64,000 bases of DNA, taken from NCBI RefSeq assembly GCF_000377785.1, contig NZ_KB898726.1, positions 213,801 to 277,800 on the forward strand. The letters are read 5' to 3'. Within the stretch, counting starts at the first letter, position 1. Every line of letters begins with the position of its first letter. The position numbers and the translations under genes were made by a program. The notes beneath the pieces are model-generated. The model made no database searches, was not told the origin of the DNA, and saw nothing but the letters and a program-made list of their open reading frames with translations. Shown here piece by piece: positions 1 through 64,000 of this stretch. The DNA comes from Thioalkalivibrio sp. ALJ24. GTDB lineage: Bacteria > Pseudomonadota > Gammaproteobacteria > Ectothiorhodospirales > Ectothiorhodospiraceae.

Positions 1-192
1 ATGACGCATCCGGACCGGGTCTTTACCCGCGAACAGCTGCTGGACAAGGTCTGGGGCACCAACGTGTACGTCGAGGAGCGTACCGTGGACGTGCACATCC
101 GCCGCCTGCGCAAGGCGCTTGCCGACACCGGCCACGACGGCCTGGTGCAGACCGTACGCGGTACCGGGTATCGTTTCTCCGACAAGGACTGA
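1..192 (+). CDS. phoB: PhoB response regulator, C-terminal part
   Basis: This is the end of an OmpR/PhoB-type winged-helix DNA-binding domain; the receiver domain lies before the window. The motifs [24 protein letters not shown] and VRGTGYRF are the recognition helix and C-terminal hairpin of the family. The next gene is a PhoR-like kinase and the pst genes follow, so this is very probably PhoB, the activator of phosphate-starvation genes. The PhoB-type boxes before pstS and pstC agree. The first ATG seen here is internal to the real gene. Confidence 0.9.
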
Positions 193-204
193 ACGGAACC
201 CGGC

Positions 205-1539
205 GTGCAGCCACCACCGAATCCCTGGCCACGACTCGTCGCCCGCCACCTGCTGATCGCCCTGACGGTGCTTGCCATCGGCGGGGCGCTGGGCTATCTG
301 CTCGAGGCCGCCATCGCCCTGCTGGGGGCACTGCTGGCATGGAACCTCTGGCAGCTTTACCGGCTGGAGAACTGGATCCGCCGCGGCGGACGCAGCGAGC
401 CCCCGGACGCCCCCGGTCTGTGGGGCGAGATCTTCACCGGGCTGCATCAGCGCCGCCAGCGGCGTCTGCGCCGGGTCGCCGGACTGCGGCGCCTGCTGGA
501 CCGTTACCGCGAGTCCGCCAGTGCCCTGCCGGATGCGGTGGTGGTCCTCAACCCGGACTACCGCATCGAGTGGGCCAATCAGACCGCCGCCCGCCTGCTG
601 GGGCTTGACTGGCCGGCCGACGAGGGCCGGCGTATCACCCACCTGGTGCGGCACCCGGAGTTCATGCGTTTCATGGATCCGGACTCGCCGCCACGCGATG
701 CGCTCAACCTGCCGTCCCCGGTGAACGCGGACCTGTGGCTGGAGGTCCGGCTGGTGCCCTACGGCGACCACCAGTTCCTGCTGCTGGCGCGCGACACCAC
801 CCATCTGCATCGCCTGGAGGTCATGCGGCGGGACTTCATCGCCAACGTCTCGCACGAGCTGCGCACCCCGCTGACCGTCCTCTACGGGGTCGCCGAGACC
901 CTGGAGGACGAGCTGGAGGATCAGCCGGAACTGTTCGATTCGGTGAAGCTGCTGCGCGAACAGTCGGAGCGCATGAAGCTGCTGGTGGATGACCTGCTGA
1001 TGCTCTCGCGTCTGGAAACCGGTTCGGAGCGCGCCGAGCAGGACTGGTTCAACCCCGGCAATCTGCTGCGCAATCTGGTGCACGAGGCGGAGCTGCTGTC
1101 CGGCGAGCGCGGACACCGCATCGAGCTGGAGAACGAACCGGGCCTGGAGATCCTGGGCACCGAGAACGAACTGCGCTCGGCCTTCGCCAATCTGGTCTTC
1201 AACGCCGTCAAGTACACCCCGCCCGGCACCCGCATCCGCGTGCAGTGGAAGGCCACGCCACAGGGCGGGCACCTGGCGGTCATCGATGACGGCCCGGGGA
1301 TCGCCGGCCACCATCTGGAACGCCTGACCGAACGCTTCTACCGTGTCGACAGTGGCCGCACCCAGGACCGGGGCGGCACCGGGCTGGGTCTGGCCATCGT
1401 CAAGCACGTCCTGCTGCGTCACGACGGTCAGCTGCACATCGACAGCGAACTCGGTCGCGGCAGCCGCTTTGCCTGCCAGTTCCCGGCGGAGCGGCTTCGC
1501 CGGGCGGTGGGCGAGGCGGAAATCGCCCGCAGCGACTAA
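205..1539 (+). CDS. phoR: Phosphate regulon sensor histidine kinase PhoR
   Basis: A membrane-bound kinase that phosphorylates PhoB when phosphate is scarce. One or two hydrophobic segments lie at about residues 15-50, then a PAS-like domain (about 105-195). The HisKA motif ANVSHELRTPL gives phospho-accepting His217. The ATPase domain shows the N-box (NAVKYTP), G1 (DDGPGIAG) and G2 (GTGLGLAI). Length (444 aa) is normal for PhoR. A GTG start is used 12 nt after the phoB stop, which suggests one transcript with phoB. Confidence 0.93.
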   Translation: MQPPPNPWPRLVARHLLIALTVLAIGGALGYLLEAAIALLGALLAWNLWQLYRLENWIRRGGRSEPPDAPGLWGEIFTGLHQRRQRRLRRVAGLRRLLDRYRESASALPDAVVVLNPDYRIEWANQTAARLLGLDWPADEGRRITHLVRHPEFMRFMDPDSPPRDALNLPSPVNADLWLEVRLVPYGDHQFLLLARDTTHLHRLEVMRRDFIANVSHELRTPLTVLYGVAETLEDELEDQPELFDSVKLLREQSERMKLLVDDLLMLSRLETGSERAEQDWFNPGNLLRNLVHEAELLSGERGHRIELENEPGLEILGTENELRSAFANLVFNAVKYTPPGTRIRVQWKATPQGGHLAVIDDGPGIAGHHLERLTERFYRVDSGRTQDRGGTGLGLAIVKHVLLRHDGQLHIDSELGRGSRFACQFPAERLRRAVGEAEIARSD

Positions 1540-1561
1540 AAACCGCGTGGTGACGGCGCCA

Positions 1562-1617
1562 CTGTCATATTTCGGTCATCTTCCGGTCAAAGGCGCGTCA
1601 ATTCTCCTGCGGATAAT
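1562..1617 (+). promoter_or_regulatory. PhoB-dependent promoter of pstS (four half-sites)
   Basis: Four GTCA cores start at 1564, 1575, 1586 and 1597, exactly 11 bp apart, as in tandem Pho boxes. A GATAAT -10 element begins at 1612, 12 nt after the last core. The site lies in the phoR-pstS gap, 59 nt before the pstS ATG. PhoB dimers bind pairs of 11-bp direct repeats, so this could hold two dimers. Confidence 0.88.
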
Positions 1618-1675
1618 CCATCTCCGAGGTCACCGAAAACCCGACCTTTCGCTCAAACGCAATCAGGAGAACACC

Positions 1676-2647
1676 ATGTTGCTCAAGCGCAGTGTACTGG
1701 CCCTGGCCACCGCCGCCGCCATCGCGTCCGCCCCGATGTCCGCGGCCGACGTCGACGCCGATATCCCGTCCTATCAGACCGTCAGCGGAATCTCCGGCAG
1801 CCTTTCCAGCGAGGGCTCGGACACCCTCAACAACCTGATGGCGCTGTGGGCGGAGGCCTTCCAGGATTTCTATCCCAACGTCGATATCGAGATCCAGGGT
1901 GCCGGCACCTCCACCGCCCCGCCCGCCCTGACCGAAGGCACCGCCGACTTCGGCCCGATGTCCCGCATGCCGCGTGACAGCGAGCACGCCGAGTTCGAGG
2001 AACGCCACGGCTACGAGATGACCGCGGTCCCGGTGGCCATCGACACCATCGCCGTCTATGTGAACCAGGACAATCCGATCGAGGGTCTGACCCTGGAACA
2101 GGTCGACGCGATCTTCTCCGAGACCCGCCGCTGCGGCAATCCGGAAGACATCACCCGCTGGGGCCAGGTGGGTCTGGACGGCTCCTGGGCCGATCGGGAC
2201 TTCACCCTGTACAGCCGTAACGCGGTCTCCGGCACCTATGGCTTCTTCCGTGAGCACGCGCTTTGCGACGGGGACTTCCGCGATGCCATCAACGAGCAGC
2301 CCGGTTCGGCCTCGGTGGTCCAGGGCGTGGCCGAATCGCTGAACGGGATCGGCTACTCCGGCATCGGTTACAAGACCTCCGAGGTCCGCGCCGTGCCGCT
2401 GGGCGAGACCGAAGGCGAATACTTCGAACCCACCGGCGACAACGCCTCGACCGGAGATTACCCCCTCGCCCGCTTCCTGTACGTGATGGTCAACAAGCAC
2501 CCGGAAGACGGCCTGGCCCCGCGTCAGGAGGAATTCCTGAACATGGTGCTGTCGCAGGAAGGCCAGCAGGTGGTGGCGCGTGATGGCTTCATCCCGCTGC
2601 CGGCCGCCGTGGTCGAACGCGAGCGCGGGAACCTGGGTATCGACTGA
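1676..2647 (+). CDS. pstS: Periplasmic phosphate-binding protein PstS
   Basis: The high-affinity phosphate receptor of the Pst ABC importer. The ATG at 1676 follows a good ribosome site (CAGGAGA) and begins a Sec signal peptide (about residues 1-23, ending PMSAAD). The mature part shows PstS-type phosphate-binding motifs: GSLSSEGSDTL near the N terminus, GAGTSTAPPALTEGTADFG, and a central RNAVSGTYGFFREH loop. Length is 323 aa. It has its own PhoB promoter and is followed by a strong terminator, so it is transcribed apart from pstCAB, which lies 3 kb downstream. Confidence 0.94.
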   Translation: MLLKRSVLALATAAAIASAPMSAADVDADIPSYQTVSGISGSLSSEGSDTLNNLMALWAEAFQDFYPNVDIEIQGAGTSTAPPALTEGTADFGPMSRMPRDSEHAEFEERHGYEMTAVPVAIDTIAVYVNQDNPIEGLTLEQVDAIFSETRRCGNPEDITRWGQVGLDGSWADRDFTLYSRNAVSGTYGFFREHALCDGDFRDAINEQPGSASVVQGVAESLNGIGYSGIGYKTSEVRAVPLGETEGEYFEPTGDNASTGDYPLARFLYVMVNKHPEDGLAPRQEEFLNMVLSQEGQQVVARDGFIPLPAAVVERERGNLGID

Positions 2648-2672
2648 TCCCGTCCGGTCCCGTGCACCGCTG

Positions 2673-2702
2673 GCCGGCCCCGCATGCGGGGCCGGCTTTT
2701 TT
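2673..2702 (+). terminator. Rho-independent terminator of pstS
   Basis: A perfect GC-rich inverted repeat (GCCGGCCCCG and its complement around a short loop) followed by six T. It sits 26 nt after the pstS stop codon. Confidence 0.93.
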
Positions 2703-2778
2703 GCGTGCAAGTTTATCGGGGTGGGATCGCTGTGAGGGAGAGTTGCAGACAGGTATGGGGCCCTGCGCGGGGGATCGC

Positions 2779-3200
2779 ATGCCGGACGGGCGGCGGGCGG
2801 AGGCAAGGAACGGCCACCAAGCCGAGCGCCGGGTCCAGACCGGCATCGGCGATGTGCCAGTGCAGTTCCCGAAGACCCGCGATCGGTCCGGCCGCGGCCG
2901 GCATGTCACTTCCCGGCTGCTGCCGCCGACTCTGCGCCGGGCACGCTCGGTCCAGGGGCGGCTGGCCTGGCTCTATCTCAAAGGTGTCCACCGGTGGTTT
3001 TCGGGAGGCGCTCAGAGCGCTGCTGGGCGATCAGGCCCAGGGGCTGTAGGCCTGGACGCTGGGCCGCCTCAAGCAGCAGTGGCTGGCCGAGCACGCCGAA
3101 CAGCGCAAGCACGATCCAAGCGTCTACCGCTGGCGCTGGCTCCAATGTACGGATGGCTCGACATGCTCGAGCGCGGGGTGGCGTTCATCCATGGCGTCGT
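2779..3200 (+). pseudogene. Decayed IS256-family transposase fragment
   Basis: Pieces of a mutator/IS256-type transposase can be read in two frames. First comes RNGHQAERRVQTGIGDVPVQ, then SRLLPPTLRRARSVQ and LYLKGV. After a frameshift near 2985 the next frame gives STGGFREALRALLGDQAQGL, a stop at 3047, then LGRLKQQWLAEHAEQRKHD. These match the family's conserved block before the catalytic core in order and spacing. The DDE residues are absent. No intact terminal repeats were seen. About 100-140 codons remain, so this is a fossil insertion. I see no other gene between the pstS terminator and the porin. Confidence 0.8.
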
Positions 3201-3473
3201 GCATACGGAACTCATCAACGACGAGGACTCATCCATCACCGACCGAAGCGCCGCCTGAACCCGCCATTGCCCAAACACCAGATTCGACCACAACTCGGAC
3301 AACTCCAGCCTGATCCCCGTTGCTTCCGCGCGACGCTGTTGCGGGGTAACGGCTTCTTCATCGCCGCGACACCGCGCCGTCACCGGCGCTCTCCATCCTG
3401 AGGCCCTGTCGAGTGCACCCCTGCGTGCCTCGTCAGCCACTTGACCTTATTCGCCAGACTGGAGAGCCCTGAC

Positions 3474-4490
3474 ATGAATCGAAAGCACCTCCTGACCAGC
3501 CTGATCACCGCCGGCCTGGTCGTACCCGCGGTGGCATCCGCCGACCTGACCCTGTACGGCCGCGCCCACCTGTCCGTCGACATCCTGGACGACGGTGCCG
3601 ATTACAACGAGCTGAACGTCTCCAGCAACTCCAGCCGGCTGGGCGTCAGCGCGAAGCGCGAGTTCCGGGACCAGATCATCGGTATCGCACAGATCGAACA
3701 GCAGATCGACTTCGACACCGAAGGCACCCAGTTCGCCACCCGCGATACCTTCGCCGGCGTGCGGGGCGACAACTGGGGCATGCTGCGCCTGGGCAAATTC
3801 GACACCCCCTTCAAGGGGGCACGCGGGCCGGCCAACTTCTTCGGCGACCAGGTCGGCGACATGCGCAACCTGACCCGTACGACCGCCCACGGCCGGTTTG
3901 ACGAACGCTTCCGCAACAGCATCCATTACCGGAGCCCCGATTTCGGCGGGGTGACCTGGGATTTCCAGTATTCCAATCGCCTGGAGGGCGCCACCACGGT
4001 CGATGGCGCGGACGACCGCGCCTATTCCACCTCGCTGACGCTGGACCTGGGCGGCCTTAACGGCGCGCTGGCCTACGAAAAACAGGAGGACGGGAACGAC
4101 AGTCCCGACGCCTGGCGCCTCGCGGCGAGCTACGACGTCACCGACGCGATCACCCTGGGTGGCCTGTACCAGCAAAGCGAGAGCTTTGCCGGGGATGACG
4201 GCGAGGTCTTCGGCTTCGGCGGGCAGTTCCAGGTCGCGCCCGACTGGTACCTGCGCGGGCACATCTTCCATCTCGACTCCGACCTCGACGACATGGATGC
4301 CACCATGTACGCCTTCGGTGGCGAATACCGGGTGGACAGCGACCTGCGCTTCTACGCCAACATCGCGAGCGTGGACAACGATGACATGTCTTCCCTGACC
4401 CCGTGGGGCGCGGCCCGCACCTCCGGCCCCGGCGGTGCCGCCGGCGAGAACGCCCTGGGTGTGTCGCTGGGGATGCGCTACGATTTCTGA
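3474..4490 (+). CDS. Gram-negative trimeric porin
   Basis: An outer-membrane general porin of the Porin_4/OmpC-like family, 338 aa. A Sec signal peptide (residues 1-23, ending VASA) is followed by DLTLYGRAHLSVD, the usual first strand of these porins. SSRLGVSAKREF, AGVRGDNWGMLRLGKFDTPF and RNSIHYRSPDFGG are typical turns and eyelet-loop regions. The chain ends in Phe (RYDF), the signal for outer-membrane insertion. Its place inside the pho locus suggests a phosphate-starvation porin, but I find no PhoB box directly in front of it; that role is inferred. Confidence 0.88.
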   Translation: MNRKHLLTSLITAGLVVPAVASADLTLYGRAHLSVDILDDGADYNELNVSSNSSRLGVSAKREFRDQIIGIAQIEQQIDFDTEGTQFATRDTFAGVRGDNWGMLRLGKFDTPFKGARGPANFFGDQVGDMRNLTRTTAHGRFDERFRNSIHYRSPDFGGVTWDFQYSNRLEGATTVDGADDRAYSTSLTLDLGGLNGALAYEKQEDGNDSPDAWRLAASYDVTDAITLGGLYQQSESFAGDDGEVFGFGGQFQVAPDWYLRGHIFHLDSDLDDMDATMYAFGGEYRVDSDLRFYANIASVDNDDMSSLTPWGAARTSGPGGAAGENALGVSLGMRYDF

Positions 4491-4507
4491 GCTCCCGCAG
4501 CAACCGG

Positions 4508-4531
4508 CCCCGACGGATCCAGCCGTCGGGG
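4508..4531 (+). terminator. Hairpin after the porin gene
   Basis: CCCCGACGG and CCGTCGGGG form a 9-bp stem around a 6-nt loop 18 nt after the porin stop. No T-tract follows, so it may act as a mRNA-stabilising hairpin or a weak terminator. Confidence 0.5.
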
Positions 4532-4547
4532 TGCCTCCTGCCATGAT

Positions 4548-4778
4548 TCAGCCGTCCCGCAGGTACTGGTTGGCGGAGCGGATGACCCGCATCATCGCTG
4601 CGCACCGCGAGGTCATCGGCGAAGCTGCGGTTGTTGCCGTTGCGGAAGTCGAATCAGTCACCGCGACTTTCAGGGTCTTGTATCCGCCGCGGGCGACGGA
4701 CACCAGGCAGGCACGGTCCCCGTGGATGTCGTCGCGCTCCAGCAGGACATCCAGCCCGCGGTCGAGATCCCCTCCCAC
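4548..4778 (-). other. Unrecognised short reading frame, possibly a gene remnant
   Basis: A 76-codon frame, GTG start, no convincing ribosome site. It contains the protein-like stretch CLVSVARGGYKTLKVAVTD and later MMRVIRSANQYLRDG. Between these, a neighbouring frame reads more naturally (DFRNGNNRSFADDLAVRSDD), which would fit an older gene damaged by two compensating indels. I do not recognise the family. The 4491-4867 gap holds nothing else I can support. Confidence 0.25.
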
Positions 4779-4867
4779 TGGACACGGCTTCGTGATCAGA
4801 CTCGGGGCGGTGCCTCGGAAGCGTGTATTTCGCCGGGCGCGGACTTGTGTGCGTGTCTGAATCAGGA

Positions 4868-5527
4868 TCAGATCAGCCAGGTGGTGCCCATGCGATGTTC
4901 CGGCACCGCGCCCGGGATCAGGTCCATCAGCGCCCAGCCGAAGATCAGGGTCACGAACAGGCCGCAGAACACGGCCGCCACGAACACCCCGATGCGGTTG
5001 CCCCGGCGCAGTCCGGCGATCATCCGCAGGCTCCAGTACAGCAGCACCAGGCTGGAGAGAATCAGCGCCAGCCCGGTCACGTTACCCCAGGGCCAGGGGA
5101 AAGCAGCGATCACGTTGCCCCACCAGGCCGGTATCAGGCCGACGATCGACGCCAGCATCGCCCGCTCCGGCACCGAATGCCCCTGGAACAGTTCGCTCAT
5201 GTAATGCGCGCCCGCAGCCAGGCCCAGGACCCCGATGGACATGGTCAGAGCGCTGTACACACCGAAGCCCCATGGATCGGGCATCGCCTCCGGCGGCAGT
5301 CCCGTGGGAATCACCGTGTAGAGCCACTGGCTGACCAGCACGCTGACCACGATCAGCGGCACCCCCAGACGCAGGAAGACCCGCGGCCACGACGGCAAGG
5401 CCCCCGCCTCACTCAGTCCGGACAGGCGGCGCAGGGTGCCCGCCGGGTGGATCATGATGCGCACCGCCAGGCCCCATGGACCCGGCAGTGCACCGGATTT
5501 CGCGTCGTTTTTCTGATTCGTGTCCAT
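4868..5527 (-). CDS. Yip1-family integral membrane protein
   Basis: A 219-residue polytopic membrane protein. It opens with the Yip1-domain pattern seen in bacteria (AVRIMIHPAGTLRRL, a short soluble part), then about five hydrophobic segments: LGVPLIVVSVLVSQWLY, the ALTMSIGVLGLAAGAHYMSE region, LASIVGLIPAWWGN, a GLALILSSLVLLYWSL segment and FVAAVFCGLFVTLIFGWAL. Function in bacteria is unknown. The ATG at 5527 is preferred over the one at 5551 because two PhoB-like half-sites (5551-5565) lie over the upstream one. It is divergent from pstC. Confidence 0.7.
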   Translation of the reverse strand: MDTNQKNDAKSGALPGPWGLAVRIMIHPAGTLRRLSGLSEAGALPSWPRVFLRLGVPLIVVSVLVSQWLYTVIPTGLPPEAMPDPWGFGVYSALTMSIGVLGLAAGAHYMSELFQGHSVPERAMLASIVGLIPAWWGNVIAAFPWPWGNVTGLALILSSLVLLYWSLRMIAGLRRGNRIGVFVAAVFCGLFVTLIFGWALMDLIPGAVPEHRMGTTWLI

Positions 5528-5593
5528 GCCCGGATTGTGTGTCATGTGCATGACAGAAGGATGACACCTGCGTGGCCTGTAGCCCGCCGCAGT

Positions 5594-5650
5594 GCGGTCA
5601 TTCGGGCGTCATACAGGTGTCACGGCTTTGTCATATCCGCCTCCTACCAT
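5594..5650 (+). promoter_or_regulatory. PhoB-dependent promoter of pstCAB-phoU (four half-sites)
   Basis: GTCA cores start at 5597, 5608, 5619 and 5630, exactly 11 bp apart. A TACCAT -10-like element begins at 5645, again 12 nt after the last core. The layout is the same as at pstS, so a second PhoB-driven transcript begins here. Confidence 0.85.
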
Positions 5651-5695
5651 CACGGCCATGTCGCACCCCGCCCATTCGCCACACCGGGAATCCGC

Positions 5696-7966
5696 ATGTC
5701 CGTCGCAACCCTGAAGTCGCGCCTCGACCGCTTCCAGCGCTGGCGCCGGGCCAAGGATCACATGGCCCGCTACGTGATCTCCTTCTTCGGCATTGCCGTG
5801 GTGGGTGCGCTGGTCCTGATGTTCGTCTATCTGGCGCAGGAGACCCTGCCCATCTTCCAGGGTGCCAGCATGGAACCGGCGGCCGAATACGAAGCCCCCG
5901 GAGGCGCCGACACGCAGACGATCCATCTGGCGGTCAATCGCCACCGGGAACTGGGCGTTCGTCTGACCGAAGACCGCCGCGCGGTGTTCTTCCGGCCGGG
6001 CAGCGGGGAGGTCACCCACGAGGAGTCCCTGCCCATCCCCGATGACGTCCGGGTCACCAGTTTCAGCGCGGCGGAACCGCGCACCCGGCTGGTGGCCGCC
6101 GGTCTGGACAATGGCCAGGTACTGGCCACGGAATTCGAATACGGCGAGGAGTTCACGCGCGACGGGCGGATCTACGATCCGGGGCTGGTGTTCCCGCTGG
6201 GCGACGAGGACACCGCACTGCTGGACGTGGACTCCGAAGGTCGCGCGATCGCGCAGGTCGGCATCCAGCGCGGCCGCAGCGGGATCCGCGTGGCGGCGGC
6301 CACCGAAGACGGCGATCTGCGCCTGGTGCGCTTCGAGGAAACCACCTCGATGATGACCGGCGAGACCACCGTCGAGCGCGATGCGTACGACCTTCCGAGG
6401 TTGCCCGAGGGGGCGACCCCGACCCGCATCCTGCTCGACATCACCGGCCGCATCATGATGGTCGGCGACGACCAGGGCCAGCTGCACTACTACGACATCC
6501 GCAACCCCGCTCGGGCGGAGCGGGTCGACAGCAAGCGGGTCATCACCGGAGAGGATGCCGAGGTGACCTCGCTGGACTACCTGCTCGGCACGGTGTCCGT
6601 CATGGTCGGCGGCTCCGACGGCACGGTCACCCAGTACATGCTGGTGCGCGATGACGACAACGTGAACCGCATCACCCGCGTGCGCGACTTTCAGTCCCAC
6701 ACCGGGGCCCTGCGCAACATCCAGCCCGAATACATCCGCAAGGGCTTCCTCACCGCCGACGACACCGGCGAGCTGGGGGTTCACTACTCAACCTCCCAGC
6801 GCACCCTGCTGCACCGGTCGATCTCGGACCGGCCGCTGCACCGGGTCTACGTCGACCCGCGCAACCGTCTGCTGCTGGCGGTGGACGACGACGAACGCTG
6901 GCAGGCCATGGCCCTGAACAACCGCCACCCCGAGGTCTCGCTGCACGTGCTGTGGGAGCGGGTCTGGTACGAAGGCCGTTCCCAGCCCGCTTTCGTCTGG
7001 CAGTCGTCCTCGGCCACCGACGAATTCGAACCCAAGTTCTCGCTGGTACCGCTGACGATCGGCACGCTCAAGGCCGCCTTCTACGCGATGCTGTTCGCCA
7101 CCCCGCTGGCGATCATGGGGGCGATCTACAGCGCCTATTTCATGTCCCGGCGCATGCGCAGCCTGACCAAGCCCGGGATCGAGCTGATGGAGGCCCTGCC
7201 CACGGTCATTCTGGGCTTCCTTGCCGGTCTGTGGCTGGCCCCGTTCGTGGAGAACAACCTGCCGGCCATCGCCAGCATCCTGATCCTGATGCCGCTGGCG
7301 ATGCTGGGCATGGCCCTGCTGTGGACCCGCGGCATCCCCGAGCGTGTGCGCGAGATGGTCCCGCCGGGCTGGGAGGCCGCCATCCTGATCCCGGTGGTGA
7401 TCGCGGTCGGCTGGTTCGCGGTCGAGATCAGCCCGATGCTGGAAATCGCCTTCTTCGACGGCGACGCCCGCCAGTGGCTGACCAGTGCCGGCATCGAGTA
7501 CGACCAGCGCAACGCCCTGGTCATCGGGATCGCGATGGGCTTCGCGGTGATCCCCACGATCTATTCGATCTCCGAGGACGCGGTCTTCAACGTGCCGAAG
7601 CACCTGACCCAGGGGTCGCTGGCGCTGGGCGCCACCCCCTGGCAGACGGTGGTACGCGTGGTCCTGCTGACCGCCAGCCCGGGGATCTTCTCCGCGGTGA
7701 TGATCGGCTTCGGCCGCGCGGTGGGCGAGACCATGATCGTGCTGATGGCCACCGGCAACTCGCCGGTCGTGAACTTCAACATCTTCGAGGGCATGCGCAC
7801 GCTGTCGGCCAACATCGCCGTGGAGATGCCCGAGGCCGCGGTGGGCAGCACGCACTACCGCATCCTGTTCCTGGCCGCACTGCTGCTGTTCGCGATGACC
7901 TTCGTGGTGAACACGGTCGCCGAGATCGTGCGCCAGCGCCTGCGCCGCAAGTACGCCACCCTCTGA
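5696..7966 (+). CDS. pstC: Phosphate ABC transporter permease PstC, long form
   Basis: One of the two membrane subunits of the Pst phosphate importer. A first membrane helix (about residues 25-48) is followed by roughly 400 residues of soluble, presumably periplasmic sequence. The permease core (about 447-756) comes last and has the EAA-type loop ALGATPWQTVVRVVLLTASPG. At 756 aa it is more than twice the length of E. coli PstC but matches the long form known in pseudomonads and relatives. Start chosen at ATG 5696, 46 nt after the -10-like element. Confidence 0.93.
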   Translation: MSVATLKSRLDRFQRWRRAKDHMARYVISFFGIAVVGALVLMFVYLAQETLPIFQGASMEPAAEYEAPGGADTQTIHLAVNRHRELGVRLTEDRRAVFFRPGSGEVTHEESLPIPDDVRVTSFSAAEPRTRLVAAGLDNGQVLATEFEYGEEFTRDGRIYDPGLVFPLGDEDTALLDVDSEGRAIAQVGIQRGRSGIRVAAATEDGDLRLVRFEETTSMMTGETTVERDAYDLPRLPEGATPTRILLDITGRIMMVGDDQGQLHYYDIRNPARAERVDSKRVITGEDAEVTSLDYLLGTVSVMVGGSDGTVTQYMLVRDDDNVNRITRVRDFQSHTGALRNIQPEYIRKGFLTADDTGELGVHYSTSQRTLLHRSISDRPLHRVYVDPRNRLLLAVDDDERWQAMALNNRHPEVSLHVLWERVWYEGRSQPAFVWQSSSATDEFEPKFSLVPLTIGTLKAAFYAMLFATPLAIMGAIYSAYFMSRRMRSLTKPGIELMEALPTVILGFLAGLWLAPFVENNLPAIASILILMPLAMLGMALLWTRGIPERVREMVPPGWEAAILIPVVIAVGWFAVEISPMLEIAFFDGDARQWLTSAGIEYDQRNALVIGIAMGFAVIPTIYSISEDAVFNVPKHLTQGSLALGATPWQTVVRVVLLTASPGIFSAVMIGFGRAVGETMIVLMATGNSPVVNFNIFEGMRTLSANIAVEMPEAAVGSTHYRILFLAALLLFAMTFVVNTVAEIVRQRLRRKYATL

Positions 7967-7988
7967 ACCGCCGATACGGGACGCCAAC

Positions 7989-9665
7989 ATGAAACGCTGG
8001 TTCAAAACGGGCACGCCCTGGATCTGGCTCAACGCCGGGGCCGTCGCCGCCTCCATGGTGATGGTCTTTGGCCTGATCGCGATGATCGCCGTCAACGGCC
8101 TGTCGTTCTTCTGGCCCTCCGACGTCGTGGAGTTCGAGTACCAGACCGAGCGCGACGACGAGCCGCGCCGGGTGATGGGCGAACTGTCGCGCTCGCAGAC
8201 CCTGACCGCCCAGGCCGCCCGCGAGGCCGGTTTTACCGTCCCCGACGACCAGGAGATCGTCGAGCGCAGCCTGTACAAGATCGGCAACCGCGATCTGGAT
8301 GACCGCGACTTCGAATGGTTCCTCGAGGATTTCATCCGCGAGCGCAGCACTCCCGCGGATATCGTGGTGCTGGAACGCCTGCAATGGGGCAACTTCTACG
8401 GCTATGTCCGTGCCTTCGAGATCGGCGGGGAGGTCGTCGCCGAGGGCGACGAGGCACGCGAGGCCTTCGAGCAGCGCATGCCCGAAACCCGCGAGCTGGT
8501 GCAGGAGATCAATCGCATCGAGCGCTTCGAGATCGGGCGGGTCAATCACGACATGGAGCAGCTGCGCCTCGAAGAGCGTGGCATCCGGAGGGCCATCGAG
8601 GCGGGTCTGGACGGCCAGGAGGAGCGCGAACAGCGTCTGGAAGCGATGCGCGCCGAACGCGCCGAGCTGGACGAGCAGTACAGCGAGCTGGAAGAACGCC
8701 GCAACGAACTGCGCGAGGAGCTGCGGCGCTACGCGGTGGTGCTGGAGACCGCCGACGGCCAGCGCGAGACCATTCGCCTGTCGAGCATCGTGCACGCCTG
8801 GTGGCCGAACGACATGAGCACGTTCGCCAAAATGCGTCATTACGTCGGCGCGTTCTGGGACTTCATGACCGGCTTCCCGCGCGAGGCCAACACCGAGGGC
8901 GGCATCCTGCCGGCGCTGTTCGGTACCGTGCTGATGGTGATCATCATGTCGGTGGTGGTCACGCCCTTTGGCGTGCTGGCCGCGATCTACCTGCGCGAAT
9001 ACGCAAAACAGGGCCCGCTGGTGCGCATCATCCGGATCTCGGTGAACAACCTCGCCGGCGTGCCGTCCATTGTGTTCGGGGTCTTCGGCCTGGGCTTCTT
9101 CGTCTATTTCCTGGGCGGCAACATCGACCAGCTGTTCTATCGGGATGCCCTGCCCTCGCCGACCTTCGGTTCGCCCGCGATCATCTGGGCCTCGCTGACC
9201 CTCGCGCTGCTGACCCTGCCGGTGGTGATCGTGTCGACCGAGGAAGGCCTGACCCGCATCGGCGGCAGCATCCGCCACGGCTCGGTGGCACTGGGGGCGA
9301 CCCGGGCCGAGACCCTGTGGCGCCTGATCATCCCGCTGTCGGCCCCGGCGATGATGACCGGGCTGATCCTGGCCGTGGCCCGGGCCGCGGGCGAAGTAGC
9401 GCCGTTGATGCTGGTGGGCGTGGTCAAGCTGGCACCCAATCTTCCGATGGACGGCAACTTCCCCTTCCTGCACCTGGACCGCGCGTTCATGCACCTGGGC
9501 TTCCATATCTTCGACGTCGGCTTCCAGAGCCCCAACGTCGAGGCCGGCCGGCCACTGGTGTACGCCACCGCGCTGGTCCTGGTGATGGTGATCATCGTCC
9601 TCAACCTGACGGCCATCTCGATCCGCAACTACCTGCGCGAGAAGTACCGCGCCGACAGTGACTGA
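7989..9665 (+). CDS. pstA: Phosphate ABC transporter permease PstA, long form
   Basis: Partner permease of PstC. A helix at about residues 15-38 is followed by an inserted soluble region (about 40-300). This includes a charged heptad-rich stretch (about 155-250, with [19 protein letters not shown]) that should form a coiled coil. The permease domain follows, with the EAA loop [20 protein letters not shown]. Length is 558 aa against about 300 in E. coli, matching the long PstC. It starts 22 nt after pstC. Confidence 0.92.
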
Positions 9666-9706
9666 CCCCCGACCGCCGGGAGCCCCCTTTTCAGGAGTCA
9701 ACCAAG

Positions 9707-10537
<831 letters not shown>

Positions 10538-10551
10538 GGAGCCCTGCAGAC

Positions 10552-11274
10552 ATGGATACGAGCTTCTTCAAGCAGCACATCTCCACCCAGTTCAACGAAG
10601 AGCTGGAAGACATCATCAAGCGCGTGATGGCGATGGGCGGGCTGGTGGAACAGCAGCTTGCCGACGCGGTGAACGCGATGGTCGAGGGCGACACCGAGCA
10701 GGCCGAGACCGTGATGACCACCGACTACCGCATCAACGCGATGGAGGTGGAGATCGACGAACAGTGCACCCACATCCTCGCCCGGCGCCAGCCCACCGCC
10801 TCCGACCTGCGTCTGGTGATCGCGGTGATCAAGACCATCACCGATCTCGAGCGCATGGGTGACGAGGCCGAGCGCATCGGCCGCATGGGCCTGCATCTGC
10901 TCGAAGCCGACCGCCAGACCGCCCCGATGAGCGATCTCGCGGAAATGGGCGAACACGTGCGTCACATGACCCGTGGCGCGCTGGATGCCTTCGCCCGCAT
11001 GGACACCGAACAGGCGGTGCGGGTCGCCCAGCAGGACATCCAGATCGACAGCCTGTACGAATCGGTCACCCACAAGCTGATGAAACAGATGACCGCCGCC
11101 CCGGACGCCGTGCCGCGGCTGATGGACGTGGTCTGGGCCGCCCGCGCCCTCGAACGCATTGGCGACCGCGCCCGCAACATATGCGAATACGTCGTCTATT
11201 TCGTCAAGGGCAAGAACGTGCGCCACACCAGCTACGAACAGATGGCGGCCGAGGCCACCGGCGACCGGCACTGA
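10552..11274 (+). CDS. phoU: Phosphate transport regulator PhoU
   Basis: A peripheral protein linking Pst activity to PhoR: it keeps the Pho regulon off when phosphate is plentiful. It has two three-helix repeats with the metal-binding pattern of the family: TDLERMGDEAERIGR in the first half and ALERIGDRARNICEYVVYFVKG in the second. Length (240 aa) is normal. It is the last gene of the pst operon; about 110 nt without a clear terminator follow. Confidence 0.95.
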   Translation: MDTSFFKQHISTQFNEELEDIIKRVMAMGGLVEQQLADAVNAMVEGDTEQAETVMTTDYRINAMEVEIDEQCTHILARRQPTASDLRLVIAVIKTITDLERMGDEAERIGRMGLHLLEADRQTAPMSDLAEMGEHVRHMTRGALDAFARMDTEQAVRVAQQDIQIDSLYESVTHKLMKQMTAAPDAVPRLMDVVWAARALERIGDRARNICEYVVYFVKGKNVRHTSYEQMAAEATGDRH

Positions 11275-11386
11275 CGCGAGTCCCGTCGACCCGCAATCCT
11301 TAGTCAATCACCGGGCATTCACGGGACGTTCAGGGGCGACGGGCAAGGTACAATCCGGTCCCGTCCTCGTCCCCGCCCGGGTTGCC

Positions 11387-12604
11387 ATGCGTCGTCTGTC
11401 CGTGATCCCTGTTCTGTTCGTGGCCCTGGCCGTGCTGGCCGTGGCCGTGTGGTGGTGGCCCGGCGGCGGCGATCCCGACGGCTCCGACCGGCGTGGCGGG
11501 GGTGACGCACGGCCGGTGGCGGTGGTGACCGCCGAAGCCGAGCGCCGCGAGCTGGTCGAGCGCCGGCGCTTCACCGGTTCGCTGGAAGGCGGTGACCGGA
11601 TCGAGATCACGCCTCGGGTCACCGGCCACGTGCGCGAGGTGGCGGTGGCACTCGGCGACCGGGTGGAACCCGGGGATCTGCTGCTGCGTCTGGATGCCGA
11701 GGAGTTCGAACAGGAACTGGAGCGTGCCGAGGCCGAGCTGGCAGTGGCCGAATCCGGACTGGCCGAGGCCCGCGCCGGCGAGGCGGCCGCGCGTCGCGAG
11801 CTGGCTCGTACCCGCGACCTGCGCGAACAGGGGATCGCTTCGTCCTCGGAGCTGGAGGCGGCCGAGACCGAACGGGAGCTGGCGGTCACCGCAGTGGCGC
11901 TGGCCGAGTCGCGCCTGCGGCAGAACCGCTCCGCCGTGCGTTCGGCGGCCATCCAGCTGGAATACACCCGGATTCACGCCGATCGCAACGACGACGGAGA
12001 ATCCGGAGCCACCCGCTATGTGGCCGAACGCCAGGTCGATCGTGGCGCGCTGGTGGGCACCGGCGACACGCTGCTGACGCTGGTCCGGCTGACCCCTATG
12101 CGCGCGGTGCTGTCGGTCACCGAGGGTGACTACGCCCGGCTGCAGCGGGGCATGCCCGTGGAGGTGACCACGCCCGCCTGGCCGGGGGAACGCTTCGACG
12201 GGGAAATCTCGCGCATCGCGCCGGAGTTCCGTCCGGGCTCGCGTCAGGCACGGGTGGAGGTGGAGCTGCCCAATGACGACGAACGCCTGCGGCCGGGGAT
12301 GTTCGCGGAACTGTCGGTGGAACTCGACCGGCATGCGGAAAGGCTTGCCATCCCCCGCGACGCGGTCATGCACCGCGAGGCCGGCGCGGTCATCTTCGTG
12401 GTCGAGGATGCCGGGGAAGACGGGGATGACGCCCCGGTCGCCCGCCGCCACACGGTCACCACCGGGGTACGCGACGGCGATTTCATCGAACTGCGCGAAC
12501 CCGAACTGGAACCCGGGACCCGGGTGGTGGTGCTGGGCCAGCATCTGCTGAGTGACGGCACCCCGCTGCGGATCCGCGACGACGCACCGGGGTCCGGCCA
12601 GTGA
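11387..12604 (+). CDS. RND efflux periplasmic adaptor (membrane fusion protein)
   Basis: The adaptor of a tripartite efflux pump, 405 aa. An N-terminal hydrophobic anchor (about residues 5-22) is followed by the lipoyl/barrel-sandwich half RVTGHVREVAVALGDRVEPG. A long alpha-hairpin rich in Ala, Glu and Arg (about 105-190) and the beta-barrel and membrane-proximal domains come next (GMFAELSVELDRHAERLAIP). Its stop codon overlaps the next start (GTGA), so adaptor and pump are translationally coupled. The substrate cannot be told from sequence. Confidence 0.88.
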   Translation: MRRLSVIPVLFVALAVLAVAVWWWPGGGDPDGSDRRGGGDARPVAVVTAEAERRELVERRRFTGSLEGGDRIEITPRVTGHVREVAVALGDRVEPGDLLLRLDAEEFEQELERAEAELAVAESGLAEARAGEAAARRELARTRDLREQGIASSSELEAAETERELAVTAVALAESRLRQNRSAVRSAAIQLEYTRIHADRNDDGESGATRYVAERQVDRGALVGTGDTLLTLVRLTPMRAVLSVTEGDYARLQRGMPVEVTTPAWPGERFDGEISRIAPEFRPGSRQARVEVELPNDDERLRPGMFAELSVELDRHAERLAIPRDAVMHREAGAVIFVVEDAGEDGDDAPVARRHTVTTGVRDGDFIELREPELEPGTRVVVLGQHLLSDGTPLRIRDDAPGSGQ

Positions 12605-15600
12605 ATCCGGCGCAGTTCACGGTTCACCGCCCCGTGCTGACCAGCATGGTGGCGCTGATCGTGCTGGTACTGGGGCTGTCCGCCCTCACCCGGTTGCCGG
12701 TCGCCCTGCTGCCGGACATCGCCCTGCCGGTGATGACCGTGAACACCTCGTGGTCGAACGCCGGGGCGGAGGAAGTGGAACAGCTGGTGACCCGGCCGAT
12801 CGAACAGGCCGCGGCCGCGGTCACCGGGGTCGAGGAGATCCGCTCGACCTCCGCCGAGGGCAACTCGCGGGTGCGCATCACCCTCGCCTGGGGCAGCGAC
12901 CTGCGCGCGGCGATGGATGACCTGCGCGACCGCATCGCGCGCATCGAAAGCAGCCTGCCGGACGACGCGGAGCGCCCGCGCGTACGCCAGTTCGATACCG
13001 CGGATTCGCCCATCATGCTGCTGGGCGTGGCCAGCGGACTGGACGCGATCCACCTGCGCGGGCTGATCGACGATCGCATCGGCCCGCGCCTCGAGCGCCT
13101 GCCGGGGGTGGCCGCGGTGGACGTGCGCGGAGGACTGGAGCGCGAGGTCCGGGTGGAGGTCGAGCCGGACCGCCTGCGCGCGCTGGATCTGGGGCTGGAC
13201 GACATCCGCTCGCGCCTGACCGGGGCCAGCGTGATCGCGCCGGGCGGGCCGATCCGGGATGGCCGCCGCGAATTCAACCTGCGCACCCCGGCCCAGTTCG
13301 AGGCGCTGGACGAGATCGGCGAGGTGGTGGTCCACCGCGACGAGGACGGCCGCACCCGCCTGCACCAGGTGGCCCGGGTGCTGGACACCCACGAACGCGA
13401 GACCCGCCGCTTCCGGGTGGATTTCGAGGACGGCGTGGTGCTGGCGATCCGCAAGCTGACCGACGCCAACACCGTCGAGGTCGCTGACCGGGTGCACGCC
13501 GAACTGCGCGCGATCAACCGTGATTTCCCGCAGGCACGCATCAGCGCGGTCAGCGACGAGTCGGGATTCATCCGCAATTCCATCGCCAACGTCGGCCAGG
13601 CGATCCTCTATGGCTCGGCGCTGGCGATGCTGGTGCTGCTGCTGTTCCTGCGCAACCTGCGCTATACCCTGGTGGCCGCGACCGCGATCCCGCTGGCGGT
13701 GATCTCGACCTTCGCGCTGGTGCATTTCGGCGGCCACAGCCTGAACCTGATGACCCTGGGCGGGCTGGCGCTGGGCGTGGGCCTGATCGTGGACAACTCC
13801 ATCGTGGTGATGGAGAGCATCGCGCGGCGACGCGAACAGGTTCCCGACCTCGCGCCCACCACCGCGGCGGCCGAGGGCACCGGGCGCGTGGCACCGGCGA
13901 TCGTCGCCTCCACCCTGACCACCCTGGCGATCTTCCTGCCGCTGTTCTTTGCCGAGGAACTGGCCGGCCATCTGTTCCAGCCCCTGGCGGTGGTGGTGGC
14001 CTTTGCCCTGTTCGCCTCCCTGATCGTCGCGCTGACCCTGGTGCCGATGCTGATGGCGCGCATGCGCCGCCCCGCGTCCGCGCCGCGCATGCGCGAGCGC
14101 ATGGAACAGGCCTACGCGCGGGCGCTGCGTCCGGCGCTGGATAATCCGTGGTCGGTGGTGGGCATCAGCCTGGCGCTGCTGATCATCGCGCTGGCGGGGC
14201 TGCGCGGGGTCGGCACCGAGTTCATGCCCGCCACCGACGAGGGCGAGATCCGCGTGAACCTGTCGATGGAACCGGGCACGCCACTGGACGAGCTGCAGAC
14301 GGTGATGCTGGACCTGGAAGAGCAGGTCCGTGACGAGGTCCCCGAACTGCAGCACCTGGTGAACAGCATCGGCGCCTCGGCCTTCCGCGCCTCGTCGCCG
14401 GCGGCCGCCAACATGCGCATCAATGTCGGCCCGCGCGATGCCCGCGAGCGCTCGTCCGAAGACATTGCCGACGCCCTGCGCAGTGCGCTGGGCGATCCCC
14501 CCGGTGCGGAGATCCGCGTGCGGGCGCGCGGCGGAATCTTCTTCCGCGGCTTCGGTGGCGACGACGAGGAAAGCCTGGCGATCGAGGTGCGCGGCTTCGA
14601 TCTCGACACCATGCGCGCGGTTACCGAACGCTTCGAACAGGCACTGGACGACGTCCCCGGCATCACCGACACGCGGGTCGCCGAGGACGGTGGCCAGCCG
14701 GAGTTCGCCACCCGCATCGACCGCAACCGGGCCGCCGACCTCGGCGTGGAAGTCGAGGCCATTGCGCAGACCCTGGAGACCGCCCTGGGCGGTACCCGTG
14801 CCGGGGCCCTGCGCGCGGCCGGAGACGAGGTCCCGGTGCGGGTACAGCTGCGCGACGCGGTTACCGCCACCCTGGATGACCTGCGCGACCTGACCCTGCG
14901 CAACGAGGACGGCGACCGCGTGGCCCTGCGCAGCGTGGTCGATTTCGACCGGGCGATCGGGCCGGACTCCATCGAGCGTCGCGAACAGGCACGGATCAGC
15001 ACCCTGCACGCCAACATCGGCGGACGTTCGCTGGGCGAGGTGGCCGCGGACGTACGTGCGGCGCTGGAGGAGATCCCGCTGCCGGCGGAGATCGACTACT
15101 CGGTCACCGGCGACATCGAGGAACAGGAAGCGGCGTTCTCGGAGCTGCTGCTGGGCACCCTGCTGGCGGTGCTGCTGGTCTACATGGTGATGGCCAGCCT
15201 GTACGAATCGCTGCGTGATCCGCTGATCGTGATGTTCTCGGTGCCGCTGGCCATCATCGGGGTGGTCCTCGCGCTGCGAGTCACCGGCACCACCCTGAAC
15301 GTGCAGTCGCTGATCGGTATCCTGCTGCTGGTGGGGATCGTGGTGAACAATGCCATCCTGCTGGTGGACCGCATGGCCCGGCGCCACCGCGCGGACGGCA
15401 TGGAGCTCGTGCAGGCCGTCATCACCGCCGCCGGGGAACGCCTGCGACCGATCCTGATGACCACCCTGACCACCATCCTCGCCCTGCTCCCGCTGGCCAT
15501 TGGCGCGGGCGAAGGCGGCGAGGCACAGGCGCCGATGGCGCGGGTGGTGATCGGGGGCCTGCTGTCCTCCGCGCTGATCACGCTGTTTTTGATACCGGCC

Positions 15601-15672
15601 CTTTATCTGCTGTTCTACCGCCGCTCGCACCAGCGACCGCCGGTCTACCGCATGGTGGATGCCCATGACTGA
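12601..15672 (+). CDS. RND-family efflux pump, inner-membrane transporter
   Basis: A proton-driven exporter of the HAE/AcrB-like superfamily, 1023 aa. It has the expected twofold layout: a helix at the N terminus, a large porter domain, five helices, a second helix and porter domain, and five more helices. In the TM4 region GVGLIVDNSIVVME has a single Asp where AcrB has two, as in many non-AcrB members. The mid-protein motif FMPATDEGEIRVNLSMEPG is characteristic. The GTG start overlaps the adaptor stop. Confidence 0.93.
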   Translation: MNPAQFTVHRPVLTSMVALIVLVLGLSALTRLPVALLPDIALPVMTVNTSWSNAGAEEVEQLVTRPIEQAAAAVTGVEEIRSTSAEGNSRVRITLAWGSDLRAAMDDLRDRIARIESSLPDDAERPRVRQFDTADSPIMLLGVASGLDAIHLRGLIDDRIGPRLERLPGVAAVDVRGGLEREVRVEVEPDRLRALDLGLDDIRSRLTGASVIAPGGPIRDGRREFNLRTPAQFEALDEIGEVVVHRDEDGRTRLHQVARVLDTHERETRRFRVDFEDGVVLAIRKLTDANTVEVADRVHAELRAINRDFPQARISAVSDESGFIRNSIANVGQAILYGSALAMLVLLLFLRNLRYTLVAATAIPLAVISTFALVHFGGHSLNLMTLGGLALGVGLIVDNSIVVMESIARRREQVPDLAPTTAAAEGTGRVAPAIVASTLTTLAIFLPLFFAEELAGHLFQPLAVVVAFALFASLIVALTLVPMLMARMRRPASAPRMRERMEQAYARALRPALDNPWSVVGISLALLIIALAGLRGVGTEFMPATDEGEIRVNLSMEPGTPLDELQTVMLDLEEQVRDEVPELQHLVNSIGASAFRASSPAAANMRINVGPRDARERSSEDIADALRSALGDPPGAEIRVRARGGIFFRGFGGDDEESLAIEVRGFDLDTMRAVTERFEQALDDVPGITDTRVAEDGGQPEFATRIDRNRAADLGVEVEAIAQTLETALGGTRAGALRAAGDEVPVRVQLRDAVTATLDDLRDLTLRNEDGDRVALRSVVDFDRAIGPDSIERREQARISTLHANIGGRSLGEVAADVRAALEEIPLPAEIDYSVTGDIEEQEAAFSELLLGTLLAVLLVYMVMASLYESLRDPLIVMFSVPLAIIGVVLALRVTGTTLNVQSLIGILLLVGIVVNNAILLVDRMARRHRADGMELVQAVITAAGERLRPILMTTLTTILALLPLAIGAGEGGEAQAPMARVVIGGLLSSALITLFLIPALYLLFYRRSHQRPPVYRMVDAHD

Positions 15673-17263
15673 TCGCCGCTCACCGTCCACGATGGTCGCC
15701 TTGCTCGCGGGTGCGGGCCTGGCCGGGCTGCTGGCCGCACCCGCCGCCTCCGCGCTGGAGCTCGATCTGCCGGACGAGGTGCTGGCGGTGACCGAAGGCG
15801 TCGCGCCGTCGGGCGGGACTCCCGCCGGCGATACCGGGAACCAGCTTCTGCTGACGCTGGAGGAAGCGGTGACCTCGGCGCTGGAGAACCACGCCGGGCT
15901 GCGCGCGGAACGCCTGCAGCCGGCGATCCAGGACACCTTCGTCGCCCAGGAGCAGGCGGTGTTCGACCCCGCGCTGTTCGCCGAGGTGGAGACCGGCCGT
16001 GACCGCAGCGTGCGCCAGCTCGACCAGATCGGGGTCACCGACGAGGTGGTCTCGACCCGCCGCAGTGGCGAGGTCGGGCTGCGCCAGGAGCTGCCCACCG
16101 GCACCGAACTGACCCTGTCCGTGCGTGGCCAGCGCAGCGACAGCAACCGCGTGGATCAGGCGCAGTACACCGCGCGCGGCGGGGTCACCCTGACCCAGGC
16201 CCTGCTGCGCGGCGGACGCATCGAATCCAACCGGGTCCGGCTGGAACAGGCAGGGCTGGACGTGCGGGCCTCGGAACACGAGCTGCGCGGCTACGTGGAG
16301 GAACTGCTGAACGACGTGGAGGCGCGCTACTGGGATCTGGTCCTCGCCGGCCAGCGGGTCGGGATCTTCGAGGAGGCGCTGGAGGTGGCCGAACGCCAGC
16401 TGGAAGAGACCCGCGGCCGGATCCGCGCGGGCGACCTGCCGGAGACCGAGGAGGTGTCGGCGCGCGCCGAGGTCGCGCTGCGCCGCCAGGGGCTGATCGA
16501 CGCCCGCAGCGATCGCGCGGTGGCACAGGACGCGCTCGCGCGCCGCATTCACGGCCAGGGCGGTTTGTGGGATACCCGGCTGGAGACGGTCTCCGAGCCC
16601 GAGCTGGAGCGTTATTCTCTGGAGCCGTTGGAGACCTGGGTGGCCCTGGCCCGGCACCACCGGCCCGACCTCAACGAGACGCGCGTGCGGGCCCGGCGCG
16701 ACGAGCTGGAACTGGTGCGTACCCGCAACGGCCTGCTCCCACGGCTGGATTTTTTCGTGACCCTGGGCCAGTCGGGCTATGCCGACAGCTTTGCCTCCAG
16801 TGCCACCGGCGATGGCGGCTCCGGCTACGATCTGGCCGCCGGTCTGGAATTCGAGCTCCCGATCGGCCAGCGCGCGGCGCAGGCCGAGCATCGCCGCGCG
16901 CGGCTGACCCGCCAGCAGGTCCACGAGACCCTGGCCAACCTGGAGCAGCTGGCGGTGGAGGACGTGCGCGCGGCCTGGTTCGAGGCCGCACGCCTGCGCG
17001 AGCAGATCAACGCCCGCGAGGAGACGGTAAAGCTTCAGGAGGAACAGCTGCGCGTGGAGAAGGCCCGTTTCCGTGCCGGCACCGGCACCGCCCTCGCCCT
17101 GGCCCGGGCGCAGCGCGACCTGCTGGAAAGTCGCCTGGAGCGCACCGACAGTATCGTAGCCTTCCGCCAGGCCCGCACCGCCCTGCTGCAGGCCTCCGGG
17201 ACCCTCCTGCACCACCGCGGGATCGAGGCGCCGGGCGGCGAACCGGAACCCCTTGCCCCGTAG
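15659..17263 (+). CDS. TolC-family outer-membrane efflux protein
   Basis: The outer-membrane channel of the same efflux system, 534 aa. A signal peptide (LLAGAGLAGLLAAPAASA) precedes two outer-membrane-efflux-protein repeats rich in long amphipathic helices. These include LEEAVTSALENHAGLRAERLQ near the start and KARFRAGTGTALALARAQRDL near the end. The start overlaps the pump gene by 14 nt (8 nt if the ATG at 15665 is used), completing a three-gene operon. Confidence 0.88.
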   Translation: MPMTDRRSPSTMVALLAGAGLAGLLAAPAASALELDLPDEVLAVTEGVAPSGGTPAGDTGNQLLLTLEEAVTSALENHAGLRAERLQPAIQDTFVAQEQAVFDPALFAEVETGRDRSVRQLDQIGVTDEVVSTRRSGEVGLRQELPTGTELTLSVRGQRSDSNRVDQAQYTARGGVTLTQALLRGGRIESNRVRLEQAGLDVRASEHELRGYVEELLNDVEARYWDLVLAGQRVGIFEEALEVAERQLEETRGRIRAGDLPETEEVSARAEVALRRQGLIDARSDRAVAQDALARRIHGQGGLWDTRLETVSEPELERYSLEPLETWVALARHHRPDLNETRVRARRDELELVRTRNGLLPRLDFFVTLGQSGYADSFASSATGDGGSGYDLAAGLEFELPIGQRAAQAEHRRARLTRQQVHETLANLEQLAVEDVRAAWFEAARLREQINAREETVKLQEEQLRVEKARFRAGTGTALALARAQRDLLESRLERTDSIVAFRQARTALLQASGTLLHHRGIEAPGGEPEPLAP

Positions 17264-17300
17264 TGCCTGCCCCCCGAACCGGGCGGGCTGCAGGTAACTG

Positions 17301-17903
17301 TCAGCTGCGACCGATCAGGTTGAGGAATTCGCGCCGGGTACGCGAGTCTTCGCGGAAGGCACCGAGCATGACCGAGGTGGCCATCGAGGAGTGCTGCTTC
17401 TCCACCCCGCGCATGGTCATGCACATGTGGCGCGCGTCCACTACCACGCCCACGCCCTTGGCGCCGGTCACCTGCATCAGGGCCTCGGCGATCTGACGGG
17501 TGAGGTTCTCCTGGATCTGCAGGCGGGCGGCGAACATGTCGACAATGCGTGCGATCTTGGACAGGCCGATCACCTTGCCGTCCGGCAGGTAGGCCACGTG
17601 CACCTTGCCGATGATCGGCAGCACGTGGTGCTCGCACAGCGAATAAAGCTCGATGTCGCGCAGCAGAACCATCTCGTCGTTGTCCGAGGTGAACAGCGCC
17701 CCGTTGACGATATGGTCGAGGTCCTCCTCGTAGCCCCGAGTCAGATACTGCATCGCCTTCGCCGCGCGCAGCGGGGTGTCCTTCAGCCCCTCGCGTTCCG
17801 GGTCCTCGCCGAGCCCCGCGAGGATCTCGCGGTAGTGCGCGGCCAGCTGGTCGGCCGGCGTCCGGTTGTCGGGTTCCTCGTCGCTGTGCGAAACGGCATC
17901 CAT
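17301..17903 (-). CDS. folE: GTP cyclohydrolase I
   Basis: Converts GTP to dihydroneopterin triphosphate, the first step to folates and pterin cofactors. Family signatures are clear: [20 protein letters not shown] with zinc-binding Cys and His, [17 protein letters not shown], and the C-terminal [13 protein letters not shown]. Length (200 aa) is normal for the homodecameric type IA enzyme. It lies 27 nt downstream of the DUF3429 gene and probably shares its promoter. Together they diverge from a LitR-like operator, so this folE copy may be a light-induced one. Confidence 0.96.
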
Positions 17904-17930
17904 CGAATGTTCTCCTTGGATCAGAACGGA

Positions 17931-18731
17931 TCAGCCGACCATCATCGCCCCCAGGCCCGCGGCCAGGGACAGGATCGCGCCGGTGGTCAGGACCATGCGC
18001 AGGGTCAGATAGCCCGGTGGCAGACGGCGGCCCCGCAGGCTGTAACGGTCGACCCACAATACCACCAGGAACAGCACCGCCAGGGTCATGAGTGCCTCGG
18101 GCAGTGGCTGCAGCACCGCCAGCCAGGCCAGCACCGGCGGGATCACCGCCCAGCCCGGCGCCGACAGCGGACCGACCCGATGGCGGCGATCGGCGAGGTA
18201 CAGCCCCCAGTGGATCGCCCCCAGAAAGGCCAGGATGACCGCACCATAAAGCGCCAGCGCGTTCAGCGCGAAAGCCTGCCATTCGGGCTGGGCGATCCAC
18301 GCCCCGGCCCCGAAGAACACGAACGGGATCAGGCCGCCGGCCCCCAGGATGGTCAGCGCCGGATCCCGCGCACCCGGGTCCGTGGCTGCGTCCGGTCCCG
18401 CCGCGGCGGCCACCGGGTTGCTGCCGGCCCCAGCACCCGCCCCGAGGTGGGCACGCAGTTCGGGGAGACCGCCCAGTGCCCCGTCGCGGGTCACCACCAG
18501 GGGCAGCATGCGCATGCCGGTGGCCTGCTGCAACTGATGAAAGGCCTCGCGATTCTCCGCCGAACCCATGCCCCATTCCAGGCGCGTCCAGCGGCCCGGG
18601 CGAAATTCATCCAGCAGGGCCTCGGCCTCGCGGGTATCACTGAGCCCGGAGGTCACCAGCACGATCTCGTGGGTCTCCAGTGCACGGCGCACCGCTTCGG
18701 GCCATTGCGTGTCGTTCGTTGCCGTCATCAC
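17931..18731 (-). CDS. DUF3429 membrane protein with thioredoxin/glutaredoxin-like N-terminus
   Basis: A 266-residue protein in two parts. Residues 1-95 look like a glutaredoxin-type fold (beta strand HEIVLVTSG, then the cis-Pro-like MRMLPLVVTRDG), but no cysteine occupies the active-site position. After an Ala/Gly/Pro linker come about five membrane segments with the DUF3429/TMEM69-type pattern GAGGLIPFVFFGAGAWIA and FLGAIHWGL. The function of DUF3429 is unknown. The two starts at 18731 and 18728 are equally plausible. Confidence 0.72.
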   Translation of the reverse strand: MMTATNDTQWPEAVRRALETHEIVLVTSGLSDTREAEALLDEFRPGRWTRLEWGMGSAENREAFHQLQQATGMRMLPLVVTRDGALGGLPELRAHLGAGAGAGSNPVAAAAGPDAATDPGARDPALTILGAGGLIPFVFFGAGAWIAQPEWQAFALNALALYGAVILAFLGAIHWGLYLADRRHRVGPLSAPGWAVIPPVLAWLAVLQPLPEALMTLAVLFLVVLWVDRYSLRGRRLPPGYLTLRMVLTTGAILSLAAGLGAMMVG

Positions 18732-18775
18732 GTCCTCCCGGGAAGATGAATTCGGGAATTTCCCGGCTCCTGCCG

Positions 18776-18804
18776 ATTTACAAATATTGTACAGGTATTG
18801 TATA
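18776..18804 (+). promoter_or_regulatory. LitR/CarH-like operator with three 11-bp direct repeats
   Basis: Three repeats read ATTTACA, ATTGTACA and ATTGTATA; their TACA/TATA ends start at 18779, 18790 and 18801, exactly 11 bp apart. CarH/LitR (B12-dependent MerR-type photoreceptors) binds tandem 11-bp repeats containing TTGTACA. The site sits between folE-DUF3429 (minus) and the FAD-DUF1365-CFA genes (plus), so it could control both directions. Confidence 0.65.
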
Positions 18805-18841
18805 AGATGAGATACGACCCCGGCCGCTGGAGAGCCAGGAC

Positions 18842-20215
18842 ATGGAAAAACAGCGTATCGCCGTCGTCGGCGGCGGCATTGCCGGGCTCGCCTCGGCCTG
18901 GATCCTGCAACAGCGCCACGACGTGCGACTGTTCGAGCAGGCCCCCGGTCTCGGCGGGCACGCCCACACGGTCACCGTGGCCGACTCTCAGGGTCCGACC
19001 CCGATTGATACCGGCTTCGTGGTCTACAACGAACGCAACTATCCGCTGCTCACCCGCCTGTTCGGCGAACTTGGCGTGCGGACCCGCGCCACCGACATGA
19101 GTTTCGCGGTGTCGCAGCAGCCGGCAGGTCTCGAGTATGCGGGCAGCGATCTCAACACCCTGTTCGCGCAGCGCGGTAACCTGCTGCGGCCCCGCTTCCT
19201 GCGGATGGTAGCGGATATCCTGCGCTTCAACCGCCTCGGGCACGAGCTGCATGCGCGCGAGGCGATGCCCGAGGGGACCCTGGGCGAGTTTCTGGCCCGC
19301 CATCGTCTGGGGCAGGGTTTCACCGAGGATTACCTGCTGCCGATGGCGGCGGCGATCTGGTCCTGTCCGCCGGAGCGCATGCGTGAGTTCCCGGCGGCCG
19401 GTTTCCTGCGGTTCTTCCGCAATCACGGGCTGCTGGACCTGCGCGATCGCCCGCAATGGCGCACGGTGGTCGGGGGCTCGCAGAGCTATGTCGCCCGGCT
19501 CGCCGAACGCCTGTCGCCCGGGAGCGTGCAGCACAGGGCCGTCACCGCGGTGGAGGCGCGCCCGGCGCACTGGCGGGTCCACGCCGACGGCTGGTCGGAG
19601 GACTTCGAACGGGTGGTGTTCGCCTGCCACGCCAACGATGCCCTTCGGCTGCTGGACGGCGCTCCGCAGACCACCCGCAGCCGCCTGGCCGCCTGCCAGT
19701 TTCAGGAGAACCGCGCCCTGCTGCATACCGACACCCGTCTGATGCCGCGCTCACGCCGCGTCTGGTCGTCGTGGAACTATCTCATGCGCGAGCGTGAAGC
19801 GGGGGATCGCGGGGTCTCCGTGTCGTACTGGATGAATGCCCTGCACCGCCTGCAGCGGCGCGAGAACTACATCGTCAGCCTCAACCCGGTGGCCGATCCG
19901 CACCCGTCGCTCACCCTGGGCGAGTTCCTGTGGGAGCACCCGGTGATGGATGCGCCGGCCGAGCGCGCGCGCACCGCACTGGCCGAACACCAGGGCGACG
20001 ACGGGCTGTACTTTGCCGGGGCCTGGATGGGCGACGGCTTCCACGAGGACGGGCTGCGCTCGGCACAGGCCGTCGGGCAGGCGCTGGGTGTGGAGATCCC
20101 CTGGTCGCAGGGGACGGATACTCCGGTCCCTGCGCGGCCCGCGATCGATCCGGCACCGGAGCCGGCGGGCGGGCCGCTGCCGGCCTCGGCCCCGGCACGC
20201 CCGCGGTCGCTGTGA
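18842..20215 (+). CDS. FAD-dependent amine-oxidase-like protein (COG2907 type)
   Basis: A 457-residue flavoprotein with an N-terminal dinucleotide-binding fold (VVGGGIAGLASAWIL, residues 8-22, then an acidic residue in FEQAPGLGGHAH). It also has the C-terminal FAD motif DGLYFAGAWMGDGFHEDGL. Proteins of this group are nearly always found beside DUF1365 and a CFA-synthase-like methyltransferase, and are linked to modified fatty acids under photo-oxidative stress. The substrate is not established. It is the first gene of a tight three-gene operon behind the LitR-like operator. Confidence 0.85.
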   Translation: MEKQRIAVVGGGIAGLASAWILQQRHDVRLFEQAPGLGGHAHTVTVADSQGPTPIDTGFVVYNERNYPLLTRLFGELGVRTRATDMSFAVSQQPAGLEYAGSDLNTLFAQRGNLLRPRFLRMVADILRFNRLGHELHAREAMPEGTLGEFLARHRLGQGFTEDYLLPMAAAIWSCPPERMREFPAAGFLRFFRNHGLLDLRDRPQWRTVVGGSQSYVARLAERLSPGSVQHRAVTAVEARPAHWRVHADGWSEDFERVVFACHANDALRLLDGAPQTTRSRLAACQFQENRALLHTDTRLMPRSRRVWSSWNYLMREREAGDRGVSVSYWMNALHRLQRRENYIVSLNPVADPHPSLTLGEFLWEHPVMDAPAERARTALAEHQGDDGLYFAGAWMGDGFHEDGLRSAQAVGQALGVEIPWSQGTDTPVPARPAIDPAPEPAGGPLPASAPARPRSL

Positions 20216-20228
20216 CGGAGAGCCGGTG

Positions 20229-20996
20229 ATGGATGGCGCCCTGCTCTGTGGTCCGGTGATGCACCAGCGGCTGTTCCCGCAGCAGTATCGTTTTCGCTAT
20301 CGGGTGGTCAGCGCGCTGTTCGACATCGACCGCCTCGAAGCACTCGCGCGGGACCGTCGCTGGTTCTCGCTGAACCGATTCAACCTGTTCAGCGTGTACA
20401 CCCGCGACCACGGTCGCCGCGACGGCACGCCGTGGCGACCGTGGATCGAGGAACGCCTGCGCGAAGGGGGCCTGGAGCCCGGTGGCGGGCGCATCCTGCT
20501 GCAGGCCACGCCCCGGGTTCTGGGCCACGCGTTCAACCCGCTGAGCCTGTGGTACTGCCATCACTCCGACGGGCGCCTGCAAGCGGTACTGCTGGAGGTA
20601 CGCAATACCTTCGGCGAACACCATCACTACCTCCTGCGGGCCGACCGGGTGCACGGACGCGTCCTGCGCGGGGAGAAAGACAAGGTGTTCCACGTCTCGC
20701 CCTTCATCGACATGCAGGCCCGCTACCATTTCACCCTGCGGGTCCCCGAACTCATGGACGGGAGCCCGATGCGCGTGGCCATCCGCGAATTCCAGGATGA
20801 ACGCCTGATGCTGGTCGCCACCCAGTCCGGTCACGCCCGCGCCATGACCGATGGTGCGCTGCTCCGCCAGTGGTTGCGCATGCCATGGATGGCCGTCCAG
20901 GTGCTCGCACTGATCCACTGGCAGGCCCTCAAGATCTGGTGGCGCGGCGGGAAGTATCACCCGCGCCCCGCACCGCCCGAGAAGGAGATGACCTGA
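20229..20996 (+). CDS. DUF1365 family protein
   Basis: A 255-residue protein with the usual DUF1365 features: LLCGPVMHQRLFPQQYRFRY at the start, LNRFNLFSVYTRDHG, ATPRVLGHAFNPLSLWYC, and VFHVSPFIDMQARYHF. The family has no proven activity but consistently occurs between a COG2907 flavoprotein and a CFA-like methyltransferase, as here. It starts 14 nt after the upstream gene and its stop overlaps the next start by one base (TGATG). The ATG at 20229 is chosen for spacing. Confidence 0.88.
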   Translation: MDGALLCGPVMHQRLFPQQYRFRYRVVSALFDIDRLEALARDRRWFSLNRFNLFSVYTRDHGRRDGTPWRPWIEERLREGGLEPGGGRILLQATPRVLGHAFNPLSLWYCHHSDGRLQAVLLEVRNTFGEHHHYLLRADRVHGRVLRGEKDKVFHVSPFIDMQARYHFTLRVPELMDGSPMRVAIREFQDERLMLVATQSGHARAMTDGALLRQWLRMPWMAVQVLALIHWQALKIWWRGGKYHPRPAPPEKEMT

Positions 20997-22216
20997 TGCA
21001 ACTGGAACGCACGCAGCGGCTGCCGGCTCCCGCCCGCAGCGCCGCAACCCGGGCCCTGGACCTGCTGGCCCAGCGGCTGGAAGGGCTGGAACGCGGCCGC
21101 CTGACCCTGATCGGGCCGCACGGCGAACGCCGCGAGATCGCCGGCCATGGCCCCGGCAGCGAGGCCACCTGGCATCTGCGCCGTCCATGGAAGACCCTGT
21201 TGCGGCTCGCGCGCCACGGTGACATCGGGTTCGCCGAGGGCTACATCGCCGGGGAATGGACGACCCCCGACCTGCCGGCCCTGCTGCGTCTGGCCATGGA
21301 AAACGAGGCCCGGCTCGTCGGGATCTATCAACGCCCCGCCGCGCAACGCTGGCTGGACGGGCTGCGCCACTGGCTGCGGCGCAATTCGCCGCGTGGCAGT
21401 CGCGCCAACATCCGCTTCCACTACGACCTCGGCAACGATTTCTACCGCCTGTGGCTGGATCGCGGCATGGCCTATTCCGCCGCACTGTTCCATCGCGGCG
21501 ACGAACCCCTGGAGCTGGCGCAGCAGCACAAATATGAACGTCTGCTCGAGCGCCTCGCGCCGGAGCCCGGGGCCCACATCCTCGAAATCGGCTGCGGATG
21601 GGGCGGCTTCGCCGAGCTGGCCGCCCGGCGCGGTTACCGGGTGACCGGCCTGACCCTGTCGCAGGAGCAGCTGGAACATGCCCGCGAGCGCATCCGCCGC
21701 GCGGGCCTGGAAGACCGGGTGGACCTGCGCCTGCAGGATTACAGGGAACTGGACGAGACGTTCGACCACGCCGTGTCGATCGAGATGTTCGAGGCCGTGG
21801 GTGAGCGCTGGTGGTCGACCTGGTTCGACCAGATCCGCCACTGCCTGCGCCCGGGCGGACGCGCGGCCGTGCAGGTCATCACCCTCGAGGAATCGGCCTT
21901 CGAGTATTACCGCCGTAATGCCGACTTCATCCAGCTCTACGTCTTCCCCGGCGGCATGCTGCCAACCCCGTCACGTTTTGCCGATTCGGCCGCCGAGTCC
22001 GAACTGCGCGTGGTGGACCGGGCCTTCTTCGGTGCCGACTATGCGCGGACCCTGGCGCACTGGCACCGCGAGATCCTGCGCACCCGCGGGGCCATCGAGG
22101 CGCTGGGCTATGCACCGGATTTCCTGCGCATGTGGCGCTACTACCTCGCCTACTGCGAGGTCGGCTTCACCTCCGGCCGCGTCGATCTGATGCAGGTCGT
22201 GCTCGAGCGACCCTGA
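20996..22216 (+). CDS. Cyclopropane-fatty-acid-synthase-like SAM methyltransferase
   Basis: A 406-residue SAM-dependent methyltransferase of the CFA synthase family, acting on acyl chains of membrane phospholipids. The SAM-binding loop is ILEIGCGWGG (residues 195-204). IRFHYDLGNDFYRLWLD and SIEMFEAVGERWWSTWF are conserved catalytic-domain blocks. In this neighbourhood the best-known relatives are UfaM-type enzymes of furan fatty acid synthesis and the CfaA of singlet-oxygen responses rather than housekeeping Cfa. That choice is an inference. Confidence 0.85.
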   Translation: MQLERTQRLPAPARSAATRALDLLAQRLEGLERGRLTLIGPHGERREIAGHGPGSEATWHLRRPWKTLLRLARHGDIGFAEGYIAGEWTTPDLPALLRLAMENEARLVGIYQRPAAQRWLDGLRHWLRRNSPRGSRANIRFHYDLGNDFYRLWLDRGMAYSAALFHRGDEPLELAQQHKYERLLERLAPEPGAHILEIGCGWGGFAELAARRGYRVTGLTLSQEQLEHARERIRRAGLEDRVDLRLQDYRELDETFDHAVSIEMFEAVGERWWSTWFDQIRHCLRPGGRAAVQVITLEESAFEYYRRNADFIQLYVFPGGMLPTPSRFADSAAESELRVVDRAFFGADYARTLAHWHREILRTRGAIEALGYAPDFLRMWRYYLAYCEVGFTSGRVDLMQVVLERP

Positions 22217-22301
22217 CCCCGGGCAGGTCCGGTCCGCCTGGACTACACTCGGGTGTCCGGTGTGGCCATCCTGACCGGCCATGCCGCGGAGGAGGTGGCT
22301 C

Positions 22302-22754
22302 ATGTTCCGGCAGATCATCTTTCGGGAGGCCAGCTGGCCTGCCGACCAGGAAGCACTGTCCCGGGTCCGTCGCGAAGTCTTCGTCGGAGAACAGCAGGTG
22401 CCCGAGGACCTCGAATTCGACGGGCTGGACGCCGGCGCGCTGCACTGGCTCGCGGAGGATCCCGATGGCGAACCAATCGGCACCCTGCGCCTGCTGCCCA
22501 GCGGGCAGATCGGCCGCATGGCGGTACGCCAGCCCTGGCGCGGCCACGGCATCGGCTCCCACCTGCTGGAATGCGCGCTGACGGCGGCCGGCCAGCACGG
22601 CTGGGAGCACGTCTGGCTGAACGCCCAGGCCTCCCGGCTGGGATTCTATGCCCGCCACGATTTCTTTATTATCAGCGACACATTCGTGGATGCGGGCATC
22701 CCCCACCGGCGCATGCTGCGCCGCGTCCGGGACCACATGGCCCGCGCCGGCTGA
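22302..22754 (+). CDS. GNAT-family N-acetyltransferase
   Basis: A 150-residue acetyltransferase using acetyl-CoA. The acetyl-CoA-binding motif A is IGRMAVRQPWRGHGIGSHLL; FREASWPADQEALSRVRREVF at the start and ASRLGFYARHDF near the end are typical of the ElaA/YhbS-like group. The ATG at 22302, preceded by GGAGGAGG, is chosen over the one 21 nt upstream. The acceptor is unknown. The next gene starts 15 nt downstream and is probably co-transcribed. Confidence 0.85.
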   Translation: MFRQIIFREASWPADQEALSRVRREVFVGEQQVPEDLEFDGLDAGALHWLAEDPDGEPIGTLRLLPSGQIGRMAVRQPWRGHGIGSHLLECALTAAGQHGWEHVWLNAQASRLGFYARHDFFIISDTFVDAGIPHRRMLRRVRDHMARAG

Positions 22755-22768
22755 CCCGGGAGCAAGGC

Positions 22769-23269
22769 ATGAGCCAGGACATGAGCAAGGAAGGCGACAA
22801 CCCCGAAGATCCGCAGGAGCAGGCGCGCGCCATGCTGCGGGAACTGAGCGAAAACGCCAGCCGGATCCTGTGGATTCACACCCCGGTAGCCCTGCTGGAG
22901 GAGCTCGCCGACGACGACCTCCCCGGTACCCTGGCGCGGATGGCACAACGCCATCGCGCTACGGACATCCGCCTGCTGGTGGACGACGACCTTGCCCTGA
23001 AAGACCGCATGCCCGAGCTGGTCACAACACTCAAGCGACTGACCACGGCCGTGTCCGTGCGCGTACTTGAACTGGATGAAAACGCCCCGCTGGTGATGAC
23101 CGTCGTGGCCGACCAGTCCGGCTGGATGCAGCTGACCCGTTCCGGCAGCCGGCGCATCCTGCGCGGCGATACCGACCACCGCGGCCACACCTGGCGCCGG
23201 GCCCAGGAATTCGAGGCCAGCTGGGTGTCCGGCAGGGAATCCAGCGAGCTCAGGCGTGTGCACCTCTGA
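22769..23269 (+). CDS. Uncharacterised cytosolic protein downstream of the GNAT gene
   Basis: A 166-residue protein with no signal peptide or membrane segment. After an acidic lead, SENASRILWIHTPVALLEEL begins a folded part; later parts read RATDIRLLVDDDLALKDR and a C-terminal FEASWVSGRESSELRRVHL. The general look is a small alpha/beta domain like the phospholipase-D-type 'DUF' proteins that follow GNAT genes in gammaproteobacteria. I cannot name the family with certainty. Its end overlaps the next gene by 14 nt. Confidence 0.65.
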   Translation: MSQDMSKEGDNPEDPQEQARAMLRELSENASRILWIHTPVALLEELADDDLPGTLARMAQRHRATDIRLLVDDDLALKDRMPELVTTLKRLTTAVSVRVLELDENAPLVMTVVADQSGWMQLTRSGSRRILRGDTDHRGHTWRRAQEFEASWVSGRESSELRRVHL

Positions 23270-24026
23270 GCGCCGCCGTTGGTTCCTGCGCGCGGGAGGG
23301 GCCACGCTATTGCTGGCGGCGTTGCCCGGCCCCCTGACGGCGCGCGACCCGCACACCGAAGTCACGGTGATCGAACTGCAACAACGCCGCGCGGAGGAGA
23401 TCGTCAAAGATCTTCGGGCGGTCTTCCCCGCAGCCACCCTGCAGGCCGATGGCTTCCGCCTGCTGGTGCGCGCCGCGGCCCACGACCTCGAGGATATCCG
23501 CGACCTTGCGGCGAAGCTCGATCAGGCCCGCCCCGACCTGATCCTGAGAGTACGGCGCCGGGGGGACGAGGACGGCGAGCGCCGGGGTCTGGTCCGCCGC
23601 TTCACCACCCGGCGCGGTGACGAGCGCGAGCAATACCTGCGCCTGCGCGACGGTGGCCGCGCGATCCTGATGGTCGGCGAGACCCTCCCCGCCGGCTATC
23701 GCCTGTTCGCCGGACGCGCCGGGGTCGCGGTGGAACCGCTGTTCCGCGACACCGAACGGGGCTTCGTCGTCGAGCCCCGCATGCAGCCGGACGGACGGGT
23801 CCGCGTCGTGGCCTCGCACATCCATCAGATTCCGCTGCGCGAGGGCGCCCGGCACGAACGGGTGGAGACCGACGTCACCCTGGAGACCGGTCGCTGGCAC
23901 GATTTTGCCGGGGTCCGTTCGCGCCTGGACGAACAGGCGCGCGAGACGCACCCGCCGGTGCGCCGGCGCACCACGCGGGACCGCGACGCGGTCTCCCTGG
24001 AGATCCGCGTGGATCCGGCCGACTGA
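23256..24026 (+). CDS. Exported protein with secretin short-domain (N-domain)-like repeat
   Basis: A 256-residue protein with an N-terminal signal (WFLRAGGATLLLAALPGPLTA). Residues about 35-90 (EVTVIELQQRRAEEIVKDLR, then ANDLxxIxxLxxxLD-like text) resemble the NolW/N-domains of type II/IV secretins. No secretin barrel follows. A second beta-rich half has VEPRMQPDGRVRVVASHIHQ, which recalls secretin-associated beta regions. It may be a periplasmic protein that borrows the fold. No pilus or secretion genes are near. Confidence 0.6.
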   Translation: MCTSERRRWFLRAGGATLLLAALPGPLTARDPHTEVTVIELQQRRAEEIVKDLRAVFPAATLQADGFRLLVRAAAHDLEDIRDLAAKLDQARPDLILRVRRRGDEDGERRGLVRRFTTRRGDEREQYLRLRDGGRAILMVGETLPAGYRLFAGRAGVAVEPLFRDTERGFVVEPRMQPDGRVRVVASHIHQIPLREGARHERVETDVTLETGRWHDFAGVRSRLDEQARETHPPVRRRTTRDRDAVSLEIRVDPAD

Positions 24027-24045
24027 CACCGCCCCAGCCCACAAT

Positions 24046-24083
24046 GAAAAAAGGCCCGCTGTCCCGGGAGGGACAAGCGGGCC
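24046..24083 (-). terminator. Rho-independent terminator of the cytochrome c' gene
   Basis: Read on the minus strand: a hairpin GGGCCCGCTTGTCCC paired with GGGACAGCGGGCC, then TTTTTT. It ends the minus-strand cytochrome gene and lies 20 nt after the convergent plus-strand stop. Confidence 0.88.
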
Positions 24084-24104
24084 CGGCTTCGACAACCGCG
24101 TGGA

Positions 24105-24560
24105 TCAGTCGCGGAAGCTGTCGTGGCAGGCCTGGCAGGACTGGCCGATGTTACCGGCCTGACGCCGCAGCTGCATCTCCTCGGCGCCCTCGTCGATCAG
24201 GGCCTCCAGGGCAGCGACCTCTTCCTTGAATTCCTCGATCTTCTGCTCGAAGGTGTCCGCGTCCTCCCAGACCTCCATCTTGGCGTCGGTATCACCGAGA
24301 TCGGAGTCTTCGGTGAAACCCTGCCAGGGCATGTCGGCCAGACGCGCGAGCTGATCGGCGCGCTGCAGGAACATCTCCTCGTTGAAGGGGATCTCGCCCT
24401 GGGCCATGCCGGCCATCGGACCGAAGTTCCAGCTGAACGCCTTGAACACGCCCTGGCGGTATTCGATCGCGTCCTCGGGATCCACGGCCTGGGCGGTGCC
24501 GGTCATCATCAGCGCTCCCAGCAGAGCCACGGGCAAACTGCGCAGCAGGTATTTTTTCAT
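24105..24560 (-). CDS. Cytochrome c'
   Basis: A small periplasmic high-spin haem protein, 151 aa, of the four-helix-bundle cytochrome c'/c556 type that binds NO and may protect against it. A Sec signal peptide (LPVALLGALMMTGTAQA) starts at the ATG at 24560, which has a GGAG ribosome site; an in-frame ATG 18 nt upstream is less likely. The single haem motif CQACH (residues 142-146) is near the C terminus, as the family requires. Confidence 0.92.
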   Translation of the reverse strand: MKKYLLRSLPVALLGALMMTGTAQAVDPEDAIEYRQGVFKAFSWNFGPMAGMAQGEIPFNEEMFLQRADQLARLADMPWQGFTEDSDLGDTDAKMEVWEDADTFEQKIEEFKEEVAALEALIDEGAEEMQLRRQAGNIGQSCQACHDSFRD

Positions 24561-24681
24561 GACGCTTGCTCCTTTCATTCCGGTGAAACGGAAGTCATTG
24601 ACGGAGTTTCCCTTTCATTTTACACCTGCTTCGCGACCGGGAAAGGGACTCTTCACGCACATTATCCGACAATCTCGTCCG

Positions 24682-25407
24682 ATGAATTCGAACCCATCGA
24701 TTCCCCCCGGCCATGGCCGCCCGGTCGAATGCGTCACTTTCGATCTGGACGATACCCTGTGGCCGGTGATGCCGGCGATCCGGCACGCCGAGGCGCGTTT
24801 CTATGCCTGGCTGCGCGAGCACGCGCCGCAGGTCTGCGCCCGCTTCGATCCGGAGGCCCTGGTGGCCGACCGCGCGGCGTTCATGCGCGCCGCCGCACCG
24901 GAGGAACGCCACGACCTGACCCGCCTGCGCAAGCGCTGGCTGCGGGGACTGGCACAGCGCTGTGATGCCTGCCCCGACACCCTGGAGGAAGAAGGCTTCG
25001 CGGTGTTCTGGCATGCCCGCAACGAGGTGACACCGTTTCCGGAGGCCGTGCCGGTGCTGGAACGCCTGCAAGGCCGGGTCATCCTCGGCGCGATCAGCAA
25101 CGGCAATGCGGATGTCTTCCGCACCCCGCTGGGGCGCTATTTCGATTTCGCGGTGGGCGCGGCCGAGGCCGGCGTGGCCAAGCCGGGCGCGGAGATCTTC
25201 GCCCTCGCCGGCCGCCGCGCGGGCGTCCCGGCCCACGCGATCCTGCACGTCGGCGACGACGCGGTAGCGGACGTCGTGGGAGCACGCGAGGCCGGCATGC
25301 AGGCGGCTTGGTACAACCCTGGCGCCCTGCCGTGGGAACACCCTTCCCCCGCCCCGCTGCGCATCGGCCGGCTGGAACGGGTGCCGCGGCTGCTCGACAA
25401 TCCCTGA
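24682..25407 (+). CDS. HAD-superfamily hydrolase
   Basis: A 241-residue phosphatase-like protein. Motif I is FDLDDTLWP (nucleophile Asp21, acid Asp23), motif II lies in LGAISNGNADVF, motif III Lys in GVAKPGAEIF and motif IV is LHVGDDAVADVVGA. A cap domain occupies about residues 35-115. It resembles the YigB/flavin phosphatase-like group, but the substrate is not evident. It is divergent from the cytochrome c' gene; the ATG at 24682 is the first that gives a normal N terminus. Confidence 0.87.
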   Translation: MNSNPSIPPGHGRPVECVTFDLDDTLWPVMPAIRHAEARFYAWLREHAPQVCARFDPEALVADRAAFMRAAAPEERHDLTRLRKRWLRGLAQRCDACPDTLEEEGFAVFWHARNEVTPFPEAVPVLERLQGRVILGAISNGNADVFRTPLGRYFDFAVGAAEAGVAKPGAEIFALAGRRAGVPAHAILHVGDDAVADVVGAREAGMQAAWYNPGALPWEHPSPAPLRIGRLERVPRLLDNP

Positions 25408-25455
25408 GCCGCGCCCGCTATACTGCTGCGTATACAGCCACGCAGGAAGCTTCTG

Positions 25456-26772
25456 ATGCCGGGACCGGCATACCCATCGCCTCGCTGCCGGCCCGCCAGT
25501 GCGGGTCTCGTGCCCGCGGTTCTGTGGCTGATGCTGATCCTGCCGTGGCTGCTGCCCGGCCCCGCGCAGGCCGATGCCCCCGCCGACGATCCCGCTGCGC
25601 AGGCGCCGGAGATCACCCTGCATTTCTTCTGGACCCGCGAGTGTCCGCGCTGTCTGGACGCGCTGCCGGTGGTCCATCAGCTGGCGCAGGACTACCCCTG
25701 GCTGGCCGTGCGCAGCTACGACCTCACCGCGAATCCGGCTCTGGGCCAGGTCTATCGCGGCATGGCCGCCGAGATCGGCGAGGACGCGCGGGCGGTGCCC
25801 GGCTTCCTGTTCTGCAATGCGATGCTGGAGGGGTTCGACGCGCGCGGACGTCAGGAGGCCCGGCTGCGCGAACTGCTGGAGACCTGCCACCGGCGGGTTC
25901 AGGCCGGCGAACCGCCCGAGCTGGAACGCGCGCTGTGGACCGACGCCGAGCCGCTGCGTCTGCCGCTGGTCGGCGAGCTGCGTCCCGATCAGCTGTCCCT
26001 GCCGGCGCTGACCCTGATCCTCGCGGGCTTCGACGCGTTCAACCCCTGCGCCTTCTTTGTCCTCTTGTTCCTGCTGAGCGTGGTGGTGCACAGCCGCAGC
26101 CGGGGCCGTATCCTGCTGATCGGCGGAGTGTTCGTGACCATCTCGGGGGTCATCTACTTCACCTTCATGACCGCCTGGCTGAACGCCTTCCTGGTGCTCG
26201 GCGAGATGCCCCTGATCACGCGGATCGCCGGGGCCGTGGCGCTGGCAATGGCGCTGATCAACATCAAGGACTATTTCCTGTTCAAGCGCGGGGTATCGCT
26301 GAGCATCCCGGACTCGGCCCGGCCGGGCCTGTTCCGACGCATGCGCGAACTGACCCAGGCCGACAGCCTGCCCTGGGTTCTGGGGGCCACCGTGGTCCTG
26401 GCCGTGGTGGTCAATCTCTACGAGATCCTCTGCACCCTGGGCTTCCCGATGATCTACACGCGGATCCTGACCACCCACGATCCCGGCGCGGTGAGCTACT
26501 ACAGCTATCTGCTCGCATACAACCTGATCTACGTGCTGCCGATGCTGGCGATCGTCGCGCTGTTCGCCTCCACCCTGGGCAACCGCAAGCTGCAGGAACA
26601 CGAGGGGCGCCTGCTCAAGCTGCTGTCCGGAATGATGATGCTGGCGCTCGGCCTGTTGCTGCTGCTGCGCCCGGATCTGCTCTCCAGCCCGGTGTTCGCG
26701 ATCGGCGCGATCGCCTTGGCCGTGCTGCTGACGCTGATCGTCCGCCGCCTGACCCGGCCCGCCGCCGACTGA
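25456..26772 (+). CDS. Thioredoxin-like/DsbD-like integral membrane protein
   Basis: A 438-residue protein. A signal or first helix (about residues 18-38) precedes a thioredoxin-like domain with the redox motif ECPRC (about 61-65). Then come about six membrane helices carrying cysteine motifs: FNPCAFFVLLF in one and LYEILCTLGFP in another. These are placed like the paired cysteines of DsbD/CcdA transporters. It probably moves reducing power across the membrane, but the partner is unknown. A TATACT -10-like element lies at about 25419. Confidence 0.75.
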   Translation: MPGPAYPSPRCRPASAGLVPAVLWLMLILPWLLPGPAQADAPADDPAAQAPEITLHFFWTRECPRCLDALPVVHQLAQDYPWLAVRSYDLTANPALGQVYRGMAAEIGEDARAVPGFLFCNAMLEGFDARGRQEARLRELLETCHRRVQAGEPPELERALWTDAEPLRLPLVGELRPDQLSLPALTLILAGFDAFNPCAFFVLLFLLSVVVHSRSRGRILLIGGVFVTISGVIYFTFMTAWLNAFLVLGEMPLITRIAGAVALAMALINIKDYFLFKRGVSLSIPDSARPGLFRRMRELTQADSLPWVLGATVVLAVVVNLYEILCTLGFPMIYTRILTTHDPGAVSYYSYLLAYNLIYVLPMLAIVALFASTLGNRKLQEHEGRLLKLLSGMMMLALGLLLLLRPDLLSSPVFAIGAIALAVLLTLIVRRLTRPAAD

Positions 26773-26799
26773 CCCCGGACCACCCGGACGCCACCGCAG

Positions 26800-28161
26800 T
26801 CAGACCCGCGCGCCGCCCTCCGGCGGTGGCGCCACCAGCGCCTGTTCTTCTTCCTGGATCCGCTCGCGTTCCTCCTCGGCCGCATCCTGCAGGCCGAAGA
26901 ACCACACCACGAACAGCAGCGTAAACACCACGAAGAACGCCATGCCCGCCCATGACAGCCCATGCAACACCGGCCCGGGGCGATCCTTCTCCGGCACCTC
27001 GGGGCGCTGGATGGCGCGATAGTTGAGCCAGGCGAACACCGGCGAGGTCAGGAACGACACCACCATCGCGAACTGCAGCATCGCCAGCAGATCAGTCAGC
27101 AGAAACTGAATGATCACGGTGCTGGCCACCACGGTGAACAGGAGCCATGCGACCAGCGTGCGCCGCAGCCCCGTCTCCGGGCGATCGAACAGCAGGAGGG
27201 TGCTCATCGCCAGCGAGCGCGGCCAGCCGTCCATGCAGGTCAGGGTGGTACTGAACATCGCGGAAAACGCCGCCAGCACGATCAGCCAGTGCGCCCAGTC
27301 ACCGATGGTCGAGGTGTACATCTCGATGAAGCGAGCGGAGAACTCGCCGGCCGTCATGTCGGCCAGCTCGATCCCCGCGCCCGCGCGATACATCACCAGC
27401 GCACCCAGGGCGAGGAAGAACACCGCCAGCACCACGGTCACGATGTAGCCGATGTGGAAATCGGTGGTCGACTCGCCCACCGTGGCGCGGTGCCCGGTCT
27501 CGATCTCGCGCGAGGTCCGCCACAGCGACGGCCACGCCGCGATGTCGATGGGGGCCGGCATCCAGCCCATGAACATGATGATGAAGCCGATGGAGGCGAG
27601 ATCCCAGGGGTCGCGTCCGACGAAACCCTCGGGGATCTCCGCGCTCTGCCAGATCGCCACGATCACCGCGGTCAGGGTCGACACCGCCAGCAGGAACACC
27701 ACGACCTTGGCAATCTTGTCCAGCAGCTGATAATGCCCGGCGAGGATGATCGCGGCACACAGCAGCAGGATGCCGATGGCGATCCCGGTCACGTATTCGG
27801 CGGCGTCCACGAACGGAAACGCCAGAAACAGACTGGCGGAGATGAACGCGACCCCCGCGGTGTTGAGGAAGGCATTGACCAGATTCAGGCCGAAGAAGGC
27901 CGCCAGAAAGCCCTTACCCATGCGCCGGTAGCCATGCAGGATCGTGTCGCCGGTGGCCGCGCGGTATTTCACCGCGTACAGGAAGAACGGATACTTGAAC
28001 AGGTTGGCCAGCAGCAACAGTCCCAGCAGGGACCAGCCGTAGAGCGCTCCGGCCTGGGTGGAGGACACCAGATGGGAACCGCCGATGGCGGCGCCGGCCA
28101 TCAGGATGCCCGGCCCGATCGCCTTGCCCAGATCCGTCCGGGGTTGCCAGAACAAATGCAT
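26800..28161 (-). CDS. Nramp-related metal transporter without the canonical metal-site motifs
   Basis: A 453-residue protein with about eleven membrane helices and clear Nramp/MntH homology (GPGILMAGAAIGGSHLVSS at helix 1). Canonical Nramps have DPGN in helix 1 and MPH in helix 6. Here these places read GGSH and FMGWMPAPIDIAAW. Such changes are known in Nramp-related proteins that carry Mg2+ or other ions instead of Mn2+/Fe2+. The C-terminal tail is acidic. Ion specificity is unknown. It is divergent from the ABC genes. Confidence 0.85.
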   Translation of the reverse strand: MHLFWQPRTDLGKAIGPGILMAGAAIGGSHLVSSTQAGALYGWSLLGLLLLANLFKYPFFLYAVKYRAATGDTILHGYRRMGKGFLAAFFGLNLVNAFLNTAGVAFISASLFLAFPFVDAAEYVTGIAIGILLLCAAIILAGHYQLLDKIAKVVVFLLAVSTLTAVIVAIWQSAEIPEGFVGRDPWDLASIGFIIMFMGWMPAPIDIAAWPSLWRTSREIETGHRATVGESTTDFHIGYIVTVVLAVFFLALGALVMYRAGAGIELADMTAGEFSARFIEMYTSTIGDWAHWLIVLAAFSAMFSTTLTCMDGWPRSLAMSTLLLFDRPETGLRRTLVAWLLFTVVASTVIIQFLLTDLLAMLQFAMVVSFLTSPVFAWLNYRAIQRPEVPEKDRPGPVLHGLSWAGMAFFVVFTLLFVVWFFGLQDAAEEERERIQEEEQALVAPPPEGGARV

Positions 28162-28252
28162 GGATCACCTCGCGTTGGCCGGAACAGTCTGCCGCACCCG
28201 ACAAGCACGAACCCGATAAGCGCTGCAGCTCGGCCGAGGTCCGCCTGCCTTC

Positions 28253-28276
28253 GTGGGAGCGCGCTTGCGCGCGAAT
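28253..28276 (+). repeat. REP-like palindromic element
   Basis: GTGGGAGCGCGCTTGCGCGC followed by GAAT is nearly the REP consensus known in Pseudomonas (GTGGGAGCGGGCTTGCCCGC). It forms an imperfect hairpin and lies between the Nramp-like gene and the ABC operon. I see only this one copy in the window. Confidence 0.6.
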
Positions 28277-28429
28277 GCGGCGCGGCGAAGGGTAGCGCAT
28301 TGCCCCGAGGACGACCACGGGCAACGGGCACCGAAAATCCCCGCGCGGTCCTGCAGCCTTCCCGCCAACCGGCGGGAACACCTTACACTGTGCGCGGTCC
28401 CCGCCACCCGCTTTGCGAAAGGACGCCCC

Positions 28430-29335
28430 GTGACCGCCATCCGTATCCAGGACCTGCGTAAGTGGTATACCGGCACGCCGGTGGTCGACGGCGTGAACCT
28501 GGAGATCCCGAAGGGCGAGTTCTTCGGCCTGCTGGGCCCCAACGGCGCAGGCAAGACCACCACCCTGCGCATGCTGCTGGGCCTCAGCCCCATCGATGCC
28601 GGCCACATCGAAGTGCTCGGCGAGGCGATGCCCGAGGGCGAGCGCCGGATCCGTCACCGCCTCGGGGTGGTGCCGCAGTTCGACACCCTCGACCCGGACT
28701 TCACGGTGGGCGAGAACATGTTCACCTATGCCTCGTATTTCGGCCTGTCCGGCCCCGCGCTGCAGGCACGGGTCGATGCCCTGCTGGAGCAGGTCAACCT
28801 GAGCGACCGGCGCGACGCGACCATCCAGTCCCTGTCCGGGGGCATGAAACGCCGCCTGACCCTGGCCCGCGCGCTGATCAACGACCCGGCCGCGGTGATC
28901 CTCGACGAACCCACCACCGGCCTCGATCCCCAGGCCCGCCACCACCTGTGGCGACAGCTGCGCGAACTGCGCGCCTCGGGCGTAACCCTGGTGCTGACCA
29001 CGCATTACATGGAAGAGGCCGAGGAGCTGTGCGACCGCATCGCGATCATCGACCATGGCCGCATCATCGCCTGTGACACACCCGCCCGGCTGATCCGCGA
29101 GCACGTCGAGCCCTGGGTGGCCACGGTCGCCGGCCACGGAGCCGCGGCCTCCATCGAGAACGAACTGGGGCCGCGCGACCGTGCCCACCAGGTCGCCGAC
29201 ACCTGGCTGATCTACACCCCCGATCCGGAACGCCTGCGCGGGCGGCTGGAGGCACGCGGGGAACGCATGGGCCTGCGCGAGGCCAATCTCGAGGACGTCT
29301 TCCTCAAGCTCACCGGACACGACCTGCGGGACTGA
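28430..29335 (+). CDS. ABC transporter ATP-binding protein (NodI/DrrA type)
   Basis: A 301-residue ATPase of an ABC-2 exporter. Walker A is GPNGAGKTT, the signature LSGGMKRRL, and Walker B AVILDEPTTGLDP, followed by VLTTHYMEEAEELCDR. The C-terminal region after residue 230 (REANLEDVFLKLTGHDL) is typical of NodI/drug-type ATPases. The GTG start at 28430 is chosen because the in-frame upstream sequence is non-coding in character. The permease gene starts 6 nt after its stop. Confidence 0.9.
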   Translation: MTAIRIQDLRKWYTGTPVVDGVNLEIPKGEFFGLLGPNGAGKTTTLRMLLGLSPIDAGHIEVLGEAMPEGERRIRHRLGVVPQFDTLDPDFTVGENMFTYASYFGLSGPALQARVDALLEQVNLSDRRDATIQSLSGGMKRRLTLARALINDPAAVILDEPTTGLDPQARHHLWRQLRELRASGVTLVLTTHYMEEAEELCDRIAIIDHGRIIACDTPARLIREHVEPWVATVAGHGAAASIENELGPRDRAHQVADTWLIYTPDPERLRGRLEARGERMGLREANLEDVFLKLTGHDLRD

Positions 29336-29341
29336 GTACCC

Positions 29342-30130
29342 ATGAGTCAGCGCACCCACCCCCTGCTCCCGCGTCCCGGCCTGCGCATGTTTGCGGTGTG
29401 GCGCCGCAACCTGCGGGTCTGGCGCAAGCTGCTGCTGCCCGCGGTGGTCGGCAACTTCGGCGAACCGATCCTCTACCTGCTGGCGTTCGGCGCCGGCTTT
29501 GGTGCCCTGGTGGGCGAGGTCGACGGCATGCGCTACATGGTGTTCATCGCCTCCGGCATCGTCGCCTCCAGCGCGATGATGACCGCCAGCTTTGAGGGCA
29601 TGTACTCGGCCTATACGCGCATGGCGGAACAGAACACCTGGCTCGGCATGCTGGCGACCCCGCTCACGCTGGACGACGTCGTGTTCGGCGAGGCGGTGTG
29701 GGCAGCCACCAAGGGCCTGATCTCCGCGATCACCGTACTGATCGTGGCCAGCCTGCTGGGGCTGGTGGCCGATGCGCGCGCCCTGCTCGCGCTGCCGGTG
29801 ATCTTCCTCGCCGCCTTCACCTTCGGCGCGCTGGCACTGGTCGTCACCTCGCTGGCGCGCAGCTACGATTTCTTCCTCTACTACTTCACCCTGGCGGTCA
29901 CCCCCATGCTGCTGCTGTCCGGGGTGTTCTTCCCGCTGGAACAGCTCCCCGACTGGGTGCAGACCCTGGCCTGGATGCTGCCGCTGGCCCATGTGATCGA
30001 GCTGGTGCGGCCGTTGATGACCGGCGAATGGCCGGTCCGCTGGCTGCCGCATCTGGCGGTCATCGTTGGGTACGGGGTCCTGGCCATCTGCGTGGCCAGC
30101 TACCGCATCCGCCGCCGGCTGTTGCAATAG
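29342..30130 (+). CDS. ABC-2 type permease (NodJ type)
   Basis: The membrane half of the exporter above, 262 aa with six predicted helices. FGEPILYLLAFGAGFGALVG, the ASGIVASSAMMTASFEGMYS region and GVFFPLEQLPDWVQ are conserved in the NodJ/DrrB group. It forms a two-gene unit with the ATPase. In nodulating bacteria NodIJ export lipo-oligosaccharides, but relatives in gammaproteobacteria have no known substrate. Confidence 0.88.
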   Translation: MSQRTHPLLPRPGLRMFAVWRRNLRVWRKLLLPAVVGNFGEPILYLLAFGAGFGALVGEVDGMRYMVFIASGIVASSAMMTASFEGMYSAYTRMAEQNTWLGMLATPLTLDDVVFGEAVWAATKGLISAITVLIVASLLGLVADARALLALPVIFLAAFTFGALALVVTSLARSYDFFLYYFTLAVTPMLLLSGVFFPLEQLPDWVQTLAWMLPLAHVIELVRPLMTGEWPVRWLPHLAVIVGYGVLAICVASYRIRRRLLQ

Positions 30131-30202
30131 AGCGGGAATGTTCCAATGATGCGCGTTGTCCTCTGAAAACGAACCCTTTCCATAACCTTCAGGTACGAAT
30201 CG

Positions 30203-30976
30203 ATGAAGAACTGGCTGTTTGCAATCCTTCTGGCCCTGCCGGCCGCCGCGCTGGCGCAGAACGTGGAAGTCCGTGACCTCGAGGAAGGCGACGGCGACGA
30301 GGTCGTGCGTCATGACACGGTGACCGTGCATTACACCGGCTGGGTGCACGAGGACGGCGAGGATCAGGGCGAGCCCTTCGATTCCAGCCGTGACCGTGGT
30401 CAGCCGTTCAGCCTGACCCTGGGCGCCGGCGAGGTCATCCCCGGCTGGGAGAAGGGCCTGGAGGGCATGCGCGAGGGCGGCGAGCGCGAGATCATCATCC
30501 CGCCGGAACTGGGCTACGGGGCGCAGGGCGCCGGTGACGTGATCCCGCCGGACGCGACCCTGCGCTTCGAGGTGGAGATCCTGGAGGTGGAACCGGCCCC
30601 GTTCGGCGGACTCGACAATGACGAGCTGGCCGAGATGCTGGAACGCGATGACGTGACCGTGGTCGACATCCGCCGGCCCGACGAATGGTCCGAAACCGGG
30701 GTGGTCGACGGCAGCCTGCGCCTGACCGCCTTCGACGAACGCGGCCAGTTCATCCCGCAATTCGGCGAGGAATTCACCGACGCCGTGGACCCGGACGACA
30801 CCGTGGTCCTGATCTGCCGCACCGGCAGCCGCACCGGCGTGCTGGCCCGCGCGCTGGCCGACGGTCTGGGGTACGAGGACGTTCACAACGTCACCGACGG
30901 CATCAAGCACTGGCTGGAAGAAGACGGCGTGGTACGGCAGGACTGCCCCGACACCGAGGAGACGGCGGTTTGCTGA
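30203..30976 (+). CDS. Periplasmic FKBP-type prolyl isomerase fused to a rhodanese domain
   Basis: A 257-residue exported protein with signal peptide MKNWLFAILLALPAAALA. Residues about 25-130 are an FKBP isomerase (VTVHYTGWVHEDG, DSSRDRGQPFSLTLGAGEVI, PGWEKGLEGMREGG). Residues about 140-245 form a rhodanese-like domain with the active-loop cysteine Cys205 in ICRTGSRTG. The two-domain arrangement suggests folding help linked to sulfur transfer or thiol chemistry in the periplasm. Its stop overlaps the next start (TGATG). Confidence 0.87.
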   Translation: MKNWLFAILLALPAAALAQNVEVRDLEEGDGDEVVRHDTVTVHYTGWVHEDGEDQGEPFDSSRDRGQPFSLTLGAGEVIPGWEKGLEGMREGGEREIIIPPELGYGAQGAGDVIPPDATLRFEVEILEVEPAPFGGLDNDELAEMLERDDVTVVDIRRPDEWSETGVVDGSLRLTAFDERGQFIPQFGEEFTDAVDPDDTVVLICRTGSRTGVLARALADGLGYEDVHNVTDGIKHWLEEDGVVRQDCPDTEETAVC

Positions 30977-32487
30977 TGCGGCGACATGGCGGACCCGGGG
31001 CCCTGGGTCTGGTCCTGCTGCTGCTCTCGGCCCCGGCTCCGGGCGAAGAAGACAACCGCGAGGAACTGCCGGCGGTCATTCCCGAGCCGGTGACCACCAC
31101 GCATTCGCTGGAAACGGTGGACGGCGAACGGCTGGAGTACCGCGCAACGGTCGGCTACACCCCGCTGGGCGAGGATCGCGAACACCCCGAGGCACGGGTC
31201 TTCAGCGTGGCCTATACGGTGGAGGATGAAGACACCGAGCGCCCGGTGACCTTCCTGTTCAACGGCGGCCCGGGGGCGGCCTCCGCCTATCTCAACGTCG
31301 GCGGGCTCGGCCCGCGCGTTCTGGACACCGACGAGCGTGGCCTCTCGGCCACCACCCCGCCGCGCCTGGTGGACAACCCGAAGACCTGGCTGGCGTTTAC
31401 CGACCTCGTCTTCGTGGATCCGCCGGGCACCGGTTTCAGTCGGGTCATGGAGGCCGGCGATCGCGAGGATTTCTTCGAGCCGGAGGGCGACCTGGCCGCG
31501 CTGGAGGAGATGCTGGAACGCTGGCTGGACGATCACGAACGCCGCGGGGACCCGGTCTACGTCGGTGGCGAGAGCTATGGCGGCTATCGCGCCGGCGCCC
31601 TGCCGGCGCGGCTGATGCGCAACTCCGGTATCAGCGTCTCGGGCACGGTTCTGGTCTCGCCTGCGCTGGATTTCGGCATGCTCGAGGGCGGCACCGGACG
31701 CCCGCTCCCGAACGCCCTGATGCTGCCGGCGCTGACCGCCTCGGCACGCGCGCATGACCGCCTGGGCGATGACCCGCCGAGCCTCGAGCAGGCGGAGGCA
31801 TTCGCGCTGGGGGACTATCTCGAGGGCCTGCTGCACCCGCGGCGCATCGATGCGGACTGGATCGATGAAGTGGCCCGCTTCACCGGGATGGAGCGCGACC
31901 ACCTGCGCGCGACCGGCGGCCGCGTCACGCTGAACATGGCGCAGCGTGGCCTGCTGCGGGACGAGGGCCGGCTGGTCAGCCTGTACGATGGCGGGATTGA
32001 TTCGCCCGATCCGGTCCCGACCCGCACGCGGCCGCAGGCCGATGCCATCCTCGACGGTCTGGTGGCCCCGCTGTCCACCGCCATGCTGGACCACCTGCGC
32101 AACACCCTGGACTGGTCACACGGGCATCAGTATCGCCTGCTCAGCCGCGAGGTCTTCGGTGCCTGGGACTGGGACAGCTCGCAGCGCACTGGCCCGGCCT
32201 CGGCGATGGACGACCTGGCCACCGCCCTGGCACTCGATCCCCGCTTTCGCATCTTCAGCGTGCACGGCGAGGCCGATCTGATCACCCCCTATTTCGCCAC
32301 CGAATGGCTGCTGAGGCAGATCGCGCATGCCGCGGACCCGGGCGACGACGAGCGCATTGTCACCGGCCGCTATCCCGGCGGGCACATGCTGTACATGCGT
32401 GCCGACAGCAACGCCGAGCTGTTCAACGACGCCCGGCGCTTCTACACCGGACACGTAGAAGACGGAGCTGAAGCGGACCCCGACTGA
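30976..32487 (+). CDS. Periplasmic serine carboxypeptidase (peptidase family S10)
   Basis: A 503-residue exported peptidase; the signal segment is LGLVLLLLSAPAPG. The S10 fold is shown by FLFNGGPGAASAYLNVGGLG (oxyanion region), GESYGGYRA with nucleophile Ser200, HGEADLITPY with Asp434, and YPGGHMLY with His470. It would remove C-terminal residues from peptides at the cell envelope. Translational coupling to the FKBP-rhodanese gene suggests joint action on periplasmic proteins. Confidence 0.88.
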   Translation: MRRHGGPGALGLVLLLLSAPAPGEEDNREELPAVIPEPVTTTHSLETVDGERLEYRATVGYTPLGEDREHPEARVFSVAYTVEDEDTERPVTFLFNGGPGAASAYLNVGGLGPRVLDTDERGLSATTPPRLVDNPKTWLAFTDLVFVDPPGTGFSRVMEAGDREDFFEPEGDLAALEEMLERWLDDHERRGDPVYVGGESYGGYRAGALPARLMRNSGISVSGTVLVSPALDFGMLEGGTGRPLPNALMLPALTASARAHDRLGDDPPSLEQAEAFALGDYLEGLLHPRRIDADWIDEVARFTGMERDHLRATGGRVTLNMAQRGLLRDEGRLVSLYDGGIDSPDPVPTRTRPQADAILDGLVAPLSTAMLDHLRNTLDWSHGHQYRLLSREVFGAWDWDSSQRTGPASAMDDLATALALDPRFRIFSVHGEADLITPYFATEWLLRQIAHAADPGDDERIVTGRYPGGHMLYMRADSNAELFNDARRFYTGHVEDGAEADPD

Positions 32488-32516
32488 CCGCTTGCCGACC
32501 CGGGCACCCTCCGGTT

Positions 32517-32534
32517 ACTGTAATTATGAACAGT
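32517..32534 (+). promoter_or_regulatory. lexA: SOS box (LexA operator)
   Basis: CTGT-N8-ACAG, flanked symmetrically by A and T (ACTG...CAGT), 17 nt before the lexA start. It matches the gammaproteobacterial LexA consensus, so lexA-imuA-imuB is autoregulated and DNA-damage induced. Confidence 0.92.
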
Positions 32535-32550
32535 ATCCGGAGCCGCCCCC

Positions 32551-33195
32551 GTGTCGTCCGTCCCGTCGCTCACCCCGCGCCAGCAGGCCATCCTCGACTA
32601 CATCACCGAGGTGGTCACCACCCAGGGCACCGCGCCCACGCGCAGCGAGATCGCCACGGCCTTCGGTTTCCGCTCGCCCCATGCGGCGGAATGCCACCTC
32701 AAGGCCCTGGCGCGCAAGGGCGCGATCGAACTGGTGGGCGGGGCGGCCCGCGGGATCCGCCTGCCCCCCGACGCCCGCCCGTCTCCCGGCATGCCCTCGG
32801 GAACGGACGGCATCCCCCTGATCGGCCGGGTCGCGGCCGGCTCGCCGCTGCTGGCCACCGAACACATCGAGGGGCACTACCAACTCGGCGACGCCCTGTT
32901 CCGCGCCCGCCCCGACTACCTGCTGCGGGTACACGGCGAAAGCATGCGTGATGCCGGCATCCTCGACGGTGACCTGCTCGCCGTGCGCCGCACGCCGGAG
33001 GCCCGGGATGGCCAGATCGTGGTCGCGCGCATCGAGGACGAGGTCACGGTCAAGCGCTTCCACCACGATGGTTCACGGATCCGCCTGCTGCCCGAAAACC
33101 CGGACTTCGCCCCCATCGAGATCGACCCCGAACGCCGCGAACTGGCGATCGAGGGGATCGGCGTGGGCGTGCTGCGCGATCTGGAAAGGGAATGA
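32551..33195 (+). CDS. lexA: LexA repressor
   Basis: The SOS regulator, 214 aa. The winged helix includes [21 protein letters not shown]. The self-cleavage site is Ala96-Gly97 in RVAAGSPLL, with catalytic Ser131 (GESMRDAGI) and Lys168 (EVTVKRFHH). The GTG start at 32551 directly follows the SOS box. It is the first gene of a lexA-imuA-imuB mutasome cassette and overlaps imuA by 4 nt, so it may be a second, cassette-specific LexA; whether another lexA exists cannot be seen here. Confidence 0.94.
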
Positions 33196-33827
33196 GCCGC
33201 GCCCTGGACTCGCTGCTGGAGCACCCGTCCCTGTGGCGCGGCCGCCAGGGCGCCCCCTCCAGCGGCGACGCGGTCTGGCCGGCGGGAACGCCCGAACTGG
33301 AAACGGCCCTGGGCGGCGGCTGGCCACGCGGCCAGCTGGTGGAACTGCTGGGCGCGCCCTTCGGCAGCGGCGAGACCCGCCTGCTGATCCCGATGCTCGC
33401 CGCCTGCGGGCGCGCGCGGCTGTGGATCGCCCTGATCGGTCCGCCGGCTACCCCGTGGCTCCCCGGCTGGCAGCAGCTGGGCATCCCCCCGGAGCGGGTC
33501 CTGCTGGTCCGGGCCGAACACACCCGCGAGTGCCTGTGGAGCGCCGAACAGTGCCTGCGCGACCCGGCCTTCGGGGTATTGCTGGCCTGGATCCCGGAAC
33601 CGGCGGAGACCGCGCAGCTGCGCAGGCTGCGCCTGGCCGCCGGCGAGAGCCGCGCCTGTGCCGTGCTTTACCGGCCGCCGCAGGCCGCCGAACAGCCCTC
33701 GCCCGCACACCAGCGCCTGCACTGGCAACCGCACGGCGGAGGGTTGCGCCTGCAGTTCCTCAAGGGTCATGGCGCGCGCAACTGCCGCGACCGGCCGCTG
33801 GATCTCGACCCGGAGGCGATCCCGTGA
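33192..33827 (+). CDS. imuA: Translesion synthesis-associated protein ImuA
   Basis: A 211-residue RecA/SulA-like protein of the ImuA group, part of the damage-inducible mutagenic polymerase assembly. [20 protein letters not shown] and [18 protein letters not shown] are the degenerate RecA-type core. The Walker A lysine is missing, as is normal for the family. It overlaps lexA and imuB by 4 nt each, which marks tight coupling. Confidence 0.87.
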
Positions 33828-35419
33828 ACCCGGCTGCACACGCGCCCCGTCCGGCACCGGATCGCGCCGCCCCGGGACCGAACCTGCAGCTGCTCCCCGC
33901 GCCCGCGGAACCGGCCCGTGCCCCCGAACCCGCTCCGCTCCGGGCCGCCCGCCCGGAGGCCCGGGAATGCTGGCTGGCCGTGCAGTTCCCGCATCTGGCC
34001 CTGGACCTCCAGGCCCGCCGCCGCGCGGACGCCGCCCGCCTCGCGCAGCACCCGCTGCTGATCGTGGAACGCGGGGAGCGTCCCCGGGTGCATGCCGCCA
34101 ACCGCGTCGCGCGCCATGCCGGGGCCCATCCGGGCATGCCGCTGGGCGATGCCCTGGCCCTGCTGGACGCCCCGGAGCTGATCGAGGACGACCCGGCGGC
34201 CCGCGCACGCGAGATTCACCAGCTGGCCGCCGCCCTGCTGCAGTTCAGCGACCACGTGCATCCCGAACCCGAAGAGCAGCGCATCCTGCTGGAGGTCGGG
34301 CGCAGCCGGCGCCTGTTCGGCGGGCTGGCGGCCCTGCGCGAACGGGCGGAGACGGTGCTGCGCGAACTGGGCTTCCACCCGCGTACCGGCATGGCCCGCA
34401 GCCCGGCCGCCGCGCGCCTGCTGGCTGCCTGCCGATCCCCGGAGATCCCCGAGGACCGTGACGCCCTGCGGCGCAGTCTGGAGCGCTTTCCGCTGGAGAG
34501 CCTGCCGCTGCCGCCCGCCACCCGCGAATCCCTGCGATCCACCGGACTGCGGGTCTTCGGCGATCTCCTGCGTCTGCCACGCGCGGAACTGGCGCGGCGC
34601 CACGGCCCGGGGCTGCTGCAGACCATCGACCGCCTGCTGGGCGATGCGCCCGAGACCCTGCCACGTTTCCGCCCCCCGGACACCCTGGAACTCGCGCTGC
34701 GCCTGGATCACGAGATCCGCGCGAGCACCGCACTGGTGTTTCCTCTGCGCCGCCTGCTGCAGCAGGCCGAGCAGCAGCTGCGCGGGCGGGCACGGAGCCT
34801 GCAGGGCATGCAGCTGGAGCTGCAGCATCGCGAGACCTGCACATCCCTGCACCTGGAACGCGGCCAGCCGGGTATCCGCGCCACGGACTGGCTGAGCCTG
34901 TGGCAGACCCGGCTGGAACGCGAGACCCTGCAGGCCCCGGTCATCGGCCTGCGCCTGTATGCGGCCGAGCTGCTGGAACCCGCCGCCACTGCCGACACCC
35001 TGCTCGGCGGCGAACCCGCCGCCACGAACGCGGACGCCACGCAGCCCCCCGCCGTGCTGGCGCGGCTGCGGGCACGGCTGGGTTCGCAGCGGGTCGGCGG
35101 CCTGGCCAACCGGGGCACACCCACTCCGGAGAGCGCGCAGGATCCCGTATTCACCACCACGCGGCCGGGAAGCCCCTCACCCGGCCCTGCACAGCGGGCC
35201 TGCGGCACGGCCCTGTGGGTGCACGCACCGGCCCCGATCGACGGGCCGCCGGAACCACGGGAGTTCCGTCCCCTGGGACGCCTGGAAAACGGCTGGTGGG
35301 ATCGCGACGGCGATCAGCGCCGCGACTACGCCCTGGCCCGCGACCCGCACGGGCGCGGCCTCTGGCTGTTCCGCTGCCTGCGCAGCGGGCACTGGTACCG
35401 TCAGGGATACTGGGGATAA
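33824..35419 (+). CDS. imuB: Y-family-like protein ImuB
   Basis: A catalytically inactive Y-family polymerase relative that acts as the hub of the ImuA-ImuB-DnaE2 mutasome, 531 aa. The N-terminal strand is WLAVQFPHLALDLQAR, where active polymerases have acidic metal ligands. Palm, fingers and little-finger regions follow (ANRVARHAGAHPGMPLGDAL, LEVGRSRRLFGGLAALRERA). The C-terminal tail ends in LFRCLRSGHWYRQGYWG, typical of ImuB. DnaE2, its usual partner, is not next to it; the following gene is on the other strand. Confidence 0.88.
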   Translation: MNPAAHAPRPAPDRAAPGPNLQLLPAPAEPARAPEPAPLRAARPEARECWLAVQFPHLALDLQARRRADAARLAQHPLLIVERGERPRVHAANRVARHAGAHPGMPLGDALALLDAPELIEDDPAARAREIHQLAAALLQFSDHVHPEPEEQRILLEVGRSRRLFGGLAALRERAETVLRELGFHPRTGMARSPAAARLLAACRSPEIPEDRDALRRSLERFPLESLPLPPATRESLRSTGLRVFGDLLRLPRAELARRHGPGLLQTIDRLLGDAPETLPRFRPPDTLELALRLDHEIRASTALVFPLRRLLQQAEQQLRGRARSLQGMQLELQHRETCTSLHLERGQPGIRATDWLSLWQTRLERETLQAPVIGLRLYAAELLEPAATADTLLGGEPAATNADATQPPAVLARLRARLGSQRVGGLANRGTPTPESAQDPVFTTTRPGSPSPGPAQRACGTALWVHAPAPIDGPPEPREFRPLGRLENGWWDRDGDQRRDYALARDPHGRGLWLFRCLRSGHWYRQGYWG

Positions 35420-35440
35420 CCCCGGCGCACGGGATGACGG

Positions 35441-35851
35441 TCAGCGATGGTGTTCACCGGCGCGTTCCGGCTGATACAGCACCTTGTCGATGCGCACGTG
35501 CATCACGCCCCCGCCCGGACGCGGCCACTCGATCTCCTCGCCTTCCGACAACCCGAGCAGCGCACTGCCCACCGGCGCCATGATCGACAGGGTCTGCCCG
35601 CTGTCATCCATGTCGCGCGGGTAGACCAGGGTCATGGTGAATTCCTCGCCGGATTCCACCACCCGGAAACGCACGCTGGAGTTCATGGTCACCACCGATG
35701 CCGGTATCTCGTGCGAGTCCACCACCCGCGCGCGATCCAGTTCGGCCTCCAGCTGTGACTTGCCGGGCCATTCTTCCGCCGAAGCGGATTCCAGCAATTT
35801 GTCCAGCCGTTCCATGTCGGTCGCCGAAACAACGATCTCGGGCTTGTCCAC
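35441..35851 (-). CDS. rnk: Regulator of nucleoside diphosphate kinase (Rnk)
   Basis: A 136-residue transcription-elongation-factor relative. The N-terminal coiled coil is short (MERLDKLLESASAEEW) and the GreA/GreB C-terminal fold is clear in APVGSALLGLSEGEEIEWPR. Rnk binds RNA polymerase and competes with Gre factors but lacks their cleavage-promoting acidic tip. A ribosome site AGGTGG precedes the ATG at 35851, and a strong hairpin lies just before it. Confidence 0.9.
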   Translation of the reverse strand: MDKPEIVVSATDMERLDKLLESASAEEWPGKSQLEAELDRARVVDSHEIPASVVTMNSSVRFRVVESGEEFTMTLVYPRDMDDSGQTLSIMAPVGSALLGLSEGEEIEWPRPGGGVMHVRIDKVLYQPERAGEHHR

Positions 35852-35868
35852 AACTCCACCTCTCAGGG

Positions 35869-35894
35869 CCGGTCACCCCCTGCGGGGTGACCGG
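35869..35894. other. Perfect inverted repeat in the rnk leader
   Basis: CCGGTCACCCC and GGGGTGACCGG form an 11-bp stem with a 4-nt loop, 17 nt before the rnk start. There is no T-tract, so it is not a terminator. It could be an operator or a leader hairpin that affects rnk translation. I see nothing else in the 35852-36052 gap. Confidence 0.6.
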
Positions 35895-36052
35895 ACGAAT
35901 CTCCGGGAAAAGGCCGCCGGCAACGACGGACACCGCAAACCGGGCCACGGACGCAGCCCGAACCGGGCACACGAACGCCCGCGCGGACGCCGGTGCCTCT
36001 GTCCCGACGATTCTGGGGGCGAATGACGCAAAAGACAAACCGTCCGCACGAT

Positions 36053-36066
36053 GTGATCCGCATCAA
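36053..36066 (+). promoter_or_regulatory. FNR/ANR-like site before the hemerythrin genes
   Basis: GTGAT-CCGC-ATCAA differs at one base from the FNR consensus TTGAT-N4-ATCAA. It ends 38 nt before the GTG start of the first hemerythrin gene, a fitting distance for an activator site. Confidence 0.55.
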
Positions 36067-36104
36067 GGCCACACGCCCACCGAACTGCTACACAGGGGAC
36101 ATAC

Positions 36105-36668
36105 GTGCATCCCGAGGCCCGCATGAATCTCCAGATGAACGAACCGTTGCCCGGCTTCGACCGGCCTCTCGACTTCCTGCGAGCCTGTCATCGCCGCCTG
36201 AAGGCCTGTCTGGAGACGCTCGAACGCCTGCAGGCCCACGTCCCCGATCATGGCGCGGATGCCGAGGCCCAGGCCGCCGCCCAGCGTCTGCTGACATACT
36301 TCAATGCCTCGGCACCGCATCACCATGCCGACGAGGACCAAGACCTGTTTCCGCGGCTCAAGCGCCTCGGCAATCATCCCGGTTGCCACCCCCGACTGCC
36401 GGACTGGCTGGACCGTCTCACCGCGGAACACGCAACCCTGGAGAACGGCTGGTCGCGCCTGGAACCGGCCCTGCTCGACATCGCCGAAGGGCGCGATGCC
36501 TCGCTGGATGACGCTGCGGACTGGGTTGAGCAGTACCGTCGCCATCTCGCCCTCGAGGAGGAAGCCGTTCTGCCCCTGGCCGAACACCTGCTGGACGCCG
36601 ATCAATGCCGCGCCATCGGCCAATCCATGGCCCGCCGGCGCGCCCTGGAACCGGAGCCCCATGGCTGA
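36105..36668 (+). CDS. Hemerythrin-like (HHE) protein
   Basis: A 187-residue four-helix protein with di-iron ligands typical of HHE domains: an N-terminal FLRACHRRLKACLETLERL, the motif SAPHHHADEDQDLFPRL and a late HLALEEEAVLPLAEHLL. These proteins bind oxygen or NO or store iron. GTG 36105 has an AGGGGA site; an ATG at 36123 is an alternative. It overlaps the next gene by 8 nt, forming a two-gene unit behind the FNR-like site. Confidence 0.82.
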   Translation: MHPEARMNLQMNEPLPGFDRPLDFLRACHRRLKACLETLERLQAHVPDHGADAEAQAAAQRLLTYFNASAPHHHADEDQDLFPRLKRLGNHPGCHPRLPDWLDRLTAEHATLENGWSRLEPALLDIAEGRDASLDDAADWVEQYRRHLALEEEAVLPLAEHLLDADQCRAIGQSMARRRALEPEPHG

Positions 36669-37404
36669 TTTCACTCTCGACCTGCGCGGGCTGGGCGACC
36701 ATGCCCACACCCGCGCGTATTACACCCTGCGCGAACTCGGCGCCGGCCAGACCTTCGACGTGCTGGTGGAGGAAGAGCCCGATCTGCTGATGGCCGCGGT
36801 CGCGCAGCAATTGCGCCATGCCATCCACTGGGAAACCGTCGAGACCGGCCCACCCGTGTGGACGCTGCGCGTGCGCCGGCGCGAGGACACCGAGCCCGTC
36901 GACCTGGTCGATCTCCTCACCCGCGACCACCTGCGCATCGACCGGCTGTTCGCCAGCGCCCTGCACCGGGTCAACGCCGGCGACGCCGAAGGCGCCGCCC
37001 CGGCCTTTCATGCCTACGTCGCCGGGCTGCGGCGTCACGTGCACGTGGAAAACGAGCTGATCGTCCCGCTGCTGGATCTGCCGCGCCACCCCGGCGGCGA
37101 CGACCCGACCTCGATCATGCTTCGCGAGCATGACGAACTGCTGGACCAGACCGCGATGCTGGAACATGAATTCACCGAGGGCGTGGACGAACCCTGGGCC
37201 ATCGCCCCGTTCTTTGCGCTGATCTCGGGCGGACTGGCCAAGCACGAGGGGCGCGAGGAGCAGAACCTGTTTCCGCACTGGAGCCGGCGTCTGCGCGAAC
37301 AACCCGATGTCGCGCGCGAACTCTTCGGCAAGGCCCGGAGCATGCTCATCGTCCCCGGCGAGACGGACGAAACGGAGGATTCGCCGGACGCGGATCACAC
37401 CTAG
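36661..37404 (+). CDS. DUF2249-hemerythrin fusion protein
   Basis: A 247-residue protein. Residues 1-75 form a small TusA-like DUF2249 domain (TLDLRGLGDHAHTRAYYTLRE) without the conserved Cys of TusA. Residues about 80-230 form a hemerythrin domain with ligand motifs LLTRDHLRIDRLF, RRHVHVENELIVPL, MLREHDELLDQ and LAKHEGREEQNLFP. The same pairing occurs in proteins that act in nitric-oxide or anaerobic responses. Its stop shares a CTAG palindrome with the stop of the convergent phosphoesterase. Confidence 0.83.
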   Translation: MADFTLDLRGLGDHAHTRAYYTLRELGAGQTFDVLVEEEPDLLMAAVAQQLRHAIHWETVETGPPVWTLRVRRREDTEPVDLVDLLTRDHLRIDRLFASALHRVNAGDAEGAAPAFHAYVAGLRRHVHVENELIVPLLDLPRHPGGDDPTSIMLREHDELLDQTAMLEHEFTEGVDEPWAIAPFFALISGGLAKHEGREEQNLFPHWSRRLREQPDVARELFGKARSMLIVPGETDETEDSPDADHT

Positions 37405-38153
37405 CCAGGATCCCCGCTCCCGGGCGTCAGGGTCTCCAGCCGGCCGCCCGGATACAGGCCGAGCACACCGGCCCGCCCGACACCGCGCACCCGCACCCCG
37501 TCCGGGGTCTGCGCCTCGTAGTCCTGATGATGGTGCCCGTGAACGATCAGCCCGGCCCCCAGCAGCTCGGCCAGCCCGTCGATGGTGTCGAAGCCGCTGG
37601 CATGCGGTGACGGTGCCTCGTGGGTGACCAGGATGTCGGCCTTTAGCCCGCGCAGGCGCTCGATGTCCTCGGGATAGATGGACGTGCGATGGCGCCGGGG
37701 CAGACCCGGCTCGCGATCCCCGGCGCCCTGCCAGCGATCGCGTTCCGGCAGCTGCGCTACGTGTTCGCTTCGGGTGAAGAAGACCGGCGCCTGGCAGCGC
37801 GGGCCCCGCGGGTACCAGACGCGGCCACGGAACACGCCGCCCAGCCCGGCCACCGGCCGGCCGGCGACTTCCGCCACACGTGCATGCAGATTGCCCGACA
37901 CATACGAACTGCCGAACACATGCGCCCAGGCCGCATCGGTATCACTCTCGTGATTGCCGGGGATCCAGTAGACCTCCGGCTCCCCGGAGCCCGCTGCTTC
38001 CCGCAACGGCGCCAGAACGACATCCAGCGACTGCTCGCGCAGCTCCATGTCCCCCAGCAGAACCACCGCCTGCGGGCGGTGGCGCGCGACTGCCTCGATC
38101 AGGGGCTCGAACAGACCGTGGGGATCGCCATAGAACAGAATATCGGGTGCCAC
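37401..38153 (-). CDS. Metallophosphoesterase of the calcineurin-like superfamily
   Basis: A 250-residue two-metal phosphoesterase. The ligand motifs are in order: FYGDPHG, VVLLGDME, IPGNHESD, a VTHEAPSPH segment and IVHGHHH. There is no signal peptide, so it is cytosolic. The substrate (nucleotide, phosphodiester or protein phosphate) cannot be told. Its stop overlaps that of the DUF2249-hemerythrin gene. Confidence 0.85.
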   Translation of the reverse strand: MAPDILFYGDPHGLFEPLIEAVARHRPQAVVLLGDMELREQSLDVVLAPLREAAGSGEPEVYWIPGNHESDTDAAWAHVFGSSYVSGNLHARVAEVAGRPVAGLGGVFRGRVWYPRGPRCQAPVFFTRSEHVAQLPERDRWQGAGDREPGLPRRHRTSIYPEDIERLRGLKADILVTHEAPSPHASGFDTIDGLAELLGAGLIVHGHHHQDYEAQTPDGVRVRGVGRAGVLGLYPGGRLETLTPGSGDPG

Positions 38154-38223
38154 GCCGCTCCCGGGGGTTTGCGAATGCGCTTACCCTAACGCATCCCCGC
38201 CCCCGGGCGCGCGCCGCCCCCGA

Positions 38224-39588
38224 TCAGCGCAGGTAACGGCCGCGCAGCATGTTGTAGTACAGCGGCTTGATCATGTGCACCTTCAGGCGCCACCACATCC
38301 AGCTCGGCTGCCCCTGATCGATGAAGCCGAAGGTCGGGACCTCTTCCAGAGTGTAGTCGAACTCGACCAGGGACGCCTTGCCGACCTCGGTGATCAGCGG
38401 GCAGGAGGTGTAGCCGTCGAAACGCTGCTTCGGTTCGCGATCCTGCAGCACCGACACCAGGTTGTCCGGGGTCACCGCACCGTGGGCACGGACCGTGGAG
38501 GCCGTCTTGCCGATCGCCGTGGCGACCACGTCACCCGCACCGAACACATTGGGGTAGCGGGCATGCTGCAAGGTCTCGTCATCCACCTCCAGCCAGCCGC
38601 CTTCCGCCAGATCGCCGTCTTCAAGCGCCAGACCGGCATCGCGCACCCAGTCGTGAGCGCGCATGGGCGGCACCACGTGCAGGTAGTCATACTCCACCGT
38701 CTCGCTTTCGCCGTTGCCGTCCACAAAGGTCGCGCGGCGCAGTTCCGGCTCCACGCCCTGCAGCACTGAACCGGATTCGATCCCCACGCCTCGTTCGGCG
38801 TACAGGTCCCGCACCATTCCGTCAAAGCGTTCAACACTGAACAGCGGGCCTTCCGGGGCGTGATAATGGATCTCCACGCGATCCCGTTGCCCCGCCGTAC
38901 GCAGCAGATCCTCCGCGATGAGGGTGGCCTTGATCGGCGCCCCCGCACACTTGATGGGCGTATTCGGGATATTGAACCGGGCCACGCCGCCCTCTTCGCC
39001 CAGACGCTGCGTCTGCTCGTACGCATGCCGCGCCTGTTCGGGCCCGGCATAGATACTGGTCAGCCCGTTCTTGCCGATATCCGCGCGTTCCAGACCCTCG
39101 ATCGCTTCGTAATCCAGATAGATACCGGTGGCCACCACCAGGAAGTCGTAATCCAGTCGATCGCCATCGGCAGTCTCCACCACCTGGCTCTCGGGGTCGA
39201 CCGCCGCCACATAGTCCTTCTTCCAGTCGACGCCGCGGGGGATGTAATGCTCGTTGCGGGCGGTCACGTCACTCACCGAATAGGTCCCGGATGCCACCAG
39301 GGTCCAGCCCGGCTGGTAGTGATGGGTCTCGCTCGGTTCGACCACGGTGATTCGCGCCCCGTCGAGCAGGTCCCGCAGCCGCGCGGCCACGGTCAGCCCG
39401 GCCGCGCCGCCGCCCAGTACGACGATCCGCGCACGCGTCTGCACGCCGGCCTGCGCAACCGCAGGCGCGGACCCCACGGCGGCCGCCGCCGTCAGCCCAC
39501 CGGTCAGTTTCAGGAAATCCCGCCGCGAAAGTCCGTCCCGCAACACCAGCGGTGCCTTCGACGAACCAGCATTCTTGCGATCTGTCAT
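38224..39588 (-). CDS. sqr: Tat-exported sulfide:quinone oxidoreductase (type II-like)
   Basis: A 454-residue flavoprotein. The start at 39588 has a GGAGG ribosome site and gives a Tat signal (SRRDFLKLTG, then an Ala-rich segment to about residue 48). The FAD fold begins RIVVLGGGAAGLTVAARL. Redox cysteines are Cys214 (TPIKCAGAP) and Cys396 (DGYTSCPL), set as in type II SQRs such as the mitochondrial enzyme; the ETLQHARYPNVFGAGDV block also fits. It would oxidise sulfide and reduce quinone. It is divergent from cydAB. Flavocytochrome c subunits are a less likely alternative. Confidence 0.83.
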   Translation of the reverse strand: MTDRKNAGSSKAPLVLRDGLSRRDFLKLTGGLTAAAAVGSAPAVAQAGVQTRARIVVLGGGAAGLTVAARLRDLLDGARITVVEPSETHHYQPGWTLVASGTYSVSDVTARNEHYIPRGVDWKKDYVAAVDPESQVVETADGDRLDYDFLVVATGIYLDYEAIEGLERADIGKNGLTSIYAGPEQARHAYEQTQRLGEEGGVARFNIPNTPIKCAGAPIKATLIAEDLLRTAGQRDRVEIHYHAPEGPLFSVERFDGMVRDLYAERGVGIESGSVLQGVEPELRRATFVDGNGESETVEYDYLHVVPPMRAHDWVRDAGLALEDGDLAEGGWLEVDDETLQHARYPNVFGAGDVVATAIGKTASTVRAHGAVTPDNLVSVLQDREPKQRFDGYTSCPLITEVGKASLVEFDYTLEEVPTFGFIDQGQPSWMWWRLKVHMIKPLYYNMLRGRYLR

Positions 39589-39888
39589 GTTTCTGCCTCC
39601 TCGCGACCCCGTCATCCGGCGGGGCATCTTTTTCGGGAGCGGTCGCTGGTAGCGCCGCGCTTCAACGCTTCTGACATACAGAATTCGTGCCAGTGCCACC
39701 AACCGGGAGAAAACCGGGGCCTGTGCCCTTTCGTCGCCCTGCTTCCGACGCTTTGTCTGCCAATCATGTCACCCATATCCCCTGAACTGTCACGTGCGGC
39801 ATGCCCAACGCCCCGAGCACACCGGGTCCGTCCCGAGGCACGCCCGCAAACCGCCTTGCAGCGCCCTCGCCCATCCCGAATCGAGAAC

Positions 39889-39904
39889 TGGCACGCAACT
39901 TGAT
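39889..39904 (+). promoter_or_regulatory. Sigma-54-type promoter of cydAB
   Basis: TGGCAC, five bases, then TTGAT, against the consensus TGGCAC-N5-TTGCW; only the -12 C differs. It is 59 nt before the cydA ATG. The gene after cydB encodes a sigma-54 activator. The rest of the 39589-39962 gap shows no gene; a weaker CTGGCACG element is seen on the minus strand at 39686-39693, towards sqr. Confidence 0.65.
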
Positions 39905-39962
39905 TGTCACTGGGGCGGAACGCACAGCGCGTCCTCTCTCAATCGTTCACGGAGGCAATGCC

Positions 39963-41369
39963 ATGGAGCTTGACCCCTTACTCCTGTCACGACTGCAGTT
40001 CGCATTCGTCGTGTCATTTCACGCTCTGTTCCCGGTATTCACCATCGGGCTCGCGTCGTTCATCGCCTTCCTGGAATTCCGGGCCTGGCAGACCGGCGAT
40101 GCCCTGTACACCCGAATCTCGAAGTTCTGGATCAAGATCTTCGCGGTCGTGTTCGGCATGGGGGTGGTCTCCGGGATCGTGATGTCCTTCCAGTTCGGCA
40201 CGAACTGGAGCGTGTTCTCGTATGCCACGGCCAATTTCCTCGGGCCGGTGCTGTCCTACGAGGTGATCACCGCGTTCTTCCTGGAGGCGGCCTTCCTCGG
40301 CGTACTGCTGTTCGGGCGCGATCGTGTCCCGCAGGGCATGCACGTGTTCGCGGCGATGATGGTGGCGCTGGGCACCTTCATCTCCTCGTTCTGGATCCTG
40401 GTGGCCAACAGCTGGATGCAGACGCCGGCCGGCGTCGAGATGGTGGACGGGATCTTCCACGTGACCTCCTGGGGTCAGGCGATCTTCAACGACAGCTTCT
40501 GGCCGCGCTTCTTCCACATGGGGCTGGCCTCGCTGCTGACCGCCGGCTTCGTGGTGGCGGGTGTCTCCGCCTACTACCTGCTGCGCAACAAGCACGTCGA
40601 GATGAACCGCAAGGCGCTGGGGACCACCATGTGGATCCTGCTGTTCGCCGCCCCGGCACAGCTGGTGGTGGGCGACATCCACGGCCTCAACACCTTCGAG
40701 CACCAGCCGACCAAGGTGGCGGCAATGGAAGGCACCTGGGAGACCCAGCGCGGAGCCCCGTTCCTGCTGTTCGCCATCCCCGACTCGGCCAACGAGACCA
40801 ACCATTTCGAGATCGGCCTGCCCAATATGGCCTCGCTGGTACTGACCCACGAGCTGGACGGCGAGGTGCCCGGTCTGAAGGAGGTGCCCGCGGAGGAACG
40901 TCCCCCGGTCGGCATCACCTTCTGGTCGTTCCGCATCATGCTGGCCATCGGCTTCGTGATGATCGGCTTCGCCCTGTGGAGTGCCTGGCTGCGCTACCGC
41001 GGCAACCTGTTCGAGTCCGAGCGCTTCCTCAAGGGCCTGACCTGGATGATCCCGACGCCGTTCGTCGCGGTGCTGGCCGGCTGGTTCGTGACCGAAACGG
41101 GCCGTGCGCCCTGGCTGGTCTACGAGATCATGGACCACGCGACCGGCCTCACGCCGTCGCTGACCGGCGGTATGGCGCTGTTCAGTCTGCTCGGTTATAT
41201 CGCGGTGTATGCCGTGGTCTTCACCGCCGGCGTCTATTACATCGTGCGCATCGTGCGCAAGGGTCCGGAGCCGGACCATCCGGTGCAGGAGCCGCAGCAC
41301 GCCAAGCGCCCGCTGTCGGCGGCCGATACGCCGTTCAATGACTACCCTGCCGCTGACGCAAGGAGCTGA
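39963..41369 (+). CDS. cydA: Cytochrome bd-type quinol oxidase subunit I (CIO-like)
   Basis: The haem-bearing subunit of a bd-type oxidase that reduces oxygen with quinol, 468 aa. SRLQFAFVVSFHALFPVFTI carries the family's N-terminal His; RDRVPQGMHVFAAMMVALGT and SFWILVANSWMQTPAG are diagnostic. The periplasmic Q-loop is short (GLNTFEHQPTKVAAMEGTWE to the LPNMAS region), as in cyanide-insensitive-type oxidases. The ATG at 39963 has a GGAGG site. It forms an operon with cydB. Confidence 0.94.
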   Translation: MELDPLLLSRLQFAFVVSFHALFPVFTIGLASFIAFLEFRAWQTGDALYTRISKFWIKIFAVVFGMGVVSGIVMSFQFGTNWSVFSYATANFLGPVLSYEVITAFFLEAAFLGVLLFGRDRVPQGMHVFAAMMVALGTFISSFWILVANSWMQTPAGVEMVDGIFHVTSWGQAIFNDSFWPRFFHMGLASLLTAGFVVAGVSAYYLLRNKHVEMNRKALGTTMWILLFAAPAQLVVGDIHGLNTFEHQPTKVAAMEGTWETQRGAPFLLFAIPDSANETNHFEIGLPNMASLVLTHELDGEVPGLKEVPAEERPPVGITFWSFRIMLAIGFVMIGFALWSAWLRYRGNLFESERFLKGLTWMIPTPFVAVLAGWFVTETGRAPWLVYEIMDHATGLTPSLTGGMALFSLLGYIAVYAVVFTAGVYYIVRIVRKGPEPDHPVQEPQHAKRPLSAADTPFNDYPAADARS

Positions 41370-41373
41370 AACC

Positions 41374-42375
41374 ATGGTCGATATCACACTGGTATGGGTC
41401 GTGATCATCGCCGTCGGACTGGTCGGCTACGTCCTGATGGACGGGTTTGACCTGGGCGTGGGGATCCTCTTTCCCTTCGCCCCCGGCGAGCAGTCACGCG
41501 ACATCATGATGAACTCGGTCGCCCCGGTCTGGGACGGTAACGAGACCTGGCTGATCCTCGGGGGCGCCGGCCTGCTGGCGGCCTTCCCGCTGGTCTACTC
41601 GGTGTTCCTGCCGGCACTGTACATCGGGGTGTTCCTGATGCTGGCCGGGCTGATCTTCCGCGGCGTCGCGTTCGAGTTCCGCTTCAAGGCGAGCTCGGCG
41701 AAATCGCGGCGCGGCTGGAACGCCTCCTTCGCGATCGGCTCGATGGTTGCGGCCTTCGCCCAGGGTGCGGTGGTCGGTGCCTACATCCAGGGCTTCCAGA
41801 TGGACGGCCTGAACTACGCCGGCACCGCGCTGGACTGGCTGACGCCGTTCACGGTGCTCACCGGTCTGGGCCTGATGGCGGGCTATGCCCTGCTGGGCGC
41901 GACCTGGCTGATCCTCAAGACCGAGGGTGAAACCCAGGCGTTCGCATACCGCGTGACCCCGTGGCTGCTGGGTGCGGTGCTGGTGGTCTTCGGTCTGGTG
42001 AGTGCGATCACGCCGTTCATCGACGCCAAGGTGATGGAACGCTGGATGGGCACCTTCGAGATCCTGTGGATCCTGCCGGCTCTGGCGCTGCTGGCGGCCT
42101 GGCAGATCCTGCGCTCGGTACGCCGGCGCCATGAAGGCCTGCCCTTCGTGTCGACGATCGCCCTGTTCATCTTCACCTTCCTGGGCCTGATCGTGAGCAA
42201 GTGGCCGTACGTGGTCCCGCCGGACTACACCTTCTGGGACGCCGCCTCTTCTCCGGATGCGCAGCTGTTCATCCTGATCGGGGCGCTGTTCATCATCCCG
42301 ATCATCCTTGGCTATACCGCGTGGACCTACTGGGTCTTCCGCGGGAAGGTCACGGCGGATGCGGGTTATCACTAA
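41374..42375 (+). CDS. cydB: Cytochrome bd-type quinol oxidase subunit II
   Basis: The second membrane subunit, 333 aa with about eight helices. MDGFDLGVGILFPF, VWDGNETWLILGGAGLLAAF and FRGVAFEFRFK are conserved CydB blocks. It starts 4 nt after cydA, with an AGGAG site inside the cydA end. A terminator follows about 95 nt downstream. No cydX-like small subunit is evident in the gap. Confidence 0.94.
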   Translation: MVDITLVWVVIIAVGLVGYVLMDGFDLGVGILFPFAPGEQSRDIMMNSVAPVWDGNETWLILGGAGLLAAFPLVYSVFLPALYIGVFLMLAGLIFRGVAFEFRFKASSAKSRRGWNASFAIGSMVAAFAQGAVVGAYIQGFQMDGLNYAGTALDWLTPFTVLTGLGLMAGYALLGATWLILKTEGETQAFAYRVTPWLLGAVLVVFGLVSAITPFIDAKVMERWMGTFEILWILPALALLAAWQILRSVRRRHEGLPFVSTIALFIFTFLGLIVSKWPYVVPPDYTFWDAASSPDAQLFILIGALFIIPIILGYTAWTYWVFRGKVTADAGYH

Positions 42376-42470
42376 CTCCGCCGCCTGACCGTCCAGGGTT
42401 TGCGACCGGGTCTTTCTCTCTCTCCGGACCCGGCTCGCAGGCAACCGCCCGCTGCGGGGCGGACACGAGG

Positions 42471-42502
42471 CGCCACGGACCTCCGGGTTCGTGGCGTTTT
42501 TT
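42471..42502 (+). terminator. Rho-independent terminator of cydAB
   Basis: CGCCACG paired with CGTGGCG (7 bp, loop of 12) followed by six T. Confidence 0.85.
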
Positions 42503-42534
42503 GTTGGCGGAGGACCGGAACACGACGCGGGAAC

Positions 42535-43989
42535 ATGACTCCAACAAGACACACGGGAGATACTGCCACGCGAAGGGAGCTGTCCCCGGACAACGGAGCC
42601 GTCAGCATCGTGAACGAAAAACTGCCCACAGAAGCCGTACCCCGCTGGACACGCGGCCTGGACCGCGACGAGGTTGTCAGTATCCTCGACGTATTTCAGG
42701 AGCCCGCCATCCTGCTGTCACCGGACTACGACATCCTGGGCGCCAACCAGGCGTACCGGCGCCTGTACGACGTGGATGCCGGGGGCAACGGCCAGCGCTG
42801 TTACGAGGCGTCGCACAACTTCCGGCGTCCCTGTGACGAAGCGGGCGAGACCTGCCCTCTGCGGGACACCCTGGCGACCGGAAAGCCCCACCGCACGCTG
42901 CATGTTCACCACACGGCCCGCGGCAAGGAGCATGTGGACGTGGAGATGTTCCCGATCTACGGATCCGATGGTGAACTGCGTTACCTGATCGAGGTGCTGC
43001 ACCACCTGCCGGTCTCCAGCCCGCGTGCCAACGAGCAGGGTCTCGTCGGCCACTCCCCGGCCTTCAACGAGATGCTGGGACTGGTCAGCCGCGTGGCGCC
43101 CAGCGAGGCCTCGGTTCTGCTGCAGGGGGAATCGGGTACCGGCAAGGAACTGGTCGCCCGTGCGATCCATGACCAGAGCCACCGCCGCGAGGGGCCCTTC
43201 GTCCCGGTCGAATGCTCCGGCCTGACCGAGACCCTGTTCGAGAGCGAACTGTTCGGCCACGAACGCGGCGCCTTCACGGGGGCCACCCATGCCCGGGCCG
43301 GGCTGGTCGAATCCGCCTCCGGTGGCACCCTGTTTCTGGACGAGATCGGCGACGTGCCGCCGGGGCTGCAGGTCAAGCTGCTGCGGTTGCTGGAGACGCG
43401 CACCTTCCGTCGCGTGGGCAGCAGCGAGCCCCGTCGCGCGGATTTCCGGCTGGTCTGCGCCTCGCACCGCGACCTGCGCCAGCTGGTGCGCGACGGCGAG
43501 TTTCGCGAGGACCTTTACTACCGCCTCAGTACCTTCCCGATCCGGGTCCCGCCGTTGCGCGAACGCAAGCCCGACATCCCGGTGCTGGCCGAGGCTCTGT
43601 TCGATCGCCTCGACCTGCCGGCCCGGCCGCATCTCGCGGCAGCCGCCCGCGACGCTCTGGAACACTACGCCTTTCCCGGGAACATCCGCGAGCTGCGCAA
43701 CATCCTCGAGCGGGCCGCCCTGCTGAGCGACGGCCACGAGATCCGCGCCGAGCACCTGGGGCCCGAGGTGACCCAAGACCCGGATCACCAGGACCTGCCG
43801 CCCCCGCGCGCCCTGACCGGCGGCGAGATCCGGCCGCTGGAGGAGGTGGAACGCGAATACCTGCGCTACGCCGCCACCGTGCACCGTGGCGACCGGCGTT
43901 CGCTGGCCGCACGTCTGGGGCTCAGCGAGCGCAGCCTGTACCGTTACCTGCAGAAACTGGACGCCCCGGGACCCGACCCCCGAGCCTGA
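42535..43989 (+). CDS. Sigma-54-dependent activator with cysteine-rich PAS domain
   Basis: A 484-residue enhancer-binding protein. A PAS-type sensor (about residues 45-155) contains a Cys/His cluster: [19 protein letters not shown] and then TCPL. The AAA+ domain has Walker A GESGTGKE, the sigma-54 contact loop GAFTGA and Walker [14 protein letters not shown]-terminal Fis-type helix-turn-helix ends [16 protein letters not shown]. The start is the ATG at 42535; a GTG at 42610 is possible. Its position after cydAB points to control of that operon. Confidence 0.87.
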
Positions 43990-43993
43990 CGGC

Positions 43994-44665
43994 TTACTCC
44001 GGCACCGCGCCCCGGCAAACACGGGCGAGCGGGCAGCCGTCACACAGCGGACGCGGGCGACAGCGCTGCTTGCCGTGTTCCACGATCAGCGCATGCAGCT
44101 CGTTCAGGGCCGCGACGTCCGTACCCAGCTCGGCCTCCACCGACACCCGCAGGGTCTCGTAGCCGTCACGGGCATGCGGCCGGCCAAGGCGTTCGAACAG
44201 CCGCCGGGTATAGGCATCCACCACGAAAACCGGCCGGTGAAAGGCATACAGCAGGATGTCATCGGCGGTCTCGGGGCCGATCCCCTTCACCCCCAGCAGG
44301 GCCGTGCGCAATGCCCCGGTCTCCAGATTCGCCAGCGCTTCGATCCCGCCGCGCTCCTGGAGAAACGCAAGCAGGTGGCGCAGCCGGTCGGCCTTCACGT
44401 TGAAATACCCCGAGGGCCGGATCCGCTCGGCCAGCTCCTCCGGGGCCAGGGCCGCCATCCCCGCCGGATGCAGCGCGTCCACCTCGCGCAACGCCGCGAT
44501 CGCGCGCTCCACGTTGGTCCAGGCGGTATTCTGGGTCAGTATCGCCCCGACCATGACCTCGAAGGCGGTCTCCGCCGGCCACCAGTGCAGCGGGCCGTAA
44601 TACGCACCCAGGCACCGCAGCAGCGTGCGGCAATCCGGCGGCGCGGTATCGGGCTCCATGGCCAC
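43994..44665 (-). CDS. Endonuclease III-like DNA glycosylase with Fe-S cluster
   Basis: A 223-residue HhH-GPD protein. The helix-hairpin-helix is LLGVKGIGPETADDILLYAF and the catalytic Asp is in FVVDAYTRR. The cluster ligands are C-x5-C-x2-C-x5-C at the C terminus (CRPRPLCDGCPLARVC). The lysine that makes Nth a bifunctional lyase is Glu here (GPETA). It is therefore likely a monofunctional base-excision glycosylase, similar to 3-methyladenine glycosylases of the MagIII kind. Confidence 0.82.
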   Translation of the reverse strand: MAMEPDTAPPDCRTLLRCLGAYYGPLHWWPAETAFEVMVGAILTQNTAWTNVERAIAALREVDALHPAGMAALAPEELAERIRPSGYFNVKADRLRHLLAFLQERGGIEALANLETGALRTALLGVKGIGPETADDILLYAFHRPVFVVDAYTRRLFERLGRPHARDGYETLRVSVEAELGTDVAALNELHALIVEHGKQRCRPRPLCDGCPLARVCRGAVPE

Positions 44666-44668
44666 GGC

Positions 44669-45658
44669 TCAGCGCCCCGGCCGGCCCCGGCCCGTGCCCG
44701 ACCCTTTGCCCGAGCCCTTGCTCTGGCCCTTACCCGGGCGCGGGCCGCGCTTGCTGGCCCCGGCGGTCTTTCCGTTGGCTTTTCCGGGACTCTTGCCGGC
44801 CTTCGCCGAACGCCCGGGGCGTGAAGAACTCCAGCCCTCACCCTTGTCACGCCCGCGCGCCGCACCACCGGCCTTTTTCTTCTTCGGCCGGGTGCCGCGG
44901 CGCTTCTCCGGGGGCTGCAGATCCTGCGGCACCGTCAGACCTGCCTCGCGGTACAGGGCCGCAACCTCCGCGACCTCCAGATCCCGTGCGGCCCCGCTCT
45001 TGAGCCCCCGCCCCAGCAGCACCGGCCCGTAGCGCACCCGGATCAGGCGGCTCACCGTCACCCCGACCGCATCCCACAGCCGCCGGACCAGGCGGTTGCG
45101 GCCCTCGCTCACGATCACGTGGTACCACTGGTTGGCGCCGTCGCCGCCACCGGCCTCCAGCGCGTCGAAGCGCGCCGGGCCGTCCTCCAGCTCCACGCCC
45201 TCCAGCAGCATCCGCCGGGTCTCCTCCGGGACCTCGCCCAGCACGCGCACCGCGTATTCGCGCTCCATGGCACCGCCGGGATGCATCAACGCATTCGCCA
45301 GCTCGCCGTCGGTGGTGAACAGCAGCAGCCCCGAGGTGTTCAGATCAAGCCGGCCCACCGCAACCCAGCGCTGGCCCTTGAGCTTCGGCAGGCTGGCAAA
45401 CACCGGCCGCCGTCCCTCGGGATCGGAGCGCGAGCAGATCTCGCCGACCGGCTTGTGATAGGCGATCCAGCGGTGCGGATATTCCGGTCGCGTGACCACG
45501 CGGCCGCGCACCCGGATCACGTCATCCGGACCCACGCGATCCCCCAGCGCGGCAGTGCGCTGGTTGATCTGCACCTCGCCGCGTTCGATCCAGCCCTCGA
45601 TCTCGCGCCGCGATCCCAGACCGCGGGCCGCGAGGACCTTCTGTACCCGTTCCTGCAT
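44669..45658 (-). CDS. rluB: 23S rRNA pseudouridine synthase RluB
   Basis: Makes pseudouridine in 23S rRNA (position 2605 in E. coli). The ATG at 45658 gives the normal N terminus MQERVQKVLAARGLGSRREI, an S4 RNA-binding domain. The catalytic Asp is in GRLDLNTSGLLLFT; YHVIVSEGRNRLVRRLWDAV is the RsuA/RluB signature. Total length is 329 aa; residues after about 245 form a Lys/Gly/Arg/Ser-rich basic tail, as in many RluB proteins. Confidence 0.92.
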   Translation of the reverse strand: MQERVQKVLAARGLGSRREIEGWIERGEVQINQRTAALGDRVGPDDVIRVRGRVVTRPEYPHRWIAYHKPVGEICSRSDPEGRRPVFASLPKLKGQRWVAVGRLDLNTSGLLLFTTDGELANALMHPGGAMEREYAVRVLGEVPEETRRMLLEGVELEDGPARFDALEAGGGDGANQWYHVIVSEGRNRLVRRLWDAVGVTVSRLIRVRYGPVLLGRGLKSGAARDLEVAEVAALYREAGLTVPQDLQPPEKRRGTRPKKKKAGGAARGRDKGEGWSSSRPGRSAKAGKSPGKANGKTAGASKRGPRPGKGQSKGSGKGSGTGRGRPGR

Positions 45659-45713
45659 CAAGCCCTGCCACTGTTTATGATGACCGCCCACGATACACCA
45701 AGCGGATACCGCC

Positions 45714-46277
45714 ATGAGCACGAATACGCCCGACACCGGCCATGAGGCCGGCCGTGAGACCGGAGATCCCGTCACCACGCCGCTGAACATCGCCGTGCTG
45801 ACCGTCTCCGACAGCCGTTCGGCCGCCGAGGACCGCTCCGGCGACGCACTGGTGGAACGTCTGGAAAAGGCCGGTCACCGGCTCGCGGAGCGCGACATCC
45901 GGCCGGATGACATCTACGCCCTGCGCGCAGTGATTTCACGCTGGATCGCGGACCCGCAGATCGATGCCATCCTGACCACCGGGGGCACCGGCATCACCGG
46001 CCGCGACGGCACCCCCGAGGCGGTGTCGGTGCTGCTGGACAAGACGATCGAGGGCTTCGGCGAGCTGTTCCGCATGCTTTCTTGGGAGGAGATCGGCACC
46101 TCCAGCCTGCAGTCGCGTGCCCTGTCGGGCGTGGCCAACGGCACCTACATCTTCGTGCTGCCCGGCTCCACCGGCGCCTGCCGCACCGCCTGGGATCGCA
46201 TCATCCGCGCCCAGCTCGACGACCGCACCATGCCCTGTAACCTGACCATGCTGATGCCGCGCCTGAAGGAGACCTGA
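45714..46277 (+). CDS. moaB: Molybdenum cofactor biosynthesis protein MoaB
   Basis: A 187-residue MoaB/MogA-fold protein involved in molybdopterin adenylylation. LNIAVLTVSDSRS starts the fold; TTGGTGITGRDGTPEAV and FVLPGSTGACRTAWDRII are conserved molybdopterin-binding segments. Compared with E. coli MoaB it has about 20 extra N-terminal residues. It is divergent from rluB. No other cofactor genes are nearby. Confidence 0.93.
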   Translation: MSTNTPDTGHEAGRETGDPVTTPLNIAVLTVSDSRSAAEDRSGDALVERLEKAGHRLAERDIRPDDIYALRAVISRWIADPQIDAILTTGGTGITGRDGTPEAVSVLLDKTIEGFGELFRMLSWEEIGTSSLQSRALSGVANGTYIFVLPGSTGACRTAWDRIIRAQLDDRTMPCNLTMLMPRLKET

Positions 46278-46319
46278 GACGGGTGGGAGGTCAGCCCCCT
46301 GACCGGTCGGGCACGGGAC

Positions 46320-48104
46320 TCAGCCATCCACGTGGACCTGCAGCCAGTACTCCAGCAATGCCGCGTGCCACAGCTTGGAGCCCTGGATGCGGGTGAAATA
46401 CTGGTCCGGGGCGTCCAGCAGCTTGTCGATGTAGGCCGGCTGATACAGCCCGCGCTCGCGCGCCGCACGCGAGTTGAGGATGTCGCGCATGAACTCGAGG
46501 AACTCGCCGCGCACGTATTTCAGCGCCGGCACCGGGAAATAGCCCTTGGGCCGGTCCAGCACCGTGTCCGGCAGACGGCCGCGGGCGATGCGCCGCAGCA
46601 CGTCCTTGCCGCCGTCGCCCAGCTTCAGATGCGGCGGCATCGCGGCGGCGGTCTCCACCAGCTCGTGATCCAGGAACGGCACCCGCGCCTCCAGACCGAA
46701 GGCCATGGTCATGTTGTCCACGCGCTTGACCGGGTCGTCCACGATCAGCGTGGTCACGTCCAGCGCCAGCACCGCGTCGATGAACGAGTCCGCACGGTCG
46801 GTCTCGAGCTGGCGGAACTGCTCGCGCAGCCAGTCCCCGGTGATGTCGTCCGCCGGCGGATGGCGCAGCATCTCGGCCATCTCCGGGTGATCGCGGTCGA
46901 AGTAATGCCGACGGAAGCGTTCCACCCAGTCACCGTGACGGTCCTCCGCCATCTGCGGGTACCAGAAATAGCCGCCGAAGACCTCGTCCGCCCCCTGGCC
47001 CGACTGCACCACCTTTACGTGCTGCGAAACCTGTTCGGAGAGCAGGTAGAAAGCCACCGCATCCTGCCCGAACATCGGTTCGGCCATGGCCTCCACCGCC
47101 TCCGGCAGCCGCGCCAGCACCTGATCGTTGGGGATCAGCGTGGCCTGATGATCCGTCGCGTAACGCTCCGCCACCGGATCGGAATACTCGAACTCCGAGC
47201 CCTTCTCCTCGGGCTGATCCTCGAAACCGACGGTAAAGGTGCGCAGATCCTGCGCCCCCTCTTCCATGGCCAGCGCCACCAGCAGGCTGGAATCCAGGCC
47301 GCCCGACAGCAGAACCCCCACCGGGACGTCCGCCACCTCCAGTCGGCGGCGCACCGCGCGGCGCAGGCCGTGTTCGATGCGCTCCTGCCATTCCGCATCG
47401 CTGACCGCTTCTGCTGGCCGCCGCGCCGACAGTGTCCAGTAACATTCGCGGCGCTCCTGGCCGCGCGCATCGATGGTGATGTAATGACCGGGTTCCAGCT
47501 TGCGCACGCCCCGCAACACCGTGCGCGGCGCCGGCACCACCGCATGCAGCGAGAACAGCATGTGCAGGCCTTCGGGGTCCAGCTCGGTATCCACGCCGCC
47601 TCCGGCCAGCAGGGCCGCGGTATTGGAGGCAAACCGGATCCCGTCACCGGTGCGCGCGAGATACAGGGGCTTGATGCCCATGCGGTCACGGGCCAGCAGC
47701 AGCCGCTGCCGTTCCCCGTCGAACAGCGCGAAGGCGAACATGCCGTGCAGGCGTGCCACCACGCCCTCGCCCCATTCGGCATAGCCGCGCAGGATCACCT
47801 CGGTATCACCGCTGGAGAAGAACCGGTGACCACGCCCCTCGAGTTCGCTGCGCAGCGCGCGGAAGTTGTAGATCGCCCCGTTGAACACCAGCGAAAGACC
47901 GCTCGCGGGGTCGAACATCGGCTGGTGCGCTCGCTGCGAGAGGTCGAGGATCGACAGCCGCCGGTGCCCCAGCGCCACCCGGCCCGACGCCCACAGGCCG
48001 TCGGCATCGGGACCTCGACGCTCCAGGCAGGGCAGCATGCGCGCGACCACATCCGCGTTCGCGCGCCGTTCGCCCCGGACGAATTCTCCGGCGATTCCGC
48101 ACAT
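46320..48104 (-). CDS. asnO: N-acetylglutaminylglutamine amidotransferase (asparagine synthase family)
   Basis: A 594-residue glutamine-dependent amidotransferase. Cys2 is the glutaminase nucleophile (MCGIAGEF). RRGPDADGLW, FNGAIYNFRALR and SSGDTEVILRGYAEWG are the class-II amidotransferase blocks. The synthetase half has SGGLDSSLLVALAME and SGQGADEVFGGYFWYP. Length and residues fit the enzyme that makes the osmoprotectant N-acetylglutaminylglutamine amide (NAGGN) better than AsnB. The usual partner synthetase is not in the window; a LysR gene is just upstream. Confidence 0.8.
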   Translation of the reverse strand: MCGIAGEFVRGERRANADVVARMLPCLERRGPDADGLWASGRVALGHRRLSILDLSQRAHQPMFDPASGLSLVFNGAIYNFRALRSELEGRGHRFFSSGDTEVILRGYAEWGEGVVARLHGMFAFALFDGERQRLLLARDRMGIKPLYLARTGDGIRFASNTAALLAGGGVDTELDPEGLHMLFSLHAVVPAPRTVLRGVRKLEPGHYITIDARGQERRECYWTLSARRPAEAVSDAEWQERIEHGLRRAVRRRLEVADVPVGVLLSGGLDSSLLVALAMEEGAQDLRTFTVGFEDQPEEKGSEFEYSDPVAERYATDHQATLIPNDQVLARLPEAVEAMAEPMFGQDAVAFYLLSEQVSQHVKVVQSGQGADEVFGGYFWYPQMAEDRHGDWVERFRRHYFDRDHPEMAEMLRHPPADDITGDWLREQFRQLETDRADSFIDAVLALDVTTLIVDDPVKRVDNMTMAFGLEARVPFLDHELVETAAAMPPHLKLGDGGKDVLRRIARGRLPDTVLDRPKGYFPVPALKYVRGEFLEFMRDILNSRAARERGLYQPAYIDKLLDAPDQYFTRIQGSKLWHAALLEYWLQVHVDG

Positions 48105-48107
48105 GAT

Positions 48108-49016
48108 CTATCGATCCTTTCCGGTCGCAGACCGGCTGTCTTGAAAGGCCGCGTGCAGCCCGTCGGCCAGCGCCTGCCCGGCCACCCCGGCGGCACCACC
48201 GTCGGCCAGAGTCAGATAGAACGGCACCCGTACGCGCGCTCCGGCCTCCAGCGGCAGTTCCGTCAGGCGACCGGCGTCCAGATCGGCGGCCGCCCGGTCC
48301 AGCGGCACCCAGGCGAAACCGACCCCGCAGCGCAGCACGTCCAGCACGGTGGAGACATGACCCACGGTCCAGCGCTGGTCGGCATCCAGCCAGCCCCCTT
48401 CACCGCCGCCCTTTTCCCCGCTGTCGCGCAGCACCACCTGCCGATACGGCCGCAGATCACGCCGCGTCAGTCCTCCCGTGCCGTTCACCAGCGGATGCCC
48501 GGGATCGGCCACGCAGACCATGACCTGCTCGCCAATCTCGTGGGCGAGAAAGCCCGACGGCACGTGTGGCGCCAGCAGCATGTCCACCTGACCCTCGGCC
48601 AGCCGCTGCGCGCCGTCCTCCAGCACCACCTCGTGCAGCTGGATGCGGGTAGCCGGCTGATCGCGCGAGAACGCCTCCAGCGCCTCCAGCACTGGTCCCA
48701 TTGGCACGATCTGTTCCAGTGCCAGATGCAGTTCCGACTCCACGCCACCGGCCAGTGCGCCGGCGAGCGCCTCGATCTCGGCCGCCTCCTCGAGCAGGTG
48801 CTCCGCACGGCGCAGCAGGGCCTGGCCCGCCGGGGTCAGCCCCGCCCTTCGGCCCTGCAGCTCGAACACCTCGACCCCGAGCTGCTCTTCCAGCTTCTGC
48901 ACCGCGTGATTGACGCTGGACGGACTCTTGTGCACCCGTTCGGCGGCGCGGGCAAAGCCGCCCGCATCCACCACCGCCTTGAACATCCGCCATTGTTCGA
49001 GGGTTACCCGGGACAT
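48108..49016 (-). CDS. LysR-family transcriptional regulator
   Basis: A 302-residue regulator. The N-terminal helix-turn-helix is RMFKAVVDAGGFARAAERVH then KSPSSVNHAVQKLEEQLGV; the rest is a LysR effector-binding domain. Start chosen at ATG 49016, which restores the normal N terminus (VTLEQWRMFKAV). It overlaps the end of the upstream ORF6N-like gene by 13 nt and is followed 3 nt later by the NAGGN amidotransferase gene. The effector is unknown. Confidence 0.9.
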   Translation of the reverse strand: MSRVTLEQWRMFKAVVDAGGFARAAERVHKSPSSVNHAVQKLEEQLGVEVFELQGRRAGLTPAGQALLRRAEHLLEEAAEIEALAGALAGGVESELHLALEQIVPMGPVLEALEAFSRDQPATRIQLHEVVLEDGAQRLAEGQVDMLLAPHVPSGFLAHEIGEQVMVCVADPGHPLVNGTGGLTRRDLRPYRQVVLRDSGEKGGGEGGWLDADQRWTVGHVSTVLDVLRCGVGFAWVPLDRAAADLDAGRLTELPLEAGARVRVPFYLTLADGGAAGVAGQALADGLHAAFQDSRSATGKDR

Positions 49017-49384
49017 CCGCAGTCCGGATTGTGCGTGCGCGCATGCCACTCGGCGCGCATCCGTTCCACGGCCCGCGCACCCAGCAGAACCACGTGGACG
49101 GTGGCCGGATAGATCAGGCCATCCGCGCGCCACTGTTCCACCCGCTCGGCCTCCTCGCCGCGGCGGATCAGGAAGAAATCGCGCCCCTCTTCCAGCTCGG
49201 CCTCGCGCGCCCGGAACATGCGAAAGGCCGTGCCCTTGGGCAGGCCGTTCCACATATCCACCTGGCGCAGGCTCAGCACCGGAACGTCGTGGTAGAGGAT
49301 GGGCTCGGGGGCCTCGGTACCGGCGGCCTCGCAACCATGGAATTGCCCCGCCTGGCGCGGGTCCGCAGCGTCAGAACCATTCAT
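49004..49384 (-). CDS. Small protein with ORF6N/KilA-N-like domain
   Basis: A 126-residue protein. The central part, VPVLSLRQVDMWNGLPKGTA followed by FRMFRAREAELEEGRDFFLI, resembles ORF6N-type DNA-binding domains of phage antirepressor-like proteins. It precedes and overlaps the LysR gene, which suggests a common transcript and a regulatory role. The family assignment rests on reading similarity only. The ATG at 49384 is preferred over one 54 nt upstream. Confidence 0.6.
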   Translation of the reverse strand: MNGSDAADPRQAGQFHGCEAAGTEAPEPILYHDVPVLSLRQVDMWNGLPKGTAFRMFRAREAELEEGRDFFLIRRGEEAERVEQWRADGLIYPATVHVVLLGARAVERMRAEWHARTHNPDCGCPG

Positions 49385-49449
49385 GGTGGCATTATGGCAC
49401 GCACACCGGATGCGTCGACCACCCACGCCCGTTATCACAGAGGATTCGC

Positions 49450-50670
49450 ATGGAACTGCTGCAGGACTTCGGAATGTTCTTCGCCAAGGTCGTCACCGCC
49501 GTGCTGGCGGTGCTGATCCTGATGAGCGCCGCCACCGGACTGATCGCCCGCAGCCGCGAGGGACGCCCCGACCAGCTCAACGTCAAGCGTCTGAACGACC
49601 GCTATGCGCGCATGGAGAAGACCGTGCGCCGCGCGGTGGAGGGCCCGCGCACCCGCCTGCAGCGCCTGCGCGACCGCCTGCGCCGGCGGCGGGCGCCGAC
49701 CCACGGTTTCACCGGCAACGGGACCGCGGCGAACCGGCCCGGAAACCCCGCGACCGGCGAGACCGAAGGCGGAGAAACCCGCGCCCACACCGACGCGAAT
49801 GCCACCGCAGCCGTTAGCGAGCCCGCCCCGGAGACCTCCGCAGGGTACGAGAAGACCGCCGAACCTGCCGCGGCATCCGGCGACCGCGAGCCGGAGGTGC
49901 TCGAGATCGAGATGGAATCACCCGCGCCGAGAGTGTTCGTGCTGCGTTTCGAGGGCGACATCCGCGCCTCCGCGGTCGACAGTCTGCGCGAGGAGGTGAC
50001 CGCCGTACTCACCCTGGCGGAGCCCGGCCGTGACCGCGCCGTAGTGTGTCTCGAGAGCCCGGGCGGGATGGTGCCGTCCTACGGCCTGGCAGCCTCGCAG
50101 CTCGGGCGCCTGCGCGAGGCGGGCCTCGATCTCACCGTGGTGGTCGACCGCGTGGCCGCCAGCGGCGGCTACATGATGGCCGCGGTGGGCAACCGCATCG
50201 TCGCCGCCCCGTTCGCGATCCTCGGTTCCATCGGCGTGGTCGCGCAGATCCCTAACCTCCACCGCTGGCTGGACCGCCACGATATCGACTTCGAACTGCT
50301 GACCGCGGGCGACTACAAACGCACGCTGACCGTGTTCGGCGAAAACACCGATGCCGCCCGACGCAAGTTCCAGGAACACCTGGACGAGACCCACGAGCTG
50401 TTCAAGCAGTTCCTGCAGCGCTACCGCCCGCAACTCGAACTGGAACGCGTGGCCACCGGCGAACACTGGTACGGCGACCAGGCACGCGCCCTGGGCCTGG
50501 CCGACGAGGTCGGCACCAGCGACGACCTGCTGATGAACCTGGCCCGCGAGGCCGAAGTCTTCGAGGTCACCTATACCCGGGCCCGGCCGCTGGGCCGACG
50601 GATCGGCATGGCCGCCGAACGGCTGCTGGAACGGGTGCTGCACGGCCACACCCCGGAAAGCCGGGCCTGA
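49450..50670 (+). CDS. sohB: Inner-membrane peptidase SohB (family S49)
   Basis: A 406-residue membrane-anchored serine protease. An N-terminal helix (about residues 10-33) and a long variable Ala/Glu/Thr-rich linker (about 85-155) precede the catalytic domain. The Ser-Lys dyad is Ser238 in RVAASGGYMMAAVGN and Lys290 in GDYKRTLTVFGEN. ILGSIGVVAQIPNLHRWLDR is typical of SohB. It degrades membrane or periplasmic peptides. The linker is longer than in E. coli. Confidence 0.92.
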   Translation: MELLQDFGMFFAKVVTAVLAVLILMSAATGLIARSREGRPDQLNVKRLNDRYARMEKTVRRAVEGPRTRLQRLRDRLRRRRAPTHGFTGNGTAANRPGNPATGETEGGETRAHTDANATAAVSEPAPETSAGYEKTAEPAAASGDREPEVLEIEMESPAPRVFVLRFEGDIRASAVDSLREEVTAVLTLAEPGRDRAVVCLESPGGMVPSYGLAASQLGRLREAGLDLTVVVDRVAASGGYMMAAVGNRIVAAPFAILGSIGVVAQIPNLHRWLDRHDIDFELLTAGDYKRTLTVFGENTDAARRKFQEHLDETHELFKQFLQRYRPQLELERVATGEHWYGDQARALGLADEVGTSDDLLMNLAREAEVFEVTYTRARPLGRRIGMAAERLLERVLHGHTPESRA

Positions 50671-50827
50671 GCCCGACAACCGGAGCCGAATAACGCGAAC
50701 CAGGCCACATTCCACTACCCGTGCCCCGCCCCGGCCAAAACGGGCGTGAGCGGAAGGGAATGGAAACCCGGGGCCGGAGCGTCTCAGCGGTATGTCCGTC
50801 AGATTTGCCAACGCAAGGGAGAACGAC

Positions 50828-51328
50828 ATGTCCGGATTTCTGCACCGTACCGGCCCACTCTCGGCCCTGCTCGCCGGGGCCCTGCTGCTGGGCGCCCCGC
50901 TGGTTGCCACGGCCGACGACGACATGCCCTGGGGATCCGCCGAGGTCAACCAGAAAGACTACGAACCCACTCGGGTGGTCTACGACGTGGCCGTGGATTC
51001 CGAGAGTGAAATGGCCTTCGTACTGGACCGTGTGAGCATGCTCAACAACGTCTACGAGGCCGATCCGTTCGACTCGCATATCGTGCTGGTGCTGCACGGC
51101 GGTGAGGTGCCCTTCTTCACCCGCGATCAGTTTGACGAGCGCGAGGAGCTGATGCGCCGTGCCGAATCCCTGACCCGCGCCGGCAACATCGAGATCCGGA
51201 TGTGCGAGGCCTCTGCGGCCCTGCGCGGCATCGAGCCGGAAGAGATCCACGGCTTCGTCGAGATCGTCCCCATGGCCGACTCGGAGATCATCCAGCTGCA
51301 GCAGGAAGGCTATTCCTACATGCAGTAG
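50828..51328 (+). CDS. Exported DsrE-family protein
   Basis: A 166-residue protein with a signal peptide (LSALLAGALLLGAPLVATA). The DsrE/TusD-like fold is seen in TRVVYDVAVDSESEMAFVLD, HIVLVLHGGEVPFFTR and EIRMCEASAALRGI, with one conserved cysteine in the last segment. Such periplasmic DsrE proteins are common in sulfur-oxidising bacteria. They may bind sulfur species on that cysteine. Start at ATG 50828, with an AGGGAG ribosome site. Confidence 0.8.
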   Translation: MSGFLHRTGPLSALLAGALLLGAPLVATADDDMPWGSAEVNQKDYEPTRVVYDVAVDSESEMAFVLDRVSMLNNVYEADPFDSHIVLVLHGGEVPFFTRDQFDEREELMRRAESLTRAGNIEIRMCEASAALRGIEPEEIHGFVEIVPMADSEIIQLQQEGYSYMQ

Positions 51329-51356
51329 GCAAGCTGCACATTCCTCCGGCTGACAC

Positions 51357-51394
51357 AAAAAAGGCCGCCCGGGGATCCCCCCGGGCGGCCTTTT
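51357..51394. terminator. Bidirectional terminator at the prophage boundary
   Basis: GGCCGCCCGGGG and CCCCGGGCGGCC form a 12-bp stem. It has A-run on the left and TTTT on the right, so it can stop the DsrE transcript and, on the minus strand, the tRNA-Pro transcript that originally ended here. Confidence 0.92.
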
Positions 51395-51400
51395 GCTGTT

Positions 51401-51444
51401 TGGTCGGGACGGCAGGATTTGAACCTGCGACCCTCTGCACCCCA
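51401..51444 (-). other. attL: displaced 3' half of tRNA-Pro(GGG)
   Basis: On the minus strand this reads from the anticodon loop (TGGGGT) through the variable region, T-arm (GGTTCAAATCC) and acceptor 3' strand to an encoded CCA. The 5' half of the tRNA (acceptor 5' strand, D-arm, anticodon 5' strand) is absent: the sequence to the right is unrelated. This is the scar left when a phage inserts into a tRNA 3' end; the intact gene should lie at the far end of the prophage. The tRNA's own terminator remains on the left. Confidence 0.88.
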
Positions 51445-51645
51445 TGAATACGCGCAAACGCATCGGAAGTCTCTGAATTTCCTCTGTAAACAGGGCGTCA
51501 GGCGGGCTGCGTGTGGCGGCGTTTCGGTGCATTTGAAATCAAATAGATGCGTGACGGTTTTGCAATCGCCGCGGCCGGTGTTGGCAGGTCGACTGGCAGG
51601 ATGCTCTCGCGCCGGGTAGCCTGAAACCCTCATTCTATTCAGGGC

Positions 51646-52017
51646 ATGGACATGGCGGAAAAGCAGGAGGCGACGCCGGCGCAGACGGCGGTGGCGGCGG
51701 TGGTCGTGGTGATCGGTGCGGGCGTTCTGATGGCCTGGTGCTCAGGCGGTGGCGAGGATCGTCAGGCGCACCGGGGCGATGCGCGGGTGCTCTGCATGGA
51801 TCACGTCCGTGATCAGCTGCGGGATCCGGGTTCGGCGGAATTCTCCGGCTGGGGGGACTCGGAGACGGCCGTGGATGAAGACAATGGGACGTTCGAGGTG
51901 CGGGGCTGGGTTGATGCAGACAACGCCCTGGGCGGGACCGAGCGGCACTACTACACCTGCGTGGCGGATCACCAAGACGATGGGGAATACACCCTGGAGA
52001 TCACGCGTTTCGATTGA
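51646..52017 (+). CDS. Small membrane-anchored prophage protein, unknown function
   Basis: A 123-residue protein with one helix near the N terminus (TAVAAVVVVIGAGVLMAW) followed by a small soluble domain: LCMDHVRDQLRDPGSAEFSG, GWVDADNALGGTERHYYTC. The two cysteines may pair. Similar anchored small domains are frequent in phage and integrative elements but have no known role. An ATG at 51652 is an alternative start. It is the first gene inside attL. Confidence 0.6.
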   Translation: MDMAEKQEATPAQTAVAAVVVVIGAGVLMAWCSGGGEDRQAHRGDARVLCMDHVRDQLRDPGSAEFSGWGDSETAVDEDNGTFEVRGWVDADNALGGTERHYYTCVADHQDDGEYTLEITRFD

Positions 52018-52127
52018 TCAGGTGGAAACCACTGCCGCCTTGCATCTCATCCTTTCACCGGCCTCGAGAATTGCATCTCGGGGCCGTCCACAGATCGGTG
52101 CAGTAAACCCCACCCTCGGAGCATTGG

Positions 52128-53123
52128 ATGAATTCTATCTCACCTGAGGATACATACGCCTCTCTTATTTTCTCTCTCCCTGAATCCGAGCGAGCACTCG
52201 ATATACTGGAGATAAAAAATTTTCGTGAAATGCCCAAGAGGTTATATCGATTTCGTTCCGAATCGTGTCCCCGACAAAATCCATCCACACCTTATGCTGT
52301 GGACGAAATAAGACGAGGGTATGTTTATGCTAGCCCGGCGAACCAACAAAACGATGTTTTTGATTCCTGCTTAAGAGTTAACGCTGACGACCTCGCAGAA
52401 AAGGCGATGGGATCACCGAACGATTGGATTGAGTACCTCAGGGGGCAAGGGAAAACAATTAGCAAGCAGCAAGAACGTGACGTCTTGCAATTTAATTCGG
52501 TCTATGAGGCTGCGGCATATTTTATTGAAAACGAAGGGTGGTCAAAAGAGAAGTCCAAGGAGGCTGCATTAGCCTTGAAGAAGGCAATTAAAGACGTAAG
52601 CTTCAAGCCATTGAGCCAACAATTCTCGAAACTAATTCAAGATTCGAATCCATTGTGCTCGTTTACCGACACTCCGCTCGCTGAACAAATGTGGGGATAT
52701 TACAATGATAAGCCGTTCCAGGGTGCCTGCATTGAGTATAACCCGAGGAGCCAAATTGCGCCGCGAGCTTTTCAAAGGCTTACCTTGCCGGTTCAGTATC
52801 TCGAAGGCGGCATGGACGCAACAAACCACATGCTGGAATCTTTAAAACCTGATGGAAACATTCAACGGTTATCTCTGGTGGCCGCCCTAGTAAAGGATAA
52901 GAAGTGGGAGCATGAGCGTGAATGGCGTTACTGCGTGCCTTTCGGCATTGGCCCAAGAGAGTGCGGCGCCCCCGAAATAACAAAAGTTATACTTGGATAC
53001 CAAGCCGGTGAAACTTTTTCAGAACAGATAAAAGAAGTATGCCAATCCAATGGAATTCCAGTCGAAGTCGCCACCCCAGACCATGGATCTAGGAAGGTTG
53101 TGCTTAGACCTATTGATGAGTAA
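52128..53123 (+). CDS. DUF2971 family protein, AT-rich accessory gene
   Basis: A 331-residue protein. It begins with the DUF2971 pattern LYRFRS; later CSFTDTPLAEQMWGYYNDK and WEHEREWRYCVPFG are the conserved family blocks. The DNA is much richer in A+T than the rest of the window and codon use differs, which marks recent transfer. DUF2971 proteins are often found in prophages and defence islands and some have been linked to phage defence, but the mechanism is unknown. It is convergent with the tail operon. Confidence 0.82.
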   Translation: MNSISPEDTYASLIFSLPESERALDILEIKNFREMPKRLYRFRSESCPRQNPSTPYAVDEIRRGYVYASPANQQNDVFDSCLRVNADDLAEKAMGSPNDWIEYLRGQGKTISKQQERDVLQFNSVYEAAAYFIENEGWSKEKSKEAALALKKAIKDVSFKPLSQQFSKLIQDSNPLCSFTDTPLAEQMWGYYNDKPFQGACIEYNPRSQIAPRAFQRLTLPVQYLEGGMDATNHMLESLKPDGNIQRLSLVAALVKDKKWEHEREWRYCVPFGIGPRECGAPEITKVILGYQAGETFSEQIKEVCQSNGIPVEVATPDHGSRKVVLRPIDE

Positions 53124-53161
53124 CTCATAGCTGCTCGACATTATAAAAGCGTAACCGACTA

Positions 53162-53296
53162 TTAAACGGTGATGCTGTCCTGCGGCAGGTCGGGGGCTTC
53201 GTCTTCGATGCGGCCGGCGCGGACGTAGACGCTGGTGCCGGCGGGCTGGTCGCCGCGGACGCGCTGTTCGCCGCCGCCGACCAGTTCGACGGTCAC
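53162..53296 (-). CDS. 44-residue phage protein coupled to the upstream fibre gene
   Basis: A short frame with GTG start overlapping the upstream stop by one base (TAGTG). It encodes VTVELVGGGEQRVRGDQPAG and TSVYVRAGRIEDEAPDL and ends SITV. High GC and ordinary codon use match the tail genes. It is the last gene of the tail operon. I do not recognise the family. Confidence 0.5.
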   Translation of the reverse strand: MTVELVGGGEQRVRGDQPAGTSVYVRAGRIEDEAPDLPQDSITV

Positions 53297-53655
53297 TACG
53301 ACAGCTTCCACAGCGTGTCCCCGTCGTAGTAGAACCATCCGGCAGTTTCCGGCGAAACGTCGAAACTGTCATCACCGGCGACGACAGTAATGGAGTAGGT
53401 ATCGCTGGGGTTGAGGATCACGAACGGGCGCCGCACATCGGGGACGCCGAATGTCGCGTCCTCCGTCAGTTCCTCGTCAGGCTTCCATGCGAAGTGCATA
53501 CGGAACGAATCCTCGTCGGGGCCGCCTTCGCCGACGTCCCATTCACCGAGACCCGTCAGCGCGCGATCCAGCGCATCGAACGCTTCGTTCGCGGTCACTT
53601 CCTTCTGGTCCTGGTTCGCGGCGATGTGGCTGATGTTCAAGTTCGGGCTGCTCAT
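53296..53655 (-). CDS. Phage tail fibre-associated protein (DUF2793-like N-terminus)
   Basis: A 119-residue protein. The start, NLNISHIAANQDQKEVTANE followed by AFDALDRAL, is close to the opening of DUF2793 tail proteins found in alphaproteobacterial phages and gene transfer agents. The C-terminal half (ETAGWFYYDGDTLWKLS) is a small beta-rich tip. It overlaps its upstream neighbour by 4 nt (ATGA). Confidence 0.68.
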   Translation of the reverse strand: MSSPNLNISHIAANQDQKEVTANEAFDALDRALTGLGEWDVGEGGPDEDSFRMHFAWKPDEELTEDATFGVPDVRRPFVILNPSDTYSITVVAGDDSFDVSPETAGWFYYDGDTLWKLS

Positions 53656-54053
53656 TGCGGGGCCTCCGCGACGATGTTGTTGGATTCTGCTTCGGCTTCG
53701 CCTTGGCCGTAGGGGTTCTTTGCGATCACACGGACTGAGACCTCATGGCCGGCGTCTGCCGAAGTCAAGGTATACTCCGCGTCGGTCGCGCCCTCGATCG
53801 TCTCGCCGTCGCGCAGCCACTGATAACCGAACTCCTGCGGGTCGCGCGTCCATTCTCCGTGGTCCGTCACGGTCAGCACATCGCCGACGTCATAAACGTC
53901 CCGCGAAAGCAATGCGTAGCCGACCGCGCGATGGGATCCGACCACGCCGGGCGGCGAAAGCAGGGCATAGCCGACGGCCCTTTTCGATGCCATGACCTCT
54001 GGAAAAGCCAGCAAGGCATAGCCGACGGCCCTGTGACTCTGGATCTCAGACAT
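53652..54053 (-). CDS. Phage tail protein with three 17-residue repeats and an Ig-like domain
   Basis: A 133-residue protein. Residues 8-49 hold three copies of RAVGYALL, starting at 8, 25 and 42, so the period is 17. Residues about 50-130 resemble an Ig-like (immunoglobulin/PKD) fold: QWLRDGETIEGATDAEYTLT, HEVSVRVIAKNPYG. Such domains often decorate tail fibres and bind cell surfaces. It overlaps both neighbours by a few bases. Confidence 0.7.
   Translation of the reverse strand: MSEIQSHRAVGYALLAFPEVMASKRAVGYALLSPPGVVGSHRAVGYALLSRDVYDVGDVLTVTDHGEWTRDPQEFGYQWLRDGETIEGATDAEYTLTSADAGHEVSVRVIAKNPYGQGEAEAESNNIVAEAPQ
53907..54032 (-). repeat. Three tandem 51-bp coding repeats (RAVGYALL)
   Basis: Three copies of the octapeptide RAVGYALL occur at an exact 17-codon spacing. 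The spacers (AFPEVMASK and SPPGVVGSH) differ in sequence but not in length. The DNA copies are similar but not identical. Confidence 0.85.
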
Positions 54054-55017
54054 CGCGCGTCACCAGCCCCAGCTCTGCGTTGTCGATCTCGTCGTTGGTC
54101 CAAGCCTGCCCGGTTTCCGGGTTTGTCTCCCATACGAACTGATGGTTGTCCCAGGTCGATTCAGGGGCCGCCTGCCCGGTCTCGTAGTTCTCGCCGTCTA
54201 CACGGACCACGCCGGCCACCTCATCCGGTCCGCCTTCGCGCTGGATCGAGGCTTTCAGGATCAAGGCCTGCACATCAAGGTCCTCGAAGTCGGCCTCCGC
54301 GATTCGTTTCAGGGTAAACGTGGACACTTCGCCCGCGGTGTCGCTTGAGATTATATCGCTTTCGGGGGTGTCGCATGCGTTAATATCTTCGACGGAGCCG
54401 TCCCAGTCCTGCTTTTCCCCGTTGCCGTCGAGCTCTACGGTACGCAGGCGGTGGCCCCGCAAGCTGAAGTCAGCGGCAATAACCTCAGACACATACACTT
54501 GATTGAAGGAAAGCCCCGACGTCGTAACAAAGATCCGAACCTCGTCAATATCCCCATAGTCGCTAGTGTCCAGCTCTTCGCTGGCTACAAGGCCTTCGTT
54601 GAGATACCACTCGATGCCACCGTCTTTGACATGGACCATCGGGAAATTGGCCCCCGCCTCATTGAACGCGACCCCCTCCACTTCCTCCACAAACACCCAG
54701 TTTTCGCCGTCGTGGTATGCGGCCTTGAACTTCTCGTCGTCCCCAATGATCCCAGCAACCGGAGAACCGTCAGCCCGCAGCTCTATGAGGGCATATCCGT
54801 CGGCGATGTCGCCCTCAGCATGATCCATGACAACCCGGGCTCGCGCGCAAACCTCAGCGGATGCGCTGAACTTCGCCGACACAAACTCGTCGCTCCCGCC
54901 TCGAATCTCCACCGCACACCGAGAAAGGTCCCCGGACTCCACCGATCCGGTGTCTGTGCCAGAAAAGTCGAGCTCGTCGAAATCGCCGGGTTCAGACCCT
55001 ACAAACAGAATCGTCAT
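54046..55017 (-). CDS. Phage tail fibre-like protein
   Basis: A 323-residue, strongly acidic protein. It starts MTILFVGSEPGDFDELDFSG, a pattern common at the N terminus of tail-fibre proteins that hold a concanavalin/LamG-like domain. Alternating beta-type stretches such as VSAKFSASAEVCARARVVMD and WYLNEGLVASEELDTSDYGD fit such a jelly roll. It probably helps host binding. It overlaps the tail-tip gene by 4 nt. Confidence 0.65.
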   Translation of the reverse strand: MTILFVGSEPGDFDELDFSGTDTGSVESGDLSRCAVEIRGGSDEFVSAKFSASAEVCARARVVMDHAEGDIADGYALIELRADGSPVAGIIGDDEKFKAAYHDGENWVFVEEVEGVAFNEAGANFPMVHVKDGGIEWYLNEGLVASEELDTSDYGDIDEVRIFVTTSGLSFNQVYVSEVIAADFSLRGHRLRTVELDGNGEKQDWDGSVEDINACDTPESDIISSDTAGEVSTFTLKRIAEADFEDLDVQALILKASIQREGGPDEVAGVVRVDGENYETGQAAPESTWDNHQFVWETNPETGQAWTNDEIDNAELGLVTRDV

Positions 55018-58000
55018 TGCACTTTCTCCATTACCGGGAGCTCAATGTTGGTCGGCGGGCTCCCATCGGCCAACAGTGTTGCTTTTGCGGCCCGGCCGCG
55101 GCCGACGGTTTCGCTGATCTGGTACACGCGGACATCGACCGAATCCGGCACCGACTCGAAGTCCTCGATGGCATGCGACCTCGGATAGAGCGCGCTGGGT
55201 TCGTCGGACTCCAACGTGCGCAGCACTTCGCCGTCCCCGTCGAGGATGTCGACCTCATACCGCTCCGACCGCTCCGCCAGCGGGACAGTGCCTGTGCCGT
55301 CGCGCCAGGCGCCGCCTGTGCGGGTGCGCCGGACCCACGTTATGTTGATGCCGTCCATCGTCCAATCGCCGGCGATATGGACCGGGGCGTAGGGCTTCTT
55401 GTCCGCCCCGGTAATCGTCCGGGCGCGGGTGTCCACGTCCTCGAGCGACTGACCTCTCCCCACTCCTCGATAACGGATCTGGCGGCCCACCATGTCGACA
55501 GGCTCGTGCCACATCGTCCCGGCATCGGGCATCAGCACGACCTTCGCGCCTGCGCGATGCTTGAGGTTGTGCTCAGTTCCGCGGCGACCTCGCAGCAGGT
55601 GGCTCAGCCGCACGATGCCCGCCCCAATCTCCTCCGCATCGCGGTACTGGATGACCTCGCAATCCCCGTCCGCGTCGACGATCAGGGCGGCGTTCCTGCC
55701 ATCGAGGACCTGTCGTTCCGTGCGAGACTGGACCTGACCGTCCGGGTCGTAGGCTCTCACCTCGATAACGGTCTCGCGATCCCACACCCACGGACTCGGC
55801 GGAGCCCCGATACCCGACCGCAGCGACCCCATCACCGCCGGGCTCGACGTATGGGCGGCCCGGTCCCAGTCGACCCCGTCCCGCGCTCGCATCAGCGCCA
55901 GCGACCGCCACTTTCCGTCCGATGCCGGACTGGCAAACAGGTAGCGGGTGGTCAGGGCCTCTCCCGCCTCATCCTCGTCCCGCAGAAGCGGGGCCTCCGG
56001 GATCGCGTAACGACCGGGGACATCCGCCTCGACCCGACCAACGCGTGCGCCCCCGAGATCAGCCGTCACCTCCGAGCTGTAGGCCTCCGGCACATGACGG
56101 GACGCGGTGCAGCGGATCTCCCAGTTCGCACCGACCTCCGCCTCCGTGATGCGTGCCAGAGCGTATTCGCCGCCCGGCATCGGCAGGCGCACGAGATCGG
56201 TCGGATCGTAGGCGAGGAATCGCGCTGGGAGTCGGAACTCGAAGCCCTCGCGCTCCGTCCATGCCGCTGTCAGCGCACGGTCCGCCGCTTGCCGCCCCTG
56301 ATCGGGATGCAGCGCAAGCGGCAGGTTGTGCGTCACGCTGGACCGGGCCTCCATCGACGGGTTCGGCTGCGCTACACGGCGCACTTGCTGTGCCGCCTCT
56401 TGGTAGTCGGACTCCTGGTCCTGGAACTTCATCGTTACCGAAGCGGGTAGATCCACCTCCTGAACGCGCTCGATTTTCACGGCATCGCCGGAGTCGGACA
56501 GCGGCACCAGGTCTTTGTCGGTCAGCACCGTGGCCTCGTCGCCGCCGCGGGCGCGCGGGCGGAATACCAGCGTGCCGTCGGACTCCACCGCGTCGAAGTT
56601 GAACGCTTCCATCACGGGCTCGATGCCGTTCCGCAAAGGCGTCTGCCGCGTGATCGCGTAGCCTCGCACCTCCGGATCATGGATCTCGGACACGTCGACA
56701 TCGGTGATCCCCGCGCGCTCGCACAGACCCTCCACGATCTCCGCCGGGGTCGTGCCTTTGCCAGAAGCTCGATCCAGCAGGAAACGGCTGGCGAAGCCGT
56801 AGTCTGGCCCCCCCCATCCCGCAATGCTGTCGCTGGCGGGGTCATAGGACATGGCGTGGTACGAGTACACAGCGCCCCCCGACGGCCAGCAGTCCGTCTT
56901 CGTGACGACCCTACCGGAGCGCAAGTCGATCTTGACCACCCAGTCGCCGTGCTTCCACGCCATAAATCGCCCTTCGGTTCGGGTGGTAGCTACGGCGTGG
57001 TTCACATCGTAACGACGCAGCCCTCCGGAGCTGCTGAAGAGACGTTCGGACACCCACAGGACGCCGCTGTCGCCGCCGAACTTCACCGCATACAACCCCT
57101 CGGGGTTTTTCTCCGGGTCACCGAACTCCAGACCGACCAGGAACACAATGGCGTCATCAATCGGGTCGTACACCCCGCGGTTCGGCTCCCGAGTGAACTT
57201 GACCGCCCCCACGTCATCCGGGGACAGCGCCCACTTTCCAGTGAACTCCAGGCGGTAGGATATTCCGAGGGGCCCCATCTCCATGTGAGCCGTCATGCGC
57301 TCGATCGGGAGGCGGGTCTCATGCGTGTTGTTTGCCCCGCCCGAACGCAGGATCCAGGCGTCTCCGCTTTGATCGCGCTTGCCCTGGATGATCTGCCGGC
57401 ACTGCGTCGCCTCGGTTTCTCCCGAGTCGAAGCGGCCAATCCACTGCATGGAGTCGGCGTCGATCGCACCAATGACCGGGGTGTCCCACCGGCCGGACCC
57501 AAGCAATATCGTGCTCCACCCCTGATCTTCGGCCGAAAATGCCTGAATGAACCCGAACGCCGTGGAAATAGTGAATCCGCCGGAGTTTATAGAAAGGCTA
57601 ATCGCCCTGGATCCGAACCGATCGACGGCAGTCAACGAATCCGGGTCGATTTTCATCAGCGGGTTGGTGTTGCCGGCCCCGAACAGCGAGTACAGGTAGC
57701 CATCTGGCCCAAAGATCGGGTGGTTAGGCGATGTGTCCTCGTCAATACCTGACCCATCCAGTACGGCGGGATCGCTGAGGATTTCCTCGTTTGTCGCCTG
57801 GAACTCCTCTTTCAGTGTGCGCAAGTTGAACCTACGCAGCCCGTCCCTGGACCGAAGAATGAGCATGTTATTGCGCCAGTCCACGTTCGCCTGGCTGTGC
57901 GTCGAGGATGTGAACTCCGCGTCCGGCAGGGACTCCCCCTTGAGGGCCGGGCATGCGGAGTCTGACTTGAACACCACCTCGCATGTAATCATCGGAACGC

Positions 58001-58589
58001 GGCGCCCGAAGCTGTTGAGGGGCAGGTCCTCGAATACGATGTACCCGAGGCCGCGGAACGCGGGGACGTTGCCCTCGCCCTCGTGCGCCTCGATCAACGG
58101 GTCCGGCATCTGCTCTTCATCGCCCGGGTAGACCCGAAACTGCAGTCGGCCGTCGAAGGACTGGTCAACAGAACCCCCGGTGCGATCATGGATCAGCTTG
58201 CCGTCGGCCCAGATGCGGGTGACGCCTTCGATGGGTCCGGCCGCGAGCCCGATGGCGAACGAGGCGTAGTAGCTGTACTCCGTCACCTCGACCTCGTCGC
58301 CGCCGCCCTTTCCGCCCTGGGTGGTCGTGTCCGACTCCTCGCGCAGCTCGGTGGCCCAGATGCGGTTCCCCGCGGTGCGGAATGACCCGAAGCCCACAGG
58401 TATGGGCTCCCCGTAGGCCGCGGTCGACACGGACAGGTCTTCGAGCCTCGGCCCCTCCTGCTCGTGCGTGTCGGTGAAAAGGTAGCTGCCAGCCGCCGAC
58501 CCCAACGCCCAGCCGACTTTCGCCCCTGTGGGGCCGCCAACAAACCACCCGACCGCCGCGCCGACACCGCCCAGAACGAGGTCAGCCAT
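55014..58589 (-). CDS. Large phage tail-tip protein (host-specificity/GTA gp15-like)
   Basis: A 1191-residue protein. Residues 1-210 match the N-terminal part of tail-tip proteins (GGPTGAKVGWALGSAAGSYL, YGEPIPVGFGSFRTAGNRIW, FEDLPLNSFGRRVPMITCEV). Residues about 225-610 are an insertion with beta-propeller-like text (FGPDGYLYSLFGAGNTNPLM, KIDPDSLTAVDRFG). Residues 610-1191 are the phage-tail_3-type region (LRNGIEPVMEAFNFDAVESD, EVDLPASVTMKFQDQESDYQ). It would form the baseplate hub and contact the host. It is preceded by the NlpC/P60 gene. Confidence 0.82.
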   Translation of the reverse strand: MADLVLGGVGAAVGWFVGGPTGAKVGWALGSAAGSYLFTDTHEQEGPRLEDLSVSTAAYGEPIPVGFGSFRTAGNRIWATELREESDTTTQGGKGGGDEVEVTEYSYYASFAIGLAAGPIEGVTRIWADGKLIHDRTGGSVDQSFDGRLQFRVYPGDEEQMPDPLIEAHEGEGNVPAFRGLGYIVFEDLPLNSFGRRVPMITCEVVFKSDSACPALKGESLPDAEFTSSTHSQANVDWRNNMLILRSRDGLRRFNLRTLKEEFQATNEEILSDPAVLDGSGIDEDTSPNHPIFGPDGYLYSLFGAGNTNPLMKIDPDSLTAVDRFGSRAISLSINSGGFTISTAFGFIQAFSAEDQGWSTILLGSGRWDTPVIGAIDADSMQWIGRFDSGETEATQCRQIIQGKRDQSGDAWILRSGGANNTHETRLPIERMTAHMEMGPLGISYRLEFTGKWALSPDDVGAVKFTREPNRGVYDPIDDAIVFLVGLEFGDPEKNPEGLYAVKFGGDSGVLWVSERLFSSSGGLRRYDVNHAVATTRTEGRFMAWKHGDWVVKIDLRSGRVVTKTDCWPSGGAVYSYHAMSYDPASDSIAGWGGPDYGFASRFLLDRASGKGTTPAEIVEGLCERAGITDVDVSEIHDPEVRGYAITRQTPLRNGIEPVMEAFNFDAVESDGTLVFRPRARGGDEATVLTDKDLVPLSDSGDAVKIERVQEVDLPASVTMKFQDQESDYQEAAQQVRRVAQPNPSMEARSSVTHNLPLALHPDQGRQAADRALTAAWTEREGFEFRLPARFLAYDPTDLVRLPMPGGEYALARITEAEVGANWEIRCTASRHVPEAYSSEVTADLGGARVGRVEADVPGRYAIPEAPLLRDEDEAGEALTTRYLFASPASDGKWRSLALMRARDGVDWDRAAHTSSPAVMGSLRSGIGAPPSPWVWDRETVIEVRAYDPDGQVQSRTERQVLDGRNAALIVDADGDCEVIQYRDAEEIGAGIVRLSHLLRGRRGTEHNLKHRAGAKVVLMPDAGTMWHEPVDMVGRQIRYRGVGRGQSLEDVDTRARTITGADKKPYAPVHIAGDWTMDGINITWVRRTRTGGAWRDGTGTVPLAERSERYEVDILDGDGEVLRTLESDEPSALYPRSHAIEDFESVPDSVDVRVYQISETVGRGRAAKATLLADGSPPTNIELPVMEKVQ

Positions 58590-58995
58590 GCTTCACCTCC
58601 AGGCGAAACACGCCGACCACGCGCTCGGCCCAAGGGGAGACCAGCGGTTCCTCGATCACCTTCCGGCGGTGGGCATGGGCGTGGATGATGTGAGGCGCGC
58701 CGCGCTTCTCGGACTGTATGCCGACGTGCAGGGTCTGCGCACGCTCAGCGATCACGAGGACATCCCCCGGAGACGCGTCTTGGAGGTGGACCCGGGGCAG
58801 CAGCCGGTCTAGCTCGCGCATCAGGCGCGTGCCCTCCGGCCGACGGCCGTAGTCCGTGCGGTCGTGGTGCGGCAATCCGAGGGCATCGGCCACCATCACG
58901 ACCAGACCGAGGCAGTCCACGCCGGCCGGGCCGCGCCCCTGGTGCCGCCAGCGGGTTCCGAGCCACTTCCGCGCTTCTGCAACCGGTTCAGCCAT
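58582..58995 (-). CDS. NlpC/P60-family tail peptidase
   Basis: A 137-residue cell-wall peptidase of the tail tip. The catalytic Cys is in GPAGVDCLGLVVMVAD and the catalytic His in LHVGIQSEKRGAPHIIHAHA. Start and length match GTA gp14/phage lambda K-like proteins. It probably opens peptidoglycan during DNA injection. It overlaps both neighbours by 8 nt. Confidence 0.87.
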   Translation of the reverse strand: MAEPVAEARKWLGTRWRHQGRGPAGVDCLGLVVMVADALGLPHHDRTDYGRRPEGTRLMRELDRLLPRVHLQDASPGDVLVIAERAQTLHVGIQSEKRGAPHIIHAHAHRRKVIEEPLVSPWAERVVGVFRLEVKHG

Positions 58996-59842
58996 CGGGG
59001 TACTCCATCAGGGAGTCGTTGCCCGGGATGAACGGCTCGCCGCGGAAGTTCAGCACGTTGTCGAACCGATCGCGGCAGGTCTCCAGACGCTTGTCGCAGC
59101 CGGCGTAGATCTCGAACTCGTCCCCGGCTGCCGGCGTGTACGATGGCGGGAACGCCAGGGTAATGGTGTCCTTCTCGAGATCCACGGCCGTGACTTCGAT
59201 CACCTTGCCCTCGTTCTGGCCGCTCGTCCATGTCAGCACGCCGTGCTCGAAGATGCTGGCGTCCACCCCGTCGGTATCGCTGATCGAGGCCTCCAGCGTC
59301 AGATCGGTCCCGGGGCCGAGGATCACGCCGGTGTGCGTCCACTCGGACAGGTCCACCTTGCAGCGGTTGTCTCCGAGGTCGGCGCGGCAGTTCGGGGTGT
59401 AGCTCTCGATGATGTTCTGCGCGAGGGCTTGCGTCATGCCCCGCAGGCTGGTGTGCCAGTGCCCCTCCCGGGACAGGGTCACGTCGCCGATCCAACCCCG
59501 CCGGAGGTTGATGCGTCCGGCATCCGGATCCTGCCAGTCGACAGCGAACACGCGCAGCTCGGCGTGATCGTAGAGCCCGGCGCGGATATCCTCGGCGGTG
59601 ATCGTGTCCGTGCTCAGCACGCCGTCGAGGTCGGCGTTGTCCACGGACAGGGCGCCGGTGGTCGCCAGGGCGCTCCGCGTGTACCCAGTGCGGGCGGCGT
59701 AGGTCTCGCCATCGACGGTCAGGTCGTGGTCGTGGTCCGTTGCCCGGATCACGAATCCGTCCCGGCGTTCGAGCCGCCAGCAGGTTGCCAGGGTCGTGAC
59801 CTCCTGCTCCAGCAGGTCGGCCAGTCCGCCGATGTCCTTCAT
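58988..59842 (-). CDS. Phage tail protein, DUF2163/BR0599 family
   Basis: A 284-residue baseplate-hub component. The N-terminal LATCWRLERRDGFVIRATDH, INLRRGWIGDVTLSREGHWH, and the four-cysteine set near NCRADLGDNRCKVDL and YAGCDKRLETCRDRF are the family marks; in gene transfer agents the related hub protein binds an iron-sulfur cluster through such cysteines. It overlaps the DUF2460 gene by 4 nt. Confidence 0.85.
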   Translation of the reverse strand: MKDIGGLADLLEQEVTTLATCWRLERRDGFVIRATDHDHDLTVDGETYAARTGYTRSALATTGALSVDNADLDGVLSTDTITAEDIRAGLYDHAELRVFAVDWQDPDAGRINLRRGWIGDVTLSREGHWHTSLRGMTQALAQNIIESYTPNCRADLGDNRCKVDLSEWTHTGVILGPGTDLTLEASISDTDGVDASIFEHGVLTWTSGQNEGKVIEVTAVDLEKDTITLAFPPSYTPAAGDEFEIYAGCDKRLETCRDRFDNVLNFRGEPFIPGNDSLMEYPDG

Positions 59843-60468
59843 TCGCGCACCCCCAGCAGCCGGATAGACGGAATCGTCTGCAGATGCTGGAGATCCACCA
59901 TCGCCTCCATCGCATCCTCGGCGAACCGCACCGGCACGTCGAACTCGAACGTCGCCGTCAGCTCCTTTTCCTCCGGCGGCTCACCTTCCTCTGGCTCCGG
60001 CGGCACCGAGTCCCCGCTGATCGTGACCTCGCCGGTGCTATGGTCGACGGACACGTCCCCATCAGGGAGCGCCTGCCCGTCGGCGTACACCGTCACAGTG
60101 CCCTCCACGGGCCGGGTGATCCTGCGGGTGTACGCGGGGTCGCCGTAACGCTTCACGAGCTGGAACTCGGTGCTGTCGTAGCGCAGCGTTCCCAGATGCT
60201 GATCCTTGGCCTGGAAGTCCCCCCAGTCCTTGAACCTGAACCCATACGCGCGGCCCATGCGCGCGCGGAAGAACGCCAGCACCGACTGGATGTCCTCGGC
60301 GTCCTGTAGCCCGTATGAGATGTCGTACTCGGGGCGCTCCTGCGACCACTCGACGTTGCGCTGTTCGTGCCCGCTGGCCATGGTCACGACGTTGGTCAAG
60401 AATTTCGGCCCACCCACAGCACCGCGCTCAATTCGCTCGGGTAGCCGGATGTCGTGGAAACTGGTCAT
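59839..60468 (-). CDS. Phage distal tail protein, DUF2460 family
   Basis: A 209-residue protein. FHDIRLPERIERGAVGGPKF at the start and LAFFRARMGRAYGFRFKDWG in the middle are the DUF2460 signature; the end FDVPVRFAEDAMEAMVDLQH also fits. It corresponds to GTA gp12, the distal tail ring that joins tube and hub. It overlaps the tape-measure gene by 4 nt. Confidence 0.88.
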   Translation of the reverse strand: MTSFHDIRLPERIERGAVGGPKFLTNVVTMASGHEQRNVEWSQERPEYDISYGLQDAEDIQSVLAFFRARMGRAYGFRFKDWGDFQAKDQHLGTLRYDSTEFQLVKRYGDPAYTRRITRPVEGTVTVYADGQALPDGDVSVDHSTGEVTISGDSVPPEPEEGEPPEEKELTATFEFDVPVRFAEDAMEAMVDLQHLQTIPSIRLLGVRE

Positions 60469-62447
60469 AGGTTCTTCCTCGAAGCCCTGGCCATCGCAGC
60501 CTGCGTGCGCGCCATGACCTGCGACTCGCTGCGCCGGAAGCTGTCGGCGTCCTGTGCCTGGATGTTCATGTTCACGGTAATACCGCCACCCTGCCCGCCA
60601 CGGCGTTCGCGGGTGTGATCGGTAACGGTCTCATTCGGGTGCAAAATCGCTGGGAATCCGCCTTTCCCGTCCACACCGCCAGACCGCGGCCCGGGGCCGG
60701 TGTACCCGCCGCCGTCGAACGATTCCATCGCACCGCCAATAGCCCCGATGAATCCGCCCTGCTCGGACATCGCCCCGCCAATCGTCTCCAGAAGCTGACT
60801 GGCGAGCAGGTCGGCCACCATCCGATCAATCGTGGCCTTGAAGTTGCCGACAAGGTCGTCCATCTCGCCCTGCATCGCGTCAAAGAAGAAGTCCGACATG
60901 GACCGCTGCATGTTGCGCGCAGCCTCCGTCCAGAACTCCTCTGCCGCGCTGGAAGCTTCCTCGTTGCGGTCCGCGAAGTCATCCATGCTTTCCTGCGCGT
61001 CCAGGGTGGCGCGGGCGTAGGTGTCCCAGCTGATGACCCCGGCGTCCAGCATGTGGTCCAGACGCGCCATCTCCTGGTTGAGCTCTTCCAGGGGCGTGCG
61101 GGTCTCCTCGTATACCCGGGAACCCTCCTGTTCGAGCTCGCGGTAGGCCTCCGTCTGTTCGCGGATCAGTGCGACCTGCCGCTCCATCTCCCGACTGAGC
61201 CATCCGGGTCCGCTCTCGCCGGAGGGGGCGGATCCGGCGTCATCGCTCTCCGGTTCGGGGATCGGCTGAGGCTCCGGAGCGGAACGTCCGGTGGGGATAT
61301 CCAGCGGCTCGATACGCGGGCCCTGGTCGCGCGTGCCCCTCTGTTCCTGCCGCTCGTAATGGCGCTGGATGGCGCGGTCGATTTCCTCGAGCTCCTGCTC
61401 GAGCTCGTCGCGCGAGTAGTACTGCACCAGACCGTCGCGCCCGAAGAACCGCAGACGCTGCCCCATCCCCGCGATGCCCTCGAGGTTGAGCATCGTCTCG
61501 ATGCGGTCGCTCTCCTGTTCGAGACGGGCGATGTCATCTTCCGCGATGCCCCCGGTCCGGGCGGCGGCGCCCTCTGCAGCCCACTTCGTGAGATCCGAAG
61601 TGACGGACAGGAAGTCGAGACCTTTTTCCGCCGCGGTGGCCAGCGCATCCGCCAGCTGCATGTACGAGTCGGCGTTGTCGAGGATCTGCTGGTTGAACCG
61701 GCTGCTGATGATGTCCCGCATCTGCGAGAGCTGATCGTTCGCCGCGCGGGCATTGGCCACGGTCTCGTTGTCCAGAACCCGGCCCTGTTCGCGCAGGGCG
61801 TCGATCTGTTCGTCCAGCGCGTCGGAACCCTGCCCCAGCACCGCGGCCAGCCGGGGGCCGGCGTCCTCGCCAAACATCTGCGAGGCGCGCGCGGCGCGCT
61901 CGGACCCGCTCTCGATGTCGGCCAGGGTGCGCAGGGATTCGCGCAGCACGTCGTCCGTGCTGCGCATCTGCCCATCGACGTCGCGGATCGCGATCTCCAG
62001 GTCCTCGAACGTGCCGGCGGCGGCGCCCGTGCCCTGGTCGGCCAGACCAAGGCGCCGGTTAAAGCGGCGCAGCGCACCGCTGGTGACGCCCTCGGCAATC
62101 CCGCCAAGATCCTCGAACGCCTTGGTCAGCTCCTGATAGGTCTCCGCGGTCACGCCGCCTACGTCGGCGGCCTCGCTGATGGCGGCGGTCTGTTCGATGA
62201 CGTTGGATGCGGTGCGGCGCAGAAGGCTCACGCCGCCGATGCCTGCGAGCGGGCCCAGGATACGGCGCACGCCACCCATGCTCTGAGCCCACACGTCCCA
62301 CTCGCGGCGCGACCGGCGAATGGTCCGGTCCTTGCGCTCGATCTGGCGACCCAGACGCCGCAGCTCGCGGTCCGTCATGTGCATGGCGTTGACGGCGCCC
62401 TGCGAGTCCCCCGTCAGGCGGACGCCGAAGCGAACCTCACGCGCCAT
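60465..62447 (-). CDS. Phage tail tape measure protein
   Basis: A 660-residue protein that sets tail length. The N terminus MAREVRFGVRLTGDSQGAVN is typical. A central alpha-helical region is rich in Glu/Arg/Ala, with a hydrophobic stretch at about residues 55-85 (GGVRRILGPLAGIGGVSLLR). The C terminus has VNMNIQAQDADSFRRSESQV and AAMARASR, as in lambda-H/GTA gp11 type proteins. A tail of about 100 nm is implied by length, as a rough rule. Confidence 0.87.
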   Translation of the reverse strand: MAREVRFGVRLTGDSQGAVNAMHMTDRELRRLGRQIERKDRTIRRSRREWDVWAQSMGGVRRILGPLAGIGGVSLLRRTASNVIEQTAAISEAADVGGVTAETYQELTKAFEDLGGIAEGVTSGALRRFNRRLGLADQGTGAAAGTFEDLEIAIRDVDGQMRSTDDVLRESLRTLADIESGSERAARASQMFGEDAGPRLAAVLGQGSDALDEQIDALREQGRVLDNETVANARAANDQLSQMRDIISSRFNQQILDNADSYMQLADALATAAEKGLDFLSVTSDLTKWAAEGAAARTGGIAEDDIARLEQESDRIETMLNLEGIAGMGQRLRFFGRDGLVQYYSRDELEQELEEIDRAIQRHYERQEQRGTRDQGPRIEPLDIPTGRSAPEPQPIPEPESDDAGSAPSGESGPGWLSREMERQVALIREQTEAYRELEQEGSRVYEETRTPLEELNQEMARLDHMLDAGVISWDTYARATLDAQESMDDFADRNEEASSAAEEFWTEAARNMQRSMSDFFFDAMQGEMDDLVGNFKATIDRMVADLLASQLLETIGGAMSEQGGFIGAIGGAMESFDGGGYTGPGPRSGGVDGKGGFPAILHPNETVTDHTRERRGGQGGGITVNMNIQAQDADSFRRSESQVMARTQAAMARASRKNL

Positions 62448-62493
62448 GGGCTACACTCCCCGCATTATCCCGTTCGAATCGTGAGGCATCGAC

Positions 62494-62691
62494 ATGACCA
62501 AACCCGCCGGCGTATTCCTCCAGATCATTGGCGTGCTGATGATCCTGTACGGATTCACGGAGGCCGCAGAGGGCGGCAGCCAGTGGCCGATATGGGCCGG
62601 TCTCGGGCTCCTGGTGTGGGGCGGCATCGGCATCCGCAAGCGGATTGACCAGGAGACCGGTGTCACGAAGACTGACGACGATCGGAAATGA
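62494..62691 (+). CDS. Small membrane protein encoded against the tail operon
   Basis: A 65-residue protein with two helices (GVFLQIIGVLMILYGF and IWAGLGLLVWGGIGI) and a basic, then acidic tail. It lies on the plus strand between the tape-measure gene and the DUF1799 gene, and its end overlaps the end of the latter by 29 nt. A GTGAGG ribosome site precedes the ATG. This placement is typical of a phage moron with its own promoter. Function is unknown. Confidence 0.6.
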   Translation: MTKPAGVFLQIIGVLMILYGFTEAAEGGSQWPIWAGLGLLVWGGIGIRKRIDQETGVTKTDDDRK

Positions 62692-62974
62692 TCCGGAGCG
62701 TGGCTGTTTCCAGGTGCTGAACGCGCTCGAAACAGTCATCCGGGTCATCCGGGCCGTACCGCCGCAGGGCCACATCGACGCCGGCATAGTCGAGGCCGGT
62801 GGCGCCGGCCATGCCCACTCTCCACTGGGTCTGGCAGCGCAGGAACACCTCCACTGCATCCCAGTTCTCCGGCCATACGTCGATCGGTTCATCCCGCTCC
62901 TCTCGCTGCCTGAGTGCCGCTTTCAGTTCCGGGGATAGGTTCTGGTCGTCCGCCGCGCGCCCCCGGTCGATCAA
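62663..62974 (-). CDS. Tail assembly chaperone, DUF1799 (frameshift extension)
   Basis: A DUF1799 domain: PIDVWPENWDAVEVFLRCQT, then WRVGMAGATGLDYAGVDVAL. The first possible start (TTG at 62974) is poor. The frame stays open upstream to a slippery site at 62995-63001. I therefore read it mainly as the -1 frameshift extension of the preceding chaperone gene, as with lambda G-T; independent initiation is possible. Confidence 0.82.
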   Translation of the reverse strand: MIDRGRAADDQNLSPELKAALRQREERDEPIDVWPENWDAVEVFLRCQTQWRVGMAGATGLDYAGVDVALRRYGPDDPDDCFERVQHLETATLRIISDRRQSS

Positions 62975-63336
62975 CCTGCGCGCGACGTCTTCGAGTTTTT
63001 TGCCGCACCACCCCCGGTCGATACCTCCTGCAGCGCCCGCTCCAGGGCGTGAAGCAACGGGATGGACTGTCCCAGGTACTGCTCCAGGGTCTCGCGCGAG
63101 AACGGGATCGCCGCGCCGGTGTCCGGGTCGTGTGGGCCGCTCCAGTCGACCACGTGTTCCAGCAGCAGCCCGACCGGGTCGGGCCGGCTCCCGGCGGAAA
63201 GCTGGTTCACCTGATCGGTGGAGAGCGGCCGGATCCGTGCCTCGAACTCATACGTCTCGGTCTCGCCATGGTCCGCGGCCTCCACCACCTGCACCGGCCA
63301 CCACACCGGGGCCCGTTCTTTCCGGAAGGCGCGCAT
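62971..63336 (-). CDS. Tail assembly chaperone (short form)
   Basis: A 121-residue protein with the alpha/beta pattern of GTA gp10.1/TAC-type chaperones: ETYEFEARIRPLSTDQVNQL, LLEHVVDWSGPHDPDTGAAI, FSRETLEQYLGQSIPLLHAL. It starts on TGATG with the tail-tube gene. The C-terminal codons include the slip site GCA-AAA-AAC. The full -1 product would have about 224 residues. Confidence 0.82.
   Translation of the reverse strand: MRAFRKERAPVWWPVQVVEAADHGETETYEFEARIRPLSTDQVNQLSAGSRPDPVGLLLEHVVDWSGPHDPDTGAAIPFSRETLEQYLGQSIPLLHALERALQEVSTGGGAAKNSKTSRAG
62995..63001 (-). promoter_or_regulatory. Slippery heptamer for -1 frameshifting
   Basis: A-AAA-AAC, in frame with the chaperone gene (codons 112-114: GCA, AAA, AAC). 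A -1 slip moves reading into the open DUF1799 frame, with next residues LEDVARRLIDRG. The heptamer has the X-XXY-YYZ form used in tail chaperone frameshifts. Confidence 0.8.
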
Positions 63337-64000
63337 CAGGAGTACACCAGCATCAGCTCGTCATCCTCGCCGGTGGCGCGGAATCCGAGGTCATATGTGG
63401 CGATGCCGTTGCGGCTGTCGTACGGCAGCTGGGTGTACTGCGTGCGCGGCATCACCAAGCGGACACGTCGGCCCGCTCCGGTTCCGATACCCGCGGCGAT
63501 GGCCACGTAGTTGCCCTGCGACCAATCCTTGTACGGGTTGAAGTCCCCGAGGCCGGTCACCTCCGGGTCCACCGATCCTGTGGGGTCGCGCTCGGTGATC
63601 AGGAAGCCCCGGAACCCGTCTTCGGCCTGCATGTCGTTACGCGGCTGCACTTCATTCGCCATGTCGGCCTGCACGGAGTTGACGGCCACCTGCTGCATGT
63701 CGAGGTTGCCGATGGTCATCCGGGCACCCAGGGCGGGCGTGGGCACCTGGTCAAGGTATTCCCCGGAAATGGGGCCGCCCGGCGCGGGCTCCAGGTACTT
63801 GCCCGACAGGGTGAACGTGATCTGCGGGATCTCCGCGCGGGTGATATTGAGGGAGAACGTGGCACGGGCCCCGGCCACCTTGTGCAGGTTGCCGTCGAGG
63901 TCGTAGCGCAGGTAGACCGAATCCTGGTCGTTCGGGCGCGGGGAAGCGGGCCGATATACCCAGGCGTCCGCAGCGGCATCCACCGTGCCCGCCGCCTCGC
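63336..64000 (-). CDS. Phage tail tube (major tail) protein, 5' end outside the window
   Basis: At least 215 residues are visible; the frame remains open to the window edge, so the start is probably beyond it (a GTG at 63983 is the last possible start seen). LHKVAGARATFSLNITRAEI and PQITFTLSGKYLEPAPG recall tail tube proteins, as does its place right before the chaperones and tape measure. Confidence 0.7.
   Translation of the reverse strand, partial: EAAGTVDAAADAWVYRPASPRPNDQDSVYLRYDLDGNLHKVAGARATFSLNITRAEIPQITFTLSGKYLEPAPGGPISGEYLDQVPTPALGARMTIGNLDMQQVAVNSVQADMANEVQPRNDMQAEDGFRGFLITERDPTGSVDPEVTGLGDFNPYKDWSQGNYVAIAAGIGTGAGRRVRLVMPRTQYTQLPYDSRNGIATYDLGFRATGEDDELMLVYS

Follow-up and report, generated by a model that had tools for sequence, protein, structure and literature searches.

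A displaced tRNA-Pro(GGG) 3′ fragment as the left attachment site of a Thioalkalivibrio prophage

The attB sites of phages lambda and HK022 lie outside tRNA genes, unlike the site described here. Among mobile elements that do use tRNA genes, the Islander collection counts 3,760 islands that have a 3′ tRNA fragment and 2,083 whose attP is anticodon-centred (PMC4383910). The latter arrangement is class A in Islander (Williams 2002, as cited in PMC4383910). We analyzed a 64,000-nt stretch of the genome of Thioalkalivibrio sp. ALJ24 (the window; coordinates with the prefix C3 are those of the whole contig, NZ_KB898726.1) and found at one locus the same anatomy as in class A: an intact tRNA at the integrase end, a displaced 3′ fragment at the other, an integrase beside the att site, and identical terminal direct repeats formed by a block of identity that runs from the anticodon loop to the tRNA end. 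Nothing of substance differs from class A, and the host strain and the phage are new. The element is typical of prophages at anticodon-loop sites in tRNA genes, and its mode of insertion is common and well understood. It is almost certainly a temperate phage of 39,263 bp that has a lambda-type integrase and is inserted in tRNA-Pro(GGG), and the fragment in the window is its attL.

Sequence comparison within the contig revealed a 48-nt exact direct repeat, with the left copy at C3:265199-265246 and the right copy, attR, at C3:304462-304509, a spacing of 39,263 bp. The 3′ part of tRNA-Pro makes up 46 of the 48 nt (51401-51446, minus strand), and the remaining 2 nt lie past the CCA. On the tRNA strand, identity begins at the C that is the last base of the anticodon stem's 5′ strand, 1 base 5′ of the 7-nt loop ATGGGGT, and the block thus starts at the loop as in an anticodon-centred att subsite. 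ARAGORN found no complete tRNA in the window, where tRNA-Pro is represented by the fragment at attL only, and a complete tRNA-Pro(GGG) at the right copy (C3:304464-304540, minus strand; CGGGGCGTAGCGCAGTCTGGTAGCGCATCTGCATGGGGTGCAGAGGGTCGCAGGTTCAAATCCTGCCGTCCCGACCA). A second tRNA-Pro(GGG) was not found in the genome, the next best candidates checked being tRNA-Pro(TGG), a tRNA-Thr/tRNA-Leu pair, tRNA-Met and tRNA-Arg; a query spanning the repeat matched elsewhere only 23-25 nt parts of tRNA-Met and tRNA-Arg genes. In a genome of 2.8 Mb, an exact match of 48 nt cannot be a coincidence.

An earlier note, made from the letters of the window, had placed the left boundary of a prophage in tRNA-Pro(GGG) at 51401-51444, where it saw the 3′ part of the tRNA with its CCA beside the tRNA's terminator. 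The fragment is indeed there, on the minus strand with a strong hairpin adjoining, and the boundary is supported by the 48-nt repeat, by the phage genes between its copies and by an empty site in a relative. The note had proposed as a test that an identical copy should lie to the right inside a complete tRNA-Pro, with an integrase nearby; the copy within the tRNA gene at C3:304464-304540 passes it, and an integrase gene (C3:303233-304366, plus strand) stops 95 bp short of the repeat. Its measurements need adjusting. The repeat is 4 nt longer than the 44 nt it had given, so that the crossover core, which does have its second copy, is to be sought within 48 nt rather than 44, and the divergence that it had put in the anticodon loop falls at the end of the anticodon stem, 1 base before the loop.

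Table 1 Features of the window and of the attachment sites. Coordinates are window positions unless marked otherwise.
Feature	Coordinates	Strand	Remarks
DsrE-family protein, host left flank	50792..51328	+	Pfam DsrE, E 1.1e-9; adjoins unoccupied tRNA-Pro in HL17
Original host tRNA-Pro terminator, left at attL	51358..51396	-	Hairpin -38.4 kcal/mol, z -6.6; T-rich on both sides
attL	51399..51446	-	Displaced host tRNA-Pro(GGG) 3′ half; exact repeat of C3:304462-304509
Anticodon-loop heptamer ACCCCAT (tRNA strand ATGGGGT)	51439..51445		Identical in attL and attR
Prophage interior	51447..64000		Runs on to C3:304461, about 26.7 kb right of the window; phage genes throughout
CGCAAACGCAT, possible Int-binding motif, right phage arm	51453..51463	+	1 mismatch from CGCAAACGAAT
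Prophage-end ORF, 123 aa	51646..52017	+	Without family match
DUF2971 protein, candidate defence gene	52128..53123	+	PADLOC PDC-S31, E 3.7e-23; low GC (0.48) stretch just inside attL
Tail protein	55014..58589	-	phrog_4271, E 2.5e-214
Minor tail protein	58582..58995	-	phrog_329, E 4.8e-16
Tail assembly protein	58988..59842	-	phrog_778, E 2.5e-70
Phage protein in tail module ('glycoside hydrolase')	59839..60468	-	phrog_2913, E 2.8e-68
Tail tape-measure protein	60465..62447	-	phrog_8462, E 1.8e-23, and others
Phage-borne terminator-like hairpin	L009 1415-1463	-	Directly behind rebuilt tRNA-Pro; found by folding

We searched 40 relatives with the joined flanks of the prophage, and Thioalkalivibrio halophilus HL17 (NZ_MUZR01000008.1) matched both flanks at once, with an alignment that is unbroken across the tRNA (84-88% identity on the left, about 86% on the right). 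Here the order ihfA, merR, tRNA-Pro(GGG), terminator hairpin and DsrE gene is uninterrupted, and the hairpin after the intact tRNA matches the one beside attL. Because this unoccupied site has the same neighbours on both sides, the insertion is demonstrated and not merely deduced, and nothing in the data speaks against it. The HL17 site also tells the two 3′ halves apart: the one in the window, with the host terminator beside it, is the original half of the host, and the one in the complete gene came from the phage side of the crossover. No integrase was found near tRNA-Pro in the genus among the matches listed.

Genes between the repeats are arranged in two sets. Those for the tail, tape-measure, connector, major head (capsid), head decoration, protease and portal proteins and for both terminase subunits are on the minus strand, whereas an S24-type repressor, SSB, an excisionase-like ORF and the integrase are encoded on the plus strand. 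The DUF2971 gene is probably cargo. Farther right, genes that match ShosT (E 1.1e-47) and ShosA (E 3.2e-98) form an overlapping pair on the minus strand (L008 12043-12678 and 12671-13702; C3:296043-297702); ShosT and ShosA constitute a known phage-defence toxin-antitoxin system. A 247-aa ORF (C3:286611-287354; L008 2611-3354) is on the plus strand, opposite to the head genes around it. It had no match in Pfam or PADLOC and is likely inserted cargo.

A search of 50,697 phage records with the initial 19.5 kb of the prophage gave no near DNA match, and a 1.5 kb segment of its body matched nothing notable in the genomes of relatives searched; the phage is therefore new to those collections. In IMG/VR, the contig IMGVR_UViG_2518285533_000001 (38,439 bp) is 100% identical to the prophage over the 6.1 kb compared and stops at the end of the integrase gene, its ends having been set by genes and not by att sites. 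If the two are collinear, this contig is short by about 0.7 kb on the left and 0.1 kb on the right, and length arithmetic on the same assumption puts its start at window position 52128, where the DUF2971 gene begins. The exact 45-nt core was not found in viral contigs, as would be expected if this one stops before the core.

By its sequence, the 377-aa integrase is of the lambda type of tyrosine integrases. It has an N-terminal arm-binding domain (PF09003, E 4.4e-17, residues 1-71) and a phage integrase catalytic domain (E 1.5e-15), solved structures of lambda Int align with almost all of it (E 1e-31), and the catalytic R, K, H-x-x-R, H and Y are kept at 6/6 positions when it is aligned to lambda Int. 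It shares its arm-binding, core-binding and catalytic domains with the integrases of lambda and HK022, the latter 32.6% identical. Directly upstream, a 66-aa ORF that overlaps the start of the integrase gene matches excisionase phrog_629 weakly (E 1.3e-6) and is a probable excisionase. Related phage integrases, about 29-34% identical, are those of Marinobacter phage PS3, Pseudomonas phages LESphi3 and PotUPM1, HK022 and Alteromonas phage P24. With a single-sequence query, no related integrase was found in 84,980 species genomes, and viral contigs yielded only the copy of this same prophage.

Two of these phages are instructive about the attachment site. The integrase of P24, although distant (29% identical), has the same length as ours, and near its gene lies an unannotated tRNA-Pro 3′ fragment (MK241539.2 10252-10316; L083 4001-4065) that ends in CCCCATG and is very likely the attP core. 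PotUPM1, whose integrase is 33% identical, carries a tRNA 3′ fragment from the anticodon loop on, which suggests another target, probably tRNA-Val(GAC). Unannotated fragments of this kind (probably Val, GAC) are found downstream of the integrase gene both in PS3 (L080 near 4940-4990) and in PotUPM1 (L082 4239-4286), and are likely attP cores. In Siphoviridae sp. ctl617, tRNA-Pro adjoins an integrase too, but the latter is not a close relative.

From the anatomy of the two ends and what is known of lambda Int, we propose that the integrase crosses over in or beside the host anticodon loop. The 5′ half of the host tRNA stays at the right end, where the 3′ half borne on attP completes the gene, and the host's original 3′ half is displaced to the left end together with the original terminator. 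On the 3′ side of the crossover, identity would be kept because a functional tRNA 3′ half has to come from the phage. An overlap of 7 bp is the rule for lambda-type integrases; since the 7-nt loop fits it, we propose the heptamer as the probable crossover region. The host anticodon stem around it forms an inverted repeat, TCTGC-ATGGGGT-GCAGA. The motif CGCAAACGAAT occurs in two tandem copies in the left arm (L009 1379-1400) and in one copy with 1 mismatch in the right arm; of the 4 sites in 51 kb that differ from the motif at no more than 1 position, 3 are in attP, and these copies may be arm-type sites bound by the integrase. The crossover could instead take place nearer the 3′ end of the tRNA, at the T loop or the acceptor-stem junction, as identity covers the whole 3′ half, the sequence by itself cannot place the exchange, and the T loop or junction is also a common subsite (PMC4383910). 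We consider this improbable, given that identity ends within 1 base of the anticodon loop, that a match reaching so far would be needless, and that the fragments in P24 (tRNA-Pro) and PotUPM1 (another tRNA) share the same boundary.

Partial tRNA fragments can also stem from duplications or lost islands. On such general grounds the fragment might be an old decayed tRNA duplicate or the end of a degraded island, unrelated to any mobile unit, but no result of the analysis points that way. We give this practically no credence: the fragment matches the intact copy at 48/48 positions, phage genes lie between the two and an integrase at the opposite end, and the empty site in HL17 together with that integrase refutes it. 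A separate matter, compatible with the insertion, is whether the prophage is a defective remnant that no longer excises or forms virions. That no lysis gene was identified among the prophage genes and that the excisionase match is weak speak for such decay; the identical att sites, and an integrase and assigned structural genes that are all open and full-length, speak against it. We regard a defective state as rather unlikely, though it deserves some weight, and favor a prophage that would probably be able to excise.

Integration also appears to affect the end of the tRNA transcript. The host terminator stranded at attL is possibly bidirectional. At attR, folding reveals a GC-rich hairpin in phage DNA after the rebuilt tRNA (-22.1 kcal/mol, z -2.85), with six consecutive U on the tRNA side, an orientation that suits transcription of the tRNA and not of the integrase gene. 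Our terminator scan gave no match at this hairpin, probably because its rule is limited to short loops and unbroken stems. By this orientation, the phage appears to bring a substitute for the terminator in addition to the tRNA half, and the hairpin would be expected to work as a terminator. PotUPM1 likewise has a strong terminator hairpin after its tRNA fragment (stretch fold -35.6 kcal/mol), while P24, unlike the prophage, is without a clear one beside its own. On balance, we lean towards an attP-borne replacement terminator, with lysogeny restoring the entire 3′ end of the tRNA-Pro transcription unit and not the tRNA sequence alone; PotUPM1 would act likewise, and P24 would not. A small literature search found no paper stating terminator replacement as a rule, and we do not claim novelty for it.

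These findings place both ends of a Thioalkalivibrio prophage with single-base precision, extend the existing IMG/VR call, and provide haloalkaliphilic sulfur oxidisers with a mapped pair of integrase and attB. Within the tRNA-Pro target, a stretch of 45 nt has exact matches in genomes of Thioalkalivibrio, Marinobacter, Spiribacter and Thiohalophilus; the integrase might therefore be usable across these four genera.

Follow-up and report, generated by a model that had tools for sequence, protein, structure and literature searches.

The window, by which we mean the whole analysed stretch of 64,000 nucleotides, carries on one strand the gene order tail tube, chaperone, DUF1799 and tape measure (Table 1). 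The second of the two overlapping frames lies in -1 register and is open across the overlap. A reading made earlier from the sequence alone (the sequence-only reading) had placed an in-frame GCA AAA AAC at 63003-62995, and the chaperone frame indeed contains A AAA AAC there in X XXY YYZ phase. Its claim that a -1 slip enters the DUF1799 frame without meeting a stop also holds: the first codon after the slip is CTC (62995-62993) and the frame stays open until the TGA at 62665-62663 on the minus strand. A slip at this site would join 114 residues of the chaperone to 110 residues of the second frame, which agrees with the approximately 224 residues that had been proposed for the long product. Independent initiation of DUF1799 had been said to need a poor TTG, and the TTG at 62974 is the only start listed. 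The TGA of the zero frame overlaps this codon as TTGA, therefore translational coupling had to be considered.

Table 1. Features of the chaperone-DUF1799 locus and its neighbours (positions in the window).
Feature	Position	Strand	Basis
Zero-frame ORF, tail assembly chaperone, 121 aa	62971..63336	-	ORF list; phrog_569
Slippery heptamer A AAA AAC, in phase with the chaperone	62995..63001	-	sequence and conservation in relatives
DUF1799-containing extension in the -1 frame, 110 residues past the putative slip (range includes the stop)	62663..62995	-	PF08809
Zero-frame stop TGA, 21 nt past the heptamer	62971..62973	-	sequence
TTG, sole start listed for the DUF1799 frame, candidate for re-initiation	62972..62974	-	ORF list
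Possible stimulator: Shine-Dalgarno-like stretch ahead of the heptamer	63008..63015	-	duplex energy -12.9 kcal/mol
Predicted hairpin with 10-bp stem, 7 nt past the heptamer, possible stimulator	62951..62987	-	folding prediction
Tail tube gene, upstream neighbour, cut by the window end	63336..64000	-	PF18906 Phage_tube_2
Tape measure gene, downstream neighbour	60465..62447	-	several tape-measure PHROGs

The sequence AAAAAAC is found twice in the window when both strands are counted (0.61 expected; at least two in 10 of 100 shuffles), the other copy being located at 42496-42502 on the minus strand. Since this is near chance level, the motif alone is weak evidence and its conserved position is what counts. 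The run of six A is the same in the IMG/VR record L002 (4335 of 4335 shared bases), which may be the same assembly.

The second half of the pair belongs to PF08809 (DUF1799), with 77.6 bits against a cut-off of 26. For the chaperone half no Pfam family, including PF08748 (Phage_TAC_4), was found at E 0.01; the protein is 39% identical to member L003, and PF08748 is matched by 22 of the 27 aligned chaperone members (best 2.2e-37). The AlphaFold model of the window chaperone has a pLDDT of 87.9. Its three best VIA rows, all weak, are YqbN (3klu; Z 4.5, rmsd 6.3, 87 aligned), which we take to be of the chaperone type, a Vibrio PICI-element protein (Z 3.7) and the HK97 tail assembly chaperone (2ob9; Z 3.1, rmsd 5.7, 84 aligned). 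These rows are no more than suggestive of an HK97-like chaperone fold for the modelled protein. Foldseek at E 0.001 returned no match for either model, the VIA rows of the DUF1799 model are of unrelated kinds with every Z at or below 3.6, and a sequence search of the PDB gave two weak unrelated rows for the chaperone and none for DUF1799. A profile comparison of the two halves showed no likeness. Of the two chaperones that had been proposed, the first is retained, while the second half is rather a DUF1799 domain added by the frameshift, comparable to gpG and gpGT.

Conservation of the slip site and competing explanations

Relatives were collected in several steps. A scan of viral contigs (IMG/VR) yielded 225 relatives, of which 80 were kept as the first sample; 19 phage records, picked for variety among 779 matching ones, 80 loci of bacterial genomes and 177 loci of three further viral scans were added. 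Altogether, 356 of 358 loci were analysed, L001 and L082 (the window's own) being dropped since they had no forward DUF1799 hit, and they were grouped into 127 clusters. An in-frame X XXY YYZ heptamer is present at the overlap in 79 of the 80 IMG/VR relatives; the remaining one, L005, is cut by the start of its contig. Among the clusters, a slippery heptamer lies in frame at the overlap in 123 of 127. The zero-frame stop follows at 0 nt in 108 clusters (66 with A AAA AAC, 42 with G GGA AAC) and at 3 nt in nine (seven with G GGA AAC, two with A AAA AAC); six further clusters, the window included, are single cases with distances of 6 to 42 nt, and four have no heptamer. Where several heptamers were in range the canonical one closest to the stop was taken, which could favour short distances. 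One locus, L276, was scored as lacking a heptamer owing to its 45-codon zero frame and does carry A AAA AAC with a stop. The phage records have the heptamer in 16 of 19 cases (stop at 0 nt in 15), and in a later sample from two other queries it was found in 42 of 51 new loci (31 of the 42 at 0 nt). A AAA AAC and G GGA AAC, which are both of the tandem-slip type, substitute for one another among the relatives. Conservation of heptamer and frames, named by the sequence-only reading as a point to check, is thus seen in many phage groups.

Because the heptamer is conserved in place at the overlap across relatives, we regard the frameshift reading as settled: judged from the sequences, the window pair is very probably expressed by programmed -1 ribosomal frameshifting of the lambda G-GT kind, both the slippage and its rate being inferred. 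The majority of ribosomes would finish the chaperone gene at its own stop, giving the short form of 121 residues. A minority would slip one base back on A AAA AAC, where tRNA-Lys and tRNA-Asn could re-pair in tandem, and would continue into DUF1799 to give the 224-residue fusion. By analogy to lambda, the short form would bind the tape measure protein, the tail tube subunit would be brought in by a few copies of the long form, and the two products would be made in a fixed ratio. Some observations do not fit as well. The hairpin of the window is non-significant (see below), its chaperone lies below the Pfam threshold for TAC_4, and sites of the Webervirus, Rogunavirus and Koroua types are without a canonical heptamer.

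Re-initiation is the first alternative, in which DUF1799 is a separate protein: ribosomes that terminate at the overlapping TGA would immediately start anew at TTG 62974. The TTGA overlap and the lack of another listed start fit this explanation, but in the alignment the family-conserved residues K1, L2 and A6 are encoded before the TTG, and the heptamer is left unexplained. A strong start of DUF1799 in relatives would also speak for separate translation; an ATG with a Shine-Dalgarno-like 4-mer up to 60 nt past the heptamer occurs in only four of 123 clusters. In 52 of 123 clusters the DUF1799 frame has no ATG, GTG or TTG at all between the point where it opens and 60 nt past the heptamer, and in 30 of 123 there is none as far as 105 nt. 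We consider re-initiation highly unlikely. Slippage of RNA polymerase on the A run, which would alter the length of part of the mRNA and so join the frames, is less probable still. Six A are present in the window, but such slippage usually requires longer runs, 121 of the 123 heptamers end in C in phase, and 50 of those 121 clusters have G GGA AAC, which contains no long A run. A sequencing error or a broken gene is the third alternative, as homopolymers are common places of error and the window alone cannot exclude one; the same split, phase and heptamer are repeated across many assemblies, in 123 of 127 clusters, which leaves this explanation a very small chance.

A few relatives have atypical sites. 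Loci of the Webervirus type (L097, L194-L196, L233, L447-L454) and L099 lack a canonical heptamer; the sites read A AAA GTC TAA or A AAA GTT TAA, and A AAG GTC TAA in phage e4/1c. In the Webervirus type the Asn codon is now GTY and the stop is retained, while the close relative L455 has A AAA AAC TAA. In Pectobacterium phage Koroua (L098, 1396-1404) the frames change at CAA AAG TAA, a site with only one Lys codon able to re-pair and with the stop adjacent; A AAA AAC TAG is found in L443 and L446, which are related to Koroua.

The stop codon behind the heptamer

In most relatives the zero-frame stop directly follows the heptamer; the window is an exception. Codon choice at this position was analysed in the 121 of 127 clusters that have a heptamer ending in C. 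All 121 clusters have Leu in the DUF1799 frame after this final C. The following zero-frame codon therefore consists of the last two bases of the Leu codon and the next base. Under protein-only selection 51.9 abutting stops would be expected from local codon usage, and 108 were observed (P 2e-43). With a G at the start of the next codon, a stop requires the Leu codon CTA, which is used in 10 of 11 such clusters (1.5 expected, P 9e-10); the only one without CTA is the window phage. Both P values overstate the significance, since the clusters share descent, and the effect survives thinning: abutting stops remain in 46 of 53 clusters at less than 50% identity (22.8 expected) and in 14 of 19 at less than 40% (7.5 expected). 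At the slip site 49 of the 121 Leu codons are CTA; in GLDY, where the Leu is conserved, this is the case for one of 84 CTN codons. If the next codon starts with C, a stop at 0 nt is impossible, and in eight of 11 such clusters the stop comes one codon later. The choice of Leu codon favours the stop, and judging from this codon usage the early stop after the heptamer is under selection in the DUF1799 relatives.

A weak stop codon as the purpose of the abutment was rejected: TGA, TAA and TAG are used at 0.55, 0.36 and 0.09 at the 108 abutting sites and at 0.51, 0.39 and 0.10 in 484 other genes, so that usage at the site resembles that of other genes.

In lambda the gap between heptamer and stop is 15 nt, as it is in all 80 loci of a scan with lambda T, which are all near-identical. 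Mean gaps stated in the PRFect paper (PMC10885494) are 26 nt in the phages used for training and 36 nt in the Xu set. Taken with the lambda gap, these means make the abutment look unusual among known tail-chaperone frameshifts. In HK97 a scan of the last 150 nt before the stop revealed no X XXY YYZ. A paper describing the abutting stop in DUF1799 phages was not found among the openly licensed PMC papers.

Two functions can be considered. The stop might stimulate slippage, via a pause or a queue at termination, or it might merely end the short chaperone cleanly if each extra residue is costly. The sequences do not separate these two options. The Koroua site favours stimulation, since only its Lys codon re-pairs and the stop stands in the A site; this is a single case. 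As a tentative proposal, which we hold to be somewhat less probable than its opposite, the selected stop would be a working part of the site: the pause or queue at termination would raise or set the slip rate and thereby tie the ratio of long to short product to termination, and the window phage would have lost this stop and would lean on its upstream Shine-Dalgarno-like stretch. The selected abutting stop provides a large natural set to test termination as a driver of bacterial -1 frameshifting.

Candidate stimulators and related systems

The slip in the window is perhaps aided by the upstream Shine-Dalgarno-like stretch and the hairpin. In the interval from -18 to -9 the energy of this stretch ranks first of 121 loci; compared with synonymous resamples it gives P 0.115. 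Across the family, pairing to the anti-Shine-Dalgarno sequence peaks at -15 to -11. This pairing was rejected as a family-wide stimulator, as it is mostly due to the encoded residues (-4.14, resampled -3.63; mean per-locus P 0.53). Loci without abutting stop were not found to have stronger pairing in a group test (P 0.66), and stronger hairpins in these loci were rejected as well, the folds being weaker there. All four loci with the stop at least 9 nt away have Shine-Dalgarno energies of -6.3 or below, a post hoc observation in G+C-rich sequence. The hairpin of the window folds no better than shuffles (z -0.36; -1.33, -0.77 and +0.58) or synonymous resamples (z +0.23) and was rejected as a stimulator. 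Family-wide, folding of the downstream stretch is more stable than that of its synonymous resamples (mean z of -1.15, compared with -0.38 for a control stretch), and against dinucleotide shuffles the gap between site (-1.13) and control (-0.74) is smaller. Since neither the Shine-Dalgarno-like stretch nor the hairpin of the window is significant by itself, it is a guess that they compensate for the absent abutting stop.

In lambda, G and GT are encoded in overlapping frames; the short form is described to bind the tape measure protein and the added domain the tail tube subunit, and both chaperones are absent from the virion (PMC5009743). As described for lambda, the frames of the window overlap between tail tube and tape measure genes, with a putative -1 slip on an X XXY YYZ site near the end of the first frame. 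The lambda site is G GGA AAG with a closer stop than in the window, which has A AAA AAC, and a more distant one than in most DUF1799 relatives. The second domain of lambda is T and that of the window DUF1799. For two tail-chaperone genes, measured frameshifting of 6% and 7% is given by the authors of GeneTack (PMC3711429).

The T1-like phages (Drexlerviridae) resemble the window in that a frameshift leads from the chaperone, of TAC_4 type in these phages, into a DUF1799-related frame; they are distant in sequence, and the site of Klebsiella phage KOX1, A AAA GTC TAA, is non-canonical. The frameshift itself is already on record in this group: the KOX1 record annotates the joined product, and the phages Stevie and Solomon were announced with a tape measure chaperone frameshift (PMC4319613, PMC8407766).

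A stop 0 or 3 nt past the slip site, as in the relatives of the window phage but not in the window itself, is described for plant umbra-, diantho- and luteoviruses (PEMV, BYDV); these are RNA viruses translated by eukaryotic ribosomes and have no kinship to the phages. For PEMV it is stated that any stop works 3 nt past the site and that a sense codon reduces frameshifting by 72% in vitro; results for BYDV and RSV conflict, and a direct pause is doubted (PMC4737148).

Annotation and genomic surroundings

The frameshift reading settles the annotation of the window locus: DUF1799 is to be named as the half of a tail chaperone that the frameshift adds, and no longer as a free protein of unknown function. 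The same applies to most DUF1799 loci examined; many of them are entered in the records as independent 'hypothetical proteins' or carry unrelated names. In L084 (1525-1836) DUF1799 is labelled 'FAD-dependent oxidoreductase', and in L087 (1127-1507) the chaperone is labelled ABC transporter ATPase. The chaperone PHROGs phrog_569 and phrog_680 are both labelled 'tail length tape measure protein'.

DUF1799 is found in one of 47 genomes of the host family, the window's own, which indicates that the prophage is a sporadic visitor. A 65-aa ORF with hydrophobic stretches is located on the plus strand (62494-62691) between DUF1799 and the tape measure gene; at this position phage PS-1 has a CDS on the opposite strand and HK97 a gene noted as moron product. 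Further along the window, tail-tip genes on the minus strand (55014-59842) encode phiJL001 Gp84-like, NlpC/P60 and Rcc01698-like domains, a set that is presumably the one known from gene transfer agents.
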